This document shows positions 1 to 64,000 of a stretch of DNA of 64,000 nt, piece after piece. Position 1 is the first letter of the stretch. Each line of letters starts with the position of its first letter. Made by a program: the position numbers and the translations under genes. Below the pieces are notes generated by a model. The model did no database searches, had not been told where the DNA came from, and saw only the letters and a list, made by a program, of their open reading frames with translations. The stretch lies in the NCBI RefSeq assembly GCF_003944795.1, contig NZ_RWBG01000002.1, positions 124,001 to 188,000 of the forward strand. The letters are read 5' to 3'. Source of the DNA: Mangrovimonas spongiae (GTDB taxonomy: Bacteria; Bacteroidota; Bacteroidia; Flavobacteriales; Flavobacteriaceae).

Positions 1-1623
1 ACAGCTAAAACAGCCGAAGAGTGTATTCTTTACGCCATTCCAATAGATATTTTTAGACCCATGGCCGAAAAAAATAAAAGCATTGGCAATTACCTTATAG
101 AAAGTTTTGCTTCTAACACCGAAAACCCATTTACTAAAGAACATCATGTACAATTCTTCTCGGATGCAGAAATTATTTTAAACCCAACCGATAACCATTT
201 CGAGCTTCAACCTGTTAATTACATCAAAAAAATTATTACAGCTAAGCCTTCTTCAAAAATAAAGACTATTGCAAAAACTATGAGCAAAAAAAATATAGGC
301 TCAATTATTATTGAAGACGATGGAAAGCCCATTGGCATTGTAACCGATAAAGATATTAGAAATAAAGTTGCTACTGGACTTCATACAATTAGTGAACCTG
401 TAACCAATATTATGGTATCACCTGTACTGTGCTATCCTAAAAATATTACCATAGCGCAGGCACAAATTACCATGTTAAAACACCGCATAGGCCATTTATG
501 TATTACTGAAGATGGCACGCCAAACACCAAGATTATTGGTTTAGCCTCAGAGCACGATATGATTGTTATGAAAGGAACCAACCCTTCCGTTTTAATGAAA
601 GCCATAAAACGTTCTAACACCACAAAAGATTTAAAACGTATTCGCGAGAAAATCATGGTGCTTTTAAACGGCTACATCATGCAAAACATTCCACTTACTC
701 ATACAAACAAAATTATTTTTGAACTAAACGATGCTACCATAAAACGTGTTATTGAACGCTGTTTAGTAAAAATGAAACAAGATCCGCCTGTGGCATTTGC
801 CTGGATGTCGTTAGGTAGTCAAGGACGAAAAGAACAATTACTGCATACCGATCAAGATAATGCTATTATTTTTGAAAATGTTCCAGAAGACACACTTGAA
901 GACACCAGAGCTTATTTTTTAAAACTAGCCAAAAAAGTAAACAAACGCCTAAACACCATAGGTTTTGATTATTGTCCCGCCGATATGATGGCCAAAAACC
1001 CCAATTGGTGTTTAAGCTTAGACGAGTGGAAAGCACAATTTACAAAATGGACCACCAATACAGGAAACGATGAACTTCTGTTATGCAATATTTTCTTTGA
1101 TTTTGATATTAGCTATGGCGACTCTAGATTAACCAATGCCTTAGCTAATCATGTTTTAGATATTACAAAAAACAACACCATATTTATATCTAAATTGGCC
1201 GCAAACGCCTTAAGCAATGCTTCGCCTTTAGGCTTTTTTAGACAGTTTTTAGTAGAACCTAACGGAGAGCACAAAGACCAATTCGACCTTAAAAAAAGAG
1301 CCTTAATGCCTATTGTTGATGCTGGACGCGTGTTAGCACTTTCCTACCAAATAAAAAATATTAATAACACCGCCGAACGATTTGAAAAATTAGCAGACAT
1401 GTTTCCACAAAATAAAGAGTTGTATTTAGGGTGCTCTTATGCCTTTAAAGCTATTTTAAAATTTAGAACAAAACACGGCCTTATAAATAATGATAATGGG
1501 CGATTTATTAAGTTAGAAGAACTCACTAAAGAAGAAAAAATGAAACTAAAACGATGTTTTAAAACCATTTCACACGTTCAAGAGTTTATAAAAGTTAGGT
1601 TTAATATTAGTACATTACTATAA
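1..1623 (+). CDS. CBS-domain / DUF294 nucleotidyltransferase-like signalling protein (5' end outside window)
   Basis: The frame is open from base 1 through the ATG at 61, so the gene very probably starts left of the window; family members carry an N-terminal cyclic-nucleotide-binding domain, and the residues before the ATG would be its end. Counting from the ATG, a CBS pair lies at about residues 55-170, and the DUF294 nucleotidyltransferase-like motif GSQGRKEQ...TDQDNA at about 251-270, followed by the DUF294 C-terminal helical domain. Such proteins are thought to sense adenine nucleotides; their target is unknown. It overlaps the following exonuclease gene by one base (TAATG). In many proteobacteria the same pair sits beside acetate permease/acs genes; here those lie about 12 kb away. 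Confidence 0.9.
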   Translation, partial: TAKTAEECILYAIPIDIFRPMAEKNKSIGNYLIESFASNTENPFTKEHHVQFFSDAEIILNPTDNHFELQPVNYIKKIITAKPSSKIKTIAKTMSKKNIGSIIIEDDGKPIGIVTDKDIRNKVATGLHTISEPVTNIMVSPVLCYPKNITIAQAQITMLKHRIGHLCITEDGTPNTKIIGLASEHDMIVMKGTNPSVLMKAIKRSNTTKDLKRIREKIMVLLNGYIMQNIPLTHTNKIIFELNDATIKRVIERCLVKMKQDPPVAFAWMSLGSQGRKEQLLHTDQDNAIIFENVPEDTLEDTRAYFLKLAKKVNKRLNTIGFDYCPADMMAKNPNWCLSLDEWKAQFTKWTTNTGNDELLLCNIFFDFDISYGDSRLTNALANHVLDITKNNTIFISKLAANALSNASPLGFFRQFLVEPNGEHKDQFDLKKRALMPIVDAGRVLALSYQIKNINNTAERFEKLADMFPQNKELYLGCSYAFKAILKFRTKHGLINNDNGRFIKLEELTKEEKMKLKRCFKTISHVQEFIKVRFNISTLL

Positions 1624-2288
1624 TGTTTAATTGGTTTAAAAAACGCGCAAAACAATTTACACTTCCCGAATTCTGGAATGAGTATGAGAATTCTTTTTCT
1701 CCAGATACTCATAAAGATTTAAAATCAGCTCGTTTTGTTGTACTTGATACTGAAACGACAGGCTTTAGCTATTCAAAAGATAGAATATTATGCATTGGTG
1801 CTGTTGAAATTCTGAATTACGAGATTCAAATAGCACATTCTTTCGAAATCTACATCAAACAAGAACGTTTTAATGAAAAAACAGTAGAAATTCATGGAAT
1901 TATCAAAAATGAGCGCATAAAAACCTTAACAGAATATGAAGCTATAGAAAAGTTTTTAGAGTACTTAGGCAATGCCATAATTATAGCACACCATGCTAAG
2001 TTTGACGTCACCATGATTAACAAAATGTTAGAAAGACACGGTTTTCCTCATTTAAAAAATAAAATTCTTGACACAGTACGACTGTACAATGCCACCCGGA
2101 TTAAAACCAACTTTAATCGCCAAGAAGAGTTAAGTCTAGATAATATTGCAGATAAGTATTTATTAGATGTTTCAGATCGCCACACAGCAGCAGGAGATGC
2201 GTTAATAACGGCTTTAATTTTTTTAAAAACCACCACTATATTAAAAAACAAAAAAGGGATGACACTTAAAACGTTATTTAAAGTATAG
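1623..2288 (+). CDS. 3'-5' exonuclease, DNA polymerase III epsilon-like (DEDDh family)
   Basis: A 221-aa exonuclease of the RNase T/DnaQ fold. Visible motifs are DTETTG (about residue 42, ExoI), HHAKFD (about 122, ExoII) and DRHTAAGDA (about 184, ExoIII with the catalytic His and Asp), so all DEDDh residues are present. It is translationally coupled to the CBS/DUF294 gene through a TAATG overlap. The protein is shorter than replicative DnaQ fusions and has no clear clamp-binding motif, so a role as proofreading subunit is not shown. More likely it is the stand-alone exonuclease that commonly accompanies DUF294 proteins. Confidence 0.88.
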   Translation: MFNWFKKRAKQFTLPEFWNEYENSFSPDTHKDLKSARFVVLDTETTGFSYSKDRILCIGAVEILNYEIQIAHSFEIYIKQERFNEKTVEIHGIIKNERIKTLTEYEAIEKFLEYLGNAIIIAHHAKFDVTMINKMLERHGFPHLKNKILDTVRLYNATRIKTNFNRQEELSLDNIADKYLLDVSDRHTAAGDALITALIFLKTTTILKNKKGMTLKTLFKV

Positions 2289-2365
2289 CAATTTAGCACA
2301 TTTAACAAACCAACTTTACGAAAACGTTAGAGAATGTCTATCTTTATCCTTTAAAAGCAAAATTT

Positions 2366-2848
2366 ATGAGTAAATTTCAAGTTTCGGTTAACGGAAACGT
2401 TTCAACAGAAATAGATTCAAAAGACGTTGAACAATTAGACCTTCAACAAATAGCTGATAATCATTTTCATCTTTTAAAAGATTTTAAAAGCTATAAAACA
2501 CAAATCGTTCAATCCGATTACAATCAAAGAACATACCAGGTAAAAGTTAACAACAACCTTTATAACATGTCCATTTCTGATGATTTGGACGTTTTAATTA
2601 AAGATATGGGCTTCGAAATAGGAAGCGCTAAGCACGTTAACGACTTAAAAGCTCCTATGCCAGGTCTTATTTTAGATATTAATGTAAGCGTTGGACAAGA
2701 AGTAAAAGAAGACGATAGTTTATTGATTTTAGAAGCCATGAAAATGGAAAACGTCTTGACTTCGCCTAGAGATGGCATTATTAAATCCATAGCCGTAAGC
2801 CAAGGCGACGCTGTAGACAAAAATCAATTATTATTAGAATTTGAATAA
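2366..2848 (+). CDS. Biotin carboxyl carrier subunit of acyl-CoA (propionyl-CoA) carboxylase
   Basis: A 160-aa acetyl/propionyl-CoA carboxylase biotin carrier. The C-terminal half is a biotinyl domain (about residues 90-160) with the biotinylation motif EAMKM, in which Lys126 carries biotin, preceded by a conserved APMPG turn. The N-terminal part is the region that docks on the carboxylase partners in acyl-CoA carboxylases. It is the first gene of a three-gene unit with biotin carboxylase (49 bp downstream) and carboxyltransferase. A TATCTTTA element about 20 bp before the ATG is a possible -7 promoter. The substrate is inferred from the type of carboxyltransferase subunit. Confidence 0.92.
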   Translation: MSKFQVSVNGNVSTEIDSKDVEQLDLQQIADNHFHLLKDFKSYKTQIVQSDYNQRTYQVKVNNNLYNMSISDDLDVLIKDMGFEIGSAKHVNDLKAPMPGLILDINVSVGQEVKEDDSLLILEAMKMENVLTSPRDGIIKSIAVSQGDAVDKNQLLLEFE

Positions 2849-2897
2849 CAACATATAGACTATTCTTTTAGTCTATCCTATAAATAACATCTTATTT

Positions 2898-4346
2898 ATG
2901 AAAAAAATATTAGTTGCCAATCGTGGTGAAATTGCCCTTAGGGTTATGAAAACCATAAAAAAAATGGGCATTAAAACCGTTGCTATTTACTCGACCGTAG
3001 ATAGACAATCGCCACATGTTACCTTTGCCGATGAAGCTGTTTGTGTAGGCGAAGCTCCATCAAATCAATCCTATCTTTTAGGCGATAAAATTATTGAAAT
3101 ATCTAAAAAATTAGGCGTTGATGGTATTCACCCAGGCTACGGTTTTTTAAGTGAAAATGCCGACTTTGCGGAGTTATGCGAAGCCAACAACATTACCTTT
3201 ATTGGGCCAAAAAGTAAAGCCATTAAAATTATGGGCAGTAAGCTAGCCGCTAAAGAAGCTGTAAAAGCTTACGATATTCCTATGGTTCCCGGTATTGACG
3301 AAGCCATTACCGATGTTGAAAAAGCCAAAACTATTGCCAAAGACATTGGCTTTCCTATTTTAATTAAAGCCTCTGCTGGAGGTGGTGGAAAAGGGATGCG
3401 TGTTGTTGAAAAAGAAAAAGATTTAGAATCGCAAATGAATCGCGCCATTAGTGAAGCCACTTCTGCTTTTGGAGACGGTTCTGTATTTATTGAAAAATAT
3501 GTAGCCTCACCAAGACATATTGAAATTCAAGTCATGGCCGACACACATGGAAACATAGTCCATTTATTTGAACGTGAATGCAGCATTCAGCGTCGACACC
3601 AAAAAGTGGTTGAAGAGGCACCTTCAGCTGTTTTAACACCACAACTACGCGAAGCTATGGGTAACGCCGCTGTAAGAGTTGCTAAAGCCTGTGATTATAT
3701 TGGTGCAGGTACAGTGGAGTTTCTTTTAGACGACCAACACAACTTCTATTTCTTAGAAATGAACACCCGTTTACAAGTTGAACACCCTGTTACCGAACTC
3801 ATTACAGGAACCGATTTGGTAGAGCATCAAATTCGTGTCGCTCGTGGCGAAGAATTAGCACTAAAACAGGACGATTTAAACATTAATGGTCACGCCTTAG
3901 AATTACGTGTATATGCCGAAGATCCTTTAAACGATTTCTTGCCAAGTGTAGGAAAATTAGAAACTTACCAATTACCTATTGGCGATAATATTCGTGTCGA
4001 TAATGGTTTTAAAGAAGGTATGGATATTCCTATTTATTATGATCCTATGCTGTCTAAATTAATCACCTATGGTAACACTCGCGAAGAAGCTATAGAACTT
4101 ATGATTCAAGCTATTGGGAATTATCATATAAAAGGTGTTGAAACAACCTTACCTTTTGGAACTTTTGTGTGTCAGCATGAGGCCTTTCGCTCAGGGAATT
4201 TTGACACACATTTTGTAAAAAAATACTATTCTCCAGAAGCTTTAGAAAACAACCAAAAAGACGAAGCTCACATTGCAGCGTTAATTGCCGTAAAGCAATA
4301 TTTAGAAGACAAAAAACAATTACGAGTACCAAATACAAGCCACTAA
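2898..4346 (+). CDS. accC: Biotin carboxylase subunit of acyl-CoA (propionyl-CoA) carboxylase
   Basis: ATP-grasp biotin carboxylase (482 aa, normal length) that carboxylates biotin on the carrier protein with bicarbonate and ATP. It starts with the N-terminal [12 protein letters not shown] motif, has the glycine-rich ATP loop GGGGKGM near residue 160, and the catalytic [14 protein letters not shown] segment near residue 288. The stop codon overlaps the start of the carboxyltransferase gene (TAATG), which indicates translational coupling in one complex. The symbol accC is by homology of the subunit; the complex is more likely a propionyl-CoA carboxylase than the malonyl-CoA forming enzyme. Confidence 0.95.
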
Positions 4347-5887
4347 TGGAAGATAAAATTAAAGACTTAAACAATAAACTTGCCGAAGCCCATTTAGGCG
4401 GCGGTGAAAAACGTATAGCAAAACAACACGACAAGAAAAAATTAACTGCTAGAGAGCGTGTACAGTACTTATTAGACGAAGGGTCATTTGAAGAAATTGG
4501 TGCACTTGTTACTCACCGAACCAAAGAGTTTGGCATGGACAAACAACAGTTTTATGGCGATGGCGTTGTAACTGGTTATGGTACTATTGACGGCAGATTA
4601 GTCTATGTTTTTGCACAGGATTTTACGGTTTTTGGTGGCTCACTATCTGAAACTCATGCCGAAAAAATCTGTAAAGTCATGGACTTAGCGGTTAAAGTTG
4701 GCGCACCCATTATTGGTCTTAACGATTCTGGCGGTGCTAGAATTCAAGAAGGTGTACGTTCGCTTGGCGGTTATGCCGATATTTTTTATCGTAATGTACA
4801 AGCTTCTGGTGTCATCCCACAACTTTCAGCTATTATGGGACCTTGTGCTGGTGGTGCTGTGTATTCACCTGCCATGACCGATTTTACTTTAATGGTAGAA
4901 AACAGTAGCTATATGTTTGTTACTGGACCAAACGTAGTAAAAACGGTCACCAACGAAGAAGTTACCAGCGAAGAATTAGGTGGTGCGTCCACACACGCTT
5001 CTAAATCGGGAGTTGCGCACAAAACCTCAGCAAATGATGTAGTTTGTCTGGAAGACGTTAAAAAACTATTGAGCTATCTTCCGCAGAACAATCAAGAAAA
5101 ACCTAAGGCGATTCCTTATAAATTAAATGATGAAGTTCGTGAGCAATTATCTAACATTGTACCAGATAATGCTAATAAGCCTTACGATATGCACGATGTG
5201 ATTTCTGGTATTATTGATGATAACTCTTTCTATGAAATTCATCAAGATCATGCCGAAAATATTATTGTAGGTTTTGCTAGATTAGGTGGAAAATCTATTG
5301 GTATTGTAGCTAATCAACCTATGTTTTTAGCTGGTGTATTAGATGTAAATAGCTCTAAAAAAGCAGCACGTTTTGTGCGTTTTTGCGATAGTTTTAATAT
5401 TCCCTTATTGGTCTTGGAAGATGTTCCAGGATTTTTACCAGGAACCGATCAAGAATGGAATGGTATTATTGTTCATGGTGCTAAATTACTGTATGCTTTT
5501 AGCGAAGCTACAGTACCAAGAGTTACGGTAATTACTCGTAAAGCTTACGGTGGTGCATACGATGTTATGAACTCTAAACACATTGGTGCCGATATGAATT
5601 TTGCATGGCCAAGTGCCGAAATTGCGGTTATGGGTGCCAAAGGAGCAGCAGAGATTATTTTTAGACGCGACATTGCAGCATCGGATGATCCTGAAGCTAA
5701 ATGGAAAGAAAAAGAAGCCGAATATGCCGACCGCTTTGCCAATCCATATAGTGCCACAGAACGTGGCTTTATAGACGAAGTTATCTTACCAAAAGATACC
5801 CGACGAAAGCTTATAAAAGCTTTTGCTATGTTAGAAGACAAACACGTAGATAAACCAAAACGAAAACACGGTAATATTCCGTTGTAA
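4346..5887 (+). CDS. pccB: Acyl-CoA carboxylase carboxyltransferase (propionyl-CoA carboxylase beta type)
   Basis: A 513-aa carboxyltransferase of the PccB/MmdA type, with fused N and C crotonase-like halves in one chain, unlike AccA/AccD. The N-terminal oxyanion region ...[12 protein letters not shown] (about residue 165) and the C-terminal region ...[11 protein letters not shown] (about 397) are both present. It transfers carboxyl from biotin to an acyl-CoA; propionyl-CoA to methylmalonyl-CoA is most likely. It would take up the product of the PrpE ligase encoded at 15.5-17.4 kb. It is followed by a strong hairpin terminator. Confidence 0.93.
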
Positions 5888-5892
5888 AAAGA

Positions 5893-5924
5893 AAAGGAGA
5901 CAACTTAAAGTTGTCTCCTTTTTT
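5893..5924. terminator. Bidirectional intrinsic terminator
   Basis: Perfect 12-bp stem (AAAGGAGACAAC and its complement, 5893-5904 with 5910-5921) around a 5-nt loop, with an A-tract on the left and a T-tract on the right. It lies between the carboxyltransferase gene and the convergent hypothetical gene, so it can end both transcripts. Confidence 0.9.
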
Positions 5925-5929
5925 ATTGG

Positions 5930-6307
5930 CTATTTAAGAAGTTGAGTGTAAAACTCCTCTTTAAGTTCTCGATTATCTTTAATAATTTTTAAATACTCTT
6001 GCCTCACTTTTTCATGCTCATTTATATAATACAAATCACATTCTAAATGATCACATTCTTTATAATTAGGCATTGCCTTTTTATAATTACTTAACACCTT
6101 AGAGACAACAATTGCACGTTCTATCATAATTAAAAAACGGTCTCTTAATACACTTTCTTTTAATAGATTTGATGCTATTTTAGCCAACCTATCACTTTCT
6201 TCTATAATATAACTAACATGATTTACCCATAACGTTAATTCATTCTCACTACGCTTTTGAATAATTTGATCATCGGAATCATGGTCAAAATAAGTTTCTA
6301 ATTTCAT
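5930..6307 (-). CDS. Hypothetical protein, helical, end of the gdh unit
   Basis: I do not recognise a family for this 125-aa protein. It is charged, lacks a signal peptide or membrane segment, and looks almost wholly alpha-helical, with a possible coiled-coil C-terminus (KVRQEYLKIIKDNREL). It starts 26 bp after the GreA/GreB-like gene on the same strand and ends at a bidirectional terminator, so it is probably the last gene of the unit containing glutamate dehydrogenase. No function is assigned. Confidence 0.75.
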   Translation of the reverse strand: MKLETYFDHDSDDQIIQKRSENELTLWVNHVSYIIEESDRLAKIASNLLKESVLRDRFLIMIERAIVVSKVLSNYKKAMPNYKECDHLECDLYYINEHEKVRQEYLKIIKDNRELKEEFYTQLLK

Positions 6308-6333
6308 TATTATTAAAATTCTGTATGGTTACC

Positions 6334-6726
6334 TTAATTTTGCGACACATCTTTTATAATTAACGTTTTAACACCAGCAGGGAACTCCCACTCTATTTCA
6401 TCGCCTATAGCATACCCTATTACGGCTGCTCCCATAGGTGCTAAAACAGATACTTTTTTTAAAGCTGCGTTAGTTTCGGTGGGAAGTACAAGTTGAAACG
6501 TTGTTTCCCAACTATTATCTTTTGTCGACACTGTTATTAGTGAATTAAATCTAATCACATCTTGAGGCAACTCTTCTCTATTAACTATTTGCGCTGTTTT
6601 TAACTCGTCCGACAAACGCTTAATGGAGTATTTTCGCGTGTCGACTTTATAGTTTTCCGATAAACTTAACAAGCGTTTTATCGTTACATACGCATTCTTT
6701 TCAAGTACAATACATCCATATTTCAT
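6334..6726 (-). CDS. GreA/GreB-type C-terminal domain protein (Rnk-like)
   Basis: A 130-aa protein whose C-terminal half (about residues 55-130) matches the GreA/GreB C-terminal FKBP-like domain: FNSLITVST...LVLPTE...VSVLAPMGAAVIGYAIGDEIEW. The N-terminal coiled-coil of true Gre factors is replaced by a short helical segment, as in Rnk-type nucleoside diphosphate kinase regulators. It probably binds RNA polymerase near the secondary channel without stimulating transcript cleavage; that is inferred from the family. It begins 13 bp after the gdh stop codon. Confidence 0.85.
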   Translation of the reverse strand: MKYGCIVLEKNAYVTIKRLLSLSENYKVDTRKYSIKRLSDELKTAQIVNREELPQDVIRFNSLITVSTKDNSWETTFQLVLPTETNAALKKVSVLAPMGAAVIGYAIGDEIEWEFPAGVKTLIIKDVSQN

Positions 6727-6739
6727 ACATCTTAATTAT

Positions 6740-8032
6740 TTATGGGAAAATTCCGCGTTGAACATAAGCCTTTTCAATACGCTCTATAGCAATCACATAA
6801 GCCGCAGAACGCATATCCAAATTTCTGGCTGTTGCCGTTTGCAACACTTTTTTAAAAGCTTCTTTTAGTTTTTTATCGAGCTTGATTAAAATCTCGTCTA
6901 ATTCCCATAATTCTCCGTTTCTATTTTGAAGCCATTCAAAATAACTTCCTATAACGCCACCAGAGTTGCACAATATATCTGGAATTATTTCTATACCGCG
7001 ATCTAACAGCAATTTTTCGGCTTCAACAGTTGTTGGTCCATTGGCACCTTCGGCAATTAAAAAGGCTTTTATTTTTGATGCATTTTCTTTTGTTATTTGA
7101 TTGCCTAAAGCTGCTGGCACACAAATGTCGCAATCTAAACCAAAGAAGTCTGCTTTATCAATATTTGAAGCTCCAGAATACCCTACAATACTCCCTTGAT
7201 TTGCTTTAGAGTAGTTTAACAACTCTTCAACAGTAATACCTTGAGCGTTACTAATTGAGCCATAGGCATCTTGTACACCTACTAATTTTGCGCCATCTTG
7301 CTCTAAAAAGTGAGCTGCCCAATAACCAACATTACCAAAACCTTGAACAATAAATGTTTTATCTTTTAGGCTAATATTTTTATGCTCTGCCCAGTATTTT
7401 ATAGTAAGATACACACCAAAACCTGTGGCTCTATCTCTTCCTTCTAATCCACCAGAACCAATAGGTTTTCCTGTAACAACATGTTGGTTTTTTGAACGCT
7501 CGGAAGGTGTTTTTGTAGACATATATGTATCTGCTATCCACGCCATTGTTTGCGCGTTGGTGTTTACATCTGGTGCAGGTATATCATGCTCTGGACCAAT
7601 ATTATCGCCCAAAGCATAAGCAAATCGTCTTGTAATACGTTCTAATTCTGCAGTTGAATATTTTTTAGGATCTATCTGAATACCACCTTTAGCACCACCG
7701 TAAGGCAAACCTGCTAAAGAGGTTTTCCAGGTCATCCACATAGCCAAGGCCTTAACCGCATCGATATCTATTGTTGGATGATATCGTAATCCGCCTTTGT
7801 ATGGCCCTAAAGCATTATTATGCTGAACGCGATAACCTTTAAAAATCTCCACGTCACCATTATCCATTCTAACTGGAAAATGAATAATAAGTTCGTTATT
7901 TGTTACTGAAAGTATTTTTTTTATGTTTTTGTTTAATCCTACCATCTCTGAGGCCGAATTAAATTGTTTCATCACATTTTCTAGCATACCTTGTTTAGGT
8001 TGCTCTTTCTTTTTTAACTCTTGTGTTAACAT
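6740..8032 (-). CDS. gdhA: Glutamate dehydrogenase (Glu/Leu/Phe/Val dehydrogenase family)
   Basis: A 430-aa hexameric-type glutamate dehydrogenase that interconverts glutamate with 2-oxoglutarate and ammonium. The substrate-binding GGLRYHP and the catalytic-lysine segment PYGGAKGG (about residues 110-117) are visible, followed by a Rossmann NAD(P) motif (VQGFGNVG). Length is normal for the 415-430 aa class. A cysteine-rich 56-aa gene lies 15 bp upstream on the same strand, and a Gre-like gene follows 13 bp downstream, so this is a probable four-gene unit. Confidence 0.95.
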   Translation of the reverse strand: MLTQELKKKEQPKQGMLENVMKQFNSASEMVGLNKNIKKILSVTNNELIIHFPVRMDNGDVEIFKGYRVQHNNALGPYKGGLRYHPTIDIDAVKALAMWMTWKTSLAGLPYGGAKGGIQIDPKKYSTAELERITRRFAYALGDNIGPEHDIPAPDVNTNAQTMAWIADTYMSTKTPSERSKNQHVVTGKPIGSGGLEGRDRATGFGVYLTIKYWAEHKNISLKDKTFIVQGFGNVGYWAAHFLEQDGAKLVGVQDAYGSISNAQGITVEELLNYSKANQGSIVGYSGASNIDKADFFGLDCDICVPAALGNQITKENASKIKAFLIAEGANGPTTVEAEKLLLDRGIEIIPDILCNSGGVIGSYFEWLQNRNGELWELDEILIKLDKKLKEAFKKVLQTATARNLDMRSAAYVIAIERIEKAYVQRGIFP

Positions 8033-8047
8033 GTGTAATAATTTAAA

Positions 8048-8218
8048 TTAAATAAGCTCTAACTTTTTGGTGTTAGAATGTTTTAAAACTGTTTTGTTAT
8101 TTTCGACTTGGTTTTCGCCTGCAAGTAAATACTCATTACAAGACCATATAATTTTTTTGTCGGAAGTAAAACTACAGTCTAAGTTATACTCACAATTAAT
8201 ACATATACTTTTTTCCAT
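8048..8218 (-). CDS. Small cysteine-rich protein (56 aa), possible metal-binding
   Basis: This short minus-strand ORF begins at the ATG complementary to 8216-8218 and ends with TAA at 8048-8050, 15 bp before gdhA. It starts MEKSICINCEYNLDC and has four cysteines at residues 6, 9, 15 and 27 (CxxC-x5-C-x11-C), all in the first 30 residues, ending in WSCNEY; the tail is polar. The spacing suggests a small zinc- or iron-binding knuckle. Good start context, tight spacing to gdhA and concentrated cysteines make it a likely real gene. An opposite-strand ORF over the same bases has no such features. Function is unknown. Confidence 0.72.
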   Translation of the reverse strand: MEKSICINCEYNLDCSFTSDKKIIWSCNEYLLAGENQVENNKTVLKHSNTKKLELI

Positions 8219-8408
8219 AATTACAGGTGTATTTTTTTATGTGTCTTGAGAATAACAAGCGACGTACCAAAATAAGCAGACAACTCACAACAAAAAGACA
8301 AACACCTAAAAACAAAGTGTTTGCAACATTAAAGTAATTTTTAAGGAAAGTAGATGCTGAGTAAAAATTACCCAACAGTGTATATTTTACACACTAAAAA
8401 CAGTTATG

Positions 8409-9725
8409 TTACTTAATTTTTTGACTAAGTGTTTTTCGGTCTATTTGAAGAATTCTAGCTGCTTCAGATTTATTATTATTGGTATGGGCCAAAACCTTAA
8501 GAATATGTTGTTTTTCAACAGCTTTTAAAGGTAGTAATGCTGTTTCTTTAGGAAAGTCTATTGTAAATTTTAAATAATCGGGTAAACTGTCTACGGTTAT
8601 TTGTTTATCGCTCATAATAACCGCATGCTGAATTACATTTTCAAGCTCTCGTATATTACCAGGCCAATGGTGACGCTTTAATATATTTATAGCCTCCTGT
8701 GTTATAGGCATAAGTTTATCTTTGTATTCCACACCATACTTAAATATAAACTTATCGACTAGTAGCTCTATATCTTCAAGACGATCTCTAAGTGGCGGAA
8801 CATTAATTTGCACAACGGTTAATCGATAAAACAAGTCTTCTCTAAATTTTTGACTCGCTATTCTAGACTCTAAATTAAAATTGGTTGCTGCAATAATCCT
8901 AACATCTACAGGTTCTACTTTTTGCGCTCCTACTCTAACTACTTCTTTTTCTTGAAGCACTCTTAACAATCGTAATTGTGTCGCCATAGAGGCATTGCCT
9001 ATTTCATCTAAAAAGATTGTGCCTTTATGTGCTGCTTGAAAAAACCCTTTTCTATCTTCATTTGCTCCTGTAAAAGCGCCTTTTACATAACCAAATAATT
9101 CTGACTCTAAGAGGTTTTCTGGTATGGCGCCACAATTAACAGCAACAAATGGTGCTGATGCATATTTACCATTATAATGAATGGCTCTAGCCACCAATTC
9201 TTTTCCTGTACCACTTTCACCATTAATTAGTACTGTGGCCTTATTATCTTTAACACGATCTATAATTTGAGTTACAGATTTAATAGCTTTAGAATTACCT
9301 ATAATTTCACCATAAGCATTTTGCTGACGTGGTGTTTTAGTAACTTTTGGCTTTTTTTCTTTTAAAGAAATTGCAATTGCCTGCTTTAATTCGTCTTTAG
9401 TAAAAGGTTTAGTTAAATATTCTACAACACCAGATTTCATGGCTTCTAAAGCACCATCAACAGAAGGGTAGCCTGTAATGACTAGTTTTGGTAGTTTCGG
9501 GAAATGCTCTGAGGTATATTTTATAAGTTGCATACCATCTACACCTGGCATATTAAGATCGGTAATTAGTAAATCGATAGTTCTACTTTGAAGAATTGTA
9601 AGCGCTTCTTTTACTGAAACTGCTTTAAACGTATAAAAATCTAACGCTGTTAAATGACGTTGTAACAACTCTAAAATATGAATGTCGTCATCTACAATTA
9701 ATATATTTTCTTTGTGTAATGGCAT
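8409..9725 (-). CDS. Sigma-54-dependent response regulator (NtrC family)
   Basis: A 438-aa regulator with three domains: receiver (about 5-120, phospho-Asp in LLITDLNMPG), AAA+ sigma-54 interaction domain (about 145-370, Walker A GESGTGKE, and the sigma-54 contacting GAFTGA loop), and a Fis-type HTH at the C-terminus (about 400-438). It activates RpoN-dependent promoters when phosphorylated. The gene starts 5 bp after the sensor kinase gene, so the two form a two-component pair. Targets cannot be read from the sequence. The 190 bp between this gene and the cysteine-rich gene show no further ORF. Confidence 0.93.
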   Translation of the reverse strand: MPLHKENILIVDDDIHILELLQRHLTALDFYTFKAVSVKEALTILQSRTIDLLITDLNMPGVDGMQLIKYTSEHFPKLPKLVITGYPSVDGALEAMKSGVVEYLTKPFTKDELKQAIAISLKEKKPKVTKTPRQQNAYGEIIGNSKAIKSVTQIIDRVKDNKATVLINGESGTGKELVARAIHYNGKYASAPFVAVNCGAIPENLLESELFGYVKGAFTGANEDRKGFFQAAHKGTIFLDEIGNASMATQLRLLRVLQEKEVVRVGAQKVEPVDVRIIAATNFNLESRIASQKFREDLFYRLTVVQINVPPLRDRLEDIELLVDKFIFKYGVEYKDKLMPITQEAINILKRHHWPGNIRELENVIQHAVIMSDKQITVDSLPDYLKFTIDFPKETALLPLKAVEKQHILKVLAHTNNNKSEAARILQIDRKTLSQKIK

Positions 9726-9730
9726 GCTTT

Positions 9731-10822
9731 TTATTTTGGAAAAACTAATTTAAAAATGGTTCCTTTTGGATGATTAGGTTGGTGTGTAATACTTCCTTGG
9801 TGACTTTGCATAATACCATGTACTACACTTAATCCTAACCCTGTACCTTCACCGACATCTTTTGTTGAATAGAATGGATTAAAAACTAATTCTGATTTCG
9901 CAGACTCTATACCTTCTCCTTCATCTGAAATATCTATATAAATATTGTTGTTATCTTCATATAATTTCACTTCTATTTTCCCTTTTTCTGGAGAAAAGTA
10001 TATGGCATTCATTACAATATTAAACACTACTTGCGTTAATTGTATAGTATCAACCTTATAAAAAACGTTATCTGTTTGCGTTTGTAAAAAACAAGACAGT
10101 TGCTTTTTAGAAAAATTAGGTTTTAGTAATTTAATAGCTTCTGCAACAACAGGTACAATATTGGTTTTTGTTTTATGCTGCGGCATTTCGCAAGAAAAAA
10201 ACATTAACTTTTTCACAACCTCTCTAGAATATATGGCACTATTAATAATTTTGTCTAAATCTTTAACTATAGTATTATTATCCTGTGTTTGTTCTTTTAC
10301 TAATTCGGCATACCCTAAAATATTTGCCAAAGGCGTGTTTAATTCATGTGCTATTCCTGCAGTAATCTCGCCTAGAATTGATAATCTATCTGCTCTTTCA
10401 ACTTGCTGTTTTGTGCGAATTTCACGTTCGGTTATTTGTTTTCTTTCAAATAATTTACCTATTTCTAAACCTATTGTTTCTAACAACTGACGTTCTTCGT
10501 TTAAAAAACTATTTGTGGTATACTTAGCTTTTGAATACCCAATACTTATTGCTCCTATAGACGTTTTAAATGCGTTAATTTTGGCTAACATATTAACTTT
10601 TCCATCTGTTGCTCTCCCTTCGTGCAAATTATAGTTTTCTACTATTAATTCTACCGACACATCCTCTGGAAATTGTACCGCTTTTTTTAAGCTTTTACAA
10701 ATTGCTTGTAATGTAGGTTGCAAATTATCTAGGTTAGAATTTGCCATATAAGAACTTATCTCATATAAACAAGTGAGTTCTTTTATGCGTTCTTTTAATT
10801 TCTCTTCAGTTGAAATATTCAT
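9731..10822 (-). CDS. Sensor histidine kinase with GAF-like domain, partner of the NtrC-type regulator
   Basis: A 363-aa soluble kinase with no membrane segment. The N-terminal 130 residues look like a GAF domain; the H-box GIAHELNTPLANILGYAE lies near residue 160; the HATPase part has N (NIVMNAIYFSPEKG), G1 (DEGEGI) and G2 (GEGTGLGLSVV) boxes. It is therefore a cytoplasmic NtrB-like sensor of an unknown internal signal. Its promoter has a TAATTTTG -7 element about 20 bp before the start codon. Confidence 0.92.
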   Translation of the reverse strand: MNISTEEKLKERIKELTCLYEISSYMANSNLDNLQPTLQAICKSLKKAVQFPEDVSVELIVENYNLHEGRATDGKVNMLAKINAFKTSIGAISIGYSKAKYTTNSFLNEERQLLETIGLEIGKLFERKQITEREIRTKQQVERADRLSILGEITAGIAHELNTPLANILGYAELVKEQTQDNNTIVKDLDKIINSAIYSREVVKKLMFFSCEMPQHKTKTNIVPVVAEAIKLLKPNFSKKQLSCFLQTQTDNVFYKVDTIQLTQVVFNIVMNAIYFSPEKGKIEVKLYEDNNNIYIDISDEGEGIESAKSELVFNPFYSTKDVGEGTGLGLSVVHGIMQSHQGSITHQPNHPKGTIFKLVFPK

Positions 10823-10841
10823 ACAAGTTAGTATCTTAATA

Positions 10842-10849
10842 CAAAATTA
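10842..10849 (-). promoter_or_regulatory. -7 promoter element (TAATTTTG) of the kinase/NtrC unit
   Basis: An exact match to the Bacteroidota TAnnTTTG -7 motif lies on the minus strand 20 bp before the kinase start codon. The -33 TTG is not at a good distance, so confidence is moderate. Confidence 0.5.
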
Positions 10850-10926
10850 CGGTTTTAATTCATCAAAAGAATAGTAGGTTTTTATAAACCCTTTAAACTT
10901 TAAGAACTCTTTATGAAAAGATAATA

Positions 10927-10955
10927 TTTGGAAAAAATATTTAAAGGTACCTTTG
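10927..10955 (+). promoter_or_regulatory. Promoter of the MFS transporter gene, close to leaderless
   Basis: TTTG at 10927-10930 and TACCTTTG at 10948-10955 are separated by 17 nt, the canonical Bacteroidota -33/-7 arrangement. The start codon is at 10960, so transcription would begin at or within a few bases of the ATG. Confidence 0.6.
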
Positions 10956-10959
10956 CATT

Positions 10960-12186
10960 ATGCAAGATTCCGCTTCACCTAAACACAAAGTTAATTTAGA
11001 ATTTATTGGCTTAATGGCATCGCTAATGGCTATTGTTGCCTTAAGTATTGATGCTTTATTACCTGCTTTACCAGATATTGCTAACGACCTTAACGTCACC
11101 GATGTTTCTAAAAATCAGTTATTAATTACGATGATTTTTCTGGGACTTGGTATTGGACAACTTATTTTCGGGCCACTTTCGGATAGTTTTGGTAGAAAAC
11201 CTATTATTTACACAGGCTTCATTTTATTCGTTATAGCAAGTATTGTTTGCGTAATGACCAACAGCTTTGAAATGATGATTTTTGGCCGCATTTTACAAGG
11301 TGTTGGCTTGGCTGCCCCTAGAACCATAAGTATTTCTATGGTTCGCGATACATATAGTGGCGATTACATGGCTAGAGTAATGTCTATTGTCGTTATGGTT
11401 TTTATTTTGGTTCCTGTAGTTGCACCAACTATAGGTCAATTTTTAATTACGTTTTTTGATTGGCATTCTATTTTTAACCTTAACTTAATTTACGGCTGTT
11501 TAGTGATGTTTTGGTTTTGGAAAAAACAACCTGAAACACTTCCAGAGAATAAACGTACAAAACTATCTGTTGGTTTATTTGTTAATGGCACTAAGGAATT
11601 TTTAAAACACCAAAGCGCTATTGTTTACACGTTAATTTCTGGTTTTATTACAGGGTCGTTTATGGTGTATTTAAGCACTTCGCAACAAATTTTTGAACAC
11701 CAATATAAGCTAGCCGATTTGTTTCCTTATATTTTTGCTAGTTTAGCTATTTCTATTGGTTTTGCTACATTTTTAAATAGCGCTTTGGTGGTACGTTTTG
11801 GCATGAAAAAAATAGCCAAAACAGCAGCCATTGCATTTTGTGCTATTTCTATTTTTTACGTTATTCTTTTTCACAATGGTACAAATCCAGATCTTTCTGT
11901 TTTGGTGATGTTTTTTGCGCTTCAGTTTATAGCTATTGGGTTTTTATTTGGAAACCTAAGATCCTTAGCCATGGAACCTGTAGGTCATATTGCTGGGGTT
12001 GGCGCTGCTATTAATGGCTTTGTTTCAACTATTATGGCTGTACCAATTGCTAATTTTATAGGGAGTTATGTTACCGATAGTGTGTTACCGTTATTTATAG
12101 GCTTTTCGGTATGCGGAGTTATCTCTGTATTAATGATGTTTTTGGTGAAACAAAAAACCGCTTCTTCCATAGAAGAAACGGTTTAA
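10960..12186 (+). CDS. MFS drug efflux transporter, Bcr/CflA family
   Basis: A 408-aa inner-membrane protein with about 12 hydrophobic segments. The first two helices carry the Bcr/CflA-type signature (SIDALLPALPDI) and loop 2-3 carries the MFS motif GPLSDSFGRKP, which is typical of proton-driven drug exporters of this family. It is monocistronic. Its last codons form part of a hairpin that probably terminates the convergent yceI gene. The substrate is unknown. Confidence 0.9.
   Translation: MQDSASPKHKVNLEFIGLMASLMAIVALSIDALLPALPDIANDLNVTDVSKNQLLITMIFLGLGIGQLIFGPLSDSFGRKPIIYTGFILFVIASIVCVMTNSFEMMIFGRILQGVGLAAPRTISISMVRDTYSGDYMARVMSIVVMVFILVPVVAPTIGQFLITFFDWHSIFNLNLIYGCLVMFWFWKKQPETLPENKRTKLSVGLFVNGTKEFLKHQSAIVYTLISGFITGSFMVYLSTSQQIFEHQYKLADLFPYIFASLAISIGFATFLNSALVVRFGMKKIAKTAAIAFCAISIFYVILFHNGTNPDLSVLVMFFALQFIAIGFLFGNLRSLAMEPVGHIAGVGAAINGFVSTIMAVPIANFIGSYVTDSVLPLFIGFSVCGVISVLMMFLVKQKTASSIEETV
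12150..12185 (-). terminator. Intrinsic terminator of the YceI gene, inside the end of the MFS gene
   Basis: AAACCG-C-TTCTTC pairs with GAAGAA-A-CGGTTT around a 4-nt loop with one internal mismatch. On the minus strand it is followed by a T6 tract, whereas the plus-strand tract is short, so it mainly serves the minus-strand yceI gene. The stem includes the last MFS codons. Confidence 0.65.
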
Positions 12187-12210
12187 TGGCTATTAATCTA
12201 AATCTGAGTT

Positions 12211-12771
12211 TTAAAACTGTAAATCTACATTTAAGTCAAACTCATCGTAGATTGCTTTATCTTTTAAATTATCGAAAAAGCTTGTAGATCCGTAACGTAC
12301 ATCGTACTTAGAACGGTCTACTTTTAACGATGCTGTTGCTTTGCTCCCATAAACAGACATATCGAAAGTTACAGTGTTAGTTTTTCCTTTAATAGTTAAA
12401 TCCCCTTCTACGGTGTAAGACGTTTTACCTTTTGGTGTTACTTTTGTAAATGTAATGGTTGCTTCTGGGTAGCTTTCAACACCAAAAAAATCATCACTTT
12501 TTAAATGACCATCTAATTTGTCTTTGTAGTCTCCTTCTAAGTCTGTTGCACTAATAGTCGTCATATCTACTTTAAATTCTCCGCCAACTAAAGTCTCATC
12601 GTTAAATTCAAGTACTCCTGAGGTTAAATTAATTGTTCCTTCATGAGATCCGGCTACTTTATAGCCTTTCCACTCTACTTTACTTTCATCTACTTTAATC
12701 ATTTTCTTTTCTTTTTTTATTGGATTTGTCATTACTGTTAATGCTATAATAGCAGTTGTTAATAGTTTCAT
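12211..12771 (-). CDS. YceI family periplasmic lipid-binding-type protein
   Basis: A 186-aa exported protein with a short N-terminal hydrophobic signal (LLTTAIIALTVMT) followed by a YceI domain that fills the rest: VDESKVEWKGYKVAGSHEG, the central HLKSDDFFGVESYPEATI segment, and the closing strands with DRSKYDVRYGS. YceI proteins form a lipocalin-like beta-barrel that binds isoprenoid lipids. Monocistronic, terminated by the hairpin in the MFS gene. The exact role here is unknown. Confidence 0.93.
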   Translation of the reverse strand: MKLLTTAIIALTVMTNPIKKEKKMIKVDESKVEWKGYKVAGSHEGTINLTSGVLEFNDETLVGGEFKVDMTTISATDLEGDYKDKLDGHLKSDDFFGVESYPEATITFTKVTPKGKTSYTVEGDLTIKGKTNTVTFDMSVYGSKATASLKVDRSKYDVRYGSTSFFDNLKDKAIYDEFDLNVDLQF

Positions 12772-12878
12772 TTGTATACGTTTTAAATTTGTTTAATTAT
12801 TACGGTACAAAGATCCTACAAGACCTAAACAATAAAAATGAAGTAGTTTATAAAATGATATTAAACTAGTTTAACATT

Positions 12879-13463
12879 CTAGTTTTCGAGTGCTAATTGA
12901 CTTTTTATTTTACTTAAAAACTCTTTTGTTATACCTAAATAAGAAGCAATTAAATATTGTGGAATGCGCTGTTCTATTTTTGGATAAGTTTCTCTAAAAA
13001 ACACATATCTATCTTTAGCCGTCATGCTAAAATTCCTAATAATTCGTTTTTGCGATGCCACAAAAGCTCTTTCGATTATTTGTCTAAAAAAACGTTCCAT
13101 TTTAGGAATTTTTTCGAAAATCTCTTCAATAGAGTCTATATGAAATTGAATGGTTTCGGTATCTTCTAAACACTGCACATTAAAATCGGTTGGGCTTTGT
13201 GTACTAAAACTTCCTAAATCTGATGTCCACCAATCTTCAATAGAAAACATAATAATATGTTCTTGGCCTTCATCATCGACAAAAAACATTTTAGTACATC
13301 CTTTTGTAATAAAGCATTGCGCCTTGCTAACATCGCCTTGCTGTAGTATATATTGTCCTTTTAAATACTTACGATATACCAGTTTGCTAACCAAGAATTC
13401 GGTCTCTTCTTGGGTTAACGACACATAGTTTTTCATGTAATTTAAAAGTGGCTGAAAATTCAT
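12879..13463 (-). CDS. Crp/Fnr family transcriptional regulator (cyclic nucleotide-binding fold)
   Basis: A 194-aa regulator with an N-terminal cNMP-type beta-roll (about 20-120) and a C-terminal winged helix. The HTH part reads IPQYLIASYLGITKEFLSKIKSQL, the shortened form common in Bacteroidota. No FNR-type cysteine cluster is visible. It has its own short upstream region after the acs terminator and is not clearly part of the acs operon. Effector and targets are unknown. Confidence 0.9.
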   Translation of the reverse strand: MNFQPLLNYMKNYVSLTQEETEFLVSKLVYRKYLKGQYILQQGDVSKAQCFITKGCTKMFFVDDEGQEHIIMFSIEDWWTSDLGSFSTQSPTDFNVQCLEDTETIQFHIDSIEEIFEKIPKMERFFRQIIERAFVASQKRIIRNFSMTAKDRYVFFRETYPKIEQRIPQYLIASYLGITKEFLSKIKSQLALEN

Positions 13464-13480
13464 AGCATTACTTTAGGTAA

Positions 13481-13512
13481 AAATAAAAAAAGCATCCTAA
13501 AAATAGGATGCT
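13481..13512 (-). terminator. Intrinsic terminator of the acs operon
   Basis: 9-bp perfect stem AGCATCCTA / TAGGATGCT (13491-13499 with 13504-13512) with a 4-nt loop; on the minus strand it is followed by a T-rich tract. It ends the prpE-acs transcript 24 bp after the acs stop codon. Confidence 0.88.
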
Positions 13513-13535
13513 CTTTCATTATAAATTTAAATACT

Positions 13536-15443
13536 CTAAAGTACGTTATCCATAATGTCTTGAACAACTTCTGGATTTAATAACGTACTCGTATCGCCTA
13601 GATTAGACGTATCTTTACTCGCTATTTTTCTTAAAATGCGACGCATAATTTTACCGCTTCTTGTTTTTGGCAAGCCTTTGGTAAATTGAATTTTATCTAG
13701 TTTAGCAATAGGGCCAATTTGCTCGGTAATTAACTGATTAATTTCCTTACGAAGGTTATCATGGTTACGACTTTCGCCTGTTTCTTTTAAAATAACATAG
13801 CCATACAACGCATTTCCTTTAATATCATGAGGGAATCCTACAATAGCACTTTCGGAAACTGCTGGATGCTCGTTAATAGCGTCTTCAATTGGTGCTGTTC
13901 CTAAGTTATGTCCAGACACAATAACAACATCGTCTACACGCCCTGTAATTCTATAATAGCCTACCTCATCACGTAAGGCCCCATCACCAGTAAAATACAT
14001 ATTTTCAAAAGCAGAGAAATAGGTATCTTTATATCTTTGGTGATCTCCCCAAATAGTACGCGCCATTGATGGCCATGGATACTTAATACATAATCGTCCA
14101 TCGACTTGATTTCCTTTTATTTCTTCGCCATTTTCGTCCATTAAAGCAGGTTGTATACCAATAAACGGTAGTGTTGCATAGGTAGGTTTTGTTGGTGTTG
14201 CAAATGGTATAGGTGAAATCATAATACCTCCTGTTTCGGTTTGCCACCACGTATCTACAATAGGTGCTTTTTTCTTACCTATATTATCATCGTACCAGTG
14301 CCAAGCCTCTTCGTTTATAGGTTCACCTACGGTTCCTAAAACTTTTAATGAAGATAAATCATATTTTTCTACATGATCCATTCCTTCTTTAGCCAAAGCT
14401 CTAATAGCTGTTGGTGCTGTGTAAAATTGATTTACTTGATGTTTATCTACAATTTCCCAAAAACGCCCGAAGTCTGGGTAACTTGGAACACCTTCGAACA
14501 TTAGGGTTGTTGCGCCATTTAATAATGGGCCATAAACAATATAACTATGACCGGTAATCCAGCCAATATCTGCTGTACACCAATACACGTCATCCTCTCT
14601 ATATTGAAAAACATTTTTAAAAGTATAAGCTGTATAAACCATATATCCGCCACTAGAATGCACCATACCTTTTGGTTTTCCTGTAGAGCCTGATGTATAC
14701 AAAATAAACAACGGATCTTCTGCATCCATAACCTCTGGGTCGCAATCATGATAAGCTTCATCCAATAAAGGTTGTAACCAATAGTCGCGACCTTCTTTCA
14801 TTTTAATATCGCTATTAATTCGCTTTGCTACTAAAACGCTTTCTATACTACTACAATCTTCTAAAGCTTCATCTACAATACTTTTAAGATCTATCGTTTT
14901 TGCGCCTCTGTAAGATCCATCTGAAGTAATGACCATTTTACATTCGCTATCATTAATTCGTGTGGCTAAAGCTGTTGAAGAAAACCCAGCAAATACAACC
15001 GAATGAATAGCGCCTATTCTGGCACAAGCTAAAACTGAAATGGCTAACTCTGGAATCATAGGTAAATAAATACAAACGCGATCACCTTTACCAATACCTT
15101 TTTCCTTTAAAACATTGGCAAATCTGCAAACGCGATCGTGCAATTCTCTGTAAGATATGTGTTGTGTCTCTTCATCTGGGTTGTTAGGTTCAAAAATAAT
15201 GGCAGTTTTATCGCCCCTTGTATTTAGGTGTCTATCAATACAGTTTTCGGTAATGTTAAGTTCGGCACCTTCAAACCATTTAATTTCTGGTTTAGAAAAA
15301 TCCCATTGTAATACGTTATTCCATCGTTTTCGCCATAAAAAATGTTCTTCGGCAACTTCTTCCCAAAATACTTCTGGGTTTCTAACAGATTTTCTATAAA
15401 CCTGATAATATTCTTCCAAATGTTTAATATGATAATTACTCAT
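13536..15443 (-). CDS. acs: Acetyl-CoA synthetase (AMP-forming)
   Basis: A 635-aa acyl-adenylate ligase that converts acetate, ATP and CoA to acetyl-CoA. Seen: the ACS N-terminal domain, the phosphate loop YTSGSTGKPKGM (about residue 250), the acyl-pocket WWQTETGG (with the Trp that limits acids to acetate), and the C-terminal acetylatable lysine motif KTRSGKIMRR. Length fits Acs (about 640-650). It lies 21 bp after prpE and is the last gene of the unit that contains the symporter-kinase hybrid, the receiver and prpE. Confidence 0.96.
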   Translation of the reverse strand: MSNYHIKHLEEYYQVYRKSVRNPEVFWEEVAEEHFLWRKRWNNVLQWDFSKPEIKWFEGAELNITENCIDRHLNTRGDKTAIIFEPNNPDEETQHISYRELHDRVCRFANVLKEKGIGKGDRVCIYLPMIPELAISVLACARIGAIHSVVFAGFSSTALATRINDSECKMVITSDGSYRGAKTIDLKSIVDEALEDCSSIESVLVAKRINSDIKMKEGRDYWLQPLLDEAYHDCDPEVMDAEDPLFILYTSGSTGKPKGMVHSSGGYMVYTAYTFKNVFQYREDDVYWCTADIGWITGHSYIVYGPLLNGATTLMFEGVPSYPDFGRFWEIVDKHQVNQFYTAPTAIRALAKEGMDHVEKYDLSSLKVLGTVGEPINEEAWHWYDDNIGKKKAPIVDTWWQTETGGIMISPIPFATPTKPTYATLPFIGIQPALMDENGEEIKGNQVDGRLCIKYPWPSMARTIWGDHQRYKDTYFSAFENMYFTGDGALRDEVGYYRITGRVDDVVIVSGHNLGTAPIEDAINEHPAVSESAIVGFPHDIKGNALYGYVILKETGESRNHDNLRKEINQLITEQIGPIAKLDKIQFTKGLPKTRSGKIMRRILRKIASKDTSNLGDTSTLLNPEVVQDIMDNVL

Positions 15444-15464
15444 GATGTTTTATTTATATTAAGT

Positions 15465-17363
15465 TTAGTTTTTATAAATTCCTATTTGATTTTTTTTGTA
15501 AACTGATTGTATTTCTTGAATTATGTTCGTGTCATCTATTGTTGAAGGGATGTTAAATGATAAATCGTCTGCCATTTGACGCAACAATTTACGAAGAATT
15601 TTTCCCGATCGTGTTTTTGGTAATCGTTTTACTACTAACACCTCTTTAAACGATGCTACAGCGCCAATTTCTTGCCTTACGTCTTGAATAACTTCTGATG
15701 TAATAGTAGCTTCATTATCGACATCTTGAGATTTTAAAACAATTAATCCTAATGGTTTTTGTCCCTTAATTTCACAATGAATTCCAAACACAGCACATTC
15801 TGCTACATCCTTATGAGATGCTACAACCTCTTCCATTTCGGCCGTTGATAGTCTGTGTCCTGCGACATTAATAATATCATCTACGCGACCTGTTATAAAC
15901 ACATAGCCATCTTCGTCTTTATAACCACCATCTCCTGAAAAATAATATCCTGGGAAACGTTTTAAATAACCTGCTTTAAAGCGTTCTGGATTTCCCCATA
16001 AATTCATTAATGTTCCTGGCGGCAAAGGCAATTTAACAGCTACGTAACCTTCTACACCTGCAGAGACTTCCTCTCCATGTTCATCTAAAATAACAATATC
16101 ATACCCACAAACAGGCATTCCTGCAGAGCCTGGCTTAACGTCTTGCAATTCTACACCAACCATATTAGCCAACATAGGCCATCCTGATTCGGTTTGCCAC
16201 CAGTGATCGATAACAGGAACTTTTAAATGATTTTTCGTCCATGTTAAGGTAGCTACATCACAGCGTTCTCCAGCTAAAAACTGATATTTAAGACAAGATA
16301 AATCATATTTATTGATAAAATCACCATCATGATCTTCCTTTTTTATAGCGCGAATAGCAGTTGGTGCCGTAAACATAACTTTTACTTGATGCTCGCTTAT
16401 TACTCTCCAAAACGTAGAAGCGTCTGGTGTTTTAATAGGTTTCCCTTCAAAAAGAATGGTTGTATTTCTATTTAATAATGGGCCGTACACAATATAGCTA
16501 TGTCCTACAACCCAACCTACATCGCTTGCTGCCCAAAACACATCGCCTTCGTCAACCCCATAAATATATTTCATAGAAAATTTTAATGCCGTAGCATAAC
16601 CTCCCGTATCTCTAATAATTCCTTTGGGCTTTCCTGTTGTTCCTGATGTATATAAAATATAAGATGGATGTGTTGCTTTGACTGAAACAGGATGTACTGG
16701 TTTTGAGTTGTATATTAATTCCTGATAATCTATATCGTACGTTTTTTGCGTTCTTTCTACATCAATACCTCTATCAAAAATAACCACCTGATTGGGTTTA
16801 TGAGACGCTTGGCTTATAGCTTCGTCTACAAATGGCTTATATGGTATAATACGTTTAATTTCTATACCGCAAGTTGCCGTAATAATAGCTTTAGGTTTAC
16901 AGTCGTCTATTCTTATGGCAAGTTCGTGTGGTGCAAATCCGCCAAAAACTACTGAGTGAATAGCGCCTATTCTAGCACAAGCTAACATGGCAAACAACGC
17001 CTGCGGAATCATAGGCATGTAAATAATAACGGTGTCACCTTTTTCTATCCCTAGGTTTTTTAAACCTCCCGCTAATCGCGATACTTCTTCCTTTAATTCG
17101 TTATAAGTTATCGCTCTTTTGGTATTTGTTACTGGAGAATCATATATTATAGCATTGTCGTTTCCGTAGCCATCATTTATATGCTTGTCAACACATAAGT
17201 AACTTAAGTTTAGTTCCCCATCTTCAAACCACTGATAATAATCGTTGGTGTCTTTAGAAAGACATTTTTTTGGTAGTTTATACCAATCGAGTTGTTTGGC
17301 TTGTGATAACCAAAACGATTCTGGATTCTCTATACTGTTTTTATAAAATTCTAAATAATTCAT
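15465..17363 (-). CDS. prpE: Propionyl-CoA synthetase (AMP-forming)
   Basis: A 632-aa paralogue of Acs with PrpE features: an N-terminal YDSPVTNTKR stretch before the adenylation domain, YTSGTTGKPKGI phosphate loop, DHWWQTESGWP pocket and C-terminal KTRSGKILRK lysine motif. It is distinct from the following Acs, so the operon encodes ligases for two short-chain acids. Its start overlaps the preceding small membrane protein gene by 4 bp. The product propionyl-CoA would feed the carboxylase at 2.4-5.9 kb. Confidence 0.92.
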   Translation of the reverse strand: MNYLEFYKNSIENPESFWLSQAKQLDWYKLPKKCLSKDTNDYYQWFEDGELNLSYLCVDKHINDGYGNDNAIIYDSPVTNTKRAITYNELKEEVSRLAGGLKNLGIEKGDTVIIYMPMIPQALFAMLACARIGAIHSVVFGGFAPHELAIRIDDCKPKAIITATCGIEIKRIIPYKPFVDEAISQASHKPNQVVIFDRGIDVERTQKTYDIDYQELIYNSKPVHPVSVKATHPSYILYTSGTTGKPKGIIRDTGGYATALKFSMKYIYGVDEGDVFWAASDVGWVVGHSYIVYGPLLNRNTTILFEGKPIKTPDASTFWRVISEHQVKVMFTAPTAIRAIKKEDHDGDFINKYDLSCLKYQFLAGERCDVATLTWTKNHLKVPVIDHWWQTESGWPMLANMVGVELQDVKPGSAGMPVCGYDIVILDEHGEEVSAGVEGYVAVKLPLPPGTLMNLWGNPERFKAGYLKRFPGYYFSGDGGYKDEDGYVFITGRVDDIINVAGHRLSTAEMEEVVASHKDVAECAVFGIHCEIKGQKPLGLIVLKSQDVDNEATITSEVIQDVRQEIGAVASFKEVLVVKRLPKTRSGKILRKLLRQMADDLSFNIPSTIDDTNIIQEIQSVYKKNQIGIYKN

Positions 17364-17584
17364 AGTCTTGATTTATTAGAATTAAACAATCCAAACCAGT
17401 TGGGATTTAAGACCTTTAATTTGATTAATGCCCAAATAATTACAACAAAACACACCCCCATGACTATGGAGTTTAACGGGCTTATGGGTGTTTGACTTTC
17501 AAACTTAAAACGAAGATATAAAGACCCTAGAGCATATACAGCTATAATAATATCTGATGCTAGGGGTCCAACACGGAATTTCAT
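17360..17584 (-). CDS. Small two-helix membrane protein in the acs operon (possibly DUF6814)
   Basis: A 74-aa protein with two hydrophobic segments (about residues 9-24 and 38-58). I recognise it only as the type of short membrane protein that occurs beside Acs genes in flavobacteria; the DUF6814 label is tentative. It overlaps prpE by an ATGA junction, so it is translated as part of this operon. Function is unknown. Confidence 0.72.
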   Translation of the reverse strand: MKFRVGPLASDIIIAVYALGSLYLRFKFESQTPISPLNSIVMGVCFVVIIWALIKLKVLNPNWFGLFNSNKSRL

Positions 17585-17636
17585 AATAAACTAACTTTAA
17601 TTATACATAGGTTTAATTTGCACACAAAACCAAATG

Positions 17637-18002
17637 TTAATTAAGTAAATCTAGTACTTCCGAAATTATTTTCTTTATTGAAAACGGCTTAGTTAAATAT
17701 TTATCTGCTCCTAGTTTTAAGCCTTTCTCAATATCTGAAGCTTTATGCTTTGCAGTTAAAAATACCACTTTTACTTGTGATAAACTGTCTTTTTTCTTGA
17801 TAAATTCTAAGGTTTCATAACCATCTACCTTAGGCATCATAATATCCAATAATATAACATTAGGAATATTAGTTTCTAAAATTTGTAATGCTTCGGTTCC
17901 ATCTCTAGCAATAAACACTTCAAAGCCTTGTTTTTTAAAGGCATATTCTAAGGTCATTACTATATTTGGCTCATCATCAACAATTAAAATTTTCCTATTC
18001 AT
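17637..18002 (-). CDS. Stand-alone response regulator receiver (CheY-like)
   Basis: A 121-aa receiver domain only, with the acidic pair Asp9-Asp10, the phospho-acceptor Asp53 (LLDIMMPKVDG), the switch Thr in FLTAKH and the invariant Lys in LTKPF. No output domain follows. It lies 16 bp downstream of the symporter-kinase hybrid gene and so is its probable phosphorylation partner. In the proteobacterial CrbS/CrbR pair the regulator has a LuxR-type DNA-binding domain; here signalling must go through another protein. Confidence 0.92.
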   Translation of the reverse strand: MNRKILIVDDEPNIVMTLEYAFKKQGFEVFIARDGTEALQILETNIPNVILLDIMMPKVDGYETLEFIKKKDSLSQVKVVFLTAKHKASDIEKGLKLGADKYLTKPFSIKKIISEVLDLLN

Positions 18003-18018
18003 ATATTGGGGTTACAAG

Positions 18019-20706
18019 TTACTTAAATGGTAATTTAAAAACAAACTTTGCACCATTTTTATAGGTTTCATCAACCCAGATGTTTCCTTGGTGTTGCTCT
18101 ATAATCTGTTTACAAATAGCCAATCCTAAACCGCTACCTTCTGGTTTTTTGGTATTTTGATTTTTGGATTGATAAAACTTATCGAAAATAAAACCAATGT
18201 CTTCAGGAGGAATACCATTTCCGTTATCTGATACCGAAAACTCGATACTCTTATTTGCCATTTTGTAATCGATAGTAATAACGCCATGTTTTTCTGGGCA
18301 AAATTTTATAGCATTAGACAGTAAATTTGTAACTACTTGCAGCAAACGGTCTTGATCAAACTCTAAAAATAGTTTATGCGGATTCTTGTTGACTATTTTC
18401 ACCTCTTTTTTATCGGCTAGGTGTTTTACGACCTGAATTGCCTTTTTTACAACTTGCTGTATATCGTTATTTTTAACATCGAGTGTCGTTTTTCCTTTTG
18501 ATAGTTTTTCGAAATCTAAAATACTATTTATTAACCTTGATAACCTATCGCTATCCTGCAAGATATTACTTAAAAACTGTTCGCGTATCTGTTCTGGCAT
18601 ATCATTATCTTCCAAAACCAATTCTGTTGATGCTCTAATTCCTGTAATTGGTGTTTTTAACTCATGTGCTACAGTGTCTAAAAACTCATCCTTTTGCTGG
18701 TCTTTATTTAACAATTCTAAATTAGCTTCCCGTAATTGATTTGTTAAACTGGTTAAAGCTGCCGACTTTTCACGAAGCATTTTATTTCTTGCTATGGTTT
18801 CTTTTGACTCCTCTAAAACCTTCAACACCTCTACCAAGCTTACTTCTTCTTCTTTAACAACACTTGAAATTAGTATTTTGGCAGATGCACTTCCTATGGT
18901 TCCTGTTAATAGCTTTTCAGAAAAGTTAATTAATCTAGCATCGGCTATTTGGGTATCTTTTGGTAAATTATATTTCGTAAAAAATACTTTTAGGGCTCGA
19001 TTAGCTTCTCTTTCTCCTAAAAATTTTTCTAATACATTTTTGATATCGGCCACATAAGCCTCACCCTTCCATACTAACGCATTATCTTGTAGCGAAGAAT
19101 AATTTTTACTATCCACAAACATTTCGGCATAATTTCGTTCTCGATAATTCCCACGATACACCAATGATAACACAAGATAAAACGCTAAGTTGAAGCTTAA
19201 GCTCCAAAACATAGCATGTGCGTATGGATTAAGAAAATTAATTCCAAATAGCTCATAAGGTTTTAAGTATTCTATTCCAAACAACCCATTTTCAACAAAA
19301 CTATTTGACCCCGATATAATGTTGATTGTAAATGGTAAAATTAAAGTATAAATCGTTATTAAAAATCCTATTACAATGCCAACTATGGAAGCTCTTGCAG
19401 AGCCACGATTCCAATACAAACCAAGAAAAAAAGATGGTGCTAACTGAGCCACAATAACAAAGGATACCAAGCCAATTGAAATTAAAGAACTCTCTATAGA
19501 AAAATTGTAATAAAAAACATAAGCTAAAATAATTATTAAGAAAATAGAAATACGACGAATATTCTTGATGTAGTACGCATTTTTTTCAGGGTGATTTCTA
19601 ATAAACTTATCTAAAAATCCATAAGGAATAATTAGATTGTTACTTACCATTGTTGATAAAGCTAAGGTTGAAACAACTACCATTGAAATTACCGCCGAAA
19701 ATCCGCCTAAAAAAACCAACATGGCTAAAAACACATTATCTTGACTTAGCGGTAATAATAAGGTGTAATATTCTGCATGAGCTACATCGCCTAACAACAA
19801 TCTTCCGCCAAATGCAATAAATACTACAAACAAATTAAACAGCAATAAATACAACGGGAACAACCAAATAGCTGTTTTTAAATGCTTTTCTCTTGTGTTT
19901 TCTATAACACTGATTTGAAATTGCCTAGGTAAAAGAAAAATAGCGAAAAAGGATAAGGCTATCATGAAAAACCAATTAAGGCCTCCTTCTAAATTAGGTA
20001 TCGTGGTTAAGGTTTCAATATTATCTATTTCAGAAAATTTTGTTAGTACATCTTGTGGTCCATCAAATAACCAATAAGTCACATAAACCCCTACAATTAG
20101 GAAGAACCCTATTTTAAAAATGGATTCCAACGCCACAGTAGCTACAATACCACGATGCTTTTCTGATGCATCGGTTGCTTGAGTTCCAAAAAATGTGGCA
20201 AAAACAGCTAATAAAAACGCGATGTAGAATGTTGAATCGTCCCATATACTTGTAGATATGTAACTGGTTTCATCTGCGATAACTTCAAAACTTCCAGATA
20301 TTGCCTTTAGTTGCAATGAAATGTAAGGCAAAATAGCTAAGAAACAAATAATAGTAATTAAAGCTCCTAGAAACCTATTGTTACCATAACGTAGTGAAAT
20401 AAAATCGGCAATCGAAGAAATATTATGTTGCTTAGAAATACGTATTATCTTTCTTAAAACAACAACCCAAAGTGGTGCTGCAATTACAGGACCTAAGTAA
20501 ATTGGCAAGAAATCTACACCAGAGTTAGCCGCAATACCTATACTCCCATAATATGTCCATGCGGTACAATAAACAGCCAGAGATAAAGCATAAACATAAG
20601 GGTTGTTTACCCATTTACTTTTTGTGTTTCTTTCCGTTTTAAAGGCTAAGAAGAACAAAAAGGCTAAATAAAAAACAATAATGGTTATTAGAATGTAATT
20701 ACTCAT
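18019..20706 (-). CDS. Sodium:solute symporter-histidine kinase hybrid (CbrA/CrbS-like sensor)
   Basis: An 895-aa protein in which a SSS-type transporter (about 13 membrane segments, residues 1-540) is fused to a linker and a histidine kinase. The H-box FLDTVAHELKTPITG lies near residue 680, followed by N (NAIKFCPEKHG), G1 (DNGNGI) and G2 (GSGLGLAI) boxes. Homologues such as CrbS sense acetate-linked signals and control acs. The setting (with a receiver, prpE and acs in the same unit) fits that role. It overlaps the preceding 64-aa membrane protein gene by 8 bp. Confidence 0.93.
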   Translation of the reverse strand: MSNYILITIIVFYLAFLFFLAFKTERNTKSKWVNNPYVYALSLAVYCTAWTYYGSIGIAANSGVDFLPIYLGPVIAAPLWVVVLRKIIRISKQHNISSIADFISLRYGNNRFLGALITIICFLAILPYISLQLKAISGSFEVIADETSYISTSIWDDSTFYIAFLLAVFATFFGTQATDASEKHRGIVATVALESIFKIGFFLIVGVYVTYWLFDGPQDVLTKFSEIDNIETLTTIPNLEGGLNWFFMIALSFFAIFLLPRQFQISVIENTREKHLKTAIWLFPLYLLLFNLFVVFIAFGGRLLLGDVAHAEYYTLLLPLSQDNVFLAMLVFLGGFSAVISMVVVSTLALSTMVSNNLIIPYGFLDKFIRNHPEKNAYYIKNIRRISIFLIIILAYVFYYNFSIESSLISIGLVSFVIVAQLAPSFFLGLYWNRGSARASIVGIVIGFLITIYTLILPFTINIISGSNSFVENGLFGIEYLKPYELFGINFLNPYAHAMFWSLSFNLAFYLVLSLVYRGNYRERNYAEMFVDSKNYSSLQDNALVWKGEAYVADIKNVLEKFLGEREANRALKVFFTKYNLPKDTQIADARLINFSEKLLTGTIGSASAKILISSVVKEEEVSLVEVLKVLEESKETIARNKMLREKSAALTSLTNQLREANLELLNKDQQKDEFLDTVAHELKTPITGIRASTELVLEDNDMPEQIREQFLSNILQDSDRLSRLINSILDFEKLSKGKTTLDVKNNDIQQVVKKAIQVVKHLADKKEVKIVNKNPHKLFLEFDQDRLLQVVTNLLSNAIKFCPEKHGVITIDYKMANKSIEFSVSDNGNGIPPEDIGFIFDKFYQSKNQNTKKPEGSGLGLAICKQIIEQHQGNIWVDETYKNGAKFVFKLPFK

Positions 20707-20893
20707 AATGCTTTTTTAGAACGATATATGAAATTATAATTGATAATAACCAAATAGAAAAAATGGAGACATAAAAAATTGGAATCCCTAAAAGGTTTCC
20801 ATTTAAGTTAAACACAAAAATAAAAGGCAGATTAAACAGTAAGCATAATACAATTGATAATACTACTAATTTTTGTTCATGTCGTTTTTTCAT
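20699..20893 (-). CDS. Small membrane protein ahead of the symporter-kinase gene (DUF3311-like)
   Basis: A 64-aa protein with two membrane segments (about residues 10-28 and 36-58). The central LLGIPIFYVSIFSIW resembles the GIPxFYxxxxxW signature of DUF3311-type partners of SSS transporters, so it may be an accessory subunit of the hybrid sensor; the match is by eye only. Its end overlaps the kinase start by 8 bp. It is preceded by the terminator of the actP unit and a possible TAAATTTA -7 element. Confidence 0.7.
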   Translation of the reverse strand: MKKRHEQKLVVLSIVLCLLFNLPFIFVFNLNGNLLGIPIFYVSIFSIWLLSIIISYIVLKKHYE

Positions 20894-20920
20894 ACTTTAA
20901 ATGTGAGTGTCTAAATTTAA

Positions 20921-20958
20921 TAAAAAAACAGTGTTATGACTACCATAACACTGTTTTT
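20921..20958 (-). terminator. Intrinsic terminator after the ActP-like symporter gene
   Basis: Perfect 15-bp stem AAAAACAGTGTTATG with its complement (20924-20938 and 20944-20958), 5-nt loop, T-tract on the minus strand. It separates the porin-DUF4212-symporter transcript from the sensor-ligase transcript. Confidence 0.9.
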
Positions 20959-20988
20959 ACTAACTAAATTAACTTAAAATAAAAAGAA

Positions 20989-22767
20989 TTAGTGGTGTGT
21001 TGCTTCACCTGCGCCACTTGGAATTCGTATATGCTCTACTATTTCCTGCACTTCTTGTGGTGGCGGTGGTGTTAATCTTGAAACAACTACAGAAACTACC
21101 ACATTAACAATCATGGCTACAGTACCAAAACCTTCTGGAGAGGTACCAAACCACCATTCGCTTGACGGTCTTGGTTCAAAAACACCAATTAAACCTGTTT
21201 TATAGCGTACCATATAAAATAACATTAATACAATACCTACAACCATTCCTGAGATGGCGCCTTGCTTATTCATGCGTTTATCAAAAATTCCGAGAATAAT
21301 GGCTGGGAAGAAAGATGCTGCTGCCAAACCAAAGGCCAAAGCAACTACTGCCGCTACAAAACCAGGAGGGTAAATCCCAAATAACCCTGCAATAATAATA
21401 GCTACTAAAATAGCTAATCTTGCTGCCCATAGTTCGCCTTTTTCTGAAATATCTGGTTTAAGTTGTTTCTTAATCAAATCATGTGATATGGATGTTGAAA
21501 TTACCAATAATAATCCTGCTGCTGTTGATAATGCTGCTGCTAAACCACCAGCTGCAACTAAAGCTATTACCCAATTAGGCAACTTCGCAATTTCTGGGTT
21601 GGCAAGTACCATAATATCTCTATCTACATATAATTCATTCTCTGTGTTTGCATTCACATTTTTTAACACACGTTCGCCGTGAGTTCCTCTACCATCTGAA
21701 AATAACGGATTTTTCCCTTCAATAGCACTTCCAGCAACATATTGAATTTTTCCATCACCATTTTTATCACTCCAACCAATTAAACCCGTATTCTCCCAGT
21801 TTTTAAACCATTCAGGAACTTCAGTATATTTTGTGTTACTTACAGTATCGATTAAGTTAGTTCTGGCAAAAACAGAAATGGCTGGCGCTGTTGTATAAAG
21901 AATAGCGATTAAAAACAATGCATATCCTGCCGACTTTCTAGCATCTTTAACCTTTGGCACTGTAAAAAACCTTACAATTACATGCGGTAATCCAGCTGTT
22001 CCAACCATTAAGGCTAGTGTAATGGCAAACACATCCCAAGTCGATTTTGTACCACTAGTGTATTCATTAAATCCTAATTCTGTATGCAACGTATCTAATT
22101 TATCTAAGAGATACATTCCACCTTCTAGTTTGCCTCCCATTCCTATTTGAGGAATTGGGTTCCCAGTCATTTGCATTGAGATAAAGAATGCAGGCACCAT
22201 AAACGCAAATATTAACACACAATACTGTGCTACTTGCGTGTAAGTAATTCCTTTCATTCCTCCTAAGAAAGCAAAGACCAATACTACAGCCATACCAATA
22301 ACAACACCTGTATTAATATCTACTTGAAGGAATTGTGAAAACACAATACCAACGCCTCTCATTTGTCCAGCTACATAGGTAAATGACACAATTAAAGCAC
22401 ATATAACAGCTACTGTTCTTGCGCCGTTAGAATAATAACGATCACCTATAAAATCTGGCACTGTAAATTTTCCAAATTTTCGTAAATAGGGCGCTAATAA
22501 TAGCGCTAAAAGCACATAGCCTCCTGTCCATCCCATAAGGTAAACAGAGCCATCATATCCTGCAAAAGAAATAATTCCTGCCATTGATATAAAAGACGCT
22601 GCGCTCATCCAATCGGCTGCAGTCGCCATTCCATTTGCTAAAGGAGAAACCCCTCCACCAGCTACATAAAAATCTTTTGTAGAGCCTGCCCTAGCCCAAA
22701 TAGCAATTCCAAAATATAGGGCAAAAGTTACTCCTACTAATATCCAAGTCCACGTTTGTACACTCAT
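20989..22767 (-). CDS. Cation:acetate-type sodium symporter (ActP-like, VC_2705 subfamily)
   Basis: A 592-aa SSS-family permease with about 13 membrane segments, an N-terminal VAGGGVSPLANGMATAADW signature and the conserved ISMAGI region of acetate/propionate symporters. The DUF4212 gene lies 24 bp upstream, which is the usual small subunit of this subfamily. Together they import a short-chain carboxylate with sodium; acetate is inferred from the nearby acs. A long periplasmic loop of about 100 residues (about 320-420) is present. Confidence 0.92.
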   Translation of the reverse strand: MSVQTWTWILVGVTFALYFGIAIWARAGSTKDFYVAGGGVSPLANGMATAADWMSAASFISMAGIISFAGYDGSVYLMGWTGGYVLLALLLAPYLRKFGKFTVPDFIGDRYYSNGARTVAVICALIVSFTYVAGQMRGVGIVFSQFLQVDINTGVVIGMAVVLVFAFLGGMKGITYTQVAQYCVLIFAFMVPAFFISMQMTGNPIPQIGMGGKLEGGMYLLDKLDTLHTELGFNEYTSGTKSTWDVFAITLALMVGTAGLPHVIVRFFTVPKVKDARKSAGYALFLIAILYTTAPAISVFARTNLIDTVSNTKYTEVPEWFKNWENTGLIGWSDKNGDGKIQYVAGSAIEGKNPLFSDGRGTHGERVLKNVNANTENELYVDRDIMVLANPEIAKLPNWVIALVAAGGLAAALSTAAGLLLVISTSISHDLIKKQLKPDISEKGELWAARLAILVAIIIAGLFGIYPPGFVAAVVALAFGLAAASFFPAIILGIFDKRMNKQGAISGMVVGIVLMLFYMVRYKTGLIGVFEPRPSSEWWFGTSPEGFGTVAMIVNVVVSVVVSRLTPPPPQEVQEIVEHIRIPSGAGEATHH

Positions 22768-22791
22768 AATTGTTTATTTTTTTGTTAAAGG

Positions 22792-23052
22792 CTACTCGTC
22801 GAAGCCGTATTTTTTATCTAATTTGTTCATAAGTCTTACGTAAACGAAAATGAGTATTACGAATACATAGATGGATCCTTGTTGTGCGAACCAAAAGCCT
22901 AGTTTAAATCCGCCTAACCTAATATTGTTTAAAGCATCTTTAAACAATATTCCAGCGCCATAAGAAACCACAAACCAAACACTTAGTAAAATAATTAAGT
23001 ACTTTAAGTTTTCTTTCCAATACGCCGTTGCATGTTTTTGTTTATCTGTCAT
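22792..23052 (-). CDS. DUF4212 protein, small subunit of the sodium:solute symporter
   Basis: An 86-aa protein with two membrane segments (about 17-34 and 56-76) and the family pattern YWKENLKY...GFWFAQQGSIYVFV...YVRLMNKLDKKYG. DUF4212 proteins are always found beside symporters of the VC_2705 type. The gene sits 12 bp after the porin and 24 bp before the symporter. Confidence 0.94.
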   Translation of the reverse strand: MTDKQKHATAYWKENLKYLIILLSVWFVVSYGAGILFKDALNNIRLGGFKLGFWFAQQGSIYVFVILIFVYVRLMNKLDKKYGFDE

Positions 23053-23064
23053 ATCTGTTAGTTT

Positions 23065-24315
23065 TTATAAATAAATCATTGCTTGAAGGGTTACAGAACC
23101 TACATTAGAATCTCCAAATTTCTGATTCTTATATTCCAATGTTAGTTTTGAATTGTGACCACTGAAATATGCATTAGCTCCTATTCCTAAAACATCTCTA
23201 TTATCATTAGCGCCATCGTAACTATTTGAGGCAAAAGAAACATAAGGCTGAAATCTAGGTTTTGTCACATCTCCTGGTAATACATATCCTACGTGACCAT
23301 AAATCATAGAGCCTGTTCCGTAAGCACTATATAAATAGTCTTCGCCATAATCGTTTGATTGAAATGTTGCGTACGCAGTAATGGCACTTCCATTTTCCCC
23401 TAAAGGACTATCGTAAAAAGCATCAATAGCAAAAATAGATACATCCTCGCCTTTTAGTTCTGTTCCTTCCATTCTAACAGCGCCTTCTGGATGTAAAAAG
23501 AATCCTGCTCCAACATTAAATATGCGTTTTCCTCCTAGATAAGTTCCTACTTTATAGGGTAAAAAATTAGATTCTTCATCTAAGAAATGATAATCAAAAT
23601 ACCCTGCATAACACTTACCGGCATCTTTAGAGCCTAATAATTCTCGTCCGGCATAATATGTTGTGTTTTCTGAAATATTTGGACTTCCATCGGCATTATA
23701 AGCTACTCTATTTTGAACATCTAAGGAGTTTGAAATAGCATCATTAATAGCCAATCGGTATTGCAACTTCCCAATTTTTCCTTTAGCAAAAACACCCATG
23801 TGTCTCGCAAACTGGTCTGAAAGCCCAATTGTAGCCCATGATTGACGATTATTATCCATCGTCATCATATTTAACGTACTTTGATTGTTAAGTCGGGAAA
23901 TACCATTAAAATAATGCAAACCACCACCAATGGAGTGATTTTTAGTAATGTTGTATTGTGCCCAAACATCGTGAAAGAAAAGTTGAGAATTGTTTCCTGT
24001 TCCTACAGCACTCATATTGGATGCGTTTAAGCTATTTAATCCAAAATGTGTTAAAATGAGAAATTTGTCATTAATCTGCGCATACATTAAAACTCTTGCG
24101 CGCCGTAAGTTAAAATTTAGTTTACTGGATTCTTCTGGAACATCATCGCTGTAGGATCCTTGAACCTGAGCCCAAGATAAGATACGAAAGTACTTTTTAC
24201 CTTCTTCATCAAATTTCACCTTAAATCCGCCATTATAATCTGGAGAACCTTGTGAAAACATAAACTGGCTGAAAAAAAAGATACTTCCAGCCAGTAAATA
24301 CAGTGTTTTTCTCAT
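23065..24315 (-). CDS. Outer-membrane porin, first gene of the acetate uptake unit
   Basis: A 416-aa protein with a signal peptide (LYLLAGSIFFFSQFMFSQG, cut about residue 22) and a beta-barrel-like remainder rich in alternating aromatic/polar strands, with an arginine-rich FNLRRARVLMYAQ segment as in phosphate-selective-type porins and a final aromatic strand. It probably lets small carboxylates cross the outer membrane. Its mRNA start lies in long inverted repeats (see 24297-24417). Confidence 0.82.
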   Translation of the reverse strand: MRKTLYLLAGSIFFFSQFMFSQGSPDYNGGFKVKFDEEGKKYFRILSWAQVQGSYSDDVPEESSKLNFNLRRARVLMYAQINDKFLILTHFGLNSLNASNMSAVGTGNNSQLFFHDVWAQYNITKNHSIGGGLHYFNGISRLNNQSTLNMMTMDNNRQSWATIGLSDQFARHMGVFAKGKIGKLQYRLAINDAISNSLDVQNRVAYNADGSPNISENTTYYAGRELLGSKDAGKCYAGYFDYHFLDEESNFLPYKVGTYLGGKRIFNVGAGFFLHPEGAVRMEGTELKGEDVSIFAIDAFYDSPLGENGSAITAYATFQSNDYGEDYLYSAYGTGSMIYGHVGYVLPGDVTKPRFQPYVSFASNSYDGANDNRDVLGIGANAYFSGHNSKLTLEYKNQKFGDSNVGSVTLQAMIYL

Positions 24316-24417
24316 AAGTTTTAAAAAGATTAGTTAATTAACATTATGGTTTTGTGTGCTTAGCTAATCTCTTAAAAACACTGTATTAACAAAAAATTAA
24401 TATATCTTTTTGTTAAT
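24297..24417 (-). promoter_or_regulatory. Leader of the porin operon with nested inverted repeats over the start codon
   Basis: A perfect 14-bp inverted repeat (AATACAGTGTTTTT at 24297-24310 with its complement at 24374-24387) brackets the porin start codon; the proximal arm is codons 2-7. Inside it, AGATTAG (24327-24333) pairs with CTAATCT (24364-24370). Just upstream, ATTAACAAAAA (24385-24395) and its complement (24407-24417) form another 11-bp repeat that shares three bases with the 14-bp arm. The layout suggests alternative leader structures or protein sites. No convincing TAnnTTTG element could be placed. Confidence 0.55.
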
Positions 24418-24426
24418 TATATATAT

Positions 24427-24846
24427 CTAATCTTTGAAACGCTCCCATTTTATTAACATAAACTTATCTCCAAGCTCTGTAACTAGCACTCCTGCCCCTG
24501 TTAAATTAGCTGCATCCGAGAAGTATTTAGCTAATTCTTGAGCGTTTAATATTTTATATGTAGGATGATAATCTGTTTTGTACGGTCTTTTAACGTTATA
24601 CTTTTTAACCCAGTTCATTATACTTACATGCGAGATTCCTAAAATGCGTTCAATCTCACGATACGTTAACCCCTCTAAATACAGCTGCAATGCTTTATTA
24701 ACGTAATAATCATCTATTTTTTTTCCTAGCTTATTTACCGTAAAAAAGTAACCACAACTTTTACATTTATAACGTTGCCTATTATTAACTATACCGCTTT
24801 TAATATAAGCATCGGAACCACAATTAGGACAAAGATTTATTTTCAT
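24427..24846 (-). CDS. IS1 InsA-like zinc-ribbon/HTH protein, probable domesticated regulator
   Basis: A 139-aa protein from the start MKINLCPNCGS (a start 13 codons further up is possible, but the preceding residues are poor). A four-cysteine zinc ribbon (CPNC...CKSC, residues 5-33) is followed by a helix-turn-helix (YREIERILGISHVSIMNWVKKY, about 63-85), as in IS1 InsA. The last 50 residues are unlike transposases and no DDE catalytic domain follows, nor terminal repeats. It therefore looks like a regulator derived from a transposase. It lies directly upstream of the porin operon on the same strand, suggesting that operon or its own gene as target. Confidence 0.75.
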   Translation of the reverse strand: MKINLCPNCGSDAYIKSGIVNNRQRYKCKSCGYFFTVNKLGKKIDDYYVNKALQLYLEGLTYREIERILGISHVSIMNWVKKYNVKRPYKTDYHPTYKILNAQELAKYFSDAANLTGAGVLVTELGDKFMLIKWERFKD

Positions 24847-24847
24847 G

Positions 24848-24877
24848 TATAGTAATTTTGCATAAATATAGTAATTT
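24848..24877 (-). repeat. Two 11-bp direct repeats before the InsA-like gene
   Basis: TATAGTAATTT occurs at 24848-24858 and again at 24867-24877, 19 bp apart start to start, just upstream of the preferred start codon (24846). This could be a binding site for the encoded HTH protein or overlap its promoter. Confidence 0.45.
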
Positions 24878-24979
24878 AGCAACATTAAAATATAAATACG
24901 TTAATTTAATTGATAAAAAAGTACGAACACCCTAATAAAACAAAGGCAAAAATGTCAAAATACTAACAAATAACCTATT

Positions 24980-25351
24980 TTAACCTATTATGCTAGAATC
25001 TGGATTAAAAAACGCTTCTTCGTCTTCTGTTAATAATCTTGAATGAATTATAAACCGTAATCCTAAGGGAATCTCTAAAGAAAAGCTTGCGCCACGACCT
25101 TCGGTAATATCTATAGTTAAATGCGTATGTTTCCAGTATTCAAATTGGTCAATATTCATATAAAAACTAACGCCTTCCAGCTCTCCTAACAACACATCAC
25201 TTTCATCTAAATACATGTCGTCTTTTTCAAAAATCATTGGGGAGGACCCATCGCAACACCCACCACTTTGATGAAAAATGAGTTCGCCATGTTTCTCTTT
25301 TAATTGTCTCACAACTTTAGCAGCTGCTTCTGTTATCGCTATTCTTTCCAT
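24980..25351 (-). CDS. DUF779 protein (acetaldehyde dehydrogenase-associated)
   Basis: A 123-aa DUF779 protein. Conserved features are the HQSGGCCDGSSPM segment near residue 28 with a cysteine pair, and the C-terminal GRGASFSLEIPLGLRF. The family is nearly always encoded beside an AldB/ExaC-type aldehyde dehydrogenase, as here. A hairpin terminator separates the two genes, so this gene may depend on partial readthrough. The 94 bp downstream of it (to 24886) show no ORF. Confidence 0.92.
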   Translation of the reverse strand: MERIAITEAAAKVVRQLKEKHGELIFHQSGGCCDGSSPMIFEKDDMYLDESDVLLGELEGVSFYMNIDQFEYWKHTHLTIDITEGRGASFSLEIPLGLRFIIHSRLLTEDEEAFFNPDSSIIG

Positions 25352-25366
25352 ATTTATAAATTTAAT

Positions 25367-25397
25367 AAAAAAAGGCTGAACATAATTATTCAGCCTT
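25367..25397 (-). terminator. Intrinsic terminator after the aldehyde dehydrogenase gene
   Basis: 9-bp stem AAGGCTGAA / TTCAGCCTT (25372-25380 with 25389-25397), 8-nt loop, T7 tract on the minus strand. It lies between the aldehyde dehydrogenase stop codon and the DUF779 start codon and may act as an attenuator between them. Confidence 0.85.
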
Positions 25398-25421
25398 GCT
25401 ACTAATCAAACATGTTCTCTA

Positions 25422-26918
25422 TTAAAAGAAACCTAACTTATTCTTATCGTAAGAAATAAGCATATTTTTAGTCTGACGGTAGTGATCCATCATCATAAGA
25501 TGATTTTCTCTACCAAAACCAGATTTTTTATACCCTCCAAATGGCGCATGAGCTGGGTAAGCATGATAACAATTTACCCATACACGCCCTGCTTTAATAG
25601 CTCTTGGTATTTGATATAATTGGTGCGCATCACGTGTCCAAACTCCTGCTCCAAGACCATATAGGGTGTCGTTAGCAATTTCTAAGGCTTCAGCTTCATC
25701 TTTAAACTTGGTAACACAAACAACTGGCCCGAAGATTTCCTCTTGAAAAACGCGCATTTTATTATGCCCTTCTAAGATGGTTGGCTTTATATAGAACCCG
25801 TTTGCTAAATCACCTTCTTTATTTGCTTCGCCACCACAAAGCACTTTAGCGCCTTCGTCTTTACCTATTTTTATGTAAGATTGAATTTTCTCATATTGAT
25901 CATTAGAGGCTTGTGCTCCAACTTGAGTATTTACACTATAAGGACTATCTTGTACAATAGCTTTGGTACGTGCTATAACACGCTCCATAAATTTATCGTA
26001 AATATCCTCTTGCACTAAAATACGCGATGGGCAAGTACACACTTCACCTTGATTAAAAGCAAACAACACAGCACCTTCAATAGCTTTATCTAAATAAGCA
26101 TCATCGGCATCCATAACACTGTTAAAGAATATATTTGGTGATTTACCACCCAATTCCATCGTAACAGGGTTTAAGTTTTTAGAGGCATATTGCATAATTA
26201 ACTGTCCGGTTGTGGTTTCCCCGGTAAAAGCCACTTTATCTACCTTAGAACTTGATGCTAAAGGCTTACCTGCTTCGGGACCAAAACCATGCACCACATT
26301 AACAACACCAGGAGGAAATACGTCTGCAATTTTTTCCATTAATAAAGTAGCTGATGATGGTGTTTGCTCGGCTGGTTTTAACACCACACAATTACCTGTG
26401 GCTAAAGCTGGCGGCAATTTCCAAGACAACATTAATAATGGAAAGTTCCATGGAATAATTTGCCCTACAACCCCCAATGGCTCTTTAATATTCATGGAAA
26501 GGGTGTTAGCATCTAGCTCGGTTGCCGAACCTTCTTCGGCACGAATACAAGACGCAAAATAACGCCAATGATCTACAGATAATGGCACATCGGCATTTAA
26601 AGTTTCTCTTATAGGTTTTCCATTATCACAGGTTTCTACTAAAGCAAACTCTTCTAAATTAGCTTCTATAATATCGGCCACTTTGTTTAACAAGGCTGCT
26701 CTTTCGGTAGCCGAAGTATTCCCCCAACTTTCTTTTGCAGCATTAGCTGCATCTAATGCTAGTTCGACATCTTCTTTTTGCGATCTTGGATATTTTGCTA
26801 TTAGACTATTGTCTATAGGTGATCTGTTTTCAAAATACTCGCCCCCTTTAGGAGCTACAAACTTCCCATTAATAAAATTATCATAGGATGTTTTAAATTC
26901 TGGTTTAGAATAACTCAT
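25422..26918 (-). CDS. NAD(P)-dependent aldehyde dehydrogenase (AldB/ExaC type)
   Basis: A 498-aa aldehyde dehydrogenase oxidising acetaldehyde or related aldehydes to acids. The catalytic glutamate lies in [11 protein letters not shown] (about residue 255), and the nucleophilic cysteine in [12 protein letters not shown] (about 294), with the doublet of cysteines typical of the AldB/ExaC acetaldehyde group. The C-terminal [12 protein letters not shown] motif is intact. The neighbours (DUF779 and a divergent AraC-type regulator) support this subclass; acetate formed would feed Acs. Confidence 0.93.
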
Positions 26919-27140
26919 ACTGTTTTATTTAATGATTATTTTTCTATGTATCAACATGTTAAATACTTTTAATTAAAATATTAAATATTTTAACATTTCG
27001 CTAATTTTATCACAACAAAACCAGCTTATTGATAATTTTTATAAAGTTATTTTATCAAATCCTAATAATCTTGAACATATTTATTAAATTGTTGAACATA
27101 TCTATCACGTGTGTTTTAAACAACACCTTTTTTTGTAATA
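26919..27140. promoter_or_regulatory. Divergent regulatory region between aldehyde dehydrogenase and AraC-type regulator, with direct repeats
   Basis: TTGAACATAT occurs twice in direct orientation at 27071-27080 and 27092-27101, a 21-bp period (two helical turns) as expected for AraC-family dimers. A related sequence in the opposite orientation (TGTTGATACATAG on the minus strand, 26944-26956) lies next to the aldehyde dehydrogenase gene. No ORF is visible in this 222-bp stretch. Confidence 0.5.
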
Positions 27141-28061
27141 TTGAATATGAGTCAACTTTTAAAACATCATAGAAGTCACAGAAAATTAACCACTTTGGTT
27201 GAAAACCGCACGACTTATAATGCGGATTATGCCGAACTTAATATTTTTGAAACTCACGAATATGCAGAACAAGTTTCTTTAACGTTCGATTTTCCAGTTA
27301 TAGCCAGTATGTTAACAGGAAAAAAAGTCATGCATATAGACGGTTTACCATCGTTTGAGTTTTTTCCAGGAGAATCTGTTGTGATGCCAACTAATAAAGA
27401 AATGATTATTGATTTTCCTTTGGCAAAAGCTAATGACCCAACGCAATGTCTCGCGCTTGGAATAGATAGCGATAAAATTGATGAAGTGGTTGAAAAGTTT
27501 AATCATCATGTAACTATTGAAAACGAAAACAACAATTGGAAATTAGATGATAACGCGTCGCATCTTATTAACAATACAGATGTTAACCATTTAGTTGAGC
27601 GTTTGGTACATACTTTTACTAATACTACTTCGTCAAAAGATGTTTTATTGGATTTAATGATTCAAGAGCTTATTGTAAGGCTTTTACAAACCAAAGCCAA
27701 AGTCTTTTTACTTAACGATACCGATGGAGTTTTTAGCGATACACGTATAGGTATGGTTATTAAATACATTAAGCAAAATTTAACCAACAAAGACATTACA
27801 GTTGATTTACTTGCTGAGAAAGCATGTATGAGCACGTCTCACTTTCACAAGAAATTCAAAAATACGCTAGGCGTGTCTCCTATAGACTATATTAACTCTG
27901 AAAAGATTAGGTTTTCTAAAAAACTTATTAAGGAAGCAAAAGACTTGCGCATGTCTGAAATTGCTTTTAAGTCTGGTTTTAACAACACCAGTTACTTTAA
28001 TAGGCAGTTTAAAAAAATGGAATTAATGACACCTCAGCAGTTTAAAAATTCAATTGACTAA
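27141..28061 (+). CDS. AraC family transcriptional regulator
   Basis: A 306-aa regulator with an N-terminal AraC-type arm/cupin region (about 20-190, with the FDFPVIASMLTGKKVMHIDG stretch) and a C-terminal double HTH (about 210-305) including KACMSTSHFHKKFKNTLG and the second motif MSEIAFKSGFNNTSYFNRQFKK. It is divergent from the aldehyde dehydrogenase gene and is its likely activator. Its stop lies in an inverted repeat shared with the convergent purC. Confidence 0.9.
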   Translation: MNMSQLLKHHRSHRKLTTLVENRTTYNADYAELNIFETHEYAEQVSLTFDFPVIASMLTGKKVMHIDGLPSFEFFPGESVVMPTNKEMIIDFPLAKANDPTQCLALGIDSDKIDEVVEKFNHHVTIENENNNWKLDDNASHLINNTDVNHLVERLVHTFTNTTSSKDVLLDLMIQELIVRLLQTKAKVFLLNDTDGVFSDTRIGMVIKYIKQNLTNKDITVDLLAEKACMSTSHFHKKFKNTLGVSPIDYINSEKIRFSKKLIKEAKDLRMSEIAFKSGFNNTSYFNRQFKKMELMTPQQFKNSID

Positions 28062-28088
28062 TAATTAACAGTAATATGTTAATTATTA
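28059..28088. terminator. AT-rich inverted repeat over the convergent stop codons of the AraC gene and purC
   Basis: TAATAATTAAC (28059-28069) and its complement (28078-28088) form an 11-bp stem with an 8-nt loop; both stop codons lie in the arms. The stem is A/T-rich and the T-tract short, so termination is plausible but weak. Confidence 0.45.
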
Positions 28089-29033
28089 TTTCAAATAGTT
28101 TAAAACGTTTTCTTCTATGCGTTTATGTATGTTGGACACATCTGCTTTAACAAAGGTTTCTCCAGTTATGTTTTCGTATAACTCAATGTAACGTTCGCTT
28201 ACGCTTTCTATATAGTCATCGCTCATTTCTGGTAAAACTTGTCCTTCTAAACCTTGAAATCCGTTAGAAATTAACCACTGGCGTACAAATTCTTTTGAAA
28301 GCTGTTTTTGTGCTTCTCCTTTATCTTGACGTTCTTGATAGCCATCGGCGTAAAAGTAACGTGACGAATCTGGTGTGTGAATTTCATCTATCAAGACTAT
28401 TTTTCCATCTTTAGTTTTTCCAAACTCGTATTTGGTGTCCACTAAAATTAATCCTCGTTCGGCAGCAATTTCGGTACCTCGTTGAAATAATTTTTTTGTA
28501 TAGTCTTCTAAAACGTTATAATCTTCTTCTGAAACAATACCGCGTTTTAAAATATCTTCACGTGAAATATCTTCATCATGATCGCCCATTTCTGCCTTAG
28601 TTGCTGGCGTAATAATAGGTTGCGGAAACTTATCGTTCTCTTTCATACCTTCTGGCATTGGCACTCCACAAAGTAACCGTTTTCCGGCTTTATATTCTCT
28701 TGCAGCATGACCAGACATGTAGCCACGAATAACCATCTCTACTTTAAATGGTGTACATAAATGCCCAACTGCCACATTAGGGTCTGGTGTTGCTGTTAAC
28801 CAATTAGGAACAATGTTTTCTGTGGCTTTCATCATTTTTGTAGCAATTTGATTAAGGATTTGTCCTTTATAAGGAATTCCTTTTGGCATGACAACATCGA
28901 AAGCACTTAATCTATCTGTGGCAATCATAACTAATTGCTCATCATTAATATTATAAACTTCACGCACTTTTCCTTTGTAAACACTTTTTTGCCCTGGAAA
29001 GTTAAAGTTGGTTTTTGTAATTGTATTACTCAT
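28086..29033 (-). CDS. purC: Phosphoribosylaminoimidazole-succinocarboxamide synthase (SAICAR synthetase)
   Basis: A 315-aa purine biosynthesis enzyme that joins CAIR and aspartate with ATP. Motifs seen: KGKVREVY near residue 21, TDRLSAFDV (about 42), [17 protein letters not shown] (about 104) and the C-terminal [12 protein letters not shown]. The long form of about 310 aa is usual in Bacteroidota. The start overlaps the stop of the phoH-like gene by one base (TAATG), so the two are co-transcribed. Confidence 0.96.
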
Positions 29034-29986
29034 TATTCTCTATTCTCAATACTTTTATAAGCTTCAATAATCTTTTTCACTAATTTATGGCGAATCACAT
29101 CTTTATCATCTAAGAAAATAATTCCTACTCCTTTAACATCTTTTAGAACCAAAAGCGCTTCTTTTAACCCAGAAATAGTACGACGTGGTAAATCGACCTG
29201 TCCAGGATCGCCTGTTAACATAAATTTGGCGTTTTTCCCCATACGGGTTAAAAACATTTTCATTTGGTTATGTGTCGTGTTTTGGCCTTCATCTAAAATA
29301 ACAAAGGCATTATCCAAGGTACGACCACGCATAAAAGCTAAAGGCGCAATTTGAATGGTTCCGTTTTCTATATAGTGAGTCAGTTTTTCAGCAGGAATCA
29401 TATCACGAAGTGCATCGTAAAGCGGTTGCATATATGGATCTAATTTTTCTTTTAAATCGCCTGGTAAAAACCCTAAGTTTTCGCCTGCTTCTACAGCTGG
29501 ACGTGTTAAAATAATTCGCTTAACTTCTTTATTTTTTAAAGCTTGTACAGCTAAAGCAACGCCTGTATAGGTTTTCCCTGTTCCAGCTGGCCCTATAGCA
29601 AATACCATATCGTTTTTACGAACACTCTCTACTAATTTGCGTTGATTAACGGTTTGCGCTTTAATTAATCGTCCATTTACACCGTGAACTATTACTTCGC
29701 CACTTTGTTTGCTGGTTTCGTAATCGTCTTTGCTTTGACTAGTGAGTACACGCTCGATAATATTTTCGTCTAGCTTGTTGTACTTCATATAATGCTCCAT
29801 GAGCATATTAAATCGCCTATCAAACTCCTCTAGTAAATCTTCGTCGCCATAAGCTTTTATTTTATTGCCTCTGGCTACAATTTTTAATTTTGGAAAATAT
29901 TGTTTTAAAAGTTCGATGTTGGTATTATGCGCTCCAAAGAATTCTTTTGGAGATACCTCTTCAAGTTCGATAATGATTTCGTTCAA
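29033..29986 (-). CDS. PhoH family ATPase
   Basis: A 317-aa PhoH-like protein: an N-terminal RNA-binding KH-like region (about 15-70), then a P-loop ATPase with Walker A GPAGTGKT (about residue 131) and Walker [10 protein letters not shown] (about 227). It is thought to be an RNA-related helicase/ATPase; details are not shown by the sequence. Tightly coupled to purC. A divergent gene begins 110 bp upstream. Confidence 0.94.
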
Positions 29987-30025
29987 AAGCTAAGCGATTT
30001 AATTAATTTTTTCAGTTTAGTTTAT

Positions 30026-30033
30026 TAGATTTG
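30026..30033 (+). promoter_or_regulatory. -7 promoter element (TAGATTTG) of the SAM hydrolase unit
   Basis: An exact TAnnTTTG match 63 bp before the start codon at 30097, in the intergenic region divergent from the PhoH-like gene. It would give a leader of about 58 nt. Confidence 0.5.
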
Positions 30034-30096
30034 CCTTACAACAAAACTACGCATTTTTACGTTGTGTTAGGTTAAAAAAATATCAACAATCCACTT

Positions 30097-30933
30097 ATGG
30101 CAATCATTACATTAACAACCGATTTTGGTGAGAAAGACCACTTTGCGGGTGCTATTAAAGGCGCTATCTATAATGAGCTACCTGACGTAAGAATTGTTGA
30201 TATCTCACATTCTATATCGCCTTTTAACATTGCAGAAGCAGCTTATATTATACAAAATGCCTTTAGCAGCTTTCCTAAAGGAACTATTCATATAATTGGT
30301 ATTGATTCTGAGTTAAACCAAGAAAATAAGCATATTGCACTTAAACTAGACGACCATTATTTTATTTGTGCTAACAATGGTATTATGAGTATGATTTGTA
30401 CAGAAATTGCGCCAGAAAAGATTGTAGAAATTAATATTCACGATAAAATACAAAGTAGTTTTCCTGTGTTAGATGTTTTTGTAAAAGTGGCTTGCCATAT
30501 TGCACGGGGCGGTACTTTAGAAGTTATAGGAAAAGCTATAAATACAATAAAACCTATTAAAAACTTACACCCTTTTGTTAATGATGAAAAAACACAAATT
30601 ATAGGAAGTGTTATTTATATTGACAATTATGGAAATGTGGTCACCAATATTAAAAAGTCGTTTTTTGAAAGCACTCAAAAAGGGCGCTCTTATGAAATTT
30701 TTGCCAGACACCACAAGTTTAAAAAAATATTCACAAAGTATAGCGATATTGTTAACTTTGATATTCCGCCAGAAAAAAGGCAAGATGAAGGTCGAGGTCT
30801 TGTTGTTTTTAACGCTTCTAACTATTTAGAAATTGCTGTTTACAAAAGTAATAGCGAAACTTCTGGAAGCGCCTCTACTTTAATGGGATTAGGTTTAATG
30901 GATACCGTAACGGTTAACTTTTTAAAAGAATAA
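30097..30933 (+). CDS. SAM hydroxide adenosyltransferase / SAM hydrolase (DUF62)
   Basis: A 278-aa member of the fluorinase-like family that splits S-adenosylmethionine with hydroxide into adenosine and methionine. It opens with LTTDFGEKDHFAGAIKGA, has the ISHSISPFNI segment near residue 48 and an HPF motif near 162. The C-terminal NASNYLEIAV segment completes the second domain. It overlaps neither neighbour; the ABM gene follows after 2 bp. Confidence 0.93.
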   Translation: MAIITLTTDFGEKDHFAGAIKGAIYNELPDVRIVDISHSISPFNIAEAAYIIQNAFSSFPKGTIHIIGIDSELNQENKHIALKLDDHYFICANNGIMSMICTEIAPEKIVEINIHDKIQSSFPVLDVFVKVACHIARGGTLEVIGKAINTIKPIKNLHPFVNDEKTQIIGSVIYIDNYGNVVTNIKKSFFESTQKGRSYEIFARHHKFKKIFTKYSDIVNFDIPPEKRQDEGRGLVVFNASNYLEIAVYKSNSETSGSASTLMGLGLMDTVTVNFLKE

Positions 30934-30935
30934 AC

Positions 30936-31232
30936 ATGTTTGTACGTATTGTAAAAATGGGATTTCAACCAGAAAAAATTAATGAGTTTCTTGCTAATTT
31001 TGAAGCAAACAAAGAACACATAAGGAGTTTTGATGGTTGTGAGTTTTTAGAATTATATCGCGATAAAAATAATCCCAATATATTTTTCACTTACAGTTAC
31101 TGGAATCACGAAGATGATTTAGAACGTTATAGACAGTCCAGTTTATTTAAAAGTGTTTGGGCAAAAACCAAACCTCTGTTTAACACTAAGCCAGAAGCAT
31201 GGAGTGTCAACAAATTACATAGTTTAAAATAA
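30936..31232 (+). CDS. Antibiotic biosynthesis monooxygenase (ABM) family protein
   Basis: A 98-aa dimeric ferredoxin-like fold protein; the ABM pattern is seen in FVRIVKMGFQPEKINEF, the central FDGCEFLELYRD and the YWNHEDDLERYRQS helix. The family includes heme-degrading and quinol monooxygenases; the exact activity is unclear. It is 2 bp after the SAM hydrolase gene and 6 bp before gldFG, so likely a three-gene transcript. Confidence 0.88.
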   Translation: MFVRIVKMGFQPEKINEFLANFEANKEHIRSFDGCEFLELYRDKNNPNIFFTYSYWNHEDDLERYRQSSLFKSVWAKTKPLFNTKPEAWSVNKLHSLK

Positions 31233-31238
31233 TCCTTT

Positions 31239-33620
31239 ATGATTGCCATATTAAAAAAAGAAATTAACGCGTTTTTTGCCTCGCCAATTGCCTATCTTGT
31301 TATTGCTATTTTCCTTTTATTAAATGGGTTGTTTTTATGGCTATTTAAAGGAGAGTTTAATATTTTAAATAGCGGGTTTGCTAGCCTATCGCCATTCTTT
31401 TTATTAGCACCATGGATTTTAATTTTTCTTGTTCCTGCTGTTACCATGCGAAGCTTTTCGGAAGAAAACAAACAAGGCACTTTAGAGCTTCTACTAACAA
31501 AGCCTGTTAGTTTATTACAAATAGTTTTAGGAAAATTTTTTGGTAGTTTTTTGTTAATTATAATAGCCTTATTACCTACACTTTTATATGTTTATACAGT
31601 TTATCTGTTAGGAAATCCAGTAGGTAATTTAGATTTAGGAAGTATTCTAGGCTCATACTTTGGGCTGCTATTTTTAGTTGCTGCCTACACGAGTATTGGT
31701 GTTTTTTCTTCGGCCATTACCAACAATCAAATTGTGGCTTTTATTTCAGCAGTTTTTTTATGCTTCTTATTTTACATTGGTTTTGAAGGTATTGCCGATA
31801 TTACTTCCAGTAATTTTATTGAACAATTAGGCATTAGCTATCATTTTAAAAGTATTGGACGCGGTGTTATTGATACTAGAGATATTATTTATTTTATTTC
31901 AATAGTTCTGTTGTTTATTATGGCGACAGAAAGCAAGCTTAATAATAGAAAAAACAAGTCATTAAACTTACGCTACATTATTATAGGGTTGATTGTTGTT
32001 CTAGGATTAAACGTAGTTGGTCAACAAGTTTATCAACGTTTTGATTTAACCCACGATAAACGTTACACCCTAAGTAATGCCACAAAAACGATTATAGAAC
32101 AAGCCCAAACCCCTATTATTATTGATGTGTTTTTAGAAAGTGATGAATTCCCTTCAGAATTTAGACGCCTTAAAGCAGAAACGCAACAATTATTAGAAGA
32201 GTTCGTGGCAAAAAACAAACAGATAAAATTTACATTTATCAACCCTATTGAAGACGATGCTAATAGGCAACAAAACATTCAGCAACTAACACAACGAGGT
32301 TTAACACCTATGCAGTTATCGGTTGAAGAAAGTGGTAAAAGTAGTTACGAGGTTATTTTCCCATGGGCTTTAGCTAGCTATAATGGCACGACGGTTAAAA
32401 TCCCGTTATTAAAAAATAAACTAGGGGCTTCTCAAGAAGAACTTGTAAGTCATTCTATACAACATCTTGAATATGCTTTTGCCGATGGTTTTAGTAAACT
32501 TATCAACCAAAAAAGTAAAAAAGTGGCTATTTTAAAAGGAAATAAGCAACTGGACAACAAGTATATTTTTGATTTTGTAAAAACCATCCGCGATTATTAC
32601 TACATCGCACCCTTTACTTTAGATAGTGTTGACACAAATCCTACAAAAACATTAAACGATTTAAAAGCATACGACTTGGTAATATCGGCAAAACCCACCG
32701 AAGCCTTTACAGAAAATGAAAAGTTTGTTTTAGACCAATACACCATGAACGGCGGTAAAAGCCTTTGGTTGCTTGATGCCGTAGCTATGGATCAAGATAG
32801 TTTACAAAACAATACAGGAAAGGCCATTGCTATTCCAAGAGATGTAAACCTTACCGATTTCTTTTTTAAATATGGCGCTAGGGTTAACCCTGTTTTAATA
32901 AACGACCTCTACTCTGCTCCAATAACTTTAGCTGTTGGTGAAGGGAGTAACGCTAGGTTTCAATCATTTCCTTGGTTTTATTCGCCTTTAGTAAATCCGC
33001 AAGGTAAGCACCCTATTGTAAATAATTTAAACTTAGTAAAGTTTGATTTTGCAAATCAAATTGATACGATTAAAAACAATGTTTCCAAAACTATTTTGTT
33101 ACAAAGTTCTGTTTTAAGTAAAGTAGATGGCGTTCCTCGAGAAATTGGTTTAGACATGACTACTCAAGAGCCAGACCCTAAGCAGTACAAGAACCCAAAT
33201 CAAAATTTAGCTGTATTGCTAGAAGGCGAATTTCCTTCGGCATATTCCAACAGAATTAAACCTTTTGCAATAGAAAATACAAAAGATAAAAGCACGCCAA
33301 CCAAAATGATTGTTATTGCCGATGGCGATGTTATTAAAAATGATATTGGTAAAAATGGGCCATTAGAGCTAGGCTTCAACAGAAGTACTGGCCAGCTATA
33401 TGGTAATAAAGAGTTTTTACTAAATGCCGTAAATTACCTCTTAGACGATAGCGGACTTATAAACATTCGTTCTAAGGAAATATCTGTGGCATTTTTAGAT
33501 CAAGAAAAAGTCGCCTCTAACAAAACCTTGTGGCAAGTTGTAAACATAGGCCTTCCCTTAATTTTACTAGGGTTATTTGGTGTTCTATTTAATACGGTTA
33601 GGAAGCGAAAATACAGCTAA
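31239..33620 (+). CDS. gldFG: GldF-GldG fusion, gliding motility ABC transporter permease and substrate-binding-like component
   Basis: A 793-aa protein. Residues 1-240 match GldF: ABC-2-type permease with six membrane segments and the motif TMRSFSEENKQGTLELLLTKPV. Residues about 245-793 match GldG: a membrane helix, the YQRFDLTHDKRYTLS start of the DUF4350/GldG domain, a large periplasmic part and a C-terminal helix (about 768-785). In Flavobacterium johnsoniae these are separate proteins of about 241 and 561 aa; the sum matches this length. The reading frame is continuous. The GldA ATPase gene is not in this window. Needed for gliding and T9SS-linked function in known species. Confidence 0.85.
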   Translation: MIAILKKEINAFFASPIAYLVIAIFLLLNGLFLWLFKGEFNILNSGFASLSPFFLLAPWILIFLVPAVTMRSFSEENKQGTLELLLTKPVSLLQIVLGKFFGSFLLIIIALLPTLLYVYTVYLLGNPVGNLDLGSILGSYFGLLFLVAAYTSIGVFSSAITNNQIVAFISAVFLCFLFYIGFEGIADITSSNFIEQLGISYHFKSIGRGVIDTRDIIYFISIVLLFIMATESKLNNRKNKSLNLRYIIIGLIVVLGLNVVGQQVYQRFDLTHDKRYTLSNATKTIIEQAQTPIIIDVFLESDEFPSEFRRLKAETQQLLEEFVAKNKQIKFTFINPIEDDANRQQNIQQLTQRGLTPMQLSVEESGKSSYEVIFPWALASYNGTTVKIPLLKNKLGASQEELVSHSIQHLEYAFADGFSKLINQKSKKVAILKGNKQLDNKYIFDFVKTIRDYYYIAPFTLDSVDTNPTKTLNDLKAYDLVISAKPTEAFTENEKFVLDQYTMNGGKSLWLLDAVAMDQDSLQNNTGKAIAIPRDVNLTDFFFKYGARVNPVLINDLYSAPITLAVGEGSNARFQSFPWFYSPLVNPQGKHPIVNNLNLVKFDFANQIDTIKNNVSKTILLQSSVLSKVDGVPREIGLDMTTQEPDPKQYKNPNQNLAVLLEGEFPSAYSNRIKPFAIENTKDKSTPTKMIVIADGDVIKNDIGKNGPLELGFNRSTGQLYGNKEFLLNAVNYLLDDSGLINIRSKEISVAFLDQEKVASNKTLWQVVNIGLPLILLGLFGVLFNTVRKRKYS

Positions 33621-33636
33621 CAAATGTTAATAAGTT

Positions 33637-33670
33637 TGTTTCTTATATTAGTTTCAAAGAAATATATTTG
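33637..33670 (+). promoter_or_regulatory. Promoter of dnaN
   Basis: TTG at 33637-33639 and TATATTTG at 33663-33670, separated by 23 nt, fit the Bacteroidota consensus. The start codon is at 33711, leaving a leader of about 35 nt. Confidence 0.55.
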
Positions 33671-33710
33671 TAAATAGAAATGTTTACAACATAAAAACGC
33701 TTAGGAATTC

Positions 33711-34829
33711 ATGAAATTTATTGTATCAAGTACTTACTTGCTTAAACAGTTACAAATTCTTGGTGGAGTTATTAATAACTCAAACACCTTACCTATATTA
33801 GATAATTTTTTATTTGAACTAGATAATAGTGCACTTACCATCTCTGCTAGCGATTTAGAAACAACCATGTCTACAAAGCTAGGTGTAGAAAGTAACGATA
33901 GTGGTAGTGTTGCTGTACCAGCAAGATTGCTTCTAGATACTTTAAAGACATTCCCAGAGCAACCATTAACCTTTGTTGTTGGTGATAATAATGCTATAGA
34001 AATTAGTTCAAACCATGGTAAATATGGCTTAGCTTATGCCGATGGTAACGAATTTCCAAAAGCTGTTACTTTAGAGGATCCAAATACAACTACTTTAGAA
34101 GGCGACGTATTAGCAACCGCTATTAGCAAAACTATTTTTGCCGCTGGTAATGACGATTTACGCCCCGTAATGAGTGGTGTATTCTTCCAGTTTTCACAAG
34201 ACAATTTAACGTTTGTAGCCACCGATGCTCATAAACTTGTAAAATATACAAGAGAAGACCTTTCGGCAGACCAAGTAGCCGAATTTATTATGCCTAAGAA
34301 ACCATTAACACTACTTAAAAATGTGTTAGCTGGTAGCGAAGAAAATGTAACTATTGAATATAATGAAAGTAATGCGAAATTTACTTTTGATAACACGGTT
34401 TTAGTTTGCCGCTTAATTGATGGTAAATATCCTAATTACGAAGCGGTTATTCCTAAAGAAAATCCTAATAAACTAAGTATTGACAGAACACAGTTTTTAA
34501 ACTCTGTTAAACGTGTTAGCATTTTCTCAAATAAAACCACTCACCAAATACGTTTAAAAATTGCTGGTGCCGAATTAAACATTTCAGCTGAAGACATTGA
34601 TTACAGTAATAAAGCAGAAGAGCGTTTAACTTGTGATTATCAAGGTGACGATATGCAAATTGGTTTTAATTCGCGTTTTCTTACCGAAATGTTAAACAAC
34701 TTAACTAGCGATGACGTACAACTTGAAATGAGTTTACCTAATAGAGCAGGTATTTTAACTCCTGTAGATGGTTTAGATGAAGGCGAAAAAGTAACCATGC
34801 TTGTTATGCCTGTTATGCTTAATAGCTAA
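33711..34829 (+). CDS. dnaN: DNA polymerase III sliding clamp (beta subunit)
   Basis: A 372-aa clamp with the three tandem DNA-clamp domains (about 1-120, 128-245, 247-372). Conserved features include LLDTLKTFP, the DDLRPVMSGVFF segment of domain 2 and the C-terminal VMPVMLNS (related to the usual MPMR ending). It is monocistronic with its own promoter and terminator and is not beside dnaA or recF. Confidence 0.96.
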   Translation: MKFIVSSTYLLKQLQILGGVINNSNTLPILDNFLFELDNSALTISASDLETTMSTKLGVESNDSGSVAVPARLLLDTLKTFPEQPLTFVVGDNNAIEISSNHGKYGLAYADGNEFPKAVTLEDPNTTTLEGDVLATAISKTIFAAGNDDLRPVMSGVFFQFSQDNLTFVATDAHKLVKYTREDLSADQVAEFIMPKKPLTLLKNVLAGSEENVTIEYNESNAKFTFDNTVLVCRLIDGKYPNYEAVIPKENPNKLSIDRTQFLNSVKRVSIFSNKTTHQIRLKIAGAELNISAEDIDYSNKAEERLTCDYQGDDMQIGFNSRFLTEMLNNLTSDDVQLEMSLPNRAGILTPVDGLDEGEKVTMLVMPVMLNS

Positions 34830-34853
34830 AATAACACATCAATATTATATATT

Positions 34854-34883
34854 AAAACCGTAACATTAAGTTACGGTTTTTTT
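34854..34883 (+). terminator. Intrinsic terminator of dnaN
   Basis: 11-bp stem AAAACCGTAAC / GTTACGGTTTT (34854-34864 and 34870-34880) with a 5-nt loop and T-tract. Confidence 0.9.
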
Positions 34884-34915
34884 GTGCATTATTTTTAACT
34901 TCTCAATTACTTAAC

Positions 34916-34947
34916 ATGAAAAACGCTCACTAAAAAAGTGAGCGTTT
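34916..34947 (-). terminator. Intrinsic terminator of the T9SS protein-lipoprotein unit
   Basis: 10-bp perfect stem AAACGCTCAC / GTGAGCGTTT (34921-34930 and 34938-34947) with a 7-nt loop; on the minus strand it is followed by a T-tract, 40 bp after the lipoprotein stop codon. Confidence 0.87.
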
Positions 34948-34986
34948 AAACAATTTCCCCTAATGTTTAATTAATAGCAACTTCGT

Positions 34987-35544
34987 TTAACCATCTGTAT
35001 TATCCATACTAATGTAACTCCCTTTATAACTTCCATTAATGATTTTACCATCATTTCTAGTAAACTGAAAACTAAGCTCAATTTCATCAACAGCATATAA
35101 ATCTAATGTAAAACTTCCTGTCGAAGCATTTAAATTGGCATCTATATTATTTCTATCAAGTAATATATCTCCGTTTTCTAATTCTCCGTTAATGATTTGA
35201 GCGTTTACTGAAAATTCAAAATTTGATATATCTGAAAAACTATACGTTTGTTCTCCTAATGAACTTTGATTAATACGCATATTAAATACATTAATATTAT
35301 TAAGTTGTGTACCGTTATCAATTGCATCAAAAACTTCTGCTTCAGACTTATTGATTAAACTTATAAAAGTATTACCTCCTACTGAAGGTTCTACAATAAC
35401 TGTATTAACAACATATGTTTCGTTATTTAATGTAATTACATTAGTGCTTTGTGGTTCTTGATTATTGTTATCATCGTCTGAAGAGCAATTAAATACTGTT
35501 AAAGCCAGACAAAATAGGATTACAAGTTTGTTTAATTTTTTCAT
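34987..35544 (-). CDS. Hypothetical lipoprotein, partner of the T9SS-exported protein
   Basis: A 185-aa lipoprotein with a clear lipobox: signal KLVILFCLALTVFNC, acylated Cys near residue 20, followed by SSDDD, the aspartate-rich surface signal common in Bacteroidota. The rest looks beta-rich with no family I recognise. It lies 10 bp after the upstream exported protein gene and ends at a terminator. It may be surface-anchored and work with that protein. Confidence 0.82.
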   Translation of the reverse strand: MKKLNKLVILFCLALTVFNCSSDDDNNNQEPQSTNVITLNNETYVVNTVIVEPSVGGNTFISLINKSEAEVFDAIDNGTQLNNINVFNMRINQSSLGEQTYSFSDISNFEFSVNAQIINGELENGDILLDRNNIDANLNASTGSFTLDLYAVDEIELSFQFTRNDGKIINGSYKGSYISMDNTDG

Positions 35545-35553
35545 TTTTAAAAT

Positions 35554-38088
35554 TTACTGTTTTAAGATTTTTATGTTTTTATTAGATTGATTTGTTTTTA
35601 TACTTAAAAAGTACATTCCTGTTGGTAAGTTAGACACGTTAATTTGAGATTGATTAGGAACTTCTAATACTTTTTGACCATTGATATTAAAAACTGTTAC
35701 GTTTTTAATAGTTTCATTGGTATTAATGTGTACAATATCCGTTGCTGGATTAGGATATAATTTTACTGAATTTATAGCTAAAGAAACATTATCAACTCCT
35801 AGTGTAGAATTGTATTCATAAGCGCCTAAATCTATCGTAGTGTTAAAAAACCTTGTGTTACCCGATAAATCTAAATCGCCAAATAAAGCTACATCGTAGT
35901 AAGAATTATCTCCTTGATCTATGATATAAGAAGAACTTGCTGTTGGTTTGTAGTTGCTATCTAAATTTAGATTATCTGTTGCAGGATCTAAAGTCGTAAC
36001 ATTGGTTGCAGAAAATGTGCCGTAAGTACCAGCATTATTAGGTACGGCAGCAATGGCATTATTTATAACAACATCATAATTAGTTTCAGCTCCATTTGAA
36101 ATATCTCTAGTAGAAGCTACGCCATTAGTGGTGTTATTCCAAAAAATAGAATTGTTTACATTTAGATTGGCACTTCCATTTCCTGACACCATAATAGAAT
36201 TACCATACGTACTGTTGTAATCGTTATTAATAAACGTGCTATTAGTAACTACAACATCTAAAGTATTACCATTAGCCCAATCTGATCTATAAATATTTAA
36301 AGCTGCAATGTTAATATCATTATCTGCAACTAAAATATTTGCCCAACGCGTAAAAATATAACCGTTGGTATTATCTGATTGTACATAAACTAATCCCAAG
36401 TTAACCGAAGTATTACCTATAAACTTTGTGTTTTCAAGAAGCAACCCACCACTTAACTTTCTCATTTTAAGTAAATACCCATTAGAATAGTTGTTTCTAA
36501 ATAGGGAGTTTTTAACTTTTAAGTTGATAATATCTGAGCTATTTGGTATAAAAATCACACCATTTTCTTCAACACCGCCAGAAGTTGATGTATCATAAAT
36601 ATTTTCAAATACGATACCATCAAAAGTAACATCATTTGCTATTACGCTAAATAACCTTTCTGCATTATCAGTTTTATTAGAAGTGAAATCACCATCAATA
36701 TCATCTCCATTTATATCTCCTGTAAAAATGGTTGCATTAGTCGTATGTATTAAAGCTAAATCTCTATCTGCTAAAGTTGTTTCGGTTCCTGAAAAACCTC
36801 CAACAATGTTAATTTCATTAGTAGTTACAGAGATTGGCGTATTCACGTTTGTTAATGTATAGGTTCCTTTTGCTACCCAAATGTCATCATTAAGACTTGT
36901 TGCAGACAAAGCATCTGTGATATTGTTATAAGCATTACTCCAAGAGCTTCCATCGTTTGCTCCTGTTGCTGAAGCATCTACATAATATACCATAGGAATA
37001 CAATTAACACTATAACTTGCTTGACCATCTTTAGTCCACCCTTGCACATACTGACCACTATTAGCTGGTGGCGAAAACCCGTTATCAACCTCAATACAGT
37101 ATAAGCTTGGGTTACTGTACGCTTTCATGTAATTGAAATTGCTATTATTTCCGTTAGAAATTAACAAAGTCTCTAACTGACTATTATTGTAACAGAAAAT
37201 TTCGTTAATACTTGTATTTAAACGAATATCTAAACTTGTTAAATTATTAGCAGCAACATGCAAACGTGTTAAGGATAAGTTGTTGCTCACATCGATAGTT
37301 GTTAAGCTGTTATTAGGAACATCTAAACGCGTTAAATTGGTAAAAGCTTCAATACCTGTTAAGTCTGCAATACCAATACCGTTCATAATTAACTCGGTAG
37401 TAGCTTGTGCTTCAGCCATAGTAATTTCAGAATCTCCATTTACGTTTATACTACTATCATTTACCAAAAAGCTTTTAAAATTAGCATCTGGAATAGTTAC
37501 AATTTGATTTAATGCAGCACAATCTTCACTGTAAAATGCAGTACCACCTTTAGTCCAACCTGGGTTATAGGCACCAGCATCTGTAGGCGGTGTAAACCCT
37601 GCATCTATTTGAATACACGATAAACTATTGCCATAGGCTTTCATCCAGACAAAGTTGCTGTTATTTCCGTTCGCTAAGTTTAATTCATATAACACACCAT
37701 TATTATGGCATTGAATGTCTGTAATTAATGTGTTTGCACTAATATCTAAAGTTTCGATTTGATTAGCTGCGCAATGCAAACGCGTTAATGCGAGGTTATT
37801 ACTTACATCTAAAGCCGTTAAATTATTACTATAACAATCTAAACGTGTAATATTTACAAAAGCTTCAATACCTGTTAAATCTGAAATGGATAACCCATTT
37901 ACCAATAATTCACCTGAGAAAGCTTGAGCTTCAGCAACAGAAATTTCACTATCGCTATTCGTATTAATTGATGTATTTCCTAGTAAATAAGTCTTAAAAT
38001 TTGCATCAGGAATGTTTACATTTTGAGCAAAAAATGCAGACACTCCCAAACATAGGTAGGTTGTAAATAAGAGTAATGTTTTTTTCAT
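35554..38088 (-). CDS. T9SS-exported protein with leucine-rich and beta-helix regions
   Basis: An 844-aa secreted protein. A signal peptide (about 1-21) is followed by two tandem copies of about 165 residues (about 24-185 and 198-360), each with a start NIPDANFK / TIPDANFK, leucine-rich repeats (LTGIEAF..., LTRLHCAAN...) and a closing CIxxDxGFxPP...GWTK motif. Residues about 368-740 look like a parallel beta-helix of the DUF1565/pectate-lyase-like kind (YVDASATGANDGSSWSNAY). The C-terminal 70 residues (LYPNPATDIVHI...GMYFLSI) are a type A T9SS sorting domain. It is probably an adhesin or surface enzyme. Confidence 0.88.
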   Translation of the reverse strand: MKKTLLLFTTYLCLGVSAFFAQNVNIPDANFKTYLLGNTSINTNSDSEISVAEAQAFSGELLVNGLSISDLTGIEAFVNITRLDCYSNNLTALDVSNNLALTRLHCAANQIETLDISANTLITDIQCHNNGVLYELNLANGNNSNFVWMKAYGNSLSCIQIDAGFTPPTDAGAYNPGWTKGGTAFYSEDCAALNQIVTIPDANFKSFLVNDSSINVNGDSEITMAEAQATTELIMNGIGIADLTGIEAFTNLTRLDVPNNSLTTIDVSNNLSLTRLHVAANNLTSLDIRLNTSINEIFCYNNSQLETLLISNGNNSNFNYMKAYSNPSLYCIEVDNGFSPPANSGQYVQGWTKDGQASYSVNCIPMVYYVDASATGANDGSSWSNAYNNITDALSATSLNDDIWVAKGTYTLTNVNTPISVTTNEINIVGGFSGTETTLADRDLALIHTTNATIFTGDINGDDIDGDFTSNKTDNAERLFSVIANDVTFDGIVFENIYDTSTSGGVEENGVIFIPNSSDIINLKVKNSLFRNNYSNGYLLKMRKLSGGLLLENTKFIGNTSVNLGLVYVQSDNTNGYIFTRWANILVADNDINIAALNIYRSDWANGNTLDVVVTNSTFINNDYNSTYGNSIMVSGNGSANLNVNNSIFWNNTTNGVASTRDISNGAETNYDVVINNAIAAVPNNAGTYGTFSATNVTTLDPATDNLNLDSNYKPTASSSYIIDQGDNSYYDVALFGDLDLSGNTRFFNTTIDLGAYEYNSTLGVDNVSLAINSVKLYPNPATDIVHINTNETIKNVTVFNINGQKVLEVPNQSQINVSNLPTGMYFLSIKTNQSNKNIKILKQ

Positions 38089-38123
38089 TGTAGTTGAGAA
38101 TTTTTATAATTAATCAACTACAA
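38088..38123 (-). repeat. 10-bp inverted repeat immediately at the start codon of the T9SS-protein gene
   Basis: TTGTAGTTGA (38088-38097) and its complement (38114-38123) with a 16-nt spacer. In the mRNA the 3' arm ends on the A of the ATG, so a hairpin would sit directly before translation start. A TTGCTTTG sequence just upstream resembles a -7 element, so the repeat may also be an operator. Confidence 0.45.
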
Positions 38124-38193
38124 AGCAACATGTAAAAAGTAATAAGGTAAGTGAGATTTTTCTGAATAGCTCTAATTTCTTTCTGAATGAAAA

Positions 38194-38946
38194 TCACATA
38201 AACGTTTCCTTAACAACCTCTAAAAACTGATCGCGTTTAGATTTTGAAATTGGAATGCGTTTTTGATTGCTCATTAGTAAATAATCACCATCGTCTTTCA
38301 CCAATTCGTCTACATATTTTAAGTTGATTAAATACGAACGATGACATTTAAAAAACATGGCATTGCTCTCTAATTGCTCCACAAAATGCTTCAACGGTTT
38401 GCAAATGATTTTTTGTTTACCATCTATAAGTTGTACGTTGGTGTACATGCCATCGGCTTCAAAATATACAATATCGCTATGCGAAGCAAACAGGATCCCT
38501 TTTGGGATTTCTAAAGCAATTTTATCCATTGAGAGTTGCTTTAACGAGTCACGCAACTTGTTTAACTGATCGTTTAAATTGTTAGCTTTTATAGCCTCTT
38601 CGGCTTTTAAAACGGCTTCTTTAAGCTCTGTAACATCAACTGGTTTTAACAGATAATCTACTGCAGAAAGCTTAAATGCTTCTATGGCATATTGATTATA
38701 CGCCGTTACAAAAATGATTTTAAAATTAATTTGATTTGGGAAATATTCTAAAATATCTAATCCTGATTGATTGGGCATTTCAATATCTAAAAACACAACA
38801 TCTGGTTTTGACGCTTTAATCAAATCTACACCAGACGCCAAATCTTGCGCTTCACCAATACTAGTTATACTCGCGCAATGCTCAGCAATTAAGTTAGAGA
38901 GTAAATGTCTGGCACGTTTTTCGTCGTCTATAATTATCGCTTTCAT
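38194..38946 (-). CDS. LytTR-type response regulator
   Basis: A 250-aa regulator: receiver (about 1-125; acidic pair IIDDEK, phospho-Asp in VVFLDIEMPNQSG, Lys in LLKPV) and LytTR DNA-binding domain (about 145-245, with HRSYLINLKYVDE). It is 4 bp after the propeller-type kinase gene, whose partner it is. It may control the T9SS protein gene 105 bp downstream, but that is inference only. Confidence 0.94.
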   Translation of the reverse strand: MKAIIIDDEKRARHLLSNLIAEHCASITSIGEAQDLASGVDLIKASKPDVVFLDIEMPNQSGLDILEYFPNQINFKIIFVTAYNQYAIEAFKLSAVDYLLKPVDVTELKEAVLKAEEAIKANNLNDQLNKLRDSLKQLSMDKIALEIPKGILFASHSDIVYFEADGMYTNVQLIDGKQKIICKPLKHFVEQLESNAMFFKCHRSYLINLKYVDELVKDDGDYLLMSNQKRIPISKSKRDQFLEVVKETFM

Positions 38947-38950
38947 TTTC

Positions 38951-41869
38951 TTATTGTATTGGCATGGTTATAACCACTTTTGTACCTGAAGGTATTTGAT
39001 TTTTATCCTGCAAATCTTCAATAGCAATGGTTATATCGCGTTTTAACTTGTTTTTGTATAGATGCACACGTTCTTCATTTGCTTTGGTAGCAAAAGGTTT
39101 GTGTTGTTGGTTTGGTCGTTTTAATTTTTCGGATTTCGCCCTACCAATGCCGTTATCTTCAATAATAATTTGCAATTTATTTTGCTCAATAATTTTTGCT
39201 TCAACGGTCAACTTTCTGTCTGTCAATTTATGTAACAATCCGTGTTTTAAGGCATTTTCAACATACGGCTGAATGAATAATGACGGTACTTTTATTTTAT
39301 TGGTTTTTAACAAACCATCTATCACTATTTCATATTCTAATTCATCCTCAAAACGAACCTTTTCTAATTCTAAATAAAGTTTTAAAGCTTTTAATTCTTC
39401 TTCTAAAGTAATTTCGTTTTGCTGACTGTAGTCCAAATACATTCTAATTAATCGGCTAAATTTCACTAAATAAGAGCTTGCCAATTCTTTTTCATTTGAA
39501 ATGATATAATCTTGAATGGAATTTAACGCATTAAAGATGAAATGCGGATTCATTTGAGAACGCAAGTTTTCCAATCGAAGATTAGTAATTTTCTTATCGA
39601 TTAAAATCTTATCAATTTCTGCAATTCGTTGTGTTTCTTTTTGTTTTAATCGCTTTCTAAAATACAACCAAAACAAACCAACAATAATTATCAAAACAAG
39701 GGCATAAAACCAGTATGTTTCCCAAAATGGCTTATTAATGGTAAAAGTAATAGGATTTGCAAATTGTATGTCTTTACTGCTAATATTTTGCCCTTGCAAC
39801 TCAAATGTATATTTACCGTTAGACAGACTGTTAAACACTACAAAATGGGCATTTAAAGGCACTTCTCGCCATGTTGTGTCAATAGGTTTTATACGGTATT
39901 TGTAACTAACATGTTTATTAGATTGAAATCCGTTAGAGTTAAAATCAAACCTTAAATTATTAAAGTTATATGGTAAATTATAGTTGGTATTAACTAGGGT
40001 ATCTTTGTTATTAATTTTAACAGACTCTATCCAAACCTTAGAGGTTTTAAACGCTTTAAAAAGCATGTCGTTTTTTGGCATTAAGTAAAACGAATTAGGA
40101 AAAATAGCCACCAAATAATCTTCAAGAATAATAAATTTATCTACCGATAATGTTAAGCCATCTTGGGTATTTAAGCTTCTTAATGCATTAGTTTTTGGTT
40201 GAAATCTGTAAAAACCTTCATCTGTTGAAATCCATAGAAATTCACCATCAGATTTTAGTGTATTTATCTGAATTTGCTTTGGTAATATATTTTGTTTTGA
40301 AATCAATTGGTTATCCTTAAAACAATACAAACCATTATGCTGTGTTGCTAACCAGATTTCATTATTAATTTTTGTAATTGAATTAACTAAAATACTTTCA
40401 TTTTCAAGTTTAATTTCCTTTGAATAGAAACTGTTCACATCAAATTGATACAAACCATCTATAAAAGAAACAAAAAGTTTATTATTTAAAACTTCAGAGG
40501 TTTTTACTCTACTTTCTCTAATAATTTGTGTTGAATCTGAAGTGTACGGTTGGTTATAAATTATAGCTTCTTTATAACTACCATAAAAGAGATTTTCATT
40601 ATTAATCTTTGAGAATGTTTTTGCAACAGAATACTTATTTTCTTCGTCTTTTACAGTAAATGTTTTCAAATCGATACTGTAAGATTCTGATGCATTAATA
40701 CTAACAATAACTTGGTTATATGAGGCATCGAAAAATAAATTACCAATAATCTTAGAACCAGGTAATTTCAGGGTTTTAAAAACTTGATTATTACTATAAA
40801 ACAGCAACTTACCACTATTTGTTCCAAGTAAAAATTGATTTTTATTTAATGCACATGCAGCTGTAATTTTGTCTTTTGTATTCTCTAAATTAAGATGTCT
40901 AATATTTAAGTTAGAAGACACAAAAACACCGTTATCCAATGTAGTAAACCAATAATTTTTATTAAAATCTACTAATACTTCAGTAACAGATTCGCTACTA
41001 AACAATTGCTCTTTAAAATTTAACTTATTTTTCTCTAGTTGAAATATAAATACCCCAGAAGTTGTCAAAAACCAATAGTGATTATTTAACAATATAATAT
41101 TATAAATAGTTACATCTTCAAGGTTTTTTGGTGTTTTAAGTTTAAGGACTTTATCTGCTTGAGCTCTGTATAAATAAAGTTGATTCTTACCTTGTTCTTT
41201 GAAATTTAATAGCGCAGAGTTTTTAAAGGCATAAACCTTTGGGGACTGCATTCTGTATGTTGAAGTCAGCTCTATTAGTAATTTTATATGATTATCTTTA
41301 ATTTGATACCAGTTTTGCTTCTCTTTTGAAGGTTTCTCATGAGAATCTATCTTGATTACATAAGATACCCCCTTAAAAGAACTCTCACTAACAGACATAC
41401 CATTAAAAAGCCTATTTGCCTTTTTATCTTTAAAATTGATATCATAAATACCATCTACAGTAAACAATCGTATTGATCTACTTGTAATTTCAAAAGGTGA
41501 TAATTGTCCTTTTACTAGCTCATTTGCATCGTAAAAAAGGGTTAGTTTATCGTTTTCAATATAAAAAAGTTGCCCATAAAGATTAATACACCAAAGTCTT
41601 CCTTTTTCATCTAATTTTAATTGAAATAATGAGTTAACCCTTTGCTTTGAATTTGTAAATTTTTGATAAATTTTACCGTTATATCTGTATAAGCCTTTAT
41701 CAGCTGCAAGCCAGATGTAGTGGTCATTATCCTCTAAAATATCATAAAATTCTACATCTGGTAAATTAGATATTTTAGACATATGCTGCACCACAGGATT
41801 TTGAGCATCAATAGCATTTCCAAAACCCAACAAACTAAATAAAAGTATATATCTAATTATTAATTGCAT
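38951..41869 (-). CDS. Periplasmic propeller-type sensor histidine kinase (LytS-like)
   Basis: A 972-aa kinase with a signal peptide (residues 1-22), a large periplasmic sensor made of two-component regulator propeller repeats (to about 620), a Y_Y_Y domain (about 650-715), one membrane helix (about 722-742), a coiled linker, and a His_kinase domain with the H-box QMNPHFIFNALNSIQ (about 780) and an HATPase with EDNGIGRAKSEK. It forms a pair with the LytTR regulator. The ligand is unknown. Confidence 0.93.
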   Translation of the reverse strand: MQLIIRYILLFSLLGFGNAIDAQNPVVQHMSKISNLPDVEFYDILEDNDHYIWLAADKGLYRYNGKIYQKFTNSKQRVNSLFQLKLDEKGRLWCINLYGQLFYIENDKLTLFYDANELVKGQLSPFEITSRSIRLFTVDGIYDINFKDKKANRLFNGMSVSESSFKGVSYVIKIDSHEKPSKEKQNWYQIKDNHIKLLIELTSTYRMQSPKVYAFKNSALLNFKEQGKNQLYLYRAQADKVLKLKTPKNLEDVTIYNIILLNNHYWFLTTSGVFIFQLEKNKLNFKEQLFSSESVTEVLVDFNKNYWFTTLDNGVFVSSNLNIRHLNLENTKDKITAACALNKNQFLLGTNSGKLLFYSNNQVFKTLKLPGSKIIGNLFFDASYNQVIVSINASESYSIDLKTFTVKDEENKYSVAKTFSKINNENLFYGSYKEAIIYNQPYTSDSTQIIRESRVKTSEVLNNKLFVSFIDGLYQFDVNSFYSKEIKLENESILVNSITKINNEIWLATQHNGLYCFKDNQLISKQNILPKQIQINTLKSDGEFLWISTDEGFYRFQPKTNALRSLNTQDGLTLSVDKFIILEDYLVAIFPNSFYLMPKNDMLFKAFKTSKVWIESVKINNKDTLVNTNYNLPYNFNNLRFDFNSNGFQSNKHVSYKYRIKPIDTTWREVPLNAHFVVFNSLSNGKYTFELQGQNISSKDIQFANPITFTINKPFWETYWFYALVLIIIVGLFWLYFRKRLKQKETQRIAEIDKILIDKKITNLRLENLRSQMNPHFIFNALNSIQDYIISNEKELASSYLVKFSRLIRMYLDYSQQNEITLEEELKALKLYLELEKVRFEDELEYEIVIDGLLKTNKIKVPSLFIQPYVENALKHGLLHKLTDRKLTVEAKIIEQNKLQIIIEDNGIGRAKSEKLKRPNQQHKPFATKANEERVHLYKNKLKRDITIAIEDLQDKNQIPSGTKVVITMPIQ

Positions 41870-41882
41870 AGCTTATAATTAG

Positions 41883-41910
41883 CAAACTTAATATTTAATT
41901 AACTAATCAA
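41883..41910 (-). promoter_or_regulatory. Promoter of the propeller kinase-LytTR unit
   Basis: On the minus strand TTG (41908-41910) and TAAGTTTG (41883-41890) are separated by 17 nt, a full Bacteroidota consensus. The start codon follows 14 bp downstream. Confidence 0.65.
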
Positions 41911-41949
41911 GCTTTGTTTTTTCTGTAAGCAGTCTTTTTTTTTCTAAAT

Positions 41950-41980
41950 AAAAAAACGCCCATATTGCTATGGGCGTTTT
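41950..41980 (-). terminator. Intrinsic terminator of the DUF4870 gene
   Basis: 12-bp perfect stem AAAACGCCCATA / TATGGGCGTTTT (41953-41964 and 41969-41980), 4-nt loop, T-tract on the minus strand. Confidence 0.9.
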
Positions 41981-41997
41981 ATTTACCTCGATAATAA

Positions 41998-42336
41998 CTA
42001 ACTAATAAAATTAAGAGATAAAGGATATTTTGGTATTTCGCCATTATTTGTTTTAATAGCATTAATAATAGGAAAAACTATAGATATAAGTCCAATAACT
42101 ATTAACCCTAAAATGCCTACTCCTAATAACAAAATAAGAGGAATACAGATTAATGAATAGATAATTAAACTTAACTGGAAGTTTACTATACGCTTACCAT
42201 GTTCGTCCATAGTATAAACCGTTTCTTTTTGGGTTAACCATAAAATTAGTGGCACTAACAACCCACCAAACCCCGTTACACAAGTTAATAATTGTGTTAA
42301 ATGTGTAATTGTTAAAAGTTGTCTATCTTCTCTCAT
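41998..42336 (-). CDS. DUF4870 membrane protein
   Basis: From the Met that begins REDRQLLTITHLTQL the protein is 112 aa (a start 16 codons earlier at 42384 is possible but adds an atypical extension). It has the DUF4870 pattern: helix with GGLLVPLILWL, the DEHGKRIVNFQLSL loop, and two further membrane segments. The family is small, integral to the inner membrane and of unknown function. It may be transcribed with the sulfur transporter genes upstream. Confidence 0.88.
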   Translation of the reverse strand: MREDRQLLTITHLTQLLTCVTGFGGLLVPLILWLTQKETVYTMDEHGKRIVNFQLSLIIYSLICIPLILLLGVGILGLIVIGLISIVFPIINAIKTNNGEIPKYPLSLNFIS

Positions 42337-42410
42337 GATGGCTATGTTTTTGATTGATGTACTTATTTGACGTGCAAAAATCAAAAATGTTACAGCTTTA
42401 AACCTAAAAA

Positions 42411-42824
42411 TTAGTGGGGAAGTTTATCACATAACAAACCGTAAACAAATGTTCCCAAAACTGCGGAAGCAAGAACAATTATAACGGGTAAAAAGCCAGC
42501 GCCTAAAAGCACAAAAATAGGGCCAGGACACGCTCCTACTAACGCCCATCCTAATCCAAATAAAATACCACCTACTATATAACGTGTAAATGATTTTTCT
42601 TTTGGTTGAATATAAATGCTTTGACCACTAAACGATTTAATACGGAAGCGTTTAATAATAAAAACAAAAAGCACCCCAAATACTAAAGCTGTTCCTATTA
42701 TACCATACATATGAAAAGATTCGAACCGAAACATCTCGTAAATACGAAACCATGAAGCCGCTTCAGACTTATACATGATAATACCAAACACCACACCTAC
42801 TAATAAATATACAATCTGTTTCAT
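42411..42824 (-). CDS. YeeE/YedE-type sulfur transport protein, C-half (DUF6691)
   Basis: A 137-aa protein with four membrane segments and the motif GLGWALVGACPGP, whose Cys is the sulfur-relaying residue of the YeeE/YedE family. Together with the preceding 184-aa gene (1 bp apart) it forms the two-protein version of a YeeE channel. These carry thiosulfate or other reduced sulfur compounds across the inner membrane; the direction and substrate here are not known. Confidence 0.9.
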   Translation of the reverse strand: MKQIVYLLVGVVFGIIMYKSEAASWFRIYEMFRFESFHMYGIIGTALVFGVLFVFIIKRFRIKSFSGQSIYIQPKEKSFTRYIVGGILFGLGWALVGACPGPIFVLLGAGFLPVIIVLASAVLGTFVYGLLCDKLPH

Positions 42825-42825
42825 C

Positions 42826-43380
42826 TTAAAAAATTAAAGGGAAAATTAAATGCACCATAATTAGGCCACCTATAAAAAAGCCAACTACAGCAATTAAAGA
42901 AGGGAATTGTAAATTACTTAAGCCAGAAATAGCATGACCCGAGGTACAACCACCGGCATAACGAGCTCCAAAGCCCACTAAAAAGCCTCCTACAATAAGT
43001 ATGGCTAAAGTTTTTACATTTAAAGTTTCAAAAGCGAATAATTCTACGGGTAAATAGTGATTTTCTGAAGCTATTCCAAGAGTATTTAAAGCTTCTAAGG
43101 TGTGCGTACTTATTTGAGGCATATCATTTTCAAGAGACAAATAATGTGATGCTAAAAAGCCCCCTATAACAGCGCCAAAAACAACAATTAAGTTCCACAA
43201 ATCGTTGCGCCAATTATATGTGAAAAAATGGCTAAACTTATTACCGCCACTCATGGCACACATAGTTCTTAGGTTAGACGACATGCCAAATTTTTTGCCT
43301 AACAATAGTAATAAAAGCATTGTAACGGCAATTAAAAAGCCCGATATATACCAAGGCCAAGGCTCATAAATAATTTCCAT
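42826..43380 (-). CDS. YeeE/YedE-type sulfur transport protein, N-half
   Basis: A 184-aa protein with about five membrane segments and the signature FGARYAGGCTSGHAISG, containing the family Cys, near residue 143. It pairs with the DUF6691 gene that follows after 1 bp. Its ATG lies in one arm of a 19-bp perfect inverted repeat with a TATTTTTG -7 element in the loop, so it probably has its own promoter after the DUF2892 gene. Confidence 0.9.
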   Translation of the reverse strand: MEIIYEPWPWYISGFLIAVTMLLLLLLGKKFGMSSNLRTMCAMSGGNKFSHFFTYNWRNDLWNLIVVFGAVIGGFLASHYLSLENDMPQISTHTLEALNTLGIASENHYLPVELFAFETLNVKTLAILIVGGFLVGFGARYAGGCTSGHAISGLSNLQFPSLIAVVGFFIGGLIMVHLIFPLIF

Positions 43381-43425
43381 AATCTATTTTTAAGCAAAAA
43401 TACAGCTAAAAATAGATTATGGAAA
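43374..43425 (-). promoter_or_regulatory. Promoter inside a 19-bp perfect inverted repeat at the YeeE start codon
   Basis: TTTCCATAATCTATTTTTA (43374-43392) is perfectly complementary to 43407-43425, with a 14-bp spacer. The spacer holds TATTTTTG on the minus strand (43395-43402), an exact -7 motif, and the downstream arm holds the YeeE ATG (43378-43380). Transcription would start inside the proximal arm, so the repeat acts most likely as a DNA operator; readthrough RNA could instead fold and hide the start codon. Confidence 0.65.
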
Positions 43426-43433
43426 ATTGAAGT

Positions 43434-43628
43434 TTAATTACAGTCCTTCTTAACGCCTAATTTCTGAAGGATATCTTCCATTAAGCACCATTTTGTAATA
43501 CCTGATTGTAAAAGATTGGCACCAACAAACAAGGTAAACCACAGCCAATTTTCATTGACATACATTCCTAATAAAACACTTATAATAACAAATGTTCCGG
43601 CTATTACTCTAATATATCTATTCATCAT
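43434..43628 (-). CDS. DUF2892 (YgaP-transmembrane-like) protein
   Basis: A 64-aa protein with two membrane helices and the DUF2892 pattern NRYIRVIAGTFVIISVLLG...LFVGANLLQSGITKWCLMEDILQKLG, including the conserved Cys of the C-terminal part. The domain is often linked to rhodanese or sulfur-related proteins. It lies 16 bp after the PII-like gene. Confidence 0.92.
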   Translation of the reverse strand: MMNRYIRVIAGTFVIISVLLGMYVNENWLWFTLFVGANLLQSGITKWCLMEDILQKLGVKKDCN

Positions 43629-43644
43629 AATTAATTATTTTAGT

Positions 43645-43950
43645 TTAAATAAATTGCTCAACAGGAACAACAACAGCTCTAATAGCATTTTCTTCTTCTA
43701 TTGTTGCGTTAAACGCTTTAAGGTTTTTAAAAAGTAAATCGATGTTTTGCTGTTCTGCAAAAAAGAAAAACAATTCTGAATCTGTACCAAACTTCTGTCC
43801 AGCAAACCAGTTGCTTCCTAAATTGGAAGATCCTCCTAGCTTAAACCCAGCAATGTCAGACTCGTTAAAATCGTTAATATTAGACTGTTTAAATAACTTA
43901 TAAACAGACTCTTTATATTCATCAACCAGTGTTATAATTACTAATTTCAT
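43645..43950 (-). CDS. Small PII-like protein beside an RND pump (DUF3240-like position)
   Basis: A 101-aa protein that I can assign only by pattern: MKLVIITLVDEYKESVYKLFKQ, a middle strand FKLGG, and the closing IRAVVVPVEQF fit the beta-alpha-beta PII/ferredoxin-like fold. It sits 1 bp after the RND permease gene, the position occupied by DUF3240 PII-like proteins next to metal RND pumps in proteobacteria. No ligand residues can be named. Confidence 0.68.
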   Translation of the reverse strand: MKLVIITLVDEYKESVYKLFKQSNINDFNESDIAGFKLGGSSNLGSNWFAGQKFGTDSELFFFFAEQQNIDLLFKNLKAFNATIEEENAIRAVVVPVEQFI

Positions 43951-43951
43951 T

Positions 43952-46900
43952 TTACTTATGGTTTTTACGTTCTATCATATAATACACTAAAGGCACAACT
44001 AATAAGGTTAATACGGTAGATACAATAGTTCCGCCCATTAACGAAATGGCCAAGCCTTGAAAAATGGGGTCGAATAAAATAACAAACGCACCAATTACAA
44101 CTGTTCCTGCAGTTAATAAAATAGGCGTAGTACGTACGGCACCAGCTTCTATGGCGGCTTGTTTTAATGGCACGCCTTCTTCTAATCTCAGATTGATAAA
44201 GTCAATAAGTAATACCGAATTACGCACCATGATTCCTGCTAATGCAATCATACCAATAAACGATGTTGCTGTGAAAAACGCCCCCATTAACCAGTGACCT
44301 AAAATAATACCAATCAACGACAACGGAATAGCAACCATCATTACGATTGGTGCTTTAAAGTTTTGGAACCAGCCTACAATTAAGATGTAAATAAGTATGA
44401 TAGCGCCTAAAAAGGCTATTCCTAAATCTCTAAAGACTTCCAGAGTAATTTGCCACTCGCCATCCCATTTTACGGTGTAATCGTCTTCGTATTCGGGTTG
44501 GCCTAAATACATTTCATTGATTTCATAGCCTTGTGGTAATGGTATTGCTTTTAACTTTTCTTCCATGCCTAAAATGGCATACGCCGGACTTTCCAATTCA
44601 CCAGCCATATCGGCTAATACATACACCACGCGTTTTTGGTTTTTACGATAAATGCTTTTCGCACTTGTTGTTTCGGTAATATCTACTAAATCTACAATCG
44701 GAACTAAGTTACCTTGTTGCGATTTTACTTTTAATTGTGAAATATCTTGAATGGTTGACTTTTCTTGTTCATCCAACGCTAACACTAATCCTATTTGATT
44801 TACTGCATCTTCATCATACAAAACGGTTAACGGTCTGTTTGATAAGGCCATATTCATGGTATAAGCAATTTGTTGTGGTGCTACACCGTAAAGCATGGCT
44901 TTTTCTTTGTCAATCGTAAATTGAAACTCTTTTTGGTCGGCTTCTACCATCCAATCCACATCAACAACATCTTCTGTATTATTCAAAATATTCTGAACTT
45001 CGTTAGCAATTTCCATTTGCTTATCATAATCAGGACCATAAATCTCAGCCACTAAGGTTGATAACACTGGTGGTCCTGGCGGTACTTCAACAACTTTTAC
45101 ATTCGCATTATATTTTGAAGCTATTCTTTGAATTTCAGGACGTAATAACTTAGCAATATCGTGACTTTGAGCGCTTCTTTCACCCTTGTCAACTAAATTC
45201 ACTTGAATATCTGCCATATTACTTCCGCCGCGTAAATCGTAATGACGAACCAATCCGTTAAAGGTAATTGGCGCAGAAGTCCCGATATAATTCTGATAGT
45301 TAACCACTTCTGGTCGCGTTGATAAGTATTGCGAAATTTCTTGAGCCACAACTGCAGTACGCTCTAAAGTGGTGCCTTCTGGCATATCGATAACTACCTG
45401 AAATTCGTTTTTGTTATCAAACGGTAACATTTTTACAACGACCGAATTGGTAAAGAACATCACCATGGTTCCCATCAACAACACAAAGGTTAATCCTAAA
45501 AACAACCAACGTTTTGAACGGCTTTCAATTAACGGACGTTCTAGTTTCTCATAAAACTTGTAAATTTTAGTGTCTTCTAATGGTTTTTTAGGTTTTTCAG
45601 CTACACCTTTCTTGTCTTTTTCACGTAAGAAAATATAACCTAAATACGGTGTAATGGTTAAGGCTACGAACAACGACAAAATCATCGCAATAGATGCTCC
45701 AATTGGCATTGGCGCCATATATGGTCCCATTAATCCAGACACAAACGCCATAGGCAATACCGAAGCAATTACAGTGAATGTTGCTAGAATGGTTGGGTTA
45801 CCAACTTCATTTATCGCATAAAGAGCTGCTTGTTTAAATGGCAAGCGTTTCATTTTAAAATGCCTATGCATATTTTCGGCAATGATAATAGAATCGTCTA
45901 CCACAATACCAGTTACAAATACTAATGCGAATAAGGTAATTCGGTTAAGCGTGTAATCCAGCATATAATAGCTTAGTAGCGTTAATGCGAAGGTGATTGG
46001 CACCGATAAAAACACGACCAATCCACCACGCCAACCCATGGCCAACATCACGACAAACGTTACGGCAATGATAGAACCAATAAGGTGTAATAATAATTCT
46101 GATACTTTATGTGATGCGGTTTCACCATAGTTTCTGGTAATTTCTACGTGAACATCATCCGGAATTAAGGTTTTACGCAAATGGTCTACTTTATCGATGA
46201 TGACGTCGGCAATTTTCATCGCGTCTGCGCCTTTACGTTTAGCGACCGAAATAGTCACAGCAGGATATTCCGATTTGTAATCGCTTGCTTTTGCGCTTGC
46301 TTGTCCAAAACCAAGACTAACGTAATTTTGTGGTACTTCTGGGCCGTCAACAATTTTTGAAACTTGCTTTAAGTAAATCGGTTGATTTTGCTGCACGCCA
46401 ACGACTAAATTTTCAACATCGGTTACCGACTCCAAAAACTTACCGGTGTTTACCACAAATTCGGTATCATTTTTATCAAACGTTCCAGAATTTAATTGAG
46501 CGTTATTGGCTTTAATCATTTCAGAAACCGATAAAAAGTCCAATCCGGCACTAGCTAGTTTATCTTTATCTAAAACAACACGTATTTGACGCTCTCTTCC
46601 GCCTATTTTATGCGTAATGGCTACGTCATTCACTTTTTTAATTTCGGCTTCCAATTCTTGAGCCATTTGCCCCAATTGGAAATCGTCGTAATGCTCGCTC
46701 CACAACGTTAACCCTAACATGGGGACATCATCGATAGCACGTGTTTTTACTAATGGAAACGTTACACCTTCCGGCATTTGGTCCATATGCTTATTGATTT
46801 CGTTGTATAATTTCACAAAAGAACGCTCGATATCTTCGCCCACATAAAACTGAACGATAACCATACCTTGTTCTTTCATCGACGTAGAATACACATATTC

Positions 46901-47146
46901 CACACCTTTTATATTTGAGATTAATTGCTCTAAAGGCTTGATAACTCTACTTTCAACTTCGGTTGGACTCGCGCCGGGATACCCTACAAAAATGTCTGCC
47001 ATTGGCACATCAATTTGTGGCTCTTCTTCACGAGGAATTAAAAACGAGCTGTACACACCAATGACCATAAATACAATCATTAAAAGCACTGTAAGCTTCG
47101 ATGTCATAAAGACTTTGGCAATTTTTCCTGCTAAACCTTCTTTCAT
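43952..47146 (-). CDS. RND efflux transporter inner-membrane permease
   Basis: A 1064-aa RND pump: N-terminal membrane helix, two large periplasmic loops and 12 membrane segments in all. The proton-relay segment (VTGIVVDDSIIIAENMHRH, about 405-425) with adjacent acidic residues is present. It resembles the AcrB/CzcA-like group with a PREEEPQIDVP start, so the substrate (drug, metal or other) cannot be stated. Spaced 241 bp from the adaptor gene by a repeat-containing stretch. Confidence 0.92.
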   Translation of the reverse strand: MKEGLAGKIAKVFMTSKLTVLLMIVFMVIGVYSSFLIPREEEPQIDVPMADIFVGYPGASPTEVESRVIKPLEQLISNIKGVEYVYSTSMKEQGMVIVQFYVGEDIERSFVKLYNEINKHMDQMPEGVTFPLVKTRAIDDVPMLGLTLWSEHYDDFQLGQMAQELEAEIKKVNDVAITHKIGGRERQIRVVLDKDKLASAGLDFLSVSEMIKANNAQLNSGTFDKNDTEFVVNTGKFLESVTDVENLVVGVQQNQPIYLKQVSKIVDGPEVPQNYVSLGFGQASAKASDYKSEYPAVTISVAKRKGADAMKIADVIIDKVDHLRKTLIPDDVHVEITRNYGETASHKVSELLLHLIGSIIAVTFVVMLAMGWRGGLVVFLSVPITFALTLLSYYMLDYTLNRITLFALVFVTGIVVDDSIIIAENMHRHFKMKRLPFKQAALYAINEVGNPTILATFTVIASVLPMAFVSGLMGPYMAPMPIGASIAMILSLFVALTITPYLGYIFLREKDKKGVAEKPKKPLEDTKIYKFYEKLERPLIESRSKRWLFLGLTFVLLMGTMVMFFTNSVVVKMLPFDNKNEFQVVIDMPEGTTLERTAVVAQEISQYLSTRPEVVNYQNYIGTSAPITFNGLVRHYDLRGGSNMADIQVNLVDKGERSAQSHDIAKLLRPEIQRIASKYNANVKVVEVPPGPPVLSTLVAEIYGPDYDKQMEIANEVQNILNNTEDVVDVDWMVEADQKEFQFTIDKEKAMLYGVAPQQIAYTMNMALSNRPLTVLYDEDAVNQIGLVLALDEQEKSTIQDISQLKVKSQQGNLVPIVDLVDITETTSAKSIYRKNQKRVVYVLADMAGELESPAYAILGMEEKLKAIPLPQGYEINEMYLGQPEYEDDYTVKWDGEWQITLEVFRDLGIAFLGAIILIYILIVGWFQNFKAPIVMMVAIPLSLIGIILGHWLMGAFFTATSFIGMIALAGIMVRNSVLLIDFINLRLEEGVPLKQAAIEAGAVRTTPILLTAGTVVIGAFVILFDPIFQGLAISLMGGTIVSTVLTLLVVPLVYYMIERKNHK

Positions 47147-47205
47147 TTTTTCTTTTTATTTTTTGGGCGTTTTACGGGCTATTCGCTATATCTTTTATTT
47201 GCTTT

Positions 47206-47289
47206 GTCATTGCGAAGCAAACAGTTTGTTTGCTGTGGCAATCTCTTAGTTCTCAGAGATTACTTCGTCGTTGTTCTCCTCGTAATAAC
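47206..47289. repeat. Degenerate palindromic intergenic repeat (MITE-like)
   Basis: GTCATTGCGAAG at 47206 and CTCGTAATAAC ending at 47289 are imperfect inverted ends; the inner parts GGCAATCTCT and AGAGATTACTTCG also pair around a loop. This matches a repeat family seen between genes in many Bacteroidota genomes (ends like GTCATTGCGAGG...GAAGCAATCTC). It lies in the 241-bp gap between the adaptor and permease genes; nothing else is evident there, apart from a short hairpin at 47377-47395. Confidence 0.6.
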
Positions 47290-47387
47290 CTTTATTTTAT
47301 TATTCAAATAAAAGGATGCCGCTTCTATCCCTAACGCGACTTTTAACTGTTAATTAAATTTGTTATTAATTTCTAATGCAGTACTGC

Positions 47388-48464
47388 TTACTGCACACTA
47401 ATTTTCACGCCGTTAAATAACTTTCCATCAGCAGAAACAATGTAGTTTTCATTAGCATTTAAACCAGATAATACTTCCACTTCATTACCAAATGTTCTAC
47501 CTAAACGCAACCAGCGTAAAATCGCTGTATTACTTTGGCTTACCGTATACACACCACTTAATTGACCGTTGGTGATAATGGCTTCTTTTGGTATTAAAAC
47601 CATAGCCGTTTCCGCCTTTCTTTCTACAGGAAATTGCACTGTAGTGAACATTCCCGATAAGATGTTGGCATCGGTTTTATCCAATGTTATCTTCACCAAA
47701 TATTGTCCGCCTGTTTGTGCTGCCGAGGTACTTACTTCGGTTACTGTTCCTGAGATGGTTTGGTTAATGGATTTTACATTAACATCAACTTTTGTATCTT
47801 TTTTTATATCTGCTATCTCGGTTTCTGGCACCATAGCAATTACTTCAAAATAGCCTGGCGCTTCAATGGAAATCAATGGCTGCCCTGGATTGGCCATATC
47901 GCCTTTTTTTACTGTTTTGCTCGTAATAACTCCGCTAAATGGCGCTGTAATGTTGGTATACGCAAATTGGGCGTTGATTTCATTTTTCATTTGTTTAGCG
48001 GCTTCCAAACCAGCTTTTGCCATTTCGTAATTGGCCGTCATATCATCCATCTCTTTTTGAGACGCACTATTTTGTGCAAATAAGGCTTTAAAACGCTCGT
48101 AGTCTTTTTTGGCATTATTAAAAGCTGCTGTTGCTTTAGTAATATTGGCATCAACTTGTGCCTTTTGCGCTTGCAAATCGGCATTGTTAATAGCAACCAA
48201 TAATTGTCCTTTACTAACTTTATCGCCAACATTAACAGGAACGCTATTAACGTAGCCCATCATTCTTGTACTTAAATTGGCGCTGTTTTCGGCTTGAATT
48301 TTTCCGCTAACCGCTAAAAACGGATTGTTGTTATCACCGCTAACTTGTGCTACTTGTACAGGAATAGCTGGAGAGTTATCTGCAACGGTTTTTTTATCTT
48401 CGCTACCACAACTTGCTACTAATATTGCGGTTGAAAGTGATAAGATGGTATATAGTTTTTTCAT
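47388..48464 (-). CDS. RND efflux periplasmic adaptor (membrane fusion) lipoprotein
   Basis: From the start MKKLYTILSL the protein is about 358 aa (an upstream Met at 48500 would add 12 poor residues). A lipobox ...ILVASCG anchors it to the membrane. A biotinyl-lipoyl-like hairpin (GKIQAENSANLSTRMMGYV...) flanks a long coiled coil (about 95-160) and a beta-barrel domain with TKVDVNVKSINQTISG. It links the TolC-like channel and the RND permease. Confidence 0.9.
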   Translation of the reverse strand: MKKLYTILSLSTAILVASCGSEDKKTVADNSPAIPVQVAQVSGDNNNPFLAVSGKIQAENSANLSTRMMGYVNSVPVNVGDKVSKGQLLVAINNADLQAQKAQVDANITKATAAFNNAKKDYERFKALFAQNSASQKEMDDMTANYEMAKAGLEAAKQMKNEINAQFAYTNITAPFSGVITSKTVKKGDMANPGQPLISIEAPGYFEVIAMVPETEIADIKKDTKVDVNVKSINQTISGTVTEVSTSAAQTGGQYLVKITLDKTDANILSGMFTTVQFPVERKAETAMVLIPKEAIITNGQLSGVYTVSQSNTAILRWLRLGRTFGNEVEVLSGLNANENYIVSADGKLFNGVKISVQ

Positions 48465-48543
48465 TTTTCTTGAGTTTATTTTTGTTTGCCACGAATTCAC
48501 GAATAATCGTCATTTATCTTGGCTCTGTATTCTTGTTTCTCTT

Positions 48544-49851
48544 TTATTCTTTAGTTAAAAAATTGACGTACGCTAAAGCGTAATTATATTCGAAAATGGT
48601 TTGATAATATTCTAATTCTTTTTGTGCGTATTGCGTTTCTGCCATCAATAAATCTGACGTTTTTTCTAAACCTTCTTTAAATCGGTTGGTACGAATTCTT
48701 AATGATTCTTCCGATTGGTCTAACGCTAATTTTGAGAGATTCAGCTTATTTTCGGCATCAATAAGCATGCGTTTTGCTTTGTTTAATTCTAACTTACTTT
48801 TTGATACATATTGGTTGTATTCCAATTTCGATTTTTCAAATTCAGCTTTACTTTTTTGTGCTTTTCCAAAACGTTTAGATCCTTGAAAAACATCCCAGCT
48901 TAATTGTGCACCAATGACATAACCGTTGGCCCCACCTTGAAATATTTGGTCGTCGTACAACTCGTAACTTCCAAAAGCGTTTAAGCGTGGTAGAAATGCC
49001 ATTTTATCGGCTTTATTCATTGTTTCATAGGCTTGGGTTGCCATCTGCATCGCTTTAATATCGCTACGATTTTCTGATAACGATTTCACCGCCATTGTAT
49101 GTGCCAACGTGGTCAAACTGTCACTTGGTTTGTAAACAACATACGTCTCATCATTCATTAAAAATGATAAGTAATTGGAGGCGTTTTGCACATTACTTTT
49201 GGCTTGTTGTAATTGGTTTTTCACTTCGGTTACACGTACTTCAACATTCAATACATCAGCACGTTGTAAATACCCTTGCTTAAGGCTATTATCGGCAAGT
49301 TTTTTGTTTTCATTGGCTGCTTCTAAAGCTTTTTCAAGTACATCAACCGCTTTGTAGGCTAATTGCAATTGCATGTAGGCTTTATCGACTTCAAACGCTA
49401 AAAAATCTTCTGTTCGTTGCGTTTGCAAAGACATGGCTTCCATTTTGGATTTTGCTGCTTTACGTTGGTAAATACCATCCACATTAATTAATGGTTGTTG
49501 TATTTCTAGCTTTGTAGCGAAGTTTTGTGTTTGATCGGGATCGTTCAGTAACGCTGGATTGAAATCGGCTTGGGTTAAAATTTCCTGGTTCAGTTTAGAA
49601 CCAAATGCCATAAGCGGATTTGTTGTTGAAATCCCTGTATGGCTAGCGGTTATATTAGGTAAAAACACCGCATTGGTTTGTCTGTAATCGGCTTTTGCTC
49701 GATTAAATTCTTCCTTGGAAATTTTAATAGACGTATTATTATCTGATACTTTTGATAATACCTCTGCCTTCGTTACAGGCACCACATCTTGAGCTCTTAC
49801 AGAGAATGTGAAAACAAAAAGTAATAATGGTATATAAATGTATTTTTTCAT
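48544..49851 (-). CDS. TolC family outer-membrane channel
   Basis: A 435-aa TolC-type protein with a signal peptide (about 1-20) and two repeats of long amphipathic helices with interspersed strands; the sequences NTSIKISKEEFNRAKADYRQ and LNKAKRMLIDAENKL are typical heptad-rich stretches. It is the first gene of the RND unit and its promoter carries the island's GTAAC-N4-GTTAC box. Confidence 0.92.
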   Translation of the reverse strand: MKKYIYIPLLLFVFTFSVRAQDVVPVTKAEVLSKVSDNNTSIKISKEEFNRAKADYRQTNAVFLPNITASHTGISTTNPLMAFGSKLNQEILTQADFNPALLNDPDQTQNFATKLEIQQPLINVDGIYQRKAAKSKMEAMSLQTQRTEDFLAFEVDKAYMQLQLAYKAVDVLEKALEAANENKKLADNSLKQGYLQRADVLNVEVRVTEVKNQLQQAKSNVQNASNYLSFLMNDETYVVYKPSDSLTTLAHTMAVKSLSENRSDIKAMQMATQAYETMNKADKMAFLPRLNAFGSYELYDDQIFQGGANGYVIGAQLSWDVFQGSKRFGKAQKSKAEFEKSKLEYNQYVSKSKLELNKAKRMLIDAENKLNLSKLALDQSEESLRIRTNRFKEGLEKTSDLLMAETQYAQKELEYYQTIFEYNYALAYVNFLTKE

Positions 49852-49869
49852 CTTTCTTTATTTGTTATA

Positions 49870-49913
49870 CAAAGATACGTTTGCTAGCAATCCAAGTCAG
49901 TAACAAAAGTTAC
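49870..49913 (-). promoter_or_regulatory. GTAAC-N4-GTTAC box plus -7 element before the TolC-RND operon
   Basis: Perfect palindrome GTAAC-AAAA-GTTAC at 49900-49913, then exactly 22 nt, then TATCTTTG at 49870-49877 on the minus strand. The predicted transcript starts near 49865, 14 nt before the TolC ATG. There is no -33 element in its place, which fits an activator at about -41. Confidence 0.75.
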
Positions 49914-49916
49914 AAG

Positions 49917-49952
49917 TAAAAAGACACCTATAAAGTACTCATAAGTGCCTTT
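49917..49952 (-). terminator. Intrinsic terminator of the sqr-small protein unit
   Basis: 12-bp stem with two G-U pairs (49941-49952 with 49920-49931), 9-nt loop, followed by a T5 tract on the minus strand. It lies 37 bp after the 45-aa gene and ends just before the TolC promoter box. Confidence 0.8.
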
Positions 49953-49988
49953 TACTAACTAACCTAAAATTAAAAACTGACAACCACA

Positions 49989-50126
49989 TCAATTTACGTT
50001 TCTAGTTCCCCCATGTCCTCCAGCTACTATTATCATTATTTTTATGCTTAAATAAATGAACTTGAAAAACTGAATGATAGGATTCTTCATTTTAAACTTC
50101 TGATATTTTGATATTCTTTGAGTCAT
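49989..50126 (-). CDS. Small protein (45 aa) with basic/hydrophobic helix and GGHGGTR tail
   Basis: A short minus-strand ORF from ATG at 50126 to TGA at 49989. It reads MTQRISKYQKFKMKNPIIQF at the start, then a hydrophobic stretch (KFIYLSIKIMIIV) and a Gly/His-rich end AGGHGGTR. It lies 44 bp after sqr, on the same strand, and is followed by a terminator, which supports real transcription. I do not recognise the family; it could be membrane-associated. Confidence 0.68.
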   Translation of the reverse strand: MTQRISKYQKFKMKNPIIQFFKFIYLSIKIMIIVAGGHGGTRNVN

Positions 50127-50170
50127 TACTATCTGTTATTTTTTATAATTATTCTTTTACGCATGAACTC

Positions 50171-51628
50171 CTACTCCGGAATTAACCACCAAAATGGCTT
50201 CATTTTAGCTTTATAAATAAATGCATAATGCAAGGCTAGTTTAAGCCAATGTCCTGCCAAACCTATTTCGCCAAAGGTTTTCCCTAATTTTCTACCTTGT
50301 GTTTTAGGATACTTTTCGTAATCTGGCACAATAGGAAATGTTGTAATACTTACACCACTTCCTTTTGTCATTCCAAAACCAGCTGAGGCAATACAAGCAG
50401 CTCCCATATTTCCCATAGATCCTTTATGAGTTAAAGATTGTTTTCCACTTTTTATAGAGTCTATAATATTATCAGCTACCAACTTAGCTGTTATACCAGA
50501 AGGCATTCCTGTACGAGGAGGCGCTGGAGTAATGTCTGTTCCATTTTTACTTTTTCTAGGTTTAGAAATACTGTGTGGAGGAGCAAATGCAATACCTGGT
50601 GCAAAAATGTTTTTGTATGTTGGGTTTTGATAGGTCTCTGGCCAATCCTTTACAGACCATTCTTTGTAAGGTTTTGGTGTGTAATCTGCATCGACAACCA
50701 TAAATCCTCTAAAGAGCTTTTCGGTAATATCGTTTTCATTTTTATCATAAGCTTTAAAGCCATGTCCTGAAAACGACGGTATTAACATAGCAAAATCGTA
50801 TGTTTCCGATTTGTGTTCGCCGTCTAAGTTTTCATAATAAGCAATGCCATCTTCTATTTTATTAACACCTGCTCCTAAAATCCATTTTATATCGCGGTCT
50901 TCAAAAATCATTTCTATCATTTCATGAGATTTCATAGTCAAACTTCCGTAACTTAAAAGCATACCATCCATACCAAAATCACCTAATTGGTACTCGTTTG
51001 AAATCCATGTGACTTCTGCCATATTGCGTACATTATGTCGACGTAATTCTTGTTCTACATTTAAAATATACTCGAAAGCAGCACCTTGACAAGTAGATTT
51101 TGCATGACCAGTCCCTATTAAAATTTTTGCTTTTTTACCTTTTTTCATTTCTTGGATTAAAGCGTTTAATCCTTCCCAAGCATGATCGGCATGTGTATAT
51201 GTACAGACTGAATATGCTTTGTTTTTCCCGGGGATTAATCCTTCTGTAGCTTCAAAGTTTAATTTTGGGCCTGTCGCATTTATTAAATAATCGTATGTGA
51301 CTTTTTCTTGTTGTCCTTTGTTACCTGAAGACACATATTGTACCAAAACAAAAGGTTTTTTTTCAGTTTTATCGCCTTCTGGATAAAATGAAATGGCTTT
51401 TGCTTGTTTGTAATTAATTCCTTTTTTCTTGTACAAAGGTGCTAGAGGAAACAATATCTTATCTGACTTCATTCTTCCAATTCCCACCCAAATATTTGAT
51501 GGAATCCATTGGTAATTACTATTTGGGGATACCACAAGAACCTCATGATCTTTTGGTAGTTTTCTACGTAAATGCGCTGCAGCTACGTGTCCTGAAATTC
51601 CTGCTCCTAAAATGACAATTTTAGACAT
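50171..51628 (-). CDS. sqr: Sulfide:quinone oxidoreductase-type FAD protein
   Basis: A 485-aa flavoprotein of the NDH-2/SQR family. It starts with the FAD dinucleotide motif VILGAGISGHVAAAHL; cysteines in SVCTYTHAD (about 143), KSTCQGAAF (about 173) and GAACIASAG (about 415) are placed like the SQR active-site cysteines. It should oxidise sulfide and pass electrons to quinone, giving polysulfide or a persulfide. The C-terminal helices (LGKTFGEIGLAGHWL) bind the membrane. Two candidate regulated promoters lie upstream. The surrounding persulfide dioxygenase, rhodanese and cytochrome bd genes fit. Confidence 0.87.
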   Translation of the reverse strand: MSKIVILGAGISGHVAAAHLRRKLPKDHEVLVVSPNSNYQWIPSNIWVGIGRMKSDKILFPLAPLYKKKGINYKQAKAISFYPEGDKTEKKPFVLVQYVSSGNKGQQEKVTYDYLINATGPKLNFEATEGLIPGKNKAYSVCTYTHADHAWEGLNALIQEMKKGKKAKILIGTGHAKSTCQGAAFEYILNVEQELRRHNVRNMAEVTWISNEYQLGDFGMDGMLLSYGSLTMKSHEMIEMIFEDRDIKWILGAGVNKIEDGIAYYENLDGEHKSETYDFAMLIPSFSGHGFKAYDKNENDITEKLFRGFMVVDADYTPKPYKEWSVKDWPETYQNPTYKNIFAPGIAFAPPHSISKPRKSKNGTDITPAPPRTGMPSGITAKLVADNIIDSIKSGKQSLTHKGSMGNMGAACIASAGFGMTKGSGVSITTFPIVPDYEKYPKTQGRKLGKTFGEIGLAGHWLKLALHYAFIYKAKMKPFWWLIPE

Positions 51629-51645
51629 GGTTTTGTGTATTTAGT

Positions 51646-51689
51646 TAAAATTAGGGTAAAAAAACAAATTATAAAATGATAGATATCAT
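51646..51689 (-). promoter_or_regulatory. FNR-like box plus -7 element, proximal promoter of sqr
   Basis: Palindrome ATGAT-AGAT-ATCAT at 51676-51689, then exactly 22 nt, then TAATTTTA at 51646-51653 (minus strand). The half-site resembles the FNR TTGAT. The transcript would begin near 51641, about 13 nt before the sqr ATG. Confidence 0.62.
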
Positions 51690-51727
51690 TTTGAAAACTA
51701 AATTATTACACCTTATTAATCTTCTGA

Positions 51728-51771
51728 TAAAGATGGCATTTTTCAACAACTTAAAACGTAACTTATGTTAC
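51728..51771 (-). promoter_or_regulatory. GTAAC-N4-GTTAC box plus weak -7 element, distal promoter of sqr
   Basis: Perfect palindrome GTAAC-TTAT-GTTAC at 51758-51771, 22 nt, then CATCTTTA (51728-51735), one base from the TAnnTTTA form. It would give a leader of about 95 nt that contains the second, FNR-like promoter. Confidence 0.6.
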
Positions 51772-51773
51772 AC

Positions 51774-51800
51774 AAAAAAAGCAGCCTAATTGCTGCTTTT
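51774..51800 (-). terminator. Intrinsic terminator of cydAB
   Basis: 9-bp stem AAAAGCAGC / GCTGCTTTT (51777-51785 and 51792-51800), 6-nt loop, A/T tracts on both sides; T-tract on the minus strand. Confidence 0.87.
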
Positions 51801-51826
51801 TATAAACTAGTTGTTACTATTAATAA

Positions 51827-52903
51827 TTAATGCTCTCCATAACCAACATCATCCATTTTACCTTTAAAAACACGATACTGAATAGTAAAATATGCTATAA
51901 CTAAAATAATAGCAATAATAAACCAATAAACACCTACAGATAGGCCATAATCGTGTGCAGCCACATTGTAAATAGTTAAATCTGGATTTACAGTATTTGT
52001 AGACGGTAAAACCTTTGGAAATATAGATGCTACTGTGGAAGTTAATCCGCCAAATAAAAACAATGATGAAAACAAAAAACCATATCCATCTTTTTTAAAT
52101 CCTTTTACGTTAAACAGCCCTAAAACGCCTATCAATGTTATTACGGGAAAAATCCATAACCAAGGGTTGCTTAAAAAATTATGAAACGGTTTAGGTTCTA
52201 TAATATGCCAAATTAACAATGAAATAACTATTAGTCCCAACAACACAAAATTGAGGTTGAAAACAATACGCTTTAGTTTATTATTTAAATTAGAATTTGT
52301 TTTAAAAATAATCCAATTAGCACCATGAATTGTTAAAGAAACTACTCCAATTATTCCTAATAAAAGGGTAAACCAGTCTATAATGCCTAATTGTTCTGTT
52401 TGTGGACTAAATGTTGGGTTCCAAAGTGGTAAAAAGAAATAATGTGCTTCATGTGTTGACACACCATTAACCACATTTCCTAAGTTTACACCTCTTACAA
52501 CGTTTCCTAGTGCTACTCCAAAAAACAAGGCCAATAACAAACTCGAAATACCAAAAGCTTTATCCCAAATGCTTTCCCACATTTTATTATGTATTTGCCC
52601 TCGAAGTTCCAAACCAACAGCCCTAAAAATAAGTAACCATAAAATAATAATTAGTGGCAAATAAAACCCGCTAAATGAAGAAGCATATAACGTTGGAAAA
52701 GCAAAAAACAACACCCCTCCAGCTGCAATTAACCAGACTTCGTTAGCATCCCAAAACGGACCAATTGCATTGGTTATAGCCTTTTTATCTTTCTCTTTTT
52801 TTGCAAAAAATAAATGAATAATACCGGCGCCAAAATCGTAACCATCTAAAATAACATAAATAGCGAGCATACACATTAAAACGATATACCAAAATAATTC
52901 CAT
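51827..52903 (-). CDS. cydB: Cytochrome bd oxidase subunit II
   Basis: A 358-aa inner-membrane subunit with about eight to nine membrane segments, N-terminal LDGYDFGAGI and the central DANEVWLIAAGG signature of CydB. It partners CydA to reduce oxygen with quinol. It starts 2 bp after cydA. Cytochrome bd is known to resist sulfide, which fits this neighbourhood. Confidence 0.95.
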   Translation of the reverse strand: MELFWYIVLMCMLAIYVILDGYDFGAGIIHLFFAKKEKDKKAITNAIGPFWDANEVWLIAAGGVLFFAFPTLYASSFSGFYLPLIIILWLLIFRAVGLELRGQIHNKMWESIWDKAFGISSLLLALFFGVALGNVVRGVNLGNVVNGVSTHEAHYFFLPLWNPTFSPQTEQLGIIDWFTLLLGIIGVVSLTIHGANWIIFKTNSNLNNKLKRIVFNLNFVLLGLIVISLLIWHIIEPKPFHNFLSNPWLWIFPVITLIGVLGLFNVKGFKKDGYGFLFSSLFLFGGLTSTVASIFPKVLPSTNTVNPDLTIYNVAAHDYGLSVGVYWFIIAIILVIAYFTIQYRVFKGKMDDVGYGEH

Positions 52904-52905
52904 AA

Positions 52906-54237
52906 TTAGCTTTGATTAAGTTGTGGTCCTTTATTAATAATTTTCCCTGCTAGTATTAAAAATAATAAGCCTAACAATAAATATAATCCTATAAAACCAA
53001 GTAAGGTAAATAGTGTATTACCCGAAGAAACTGTAGGAGAAGCACCTTCTGCTGTACGTAATAAGTTGTAAACCAACCAAGGCTGTCTCCCTAATTCTGC
53101 TGTATACCATCCTGTTGTATTCGCTATATAAGGAAATGGTAACATAAACATTAGTCCCCATAAAATCCATTTTGTTTTATATAGCTTTTCCCTAAATAAT
53201 TGGATATTGGCTAATAACATAATTCCTATAAAAATGGTTCCTAAGCCAACCATAATATGGTATGCATAATATAATCCTGGAATATTTGTTGGGTAATCTT
53301 CTTCGTTAAACTCATTAAGCCCCTTTATTTGCGCATCCCATTTTTGATAGGTTAAAAAGCTGAGTACATTTGGAACGGCTATTTTATTATCTAATTTCTT
53401 TTCTAACACATTTGGCTGACCAATAAGCACAATTTCTGAGCCGCCTTCTTCGGTTTCAAAAATACCTTCCATAGCGGCAAAGGTTACAGGCTGGTGTTTT
53501 GCTACATTTTTTGCTGTCCAATCACCGGTTGGAAATGCCACAAGAACACTAGATATTAATCCAAAAATAACGCCTGTTTTTACAAAAAGCTTCCCAAACT
53601 CTGTATGCTTTTTATTTAAAAGATAAAACGCTCCAACTGCAGAAACCACAAAAGATGATGTGATGATTGAAGCCAATTGATTATGTAAATAAGATGGCAG
53701 TAACCAAGGATTAGAAAATAAAGCACTAAAATTATTAAGCACAAATTTTCCGTTTTCTAAAATTTCATATCCTACAGGGTATTGCATCCATGAGTGGGTA
53801 GCAATTATTAAATAACCACTTGCCCAAGACCCTAAAAAAACTAAAAAGCCTGTTACAAAGTGTAACTTATGACCTAATAATTTTTCTCCAAATAAAAAGA
53901 GACCCAAAAAGGAGGATTCCAAAAAGAAGGAAAACATACCTTCCATGGCGAGTGTTTGACCTATAATACCTCCTGTAAGTTCTGAAAACTTGGCCCAATT
54001 GGTACCAAATTGAAACTCCATAGGAATACCAGTAACTACCCCCATAGCAAAGTTAAGCGCAAAAATTTTCATCCAGAATTTTGCAGCATCGTTGTATTTA
54101 TCAATTTTGGTTCTGAGAAATTTCCATTTAAAGTAGACTATCATTAAAGATAATCCCATAGTTAATTGTGGAAATAAATAATGGAATGTGATAGTAAATG
54201 CAAACTGCATCCTATCGTAAAAAAGCATATCTTCCAT
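52906..54237 (-). CDS. cydA: Cytochrome bd oxidase subunit I
   Basis: A 443-aa quinol oxidase subunit: N-terminal RMQFAFTITFHYLFPQL with the high-spin heme ligand His, the GIPMEFQFGTNWA region, the QPVTFAAMEGIFETEEG segment, and the motif GRQPWLVYNLLRT near residue 385. The length is that of the short Q-loop form. The upstream 64 bp carry a TATTTTTA element but no GTAAC-type box, so control differs from the other island genes. Confidence 0.95.
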   Translation of the reverse strand: MEDMLFYDRMQFAFTITFHYLFPQLTMGLSLMIVYFKWKFLRTKIDKYNDAAKFWMKIFALNFAMGVVTGIPMEFQFGTNWAKFSELTGGIIGQTLAMEGMFSFFLESSFLGLFLFGEKLLGHKLHFVTGFLVFLGSWASGYLIIATHSWMQYPVGYEILENGKFVLNNFSALFSNPWLLPSYLHNQLASIITSSFVVSAVGAFYLLNKKHTEFGKLFVKTGVIFGLISSVLVAFPTGDWTAKNVAKHQPVTFAAMEGIFETEEGGSEIVLIGQPNVLEKKLDNKIAVPNVLSFLTYQKWDAQIKGLNEFNEEDYPTNIPGLYYAYHIMVGLGTIFIGIMLLANIQLFREKLYKTKWILWGLMFMLPFPYIANTTGWYTAELGRQPWLVYNLLRTAEGASPTVSSGNTLFTLLGFIGLYLLLGLLFLILAGKIINKGPQLNQS

Positions 54238-54299
54238 AGTTGGTTTTTGTGTTCTTTAAAAATACAATGTAATTAGTTGTTTTATACTATTTTAATATA

Positions 54300-54329
54300 A
54301 AAAAAGGCTCTCAATATTGAGAGCCTTTT
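54300..54329 (-). terminator. Intrinsic terminator of the peroxiredoxin gene
   Basis: A 28-bp perfect palindrome (54302-54329, AAAAGGCTCTCAA arm) with T-tract on the minus strand, 12 bp after the stop codon. Confidence 0.9.
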
Positions 54330-54340
54330 CTTTTTTAAAA

Positions 54341-55066
54341 TTATGATTTTAAAACTTCGTTAAGTACTAAGTCTTTATCTAATTTCTTAGTACAGAAAAA
54401 CCAATCTTCACAAGTTAAATCTTCTGTGCTTGTCATTCGTTCTTCAGCTACACCACAAGAACCTGCAGGAGAAACAATAACGTCTTTTCCTGGTTCCCAA
54501 TCTGCCGGAGTTGCTACATTAAACTTATCTGATGTTTGCATGGCTATTAATGCTCTGTAAATTTCGTCGAAGTTTCTTCCTAAGCTTAACGGGTAATAAA
54601 TTATTGCTCTTACAACACTTTCTGGGTCTACAAAAAAGACAGCTCTTACAGCTTGTGTTTTATGTTCACCTGGCTGAATCATACCATATTTCTTGGCGAC
54701 TTCCATGGTAATATCTTCAATTAAAGGAAATTTAACTTCTACATTTTCCATACCGTTAAATTTAATTTTATCCTTTATTGTTCTAAGCCAAGCGATATGA
54801 CTATACAAGCCATCTACCGATAAACCTACTAGTTTACAATTGGCTTTATTAAACTTTTCTTCTAAATGAGCAAAGGTCATAAACTCTGAAGTGCAAACTG
54901 GTGTAAAATCTGCTGGGTGACTAAATAAAATAGCCCATTCACCTTTATAATCTGACGGAAAATTTATTTCACCTTGTGTCGTTACTGCTTTAAATTCTGG
55001 TGCTTTATCGCCTATTCTTGGCATTGAAAACACTTCTTTTTCTGTTGTTGATTCTGAATTATTCAT
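54341..55066 (-). CDS. Peroxiredoxin, Prx6 (1-Cys) type
   Basis: A 241-aa thiol peroxidase. The peroxidatic Cys is in HPADFTPVCTSEF (about residue 58), and the C-terminal domain has the Prx6 features RAIIYYPLSLGRN and ATPADWEPGKD. Further cysteines (SCGV..., LTCEDWFFC) lie near the C-terminus, more than in simple 1-Cys enzymes, and could resolve the sulfenate or persulfide. The start at 55066 fits the promoter. Two regulated-promoter candidates lie upstream. Confidence 0.92.
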   Translation of the reverse strand: MNNSESTTEKEVFSMPRIGDKAPEFKAVTTQGEINFPSDYKGEWAILFSHPADFTPVCTSEFMTFAHLEEKFNKANCKLVGLSVDGLYSHIAWLRTIKDKIKFNGMENVEVKFPLIEDITMEVAKKYGMIQPGEHKTQAVRAVFFVDPESVVRAIIYYPLSLGRNFDEIYRALIAMQTSDKFNVATPADWEPGKDVIVSPAGSCGVAEERMTSTEDLTCEDWFFCTKKLDKDLVLNEVLKS

Positions 55067-55094
55067 GATGTTTTTGTATTAAATTTATTTATAC

Positions 55095-55138
55095 CAAATA
55101 TAATAAGTTATAAAATTTATCAATGCTACTTAAGTTAC
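55095..55138 (-). promoter_or_regulatory. Degenerate GTAAC-type box plus -7 element, proximal promoter of the peroxiredoxin gene
   Basis: GCTAC-TTAA-GTTAC at 55125-55138 (two mismatches in one half), 22 nt, then the exact -7 TATATTTG at 55095-55102 (minus strand). The predicted leader is about 24 nt. Confidence 0.6.
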
Positions 55139-55180
55139 ACAAGAGACTTAAAAAAAACGGTTTTTACTTTTCGTGATTAA

Positions 55181-55224
55181 CTAAATTAGTACAAAAAGAA
55201 AAATCATAAAATGATATCTATCAA
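55181..55224 (-). promoter_or_regulatory. FNR-like box plus -7-like element, distal promoter of the peroxiredoxin gene
   Basis: ATGAT-ATCT-ATCAA at 55211-55224 lies 22 nt before TAATTTAG (55181-55188), one base from TAnnTTTG. It is very similar to the FNR-like box before sqr, and both share an AAAATGATA...TATCA core. Confidence 0.5.
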
Positions 55225-55234
55225 GTCTTTATTT

Positions 55235-55867
55235 TTAATTACACTGTTCGTGACTTCCTACTAAAATGCTATTATAATCTTCTTGCGATAAGTATTGTGG
55301 TGTATACGTATCACCCGCATTTTCTATAGCGCTAACAAAGCTTCTTAAATGGTTACGAGAGCCACATTGAAGCTTTTCAAAGACACGAATTAAATTGGTA
55401 TTCGATGTGGCATTTATATAATCTTCTAAATCTACAATATCTAAATCTTCGATAGTGGCTCCAATTTGAAGCGCATTTGCTTGGCTTATCGTTCCATCTA
55501 TGATAAACTGGTCATAAAGATCTTGCAACATATTATCTTGAAACTCTCCTAAGGGTAAAATAGTATAAGCTACATTATATTGCGTTAAAAGGTTTTCCAC
55601 AGCATCCATATGCATCTGTTCACTATCTTTTATGTTATTAAACTGGCTTAAAGACCACTCATTATTTAAATATATGTAGGTGTCTCTTGCTAGCTTTTCT
55701 TCTTCTAACATAAATAGCAATGCATCTTTATCTGTTTCTGTTAGTGGTTGATTTACATTGAAGTTTCTCGCATTCGCATCGTCATCTGAGCTACATGCAC
55801 TTAAAAATGACATTGATACTGTTATAATAAGAGCGGTAAGGATTGACGTTATTTTTAGCTTTTTCAT
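55235..55867 (-). CDS. DUF2202 lipoprotein with ferritin-like four-helix domain
   Basis: A 210-aa lipoprotein: signal peptide with lipobox SFLSACSSDDD (Cys about residue 25), then a DUF2202 domain (about 42-205), with the ferritin-like pattern LFMLEEEKLARDTYIYL, SEQMHMDAVENLL and LQCGSRNHLRSF, which supply Glu and His residues for a possible di-metal centre. Function is unknown. Its promoter carries the GTAAC-type box, so it belongs to the sulfur regulon. Confidence 0.9.
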   Translation of the reverse strand: MKKLKITSILTALIITVSMSFLSACSSDDDANARNFNVNQPLTETDKDALLFMLEEEKLARDTYIYLNNEWSLSQFNNIKDSEQMHMDAVENLLTQYNVAYTILPLGEFQDNMLQDLYDQFIIDGTISQANALQIGATIEDLDIVDLEDYINATSNTNLIRVFEKLQCGSRNHLRSFVSAIENAGDTYTPQYLSQEDYNSILVGSHEQCN

Positions 55868-55895
55868 GGTGAGTTGTTTTTATATTTGTCCATGT

Positions 55896-55939
55896 TAAAG
55901 TTAGTGTGTATTACCCTTTTTTATTGTAACCTATGTTAC
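55896..55939 (-). promoter_or_regulatory. GTAAC-N4-GTTAC box plus -7 element before the DUF2202 gene
   Basis: Perfect palindrome GTAAC-CTAT-GTTAC at 55926-55939, exactly 22 nt, then TAACTTTA at 55896-55903 (minus strand). Confidence 0.75.
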
Positions 55940-55982
55940 TTAATACTTTTTGCACATACCTTGTATTAAAGCTTTTACACAT

Positions 55983-56020
55983 AAAAAAAGAGGAAAGCTT
56001 GTAAGTCACTTTCCTCTTTT
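55983..56020 (-). terminator. Intrinsic terminator of the rhodanese-to-TPMT operon
   Basis: 12-bp stem AAAAGAGGAAAG / CTTTCCTCTTTT (55986-55997 and 56009-56020), 11-nt loop, T-tract on the minus strand. Confidence 0.88.
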
Positions 56021-56048
56021 CTTGTTTTTAAGTTTTTTTAAATTATGG

Positions 56049-56633
56049 CTAGTCTTTTTTCTTGATAATAAAAAAGAGTTCTTTTCCGTGTCTTGTATCA
56101 TGAGAGTTATAAGCTTCTTCCATTAAAACAATATTAAAATACTTTTCAAAATATGTTATATAATCCTTTTTGCAGCCACCAAATGGTGGTTTGTCGGTAT
56201 TTAAAGGCACATCGAAAAGTAGGCCTACAACTTTACCTTTAGGTTTTAAAAGTTCGTTAGACTTGGTAACGTATTGTTCTCTTAAATTAGGATTTATGGC
56301 GCAAAAAAAGGTTTGCTCTAAAATGACATCGAAAGTCATCTCTAAATCGAAAAAATCTTTTTGAATTAAATGTGATGACGGAAACGTTGGTATACGTTTT
56401 TTAAGATTAGATAATGCTGTTTTAGATAAATCCACCACATACACATTTTTAAAGCCTTTATTATGTAAATATTCGGCTTCGTAAGAGTTTCCGCCACCAG
56501 GAATTAAAATATGTGACGATTTATTGGTTAATTGATCTATGTAAGCTTTTATGGGCGGCGATACCTCTCCTAAATCCCAACCTGTTTCGTTGTTTTTATA
56601 TTTATTATCCCAAAACGTTTCAGATAAATTCAT
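56049..56633 (-). CDS. TPMT-family SAM-dependent thiol methyltransferase
   Basis: A 194-aa class I methyltransferase. Motifs: NNETGWDLGEVSPPI near the start (thiopurine methyltransferase signature), SAM loop ILIPGGGNSYEAEYL (about residue 43), DLSKTAL, and QTFFCAINPNLR (about 110). Such enzymes methylate small thiols, and some bacterial relatives sulfide or methanethiol; the neighbours make a sulfur-detoxifying role likely. The start overlaps the thioredoxin stop codon by one base. Confidence 0.9.
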   Translation of the reverse strand: MNLSETFWDNKYKNNETGWDLGEVSPPIKAYIDQLTNKSSHILIPGGGNSYEAEYLHNKGFKNVYVVDLSKTALSNLKKRIPTFPSSHLIQKDFFDLEMTFDVILEQTFFCAINPNLREQYVTKSNELLKPKGKVVGLLFDVPLNTDKPPFGGCKKDYITYFEKYFNIVLMEEAYNSHDTRHGKELFFIIKKKD

Positions 56634-56929
56634 TAATTTGTTGTCTTTATTACATTGATTATCTCATCTTTTTGCAACACACCTGATTGCCGCCAAACTT
56701 GCTTTCCATTTTTAAATAACAATAGTGTTGGTACGCCTCTTACTTGGTATTTAGCTGCTAGTGTTTGATTTTTATCAACATCTATTTTAATAATAGAAAC
56801 GTTATCGCCCATACTCTCTTTTACTTGCTTTAAAATAGGACTCATCATTTTGCATGGACCACACCATTCAGCAAAAAAGTCGACCAATACTGGTTTTTCT
56901 TGATTTATTATTTCTGAAAACTTGCTCAT
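56633..56929 (-). CDS. trxA: Thioredoxin
   Basis: A 98-aa thioredoxin with the redox motif AEWCGPCKMM (residues about 20-29) and the cis-proline GVPTLLLF. No signal peptide, so it acts in the cytoplasm. It lies 11 bp after the cytochrome gene and overlaps the TPMT gene by one base. In this setting it could release sulfide from rhodanese or dioxygenase persulfides. Confidence 0.95.
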   Translation of the reverse strand: MSKFSEIINQEKPVLVDFFAEWCGPCKMMSPILKQVKESMGDNVSIIKIDVDKNQTLAAKYQVRGVPTLLLFKNGKQVWRQSGVLQKDEIINVIKTTN

Positions 56930-56940
56930 AATTCTTTAAT

Positions 56941-57939
56941 TTATTTTGCAAAAGTAACACGCCACATTCCTCTAACCTCATTAGCATTATACCCTATAGC
57001 CTTATCACTAGGATAAAGTGCTTTAATCTTTGTAAATGTAGATTGCGCCAAAGTTTCATTAGGTTTACCATGGCATTGTAAACACATGGTATTTGTAACA
57101 ATAGGATAATAGACCTGCACTTTATTGTCTAATTTCTTTACCATAGGTTTAGGTTCTTCGTTACTTGCAACTACTTGCTTAAATGTCTTTATGTAATCTA
57201 ATTCTTCTGAATTAGCTTGATTATTTTGGTTTCTTGGTTTATCTGATACGCGCTTAATATTAGCGTTATGTACAACCGACATACTATCTGTTAACGGATA
57301 GGCCTTTTCATTACAAAAAGCTAGGGCTTCTATGGTGCCTTGCTTTTGTATGGTTCCCATAAGGTTTTTCCCTAATACTGCTTTTGTAGATAAGGCATAT
57401 TTTAAACCGCGTTCGGCATAAGGAAGGGCTTCATCATTAGTTTGTACTTGTTTTTTTTGCATCCCTTTTCCTTGCCCCTTTCTAGCGCCTTTTCCTTGCC
57501 CTTTCTGTTCGTTAAAATGATCTTCAAACCATTCGGGTTGTTCAATATCAAAATCGTACATGTAATCAGCTATTTGCCGTATGGTTTCTTCTGGAAAATG
57601 TTGTTTAGGCATAACGCCAAAACGCTTTACTGCACCAAACATTTTTGCATTGTCTTCAGTGGGGTTTTTAATCCACTCTTGCATAGACTTTATAAACGCT
57701 TCTTTAGAAGTATTACTATCTATATAATGCTTTTTAATAGCGATCATAGGCGGACCAATTCTATCTTCATGACTAGCCGAAGGACTGTGACAGGTATAAC
57801 AATTTGTCTCCATTAATTTTTTACCAGGGTGACTTTGTGCCTGTAATTGCTTATCTAAAGCAGACACTTGAGTTTTTGTATCATTTTTACAACTAAAAAT
57901 GACCATCGATAAAAAAGCTAATATTATTATTTTTTTCAT
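56941..57939 (-). CDS. Lipoprotein c-type cytochrome with DUF3365 heme domain
   Basis: A 332-aa lipoprotein (FLSMVIFSCKND, Cys about residue 17) with two heme-binding CxxCH motifs: CYTCH near residue 48 in a mono-heme cytochrome c domain (methionine ligand likely at FGVMPKQHF), and CLQCH near residue 288 at the end of a DUF3365 domain. A lysine/glycine-rich linker (GKGARKGQGKGMQKKQ) joins them. It acts in the periplasm as an electron carrier. It is the third gene in the rhodanese-led operon. Confidence 0.9.
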   Translation of the reverse strand: MKKIIILAFLSMVIFSCKNDTKTQVSALDKQLQAQSHPGKKLMETNCYTCHSPSASHEDRIGPPMIAIKKHYIDSNTSKEAFIKSMQEWIKNPTEDNAKMFGAVKRFGVMPKQHFPEETIRQIADYMYDFDIEQPEWFEDHFNEQKGQGKGARKGQGKGMQKKQVQTNDEALPYAERGLKYALSTKAVLGKNLMGTIQKQGTIEALAFCNEKAYPLTDSMSVVHNANIKRVSDKPRNQNNQANSEELDYIKTFKQVVASNEEPKPMVKKLDNKVQVYYPIVTNTMCLQCHGKPNETLAQSTFTKIKALYPSDKAIGYNANEVRGMWRVTFAK

Positions 57940-57945
57940 AATATG

Positions 57946-58215
57946 TTATTTAGATAGTTTTCCTGTGGCACAACTTACAAACGATTTTGCTTTAGCTGTT
58001 AGCGGATTTGCAGCATCTATTGAAGGATACCCTAAATTTCTTAAAGCTTGTTTTACTAGCATGACATCTGTCTCTTTATTATGAGTAAACGTGACTTTAC
58101 TTTCTTCTATACTAATACTTAAGTTTGAAATGGTATTAACCTCAGACAGTTTATTAGTTATAGTATTAGCACAACCTCCACATTTTAAGTTTTGAACGAT
58201 TATTGTTGTTTTCAT
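57946..58215 (-). CDS. Heavy-metal-associated (HMA) domain protein
   Basis: An 89-aa protein with an HMA fold (about 1-66) and the metal-binding motif KCGGCAN (residues 11-17; the form is LKCGGC in place of MTCxxC). A further Cys lies in the C-terminal tail (FVSCATG). Metal binding or a thiol-based role is possible. It sits between the rhodanese and cytochrome genes of the operon, 10 bp and 6 bp from its neighbours. Confidence 0.88.
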   Translation of the reverse strand: MKTTIIVQNLKCGGCANTITNKLSEVNTISNLSISIEESKVTFTHNKETDVMLVKQALRNLGYPSIDAANPLTAKAKSFVSCATGKLSK

Positions 58216-58225
58216 AGGTGCGTTT

Positions 58226-58567
58226 TTAACTATATCTTAAAATTCCACCATTAAGGTCGTAAATTTTAGTAAAGCCCATTTTGGCTAACTTATTTGCTGC
58301 TTTACGACTTCTGTTACCACTTCTACAATATACATAAACAGGTTTTTCTTTATCTAATTTAAGACATTCTTTGTTAAACGTTCCAGAGAAAAAATCTATG
58401 TTTTTGGCTTTTTTTATACAACCCGATTTAAACTCTCTTGGAGTTCTAACATCTATTAATTGCACTTTTTTATGTTCTATTTGCGTTTTAAATTCTTTTG
58501 AAGAAAGCCCAACTACAGACTTGCTGTCTTGACTTTTAGATGTAAATAATGCTGATAAAAATGACAT
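58226..58567 (-). CDS. Single-domain rhodanese (thiosulfate/persulfide sulfurtransferase)
   Basis: A 113-aa rhodanese: DVRTPREFKSGCI near residue 40 and the active-site loop YCRSGNRSR with the nucleophilic Cys (about residue 82). A cationic six-residue loop points to persulfide or thiosulfate as sulfur donor. It is the first gene of an operon with HMA protein, cytochrome c, thioredoxin and TPMT, controlled by the box at 58626. Confidence 0.93.
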   Translation of the reverse strand: MSFLSALFTSKSQDSKSVVGLSSKEFKTQIEHKKVQLIDVRTPREFKSGCIKKAKNIDFFSGTFNKECLKLDKEKPVYVYCRSGNRSRKAANKLAKMGFTKIYDLNGGILRYS

Positions 58568-58595
58568 ACTTTTATTATTAAATTTATACGAAGTA

Positions 58596-58639
58596 TAAAA
58601 TTAAGCTATATATCTATATTTATTAGTAACCTATGTTAC
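58596..58639 (-). promoter_or_regulatory. GTAAC-N4-GTTAC box plus -7 element before the rhodanese operon
   Basis: Perfect palindrome GTAAC-CTAT-GTTAC at 58626-58639, identical to the one before the DUF2202 gene, exactly 22 nt, then TAATTTTA at 58596-58603 (minus strand). Confidence 0.75.
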
Positions 58640-58687
58640 ACTACTTAAATTATAACTAACATTTAGCTGTTTAAACACTTTTTTAAA

Positions 58688-58695
58688 TAGCTTTG
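58688..58695 (+). promoter_or_regulatory. -7 promoter element (TAGCTTTG) of the metal-dependent hydrolase gene
   Basis: Exact TAnnTTTG match 14 bp before the start codon at 58710. The GTAAC-type box upstream does not stand at the 22-nt distance on this strand, so this promoter is probably independent. Confidence 0.5.
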
Positions 58696-58709
58696 CACAG
58701 CAAAAAAAT

Positions 58710-59708
58710 ATGGATTCTCTTACTCAAATTGTATTAGGTGCTGCGGTTGGCGAAGCCGTTTTAGGACGAAAAGTTGGCAATAAAGCCATGTTTTATGGAG
58801 CCATTGCTGGTACTATTCCAGATTTGGATGTTATAGCTTCTTATGTGACCGATACCGTTTCTGCTTTAGAAATTCATCGTGGGTTTACACATTCTATTGT
58901 TTTTTCTATTGTATTTGCACCTATTTTTGGGTGGTTAATCTCGAAAATTGAAACTCATAAAAGCATTAAAGACTGGACTTGGTTATTCTTTTGGGCGTTT
59001 TTAACACATCCTTTACTAGATGCTCACACGACTTGGGGAACACAACTTTTTTGGCCGTTTGATTTACGTTTAGCCTACAAAAATATTTTTGTTATCGACC
59101 CCCTATACACGTTGCCATTTTTGGTGTTTTTGATTTTAACTATGCTTCAAAACAGAACGAGTAAAAAACGTCGGTTGTTTAATACTTTAGGATTAACGAT
59201 CAGTTCTTTTTACTTGTTGATTAGTTTAGGATTAAAGTGGGCCGCCCATACACAATTTAAACACGCTTTAGAAGATCAAAATATAGATTATCTTGCTATT
59301 GATACAAGACCTTCTCCATTAAATACTATTCTGTGGAATGCTAATATAGATACCAAAGAGGCGTATTTATTAGGAAATTATTCTTTTTTCGATTCTAAAC
59401 CTATTCGTTTTACCTCGTATCCTAAAAATCATCATTTACTAGGTGAGTTACAAACACATGAAAAGGTACAACGTATGATTACTATTTCGGAAGGTTGGTA
59501 TACGATTTCACAAAAAAATGGTGACCTATATTTTAACGACTTACGTTTTGGGTTGTTAAACTTAAAACCCAACTCTCAAGACTTTGTGTTTCAGTTTTTA
59601 ATACAAAAAGATGCTTTGGGGCATGTTACATTTATTGAACAACCTAGAAAGCCAGGTGATGCCAAAGCTATGCTTAACGATTTATGGGAGAGAATTCAAG
59701 GAAATTAA
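58710..59708 (+). CDS. Membrane-bound metal-dependent hydrolase (YdjM/DUF457 type)
   Basis: A 332-aa protein of the LexA-binding/inner-membrane hydrolase family: MDSLTQIVLGAAVGEAV, then TIPDLDVI, HRGFTHS and a second histidine/aspartate group (HPLLDAHTTWGTQ). About four membrane segments lie in the first 170 residues; the remainder is a soluble C-terminal domain. Substrate unknown. Confidence 0.9.
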   Translation: MDSLTQIVLGAAVGEAVLGRKVGNKAMFYGAIAGTIPDLDVIASYVTDTVSALEIHRGFTHSIVFSIVFAPIFGWLISKIETHKSIKDWTWLFFWAFLTHPLLDAHTTWGTQLFWPFDLRLAYKNIFVIDPLYTLPFLVFLILTMLQNRTSKKRRLFNTLGLTISSFYLLISLGLKWAAHTQFKHALEDQNIDYLAIDTRPSPLNTILWNANIDTKEAYLLGNYSFFDSKPIRFTSYPKNHHLLGELQTHEKVQRMITISEGWYTISQKNGDLYFNDLRFGLLNLKPNSQDFVFQFLIQKDALGHVTFIEQPRKPGDAKAMLNDLWERIQGN

Positions 59709-59742
59709 TCAGCATAACAAAAAGCCATGCTGATTAATTTTT
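59704..59742 (+). terminator. Intrinsic terminator between the hydrolase and MBL-rhodanese genes
   Basis: 12-bp perfect stem ATTAATCAGCAT / ATGCTGATTAAT (59704-59715 and 59727-59738) around an 11-nt loop; the hydrolase stop codon is in the first arm. The following T-run is short. It may serve both convergent genes. Confidence 0.7.
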
Positions 59743-59746
59743 AAGT

Positions 59747-61165
59747 TTATTTTTTAAGGGTTGTTGGACAGACTTCATCGGTTACAGAAATACCTGCCTT
59801 TTTTATAGCTGAAAATCCGCCAGCAACATCTATTAAATTATGAATACCACGACTTTTTAAAATGGAGGCTGCTATTACCGAGCGGTATCCACCAGCACAA
59901 TGCACGTAAAAATCGTTGCTTTCTGGAAATTCGCTAAGGTGTTTGTTTAAAAAGTCTAACGGTGTTAAGTGTGCTGTTTCAATATGAGAACTTACATACT
60001 CTCCTTCTTTTCTAACGTCAAAAATAGGAAGTTCATTATTGGATTCTAATCTGTTTTTAAATTCTTCGGCAGAAATAGATTCTATAGTATCAACTTCTTT
60101 ACCAGATGCTTTCCAAGCCTCAAAACCACCCTCTAAGTATCCTAATGTATTATCAAATCCAACACGAGATAAGCGTGTAACGGTTTCTTCTACACGATCT
60201 TCGTTGGCTACGATTAAAATAGGTTGTTTCACATCGGCAATTAAAGCGCCTACCCAAGGGGCAAATCCACCATCTATACCAATAAAAATAGATCTTGGAA
60301 TGTGTCCTTTCACAAATTCTGTTTGATGACGAACATCTAACACAATTGCGCCTGTTTCATTGGCAGCTACTTCAAAAGCTTTTGGTGATAATGCTTTTGT
60401 GCCACGCTCTAACACCTCATCAATATCTTCGTAACCTTCTTTATTCATTTTAACATTAAGCGGAAAATACTCTGGTGGTGGCGCTAAGCCATCGGTAACT
60501 TCTTTAATAAATTCCTCTTTAGTCATATCGGCACGTAAGGCATAATTCATTTTCTTTTGGTTACCTAAAGTGTCTACCGTTTCTTTCATCATATTCTTCC
60601 CACAAGCCGATCCGGCACCATGCGCAGGATAAACAATAACCTCGTCTGCCAAAGGCATAATTTTTTGACGTAAACTATCAAATAAATAGCCTGCTAAATC
60701 TTCTTGTGTTAACTCTTTTCCTTTTTGGGCCAAATCTGGACGACCAACGTCTCCTAAAAATAACGTATCTCCACTAAAAATAGCATGGTCTTTACCATTT
60801 TCATCTTTTAAAAGATAGGTAGTACTTTCCATAGTGTGTCCTGGTGTATGCAAGGCTATTATGGTTATATCTCCAAGTTTAAATTCTTGTCCATCTTTGG
60901 CTATTACGGCATCAAAACTTGGGTTTGCATTAGGACCATATACTATTGGTGCTCCTGTTTTCTTTGATAAGGTGACATGTCCACTAACAAAATCGGCGTG
61001 AAAATGGGTTTCGAAAATGTATTTTATATTCGCGTTGTTTTCTGAAGCTTTATTAATGTATGGTTGTACTTCGCGAAGCGGATCTATAATAGCCACTTCT
61101 CCTTTACTTTCTATATAATAAGCTCCTTGAGCTAAACATCCTGTATATATTTGTTCTATAATCAT
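59747..61165 (-). CDS. Persulfide dioxygenase-rhodanese fusion (CstB/ETHE1-like MBL protein)
   Basis: A 472-aa protein with three parts: an MBL-fold non-heme iron persulfide dioxygenase (about 1-240, metal motif THFHADFVSGH, HTPGHT, SGDTLF), a rhodanese domain lacking the active Cys (about 255-355, loop reads IVANEDR), and a C-terminal rhodanese with the nucleophile (HCAGGYRS, Cys about 430). This is the layout of CstB, which turns persulfide into sulfite or thiosulfate. The neighbouring TauE exporter would remove the product. The box at 61216 marks it as regulon member. Confidence 0.92.
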   Translation of the reverse strand: MIIEQIYTGCLAQGAYYIESKGEVAIIDPLREVQPYINKASENNANIKYIFETHFHADFVSGHVTLSKKTGAPIVYGPNANPSFDAVIAKDGQEFKLGDITIIALHTPGHTMESTTYLLKDENGKDHAIFSGDTLFLGDVGRPDLAQKGKELTQEDLAGYLFDSLRQKIMPLADEVIVYPAHGAGSACGKNMMKETVDTLGNQKKMNYALRADMTKEEFIKEVTDGLAPPPEYFPLNVKMNKEGYEDIDEVLERGTKALSPKAFEVAANETGAIVLDVRHQTEFVKGHIPRSIFIGIDGGFAPWVGALIADVKQPILIVANEDRVEETVTRLSRVGFDNTLGYLEGGFEAWKASGKEVDTIESISAEEFKNRLESNNELPIFDVRKEGEYVSSHIETAHLTPLDFLNKHLSEFPESNDFYVHCAGGYRSVIAASILKSRGIHNLIDVAGGFSAIKKAGISVTDEVCPTTLKK

Positions 61166-61185
61166 TATCGTTTTTTTTAGTGACT

Positions 61186-61229
61186 CAAAATTACTAATGT
61201 TTTTTTAGTTAATTAGTGACTTAAGTTAC
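61186..61229 (-). promoter_or_regulatory. GTAAC-type box plus -7 element before the MBL-rhodanese gene
   Basis: GTGAC-TTAA-GTTAC at 61216-61229 (one change in one half-site), exactly 22 nt, then the exact -7 TAATTTTG at 61186-61193 (minus strand). The predicted leader is about 16 nt. Confidence 0.72.
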
Positions 61230-61237
61230 AATTATTA

Positions 61238-62032
61238 CTACGCTGAAATTTCTCTTATTAAGATATAAATTGCCATTAACATAACAAACCAACCAAAGCT
61301 TTTTTTAAGTTTTTTGTTAGAAATATATTTTGAAAAATAGCCTCCTAATAAAATGCCAATAATTGTAATGGCTGAAAAGGTTAATAAGAACCCCCAATCT
61401 ATCTCTAAGGTTTGTATATCGCCTGTAAACCCAATTAATGAGTTAAAAGCTATAATAATTAATGAGGTGCCTACGGCTTTTTTCATACTTAATCCACCCC
61501 AAATAACTAATGCTGGCACATACAGGAAACCGCCTCCTGCTCCTATTAAACCTGTTACCAATCCTATAAACAGTCCTTGTATAAAGGTTTTATAATAAGG
61601 TTGTGATTTTTGTTGATTTTCGTCTTCTAGATTTTTTCGGCCTCTTATCATCGATATCGAAGCCAAAAACATGACTAACGAGAAAAAAACCATGATAGCC
61701 ATTTCTTTGGTTAAAACAAAACTACCAAGAGAGAATACCTCATCTGGTATGTAAGGAACTAAAAACCGTCTGGACATGTAAACCGCTATAAACGATGGAA
61801 AAACAAAAGTGAATCCCGTTTTAAAATCTACTTGCTTTTTTCGATGCTTTTGAATTACCCCTACTACTGAAGAAGATCCTACTACAAAAAGCGAGTAAGC
61901 AGTCGCTACTACTGGGTTATACCCTAATAAATAAACCAATAAAGGAACGGTTAGTATAGAACCACCGCCACCTATTAATCCTAACACTAACCCTATAACC
62001 AATGCGCCTAAATATCCTAAAATATCTTCCAA
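61238..62032 (-). CDS. Sulfite/organosulfonate exporter, TauE/SafE family
   Basis: A 264-aa membrane protein with about eight segments and two family repeats (GLVLGLIGGGGSILTVPLLVYLLG and GLVTGLIGAGGGFLYVPALV). The start codon is TTG at 62032; no in-frame ATG lies before an upstream stop, and the promoter fits a start here. Such proteins are believed to export sulfite or related sulfur anions. It follows the MBL-rhodanese product in logic: sulfite formed there would leave the cell. Confidence 0.9.
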   Translation of the reverse strand: MEDILGYLGALVIGLVLGLIGGGGSILTVPLLVYLLGYNPVVATAYSLFVVGSSSVVGVIQKHRKKQVDFKTGFTFVFPSFIAVYMSRRFLVPYIPDEVFSLGSFVLTKEMAIMVFFSLVMFLASISMIRGRKNLEDENQQKSQPYYKTFIQGLFIGLVTGLIGAGGGFLYVPALVIWGGLSMKKAVGTSLIIIAFNSLIGFTGDIQTLEIDWGFLLTFSAITIIGILLGGYFSKYISNKKLKKSFGWFVMLMAIYILIREISA

Positions 62033-62048
62033 ATCACTTATTTTGCTT

Positions 62049-62092
62049 CAAAGGTAATAGTGTTAATTTATATAAAGCGTAACAATGGTTAC
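62049..62092 (-). promoter_or_regulatory. GTAAC-N4-GTTAC box plus -7 element before the TauE gene
   Basis: Perfect palindrome GTAAC-AATG-GTTAC at 62079-62092 (overlapping the last four bases of the Crp/Fnr gene), exactly 22 nt, then the exact -7 TACCTTTG at 62049-62056 (minus strand). Confidence 0.75.
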
Positions 62093-62727
62093 AATTTTAG
62101 AACTTTAATACAGTTTCTTTGTAGCTCTATTATGTTTTGTTTTTCTAACGATTTAAGCAGTCTAGAAACAACAACTCTTGATGTGTGTAAATCGTTTGCT
62201 ATTTGTTGATGTGTTACCTCTACTAAGTCGTTACGGTTTACCATAGCTTTATCTTTAAGATATTTATATATACGCTCATCCATTTTTAAAAAAGCAATGG
62301 TATCTACGGCTTCTAAAAGTTCGCTTATACGTTCATTATAACTTTCTAAAATAAAGTTTTGCCAACTTTGGTATTTAGACATCCAAATAGACATATATTT
62401 AACGGGAATCATAACCAAACTAGAGTCGGTTTCTGCAATAGCTGTAATTTCACTTTTCTTTTGTCCTAAACAACATGAAATAGTCATGGCACACGTATCG
62501 CCTACCTCTAAGAAATACAACAACAACTCTTCGCCTTCTTCATCTTCACGCATCACTTTTATAGCTCCTGAAACAATTAAAGGCATATATTTAATGTATT
62601 CGCCAACATCAAGAACTAACTCCCCTTTCTTTACTTTTTTAAATATACCAACTTGAGTAATTTCATTGACTAAGTCGCTTTCAAATATATTTTGATAATT
62701 CTCTAAAAATGTTTCCATATTGTGCAT
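62089..62727 (-). CDS. Crp/Fnr family regulator with cysteine-containing sensor domain, probable sulfur regulon activator
   Basis: A 212-aa regulator: cNMP-type beta-roll (about 22-135), dimer helix (about 120-150) and winged helix with HQQIANDLHTSRVVVSRLLKSLE. The sensor carries CAMTISCCLG with three cysteines near residue 80, a possible thiol-sensing site, not the FNR iron-sulfur pattern. In the recognition helix the usual Glu is replaced by Val (SRVVVSR), which fits a half-site other than TTGAT or TGTGA. It lies at the right end of the island whose promoters carry GTAAC boxes. Regulation by this protein is inferred. A start at the second Met (62718) is also possible. Confidence 0.9.
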   Translation of the reverse strand: MHNMETFLENYQNIFESDLVNEITQVGIFKKVKKGELVLDVGEYIKYMPLIVSGAIKVMREDEEGEELLLYFLEVGDTCAMTISCCLGQKKSEITAIAETDSSLVMIPVKYMSIWMSKYQSWQNFILESYNERISELLEAVDTIAFLKMDERIYKYLKDKAMVNRNDLVEVTHQQIANDLHTSRVVVSRLLKSLEKQNIIELQRNCIKVLKL

Positions 62728-62890
62728 TGTCCTACAAGTTGCAAAATACTACTTCTTAATTAATTTCCTGTACTCTATACAGAACAAAAACTAAGCACAA
62801 AACACTTAAAAAGCTATATTTCAAAGAGTCAAGTTGTTTTTTTAACATTATATAAATAAAATAATTAATATTTTTTTATATCTTAATAGC

Positions 62891-63262
62891 ATGATAGCAC
62901 AAGATAAAACTGAAAACGAAGTTTTCTTACAAGAAACCTTAGCTTATTTAGAGAAGCGTGGCTTTAGTAACATTAAAGCTGATTTAGAAGGTTATGAAGC
63001 GCCTAAATCGTACCTTAAAAAAGGTAGCGATATAACAATTACACCAGATATAGTTGCCGAAAAGGCAGGTAGGAAACATTACTTTGAAATTAGTTTGAAA
63101 TCTGAAAAACCTAAACTTTTAAAATCTAAATGGCGCTTTCTTGAAGTCTTAACTAGAATGAAAGATCATAGGTTTAAAATTGTAACTAGGCGTGGACATT
63201 ATAAATTCACCCAAGATATGCTAGATGATTTAAATTTAGATAAGAATCCTATAAAGTTATAA
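62891..63262 (+). CDS. Hypothetical protein, 123 aa
   Basis: I do not recognise the family. It is soluble and basic, with helix 1 (NEVFLQETLAYLEKRGF) and a strand-rich centre, with TPDIVAEKAGRKHYFEISLK, loosely like a PD-(D/E)xK nuclease core, although the acidic residue and Lys are not in classic spacing. It is divergent from the Crp/Fnr gene, with a 163-bp A/T-rich gap in which no clear promoter could be assigned. It ends at a bidirectional terminator. Confidence 0.72.
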   Translation: MIAQDKTENEVFLQETLAYLEKRGFSNIKADLEGYEAPKSYLKKGSDITITPDIVAEKAGRKHYFEISLKSEKPKLLKSKWRFLEVLTRMKDHRFKIVTRRGHYKFTQDMLDDLNLDKNPIKL

Positions 63263-63282
63263 AAAGTACACTTTACAAAACA

Positions 63283-63321
63283 AAAAAAAAAATCAATCTT
63301 AAACAAGATTGATTTTTTTTT
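63283..63321. terminator. Bidirectional intrinsic terminator
   Basis: 10-bp stem AATCAATCTT / AAGATTGATT (63291-63300 and 63305-63314), 4-nt loop, A-tract on the left and T-tract on the right, between convergent genes. Confidence 0.88.
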
Positions 63322-63343
63322 GGTTTAATGATATTAAGGTAAC

Positions 63344-64000
63344 CTATTTTTTATAAAACTTTGCATACTTCCTGTAAGCCAAGATGGCTAAAACAGCTAC
63401 TATTGCACATGCTATTCCAATAAATTTTAAACTTATTATTTGGTCTCCACTTGCATAAGAATGTAATCCAGCTAAATAAAAATTCACCCCAAAATATGTC
63501 ATCATGATACTAGCAAATGCTATTATTGAAGCTAGGTTAAATCCAAATCTACTGCGTAAGCCTGGAACCAAACGCATGTGAATTACAAATGCATAAACCA
63601 TAATACTAATTAAAGCCCAAGTTTCTTTAGGATCCCAACCCCAATAGCGTCCCCAACTTTCGTTAGCCCACATACCGCCTAAAAAGTTTCCTATGGTTAA
63701 CATAACAAGACCTACGGTTAATGCCATTTCATTTATAATGGTTAGTTCTTGTATGTTTAGCTTCATTTTCTTCTTGTTATCTTTTGTTGTAAAAATCATT
63801 AGTAATAATGACACAACACCTAAAATCATACCCAATGTAAATGGCCCATAACTTGCTACAATTACAGCGACATGAATCATTAACCAATAACTATCTAATA
63901 CAGGTTGTAGGTTTGCTATGGCAGGATCCATCCAATTCCAATGAGCAATCATTAAAATCATAGAAGTAACAAAGGCTGTAGAAGCTAAGGTTAAATTACT
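63344..64000 (-). CDS. ccsA: Cytochrome c biogenesis protein CcsA-type (partial, continues past the window)
   Basis: The frame stays open to base 64000, so the gene starts to the right of the window (the Met at 63961 is internal). At least 218 aa are seen: several membrane segments, a His before LHMRLVPG, and the tryptophan-rich heme-handling WWD-type loop SWGRYWGWDPKETWALI. In Bacteroidota CcsA is often fused to a ResB part, which would lie outside. It ligates heme to cytochromes such as the one at 56941-57939. Confidence 0.9.
   Translation of the reverse strand, partial: SNLTLASTAFVTSMILMIAHWNWMDPAIANLQPVLDSYWLMIHVAVIVASYGPFTLGMILGVVSLLLMIFTTKDNKKKMKLNIQELTIINEMALTVGLVMLTIGNFLGGMWANESWGRYWGWDPKETWALISIMVYAFVIHMRLVPGLRSRFGFNLASIIAFASIMMTYFGVNFYLAGLHSYASGDQIISLKFIGIACAIVAVLAILAYRKYAKFYKK

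Follow-up and report, generated by a model that had tools for sequence, protein, structure and literature searches.

An InsA-like regulator gene, its candidate operator boxes and a leader hairpin at the porin start look like one control unit in many Bacteroidia

The window, which is the whole stretch of 64,000 nucleotides that was analyzed, comes from a genome of the Flavobacteriaceae close to Mangrovimonas, and the nearest named porin locus is that of Mangrovimonas sp. ST2L15 (82% identity). On its minus strand, a gene for a regulator that resembles InsA of IS1 is followed by genes for an outer-membrane porin-like protein, a DUF4212 protein, a symporter of the VC_2705 type and a symporter-fused kinase, and then by those for a receiver-only regulator, a small protein and two AMP-binding ligases with the N-terminal domain of acetyl-CoA synthetases (Table 1). 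The porin has no match in Pfam. Because the operon holds the two ligases, the VC_2705-type symporter and a CrbS-like kinase, acetate is probably the substrate, judged solely by operon content. Among the genes that neighbor the receiver-only regulator, the only potential DNA-binding outputs found are the InsA-like protein and a cyclic-nucleotide-binding (Crp/Fnr-like) protein, the latter encoded at positions 12879-13463 of the minus strand next to a gene resembling acetyl-CoA synthetase.

Table 1. Genes, candidate operator boxes and leader elements of the porin locus, in positions of the window
Feature	Position	Strand	Remarks
Tandem candidate operator boxes TGCTAAATTnnTATA, 19 nt apart	24848..24882	-	End one base 5' of the regulator start codon
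InsA-like regulator, 139 aa, Zn ribbon and helix-turn-helix, without catalytic half	24427..24846	-	Start as kept in relatives
Candidate operator box A, 5' of the porin, inverted copy	24411..24425	+	One base past the regulator stop codon
Weaker candidate operator box B, at 21 nt from box A	24390..24404	+	11-bp repeat covers parts of A and B
Outer stem P1, 5' strand	24374..24388	-	Pairing partner: start-codon region in relatives, codons 2-7 here
Inner stem P2, 5' strand	24360..24373	-	Swap test z = -10.1, 45 representatives
Conserved loop GCACACAAAACC...	24344..24359	-	GCACA[CT]AA in 63/95 regulator-bearing leaders
Inner stem P2, 3' strand	24323..24338	-	Aligned leaders, swap test
14-bp stem, 3' strand, porin codons 2-7	24297..24310	-	L001 (window) and L002 only
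Outer-membrane porin-like protein, 416 aa	23065..24315	-	NCBIfam porin ExtI, E = 1.1e-19, below cut-off
DUF4212 symporter small subunit	22792..23052	-	PF13937, E = 1.4e-35
VC_2705-family sodium/solute symporter	20989..22767	-	TIGR03648, 868 bits (cut-off 321)
Symporter-fused sensor kinase, CrbS-like	18019..20706	-	HisKA and HATPase_c; SSF just under cut-off (22.1 vs 22.8 bits)
Receiver-only response regulator, without DNA-binding domain	17637..18002	-	PF00072, residues 5-116 of 121

The regulator resembles the N-terminal half of the IS1 transposase, with NCBIfam model NF033558 aligning its residues 6 to 114 to model positions 1 to 112 of 199 (E = 1.5e-21; 77 bits, below the cut-off of 100). 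The model for the Zn domain of IS1/IS1595, NF050000, matches above its cut-off, and Pfam finds HTH_23/HTH_28. The catalytic InsB half is absent: the reading frame stops at 139 amino acids, and the next gene is the porin. An alternative reading of the regulator, with 152 codons from position 24885, is also possible. A structure model of the protein (pLDDT 82, pTM 0.60) matched no PDB entry at E <= 0.001, and a PDB search with its sequence gave weak matches, the best at E = 0.02.

Of 110 homologous loci, 97 carry the regulator immediately 5' of the porin; some of the 110 overlap, since certain genomes came in by two tools (e.g., L003/L004 and L015/L086). The gap between the two genes, measured in 95 loci, spans 95 to 124 nt and is mostly 106 to 111 nt; four loci (L044, L051 and, truncated at contig ends, L077 and L082) offered no usable ATG and were excluded after this stage. 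Across the family, 36 of 249 genomes hold a match to the regulator at E <= 0.001, one each, and 24 of these matches are strong (E <= 1e-37). In the class, matches at E <= 1e-15 occur in 33 of 295 sampled genomes, of which 32 carry a single one and G346 carries four. A gene for a porin, a DUF4212 protein or a symporter lies downstream of the regulator homologue in 28 of 35 class-wide loci, including three in the family whose porin is of another type and one in which the DUF4212 and symporter genes follow directly. Many of the porin matches among these class-wide loci are only 30 to 37% identical, and since L129 supplied the second porin query, the match of that query there is trivial. The seven loci without such a downstream gene are L198, whose regulator homologue is 59% identical, and six of at most 53% identity, one of which lies at the end of its contig. 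More distant InsA-like proteins (L205 to L213; 31 to 47% identity) were seen by eye to precede unrelated genes, such as Rhs-like and C39-exporter-like ones, and some of their genes have TTGCTAA-TATA boxes upstream.

Just before the regulator start lie two tandem candidate operator boxes, with an element TATATTTA, resembling a -7 element, between or over them. This element was found at -25, -24 or -22, with 86 occurrences over 97 loci, and immediately 5' of the start codon the sequence TGCTAAATTnnTATATTTATGCTAAATTAATATA is strongly conserved in a set that was partly picked by a pattern. To train the operator model, boxes were taken from 73 loci that matched a pattern, of which 58 were distinct and 43 were used in alignment A3; because the boxes were picked by this pattern, their invariant letters are partly there by construction. 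The resulting model R2 found the tandem site of the window at E = 1.2e-9, with the genome's next best site at E = 0.08. Over 40 genomes, R2 placed a tandem site at E < 1e-7 in five, one each and at the regulator start; the porin-side boxes were not among its strong matches. In 65 of 93 loci, a matrix built from regulator-side boxes only ranks the best porin-side box above all other DNA of the locus on either strand; in 91 of the 93, that box is opposite in orientation to the regulator-side boxes. In the window, box A is the top match in its own 4.2-kb locus (score 7.6 with a matrix derived from the boxes of the regulator).

A perfect 14-bp stem (24297-24310 / 24374-24387), which the earlier note had described, pairs porin codons 2 to 7 with the leader, so that the start codon (24315-24313) is enclosed, and it extends to 17 nt at 94% (24294-24310 / 24374-24390). 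The inner 7-bp stem of that note (GATTAG/CTAATC) is likewise present, as part of a longer repeat (I3, 24318-24337 / 24360-24379, 85%), and so is its perfect 11-bp repeat (24385-24395 / 24407-24417), which has positions 24385-24387 in common with the outer stem. When the 121-nt stretch was shuffled 1,000 times with dinucleotides preserved, the longest perfect inverted repeat was 7.5 bp on average and 13 bp at most, with 14 never attained; the 14-bp repeat is thus beyond chance for its stretch. A repeat of at least 11 bp appeared in 21 of the 1,000 shuffles, so the 11-bp repeat by itself is unremarkable. The leader of the window has a predicted fold of -23.8 kcal/mol. The exact 14-bp stem with codons 2 to 7 occurs in two of 87 distinct leaders, that of the window and that of a locus whose porin is 99% identical; it is broken in L003 (82% identical), and the next longest pairing of its 5' strand with codons 2 to 10 is 9 bp.

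What most of the Flavobacteriaceae leaders examined keep is a hairpin made of the inner stem and the outer 5' strand, and relatives tend to pair that strand at the start codon instead of at codons 2 to 7. Common among the 87 aligned leaders are a 5' strand, a loop GCACACAAAACCAATT, an inner stem AGAGnTTAGTAGT / ACTAACTAAnC and an outer stem that ends on the start codon, e.g., ATTGTTTT / AAAACAAT(G). The loop is near invariant in two chosen sets, namely, A1 (53 of the 87 leaders, selected by eye) and A2, which also served for the hairpin model R1 (87 leaders minus 27 on account of loop letters and minus one duplicate core, leaving 59, of which 42 were used).

Covariation, which the earlier note had named as one check on its stems, came out on both sides. 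When arms were swapped among 45 representatives, own arms paired better than foreign ones for the inner stem (z = -10.1) and the outer stem (z = -5.7), with 0/5,000 permutations reaching either value, and the same held among 21 representatives below 62% identity (inner z = -7.1, 0/5,000; outer z = -3.0, 10/5,000). Wrongly matched arms also yield some signal, at z = -3.9 for the inner 5' strand with the start region and z = -1.9 for the outer 5' strand with the codons, in regions that partly overlap the correct partner. On the other side, clean double changes counted on the tree by rough parsimony are few: two in the inner stem, equaled by 12 of 200 random re-pairings, and one in the outer stem, equaled by 152 of 200. 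Counted by alignment column, paired cells, cells with changes on both sides and the covariation score all beat every one of 500 shuffles, and the number of pairs and of pair types did not. RNAalifold, run on the plain leader alignment, returned zero pairs. Strand asymmetry assessed without an alignment is modest (78 G-U vs 50 A-C), and only 19 of 42 leaders fold better as the sense strand than as its complement, although shuffles predict the sense strand to do worse.

The mean fold z is -2.05 at the porin start, compared with -0.64 at that of the regulator, -0.07 at that of DUF4212 and 0.37 at that of the symporter; 29 of 45 porin starts fall below -1.5, and the window leader (z = -4.1) is the joint strongest. 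Predicted accessibility of the porin start is only mildly low (0.39), compared with 0.48 in shuffles, 0.43 at the regulator start and 0.64 at the DUF4212 start. Among distant families, 8 of the 23 leaders folded (from 24 distant loci) have z below -2. In three loci from other families (L182, L183 and L185), stems of unrelated sequence lie over porin codons 1 to 5 (z = -5.7, -4.2 and -5.8). In the window's own genome, R1 has one strong match (E = 2.4e-10) and another at E = 0.24; in the family, under stricter filters, 24 of 299 genomes have matches at E <= 0.1, and 20 of these have one strong match each, at E <= 1.2e-7. At gathering score, Rfam has no match in positions 23900-24700 of the window, where the best hit over the leader is LhrC (31 of 110 bits, E = 0.011), and in nine loci searched likewise it finds only a tRNA, in L085. 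Given the few double changes on the tree, the RNAalifold result, the modest strand asymmetry, the scores of wrongly matched arms and the mild drop in accessibility, we regard the RNA reading as likely, not proven.

The boxes and the hairpin tend to be missing together with the regulator. In the 11 assessable loci without a regulator (10 of them distinct), the best box score has a median of -3.6 (range, -13.1 to 3.8) vs 9.6 in loci with the regulator, the GCACA[CT]AA loop is found in none vs 63/95, and fold z is -1.4 or higher in 10 (the exception being L110, at -2.0), whereas folding is this unremarkable in 15 of 45 regulator-bearing leaders (Fisher p = 0.001, ignoring kinship). Because three of the 11 have distant porins of 33 to 45% identity, this joint absence may partly mirror divergence. 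In five of the 11 (L037, L043, L076, L102 and L104), a Crp/Fnr-like dyad TGAY-N4-RTCA is found exactly 35 nt 5' of an nAnnTTTG element; the dyad occurs in one of the 95 regulator-bearing loci. With one pattern for both sets, nAnnTTTG upstream of the porin is present in 5/11 loci without vs 3/95 with the regulator, and the exact TAnnTTTG is present in one of each set. As far as sequence patterns can tell, this suggests that one activator has been swapped for another at the regulator-less porins, and such a presumed replacement favors activation at the porin.

Together, the regulator, its presumptive binding boxes and the hairpin at the porin start look like one control unit in many Bacteroidia, one that would occupy the region between a transposase-derived local regulator gene and the porin operon under its control. 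The finding is real and larger than the earlier note described, and where that note had left the choice between a leader RNA and an operator, the region appears to hold the two next to each other: a hairpin formed by the inner stem and the outer 5' strand, and a candidate operator of which the 11-bp repeat is a part. We propose, with a probability of about 0.6, that a local autoregulator controls transcription of the porin while a leader hairpin throttles its translation. The InsA-like protein would bind the tandem TGCTAAATTnnTATA boxes just 5' of its start codon, by which it would probably keep its own expression in check, and would also bind the inverted boxes past its own stop codon to govern porin transcription; there activation is the likeliest mode, since nearly all of these intergenic regions lack the usual TAnnTTTG element. 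The leader of the porin mRNA would form a hairpin composed of an inner stem, mostly a loop of the GCACACAAAA type and an outer stem pairing at the start codon or, in the species of the window, with codons 2 to 7. Translation would stay low until this hairpin opens; comparison among leaders backs the structure, and its effect is what we infer. In Flavobacterium johnsoniae, structure in the start region tunes translation (PMC6847099). The regulator-operator part of this proposal is the firmer one and in our view very probable; the RNA part is less firm, though still somewhat to be favored.

The most serious competitor, which we nevertheless find unlikely, has no dedicated switch at all: the hairpin would set a constant low rate of translation for a membrane protein, and only the regulator with its boxes would sense signals. 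The wide variation of hairpin sequence and register fits such a passive role, as do the missing Rfam family and the lack of an evident ligand pocket, whereas a loop kept in about two-thirds of the regulator-bearing leaders and in none without the regulator exceeds what a passive loop needs.

Alternatively, control could take place at the DNA level only, with the boxes serving the InsA-like protein, the stems forming a dyad for a second DNA-binding protein and RNA structure playing no part. In agreement with this, alignment columns show no strand asymmetry (60 G-U vs 55 A-C cells), and clean tree-aware double changes are few. However, loop anchor and start codon lie anywhere from 28 to 58 nt apart across the 87 leaders, which would break the helical phasing of a DNA dyad; moreover, arm sequences differ greatly between leaders (GATTAG/CTAATC in some, GGATGTT/AACATCC in others), whereas the boxes of the regulator itself do not change, and the fold z at the porin start speaks for RNA. 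We therefore judge control by DNA only to be improbable, more so than a constant rate.

The earlier note had read the 14-bp stem and the 11-bp repeat as mutually exclusive folds of a switch, and the three bases that the two have in common gave it a footing. Yet the halves of the 11-bp repeat do not coevolve (z = -0.5 in 45 representatives and -0.7 in 21), the shared bases adjoin the operator boxes, and the 14-bp stem is confined to two leaders. As the conserved element here consists of the flanking TGCTAAATTnnTATA-type boxes, this switch is left unsupported and very improbable. We rejected a short leader peptide (GTG CAC ACA AAA CCA ATT ...) controlling the operon as scarcely credible: although by eye many leaders have GTG or TTG before CACACAAAA and an in-frame stop after it, the start codon is not kept (AAG in L001, CCG in L088 and GGG in L062), and third codon positions appear, also by eye, as conserved as the others.

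The system that we favor, a DNA-binding autoregulator combined with a start-codon hairpin, has partial counterparts among known ones. InsA binds the ends of IS1 and represses its own promoter. The regulator shares with InsA and the N terminus of the IS1 transposase a Zn ribbon followed by a helix-turn-helix, over the residues matched above, and the boxes at its own start recall this binding and self-repression. Unlike IS1, it has no catalytic half, with the porin gene standing where insB would be, and it occurs as one match per family genome in a fixed position before one porin operon. Hairpins that lie over start codons and repress translation are familiar from RNA thermometers and the expression platforms of riboswitches; the porin leader resembles them in that a stable hairpin, whose pairing is maintained among relatives, sits at the start codon of the gene under control, and differs in lacking an Rfam match and a known ligand and in being accompanied by a local DNA-binding regulator. 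The operon also recalls CrbS/CrbR in its symporter-fused kinase, symporter and acetyl-CoA-synthetase-like genes. There, CrbR is an activator of the LuxR type with an inverted repeat, ACTU (PMC5715377), whereas the adjacent response regulator here is receiver-only. DNA-binding proteins of mobile elements serving in host gene control have been described, such as Ner/SfsB and antitoxin-derived factors, and the recruited factors in the available portion of that work are of the Xre or ribbon-helix-helix types, unlike the InsA-like regulator; the term "IS1" is absent from the same portion (PMC8987985). Among the matches listed in a search of open-licence PMC articles by title and beginning of abstract, no report of a host regulator of the IS1/InsA type or of such a leader was found.

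It is tempting to speculate further that one tamed InsA of IS1 recognizes both the DNA boxes and the GCACACAAAA-loop hairpin of the porin mRNA, possibly as the output of the pair of symporter-fused kinase and receiver-only regulator, which we consider a long shot. If such dual recognition were true, it would make up a self-contained local circuit acting on transcription and translation alike. Even apart from it, the arrangement suggests that the InsA-like regulator may be the DNA-binding output of a sensor kinase next to which stands a response regulator without one. Given that distant relatives of the regulator precede unrelated genes, the idea can be tested as a general one. A domesticated DNA-binding protein of the IS1 type would be a widespread local regulator in Bacteroidia, with a likely operator now named, and it would pair with a structured start-codon leader in a phylum whose mRNAs are devoid of Shine-Dalgarno sequences (PMC6847099).
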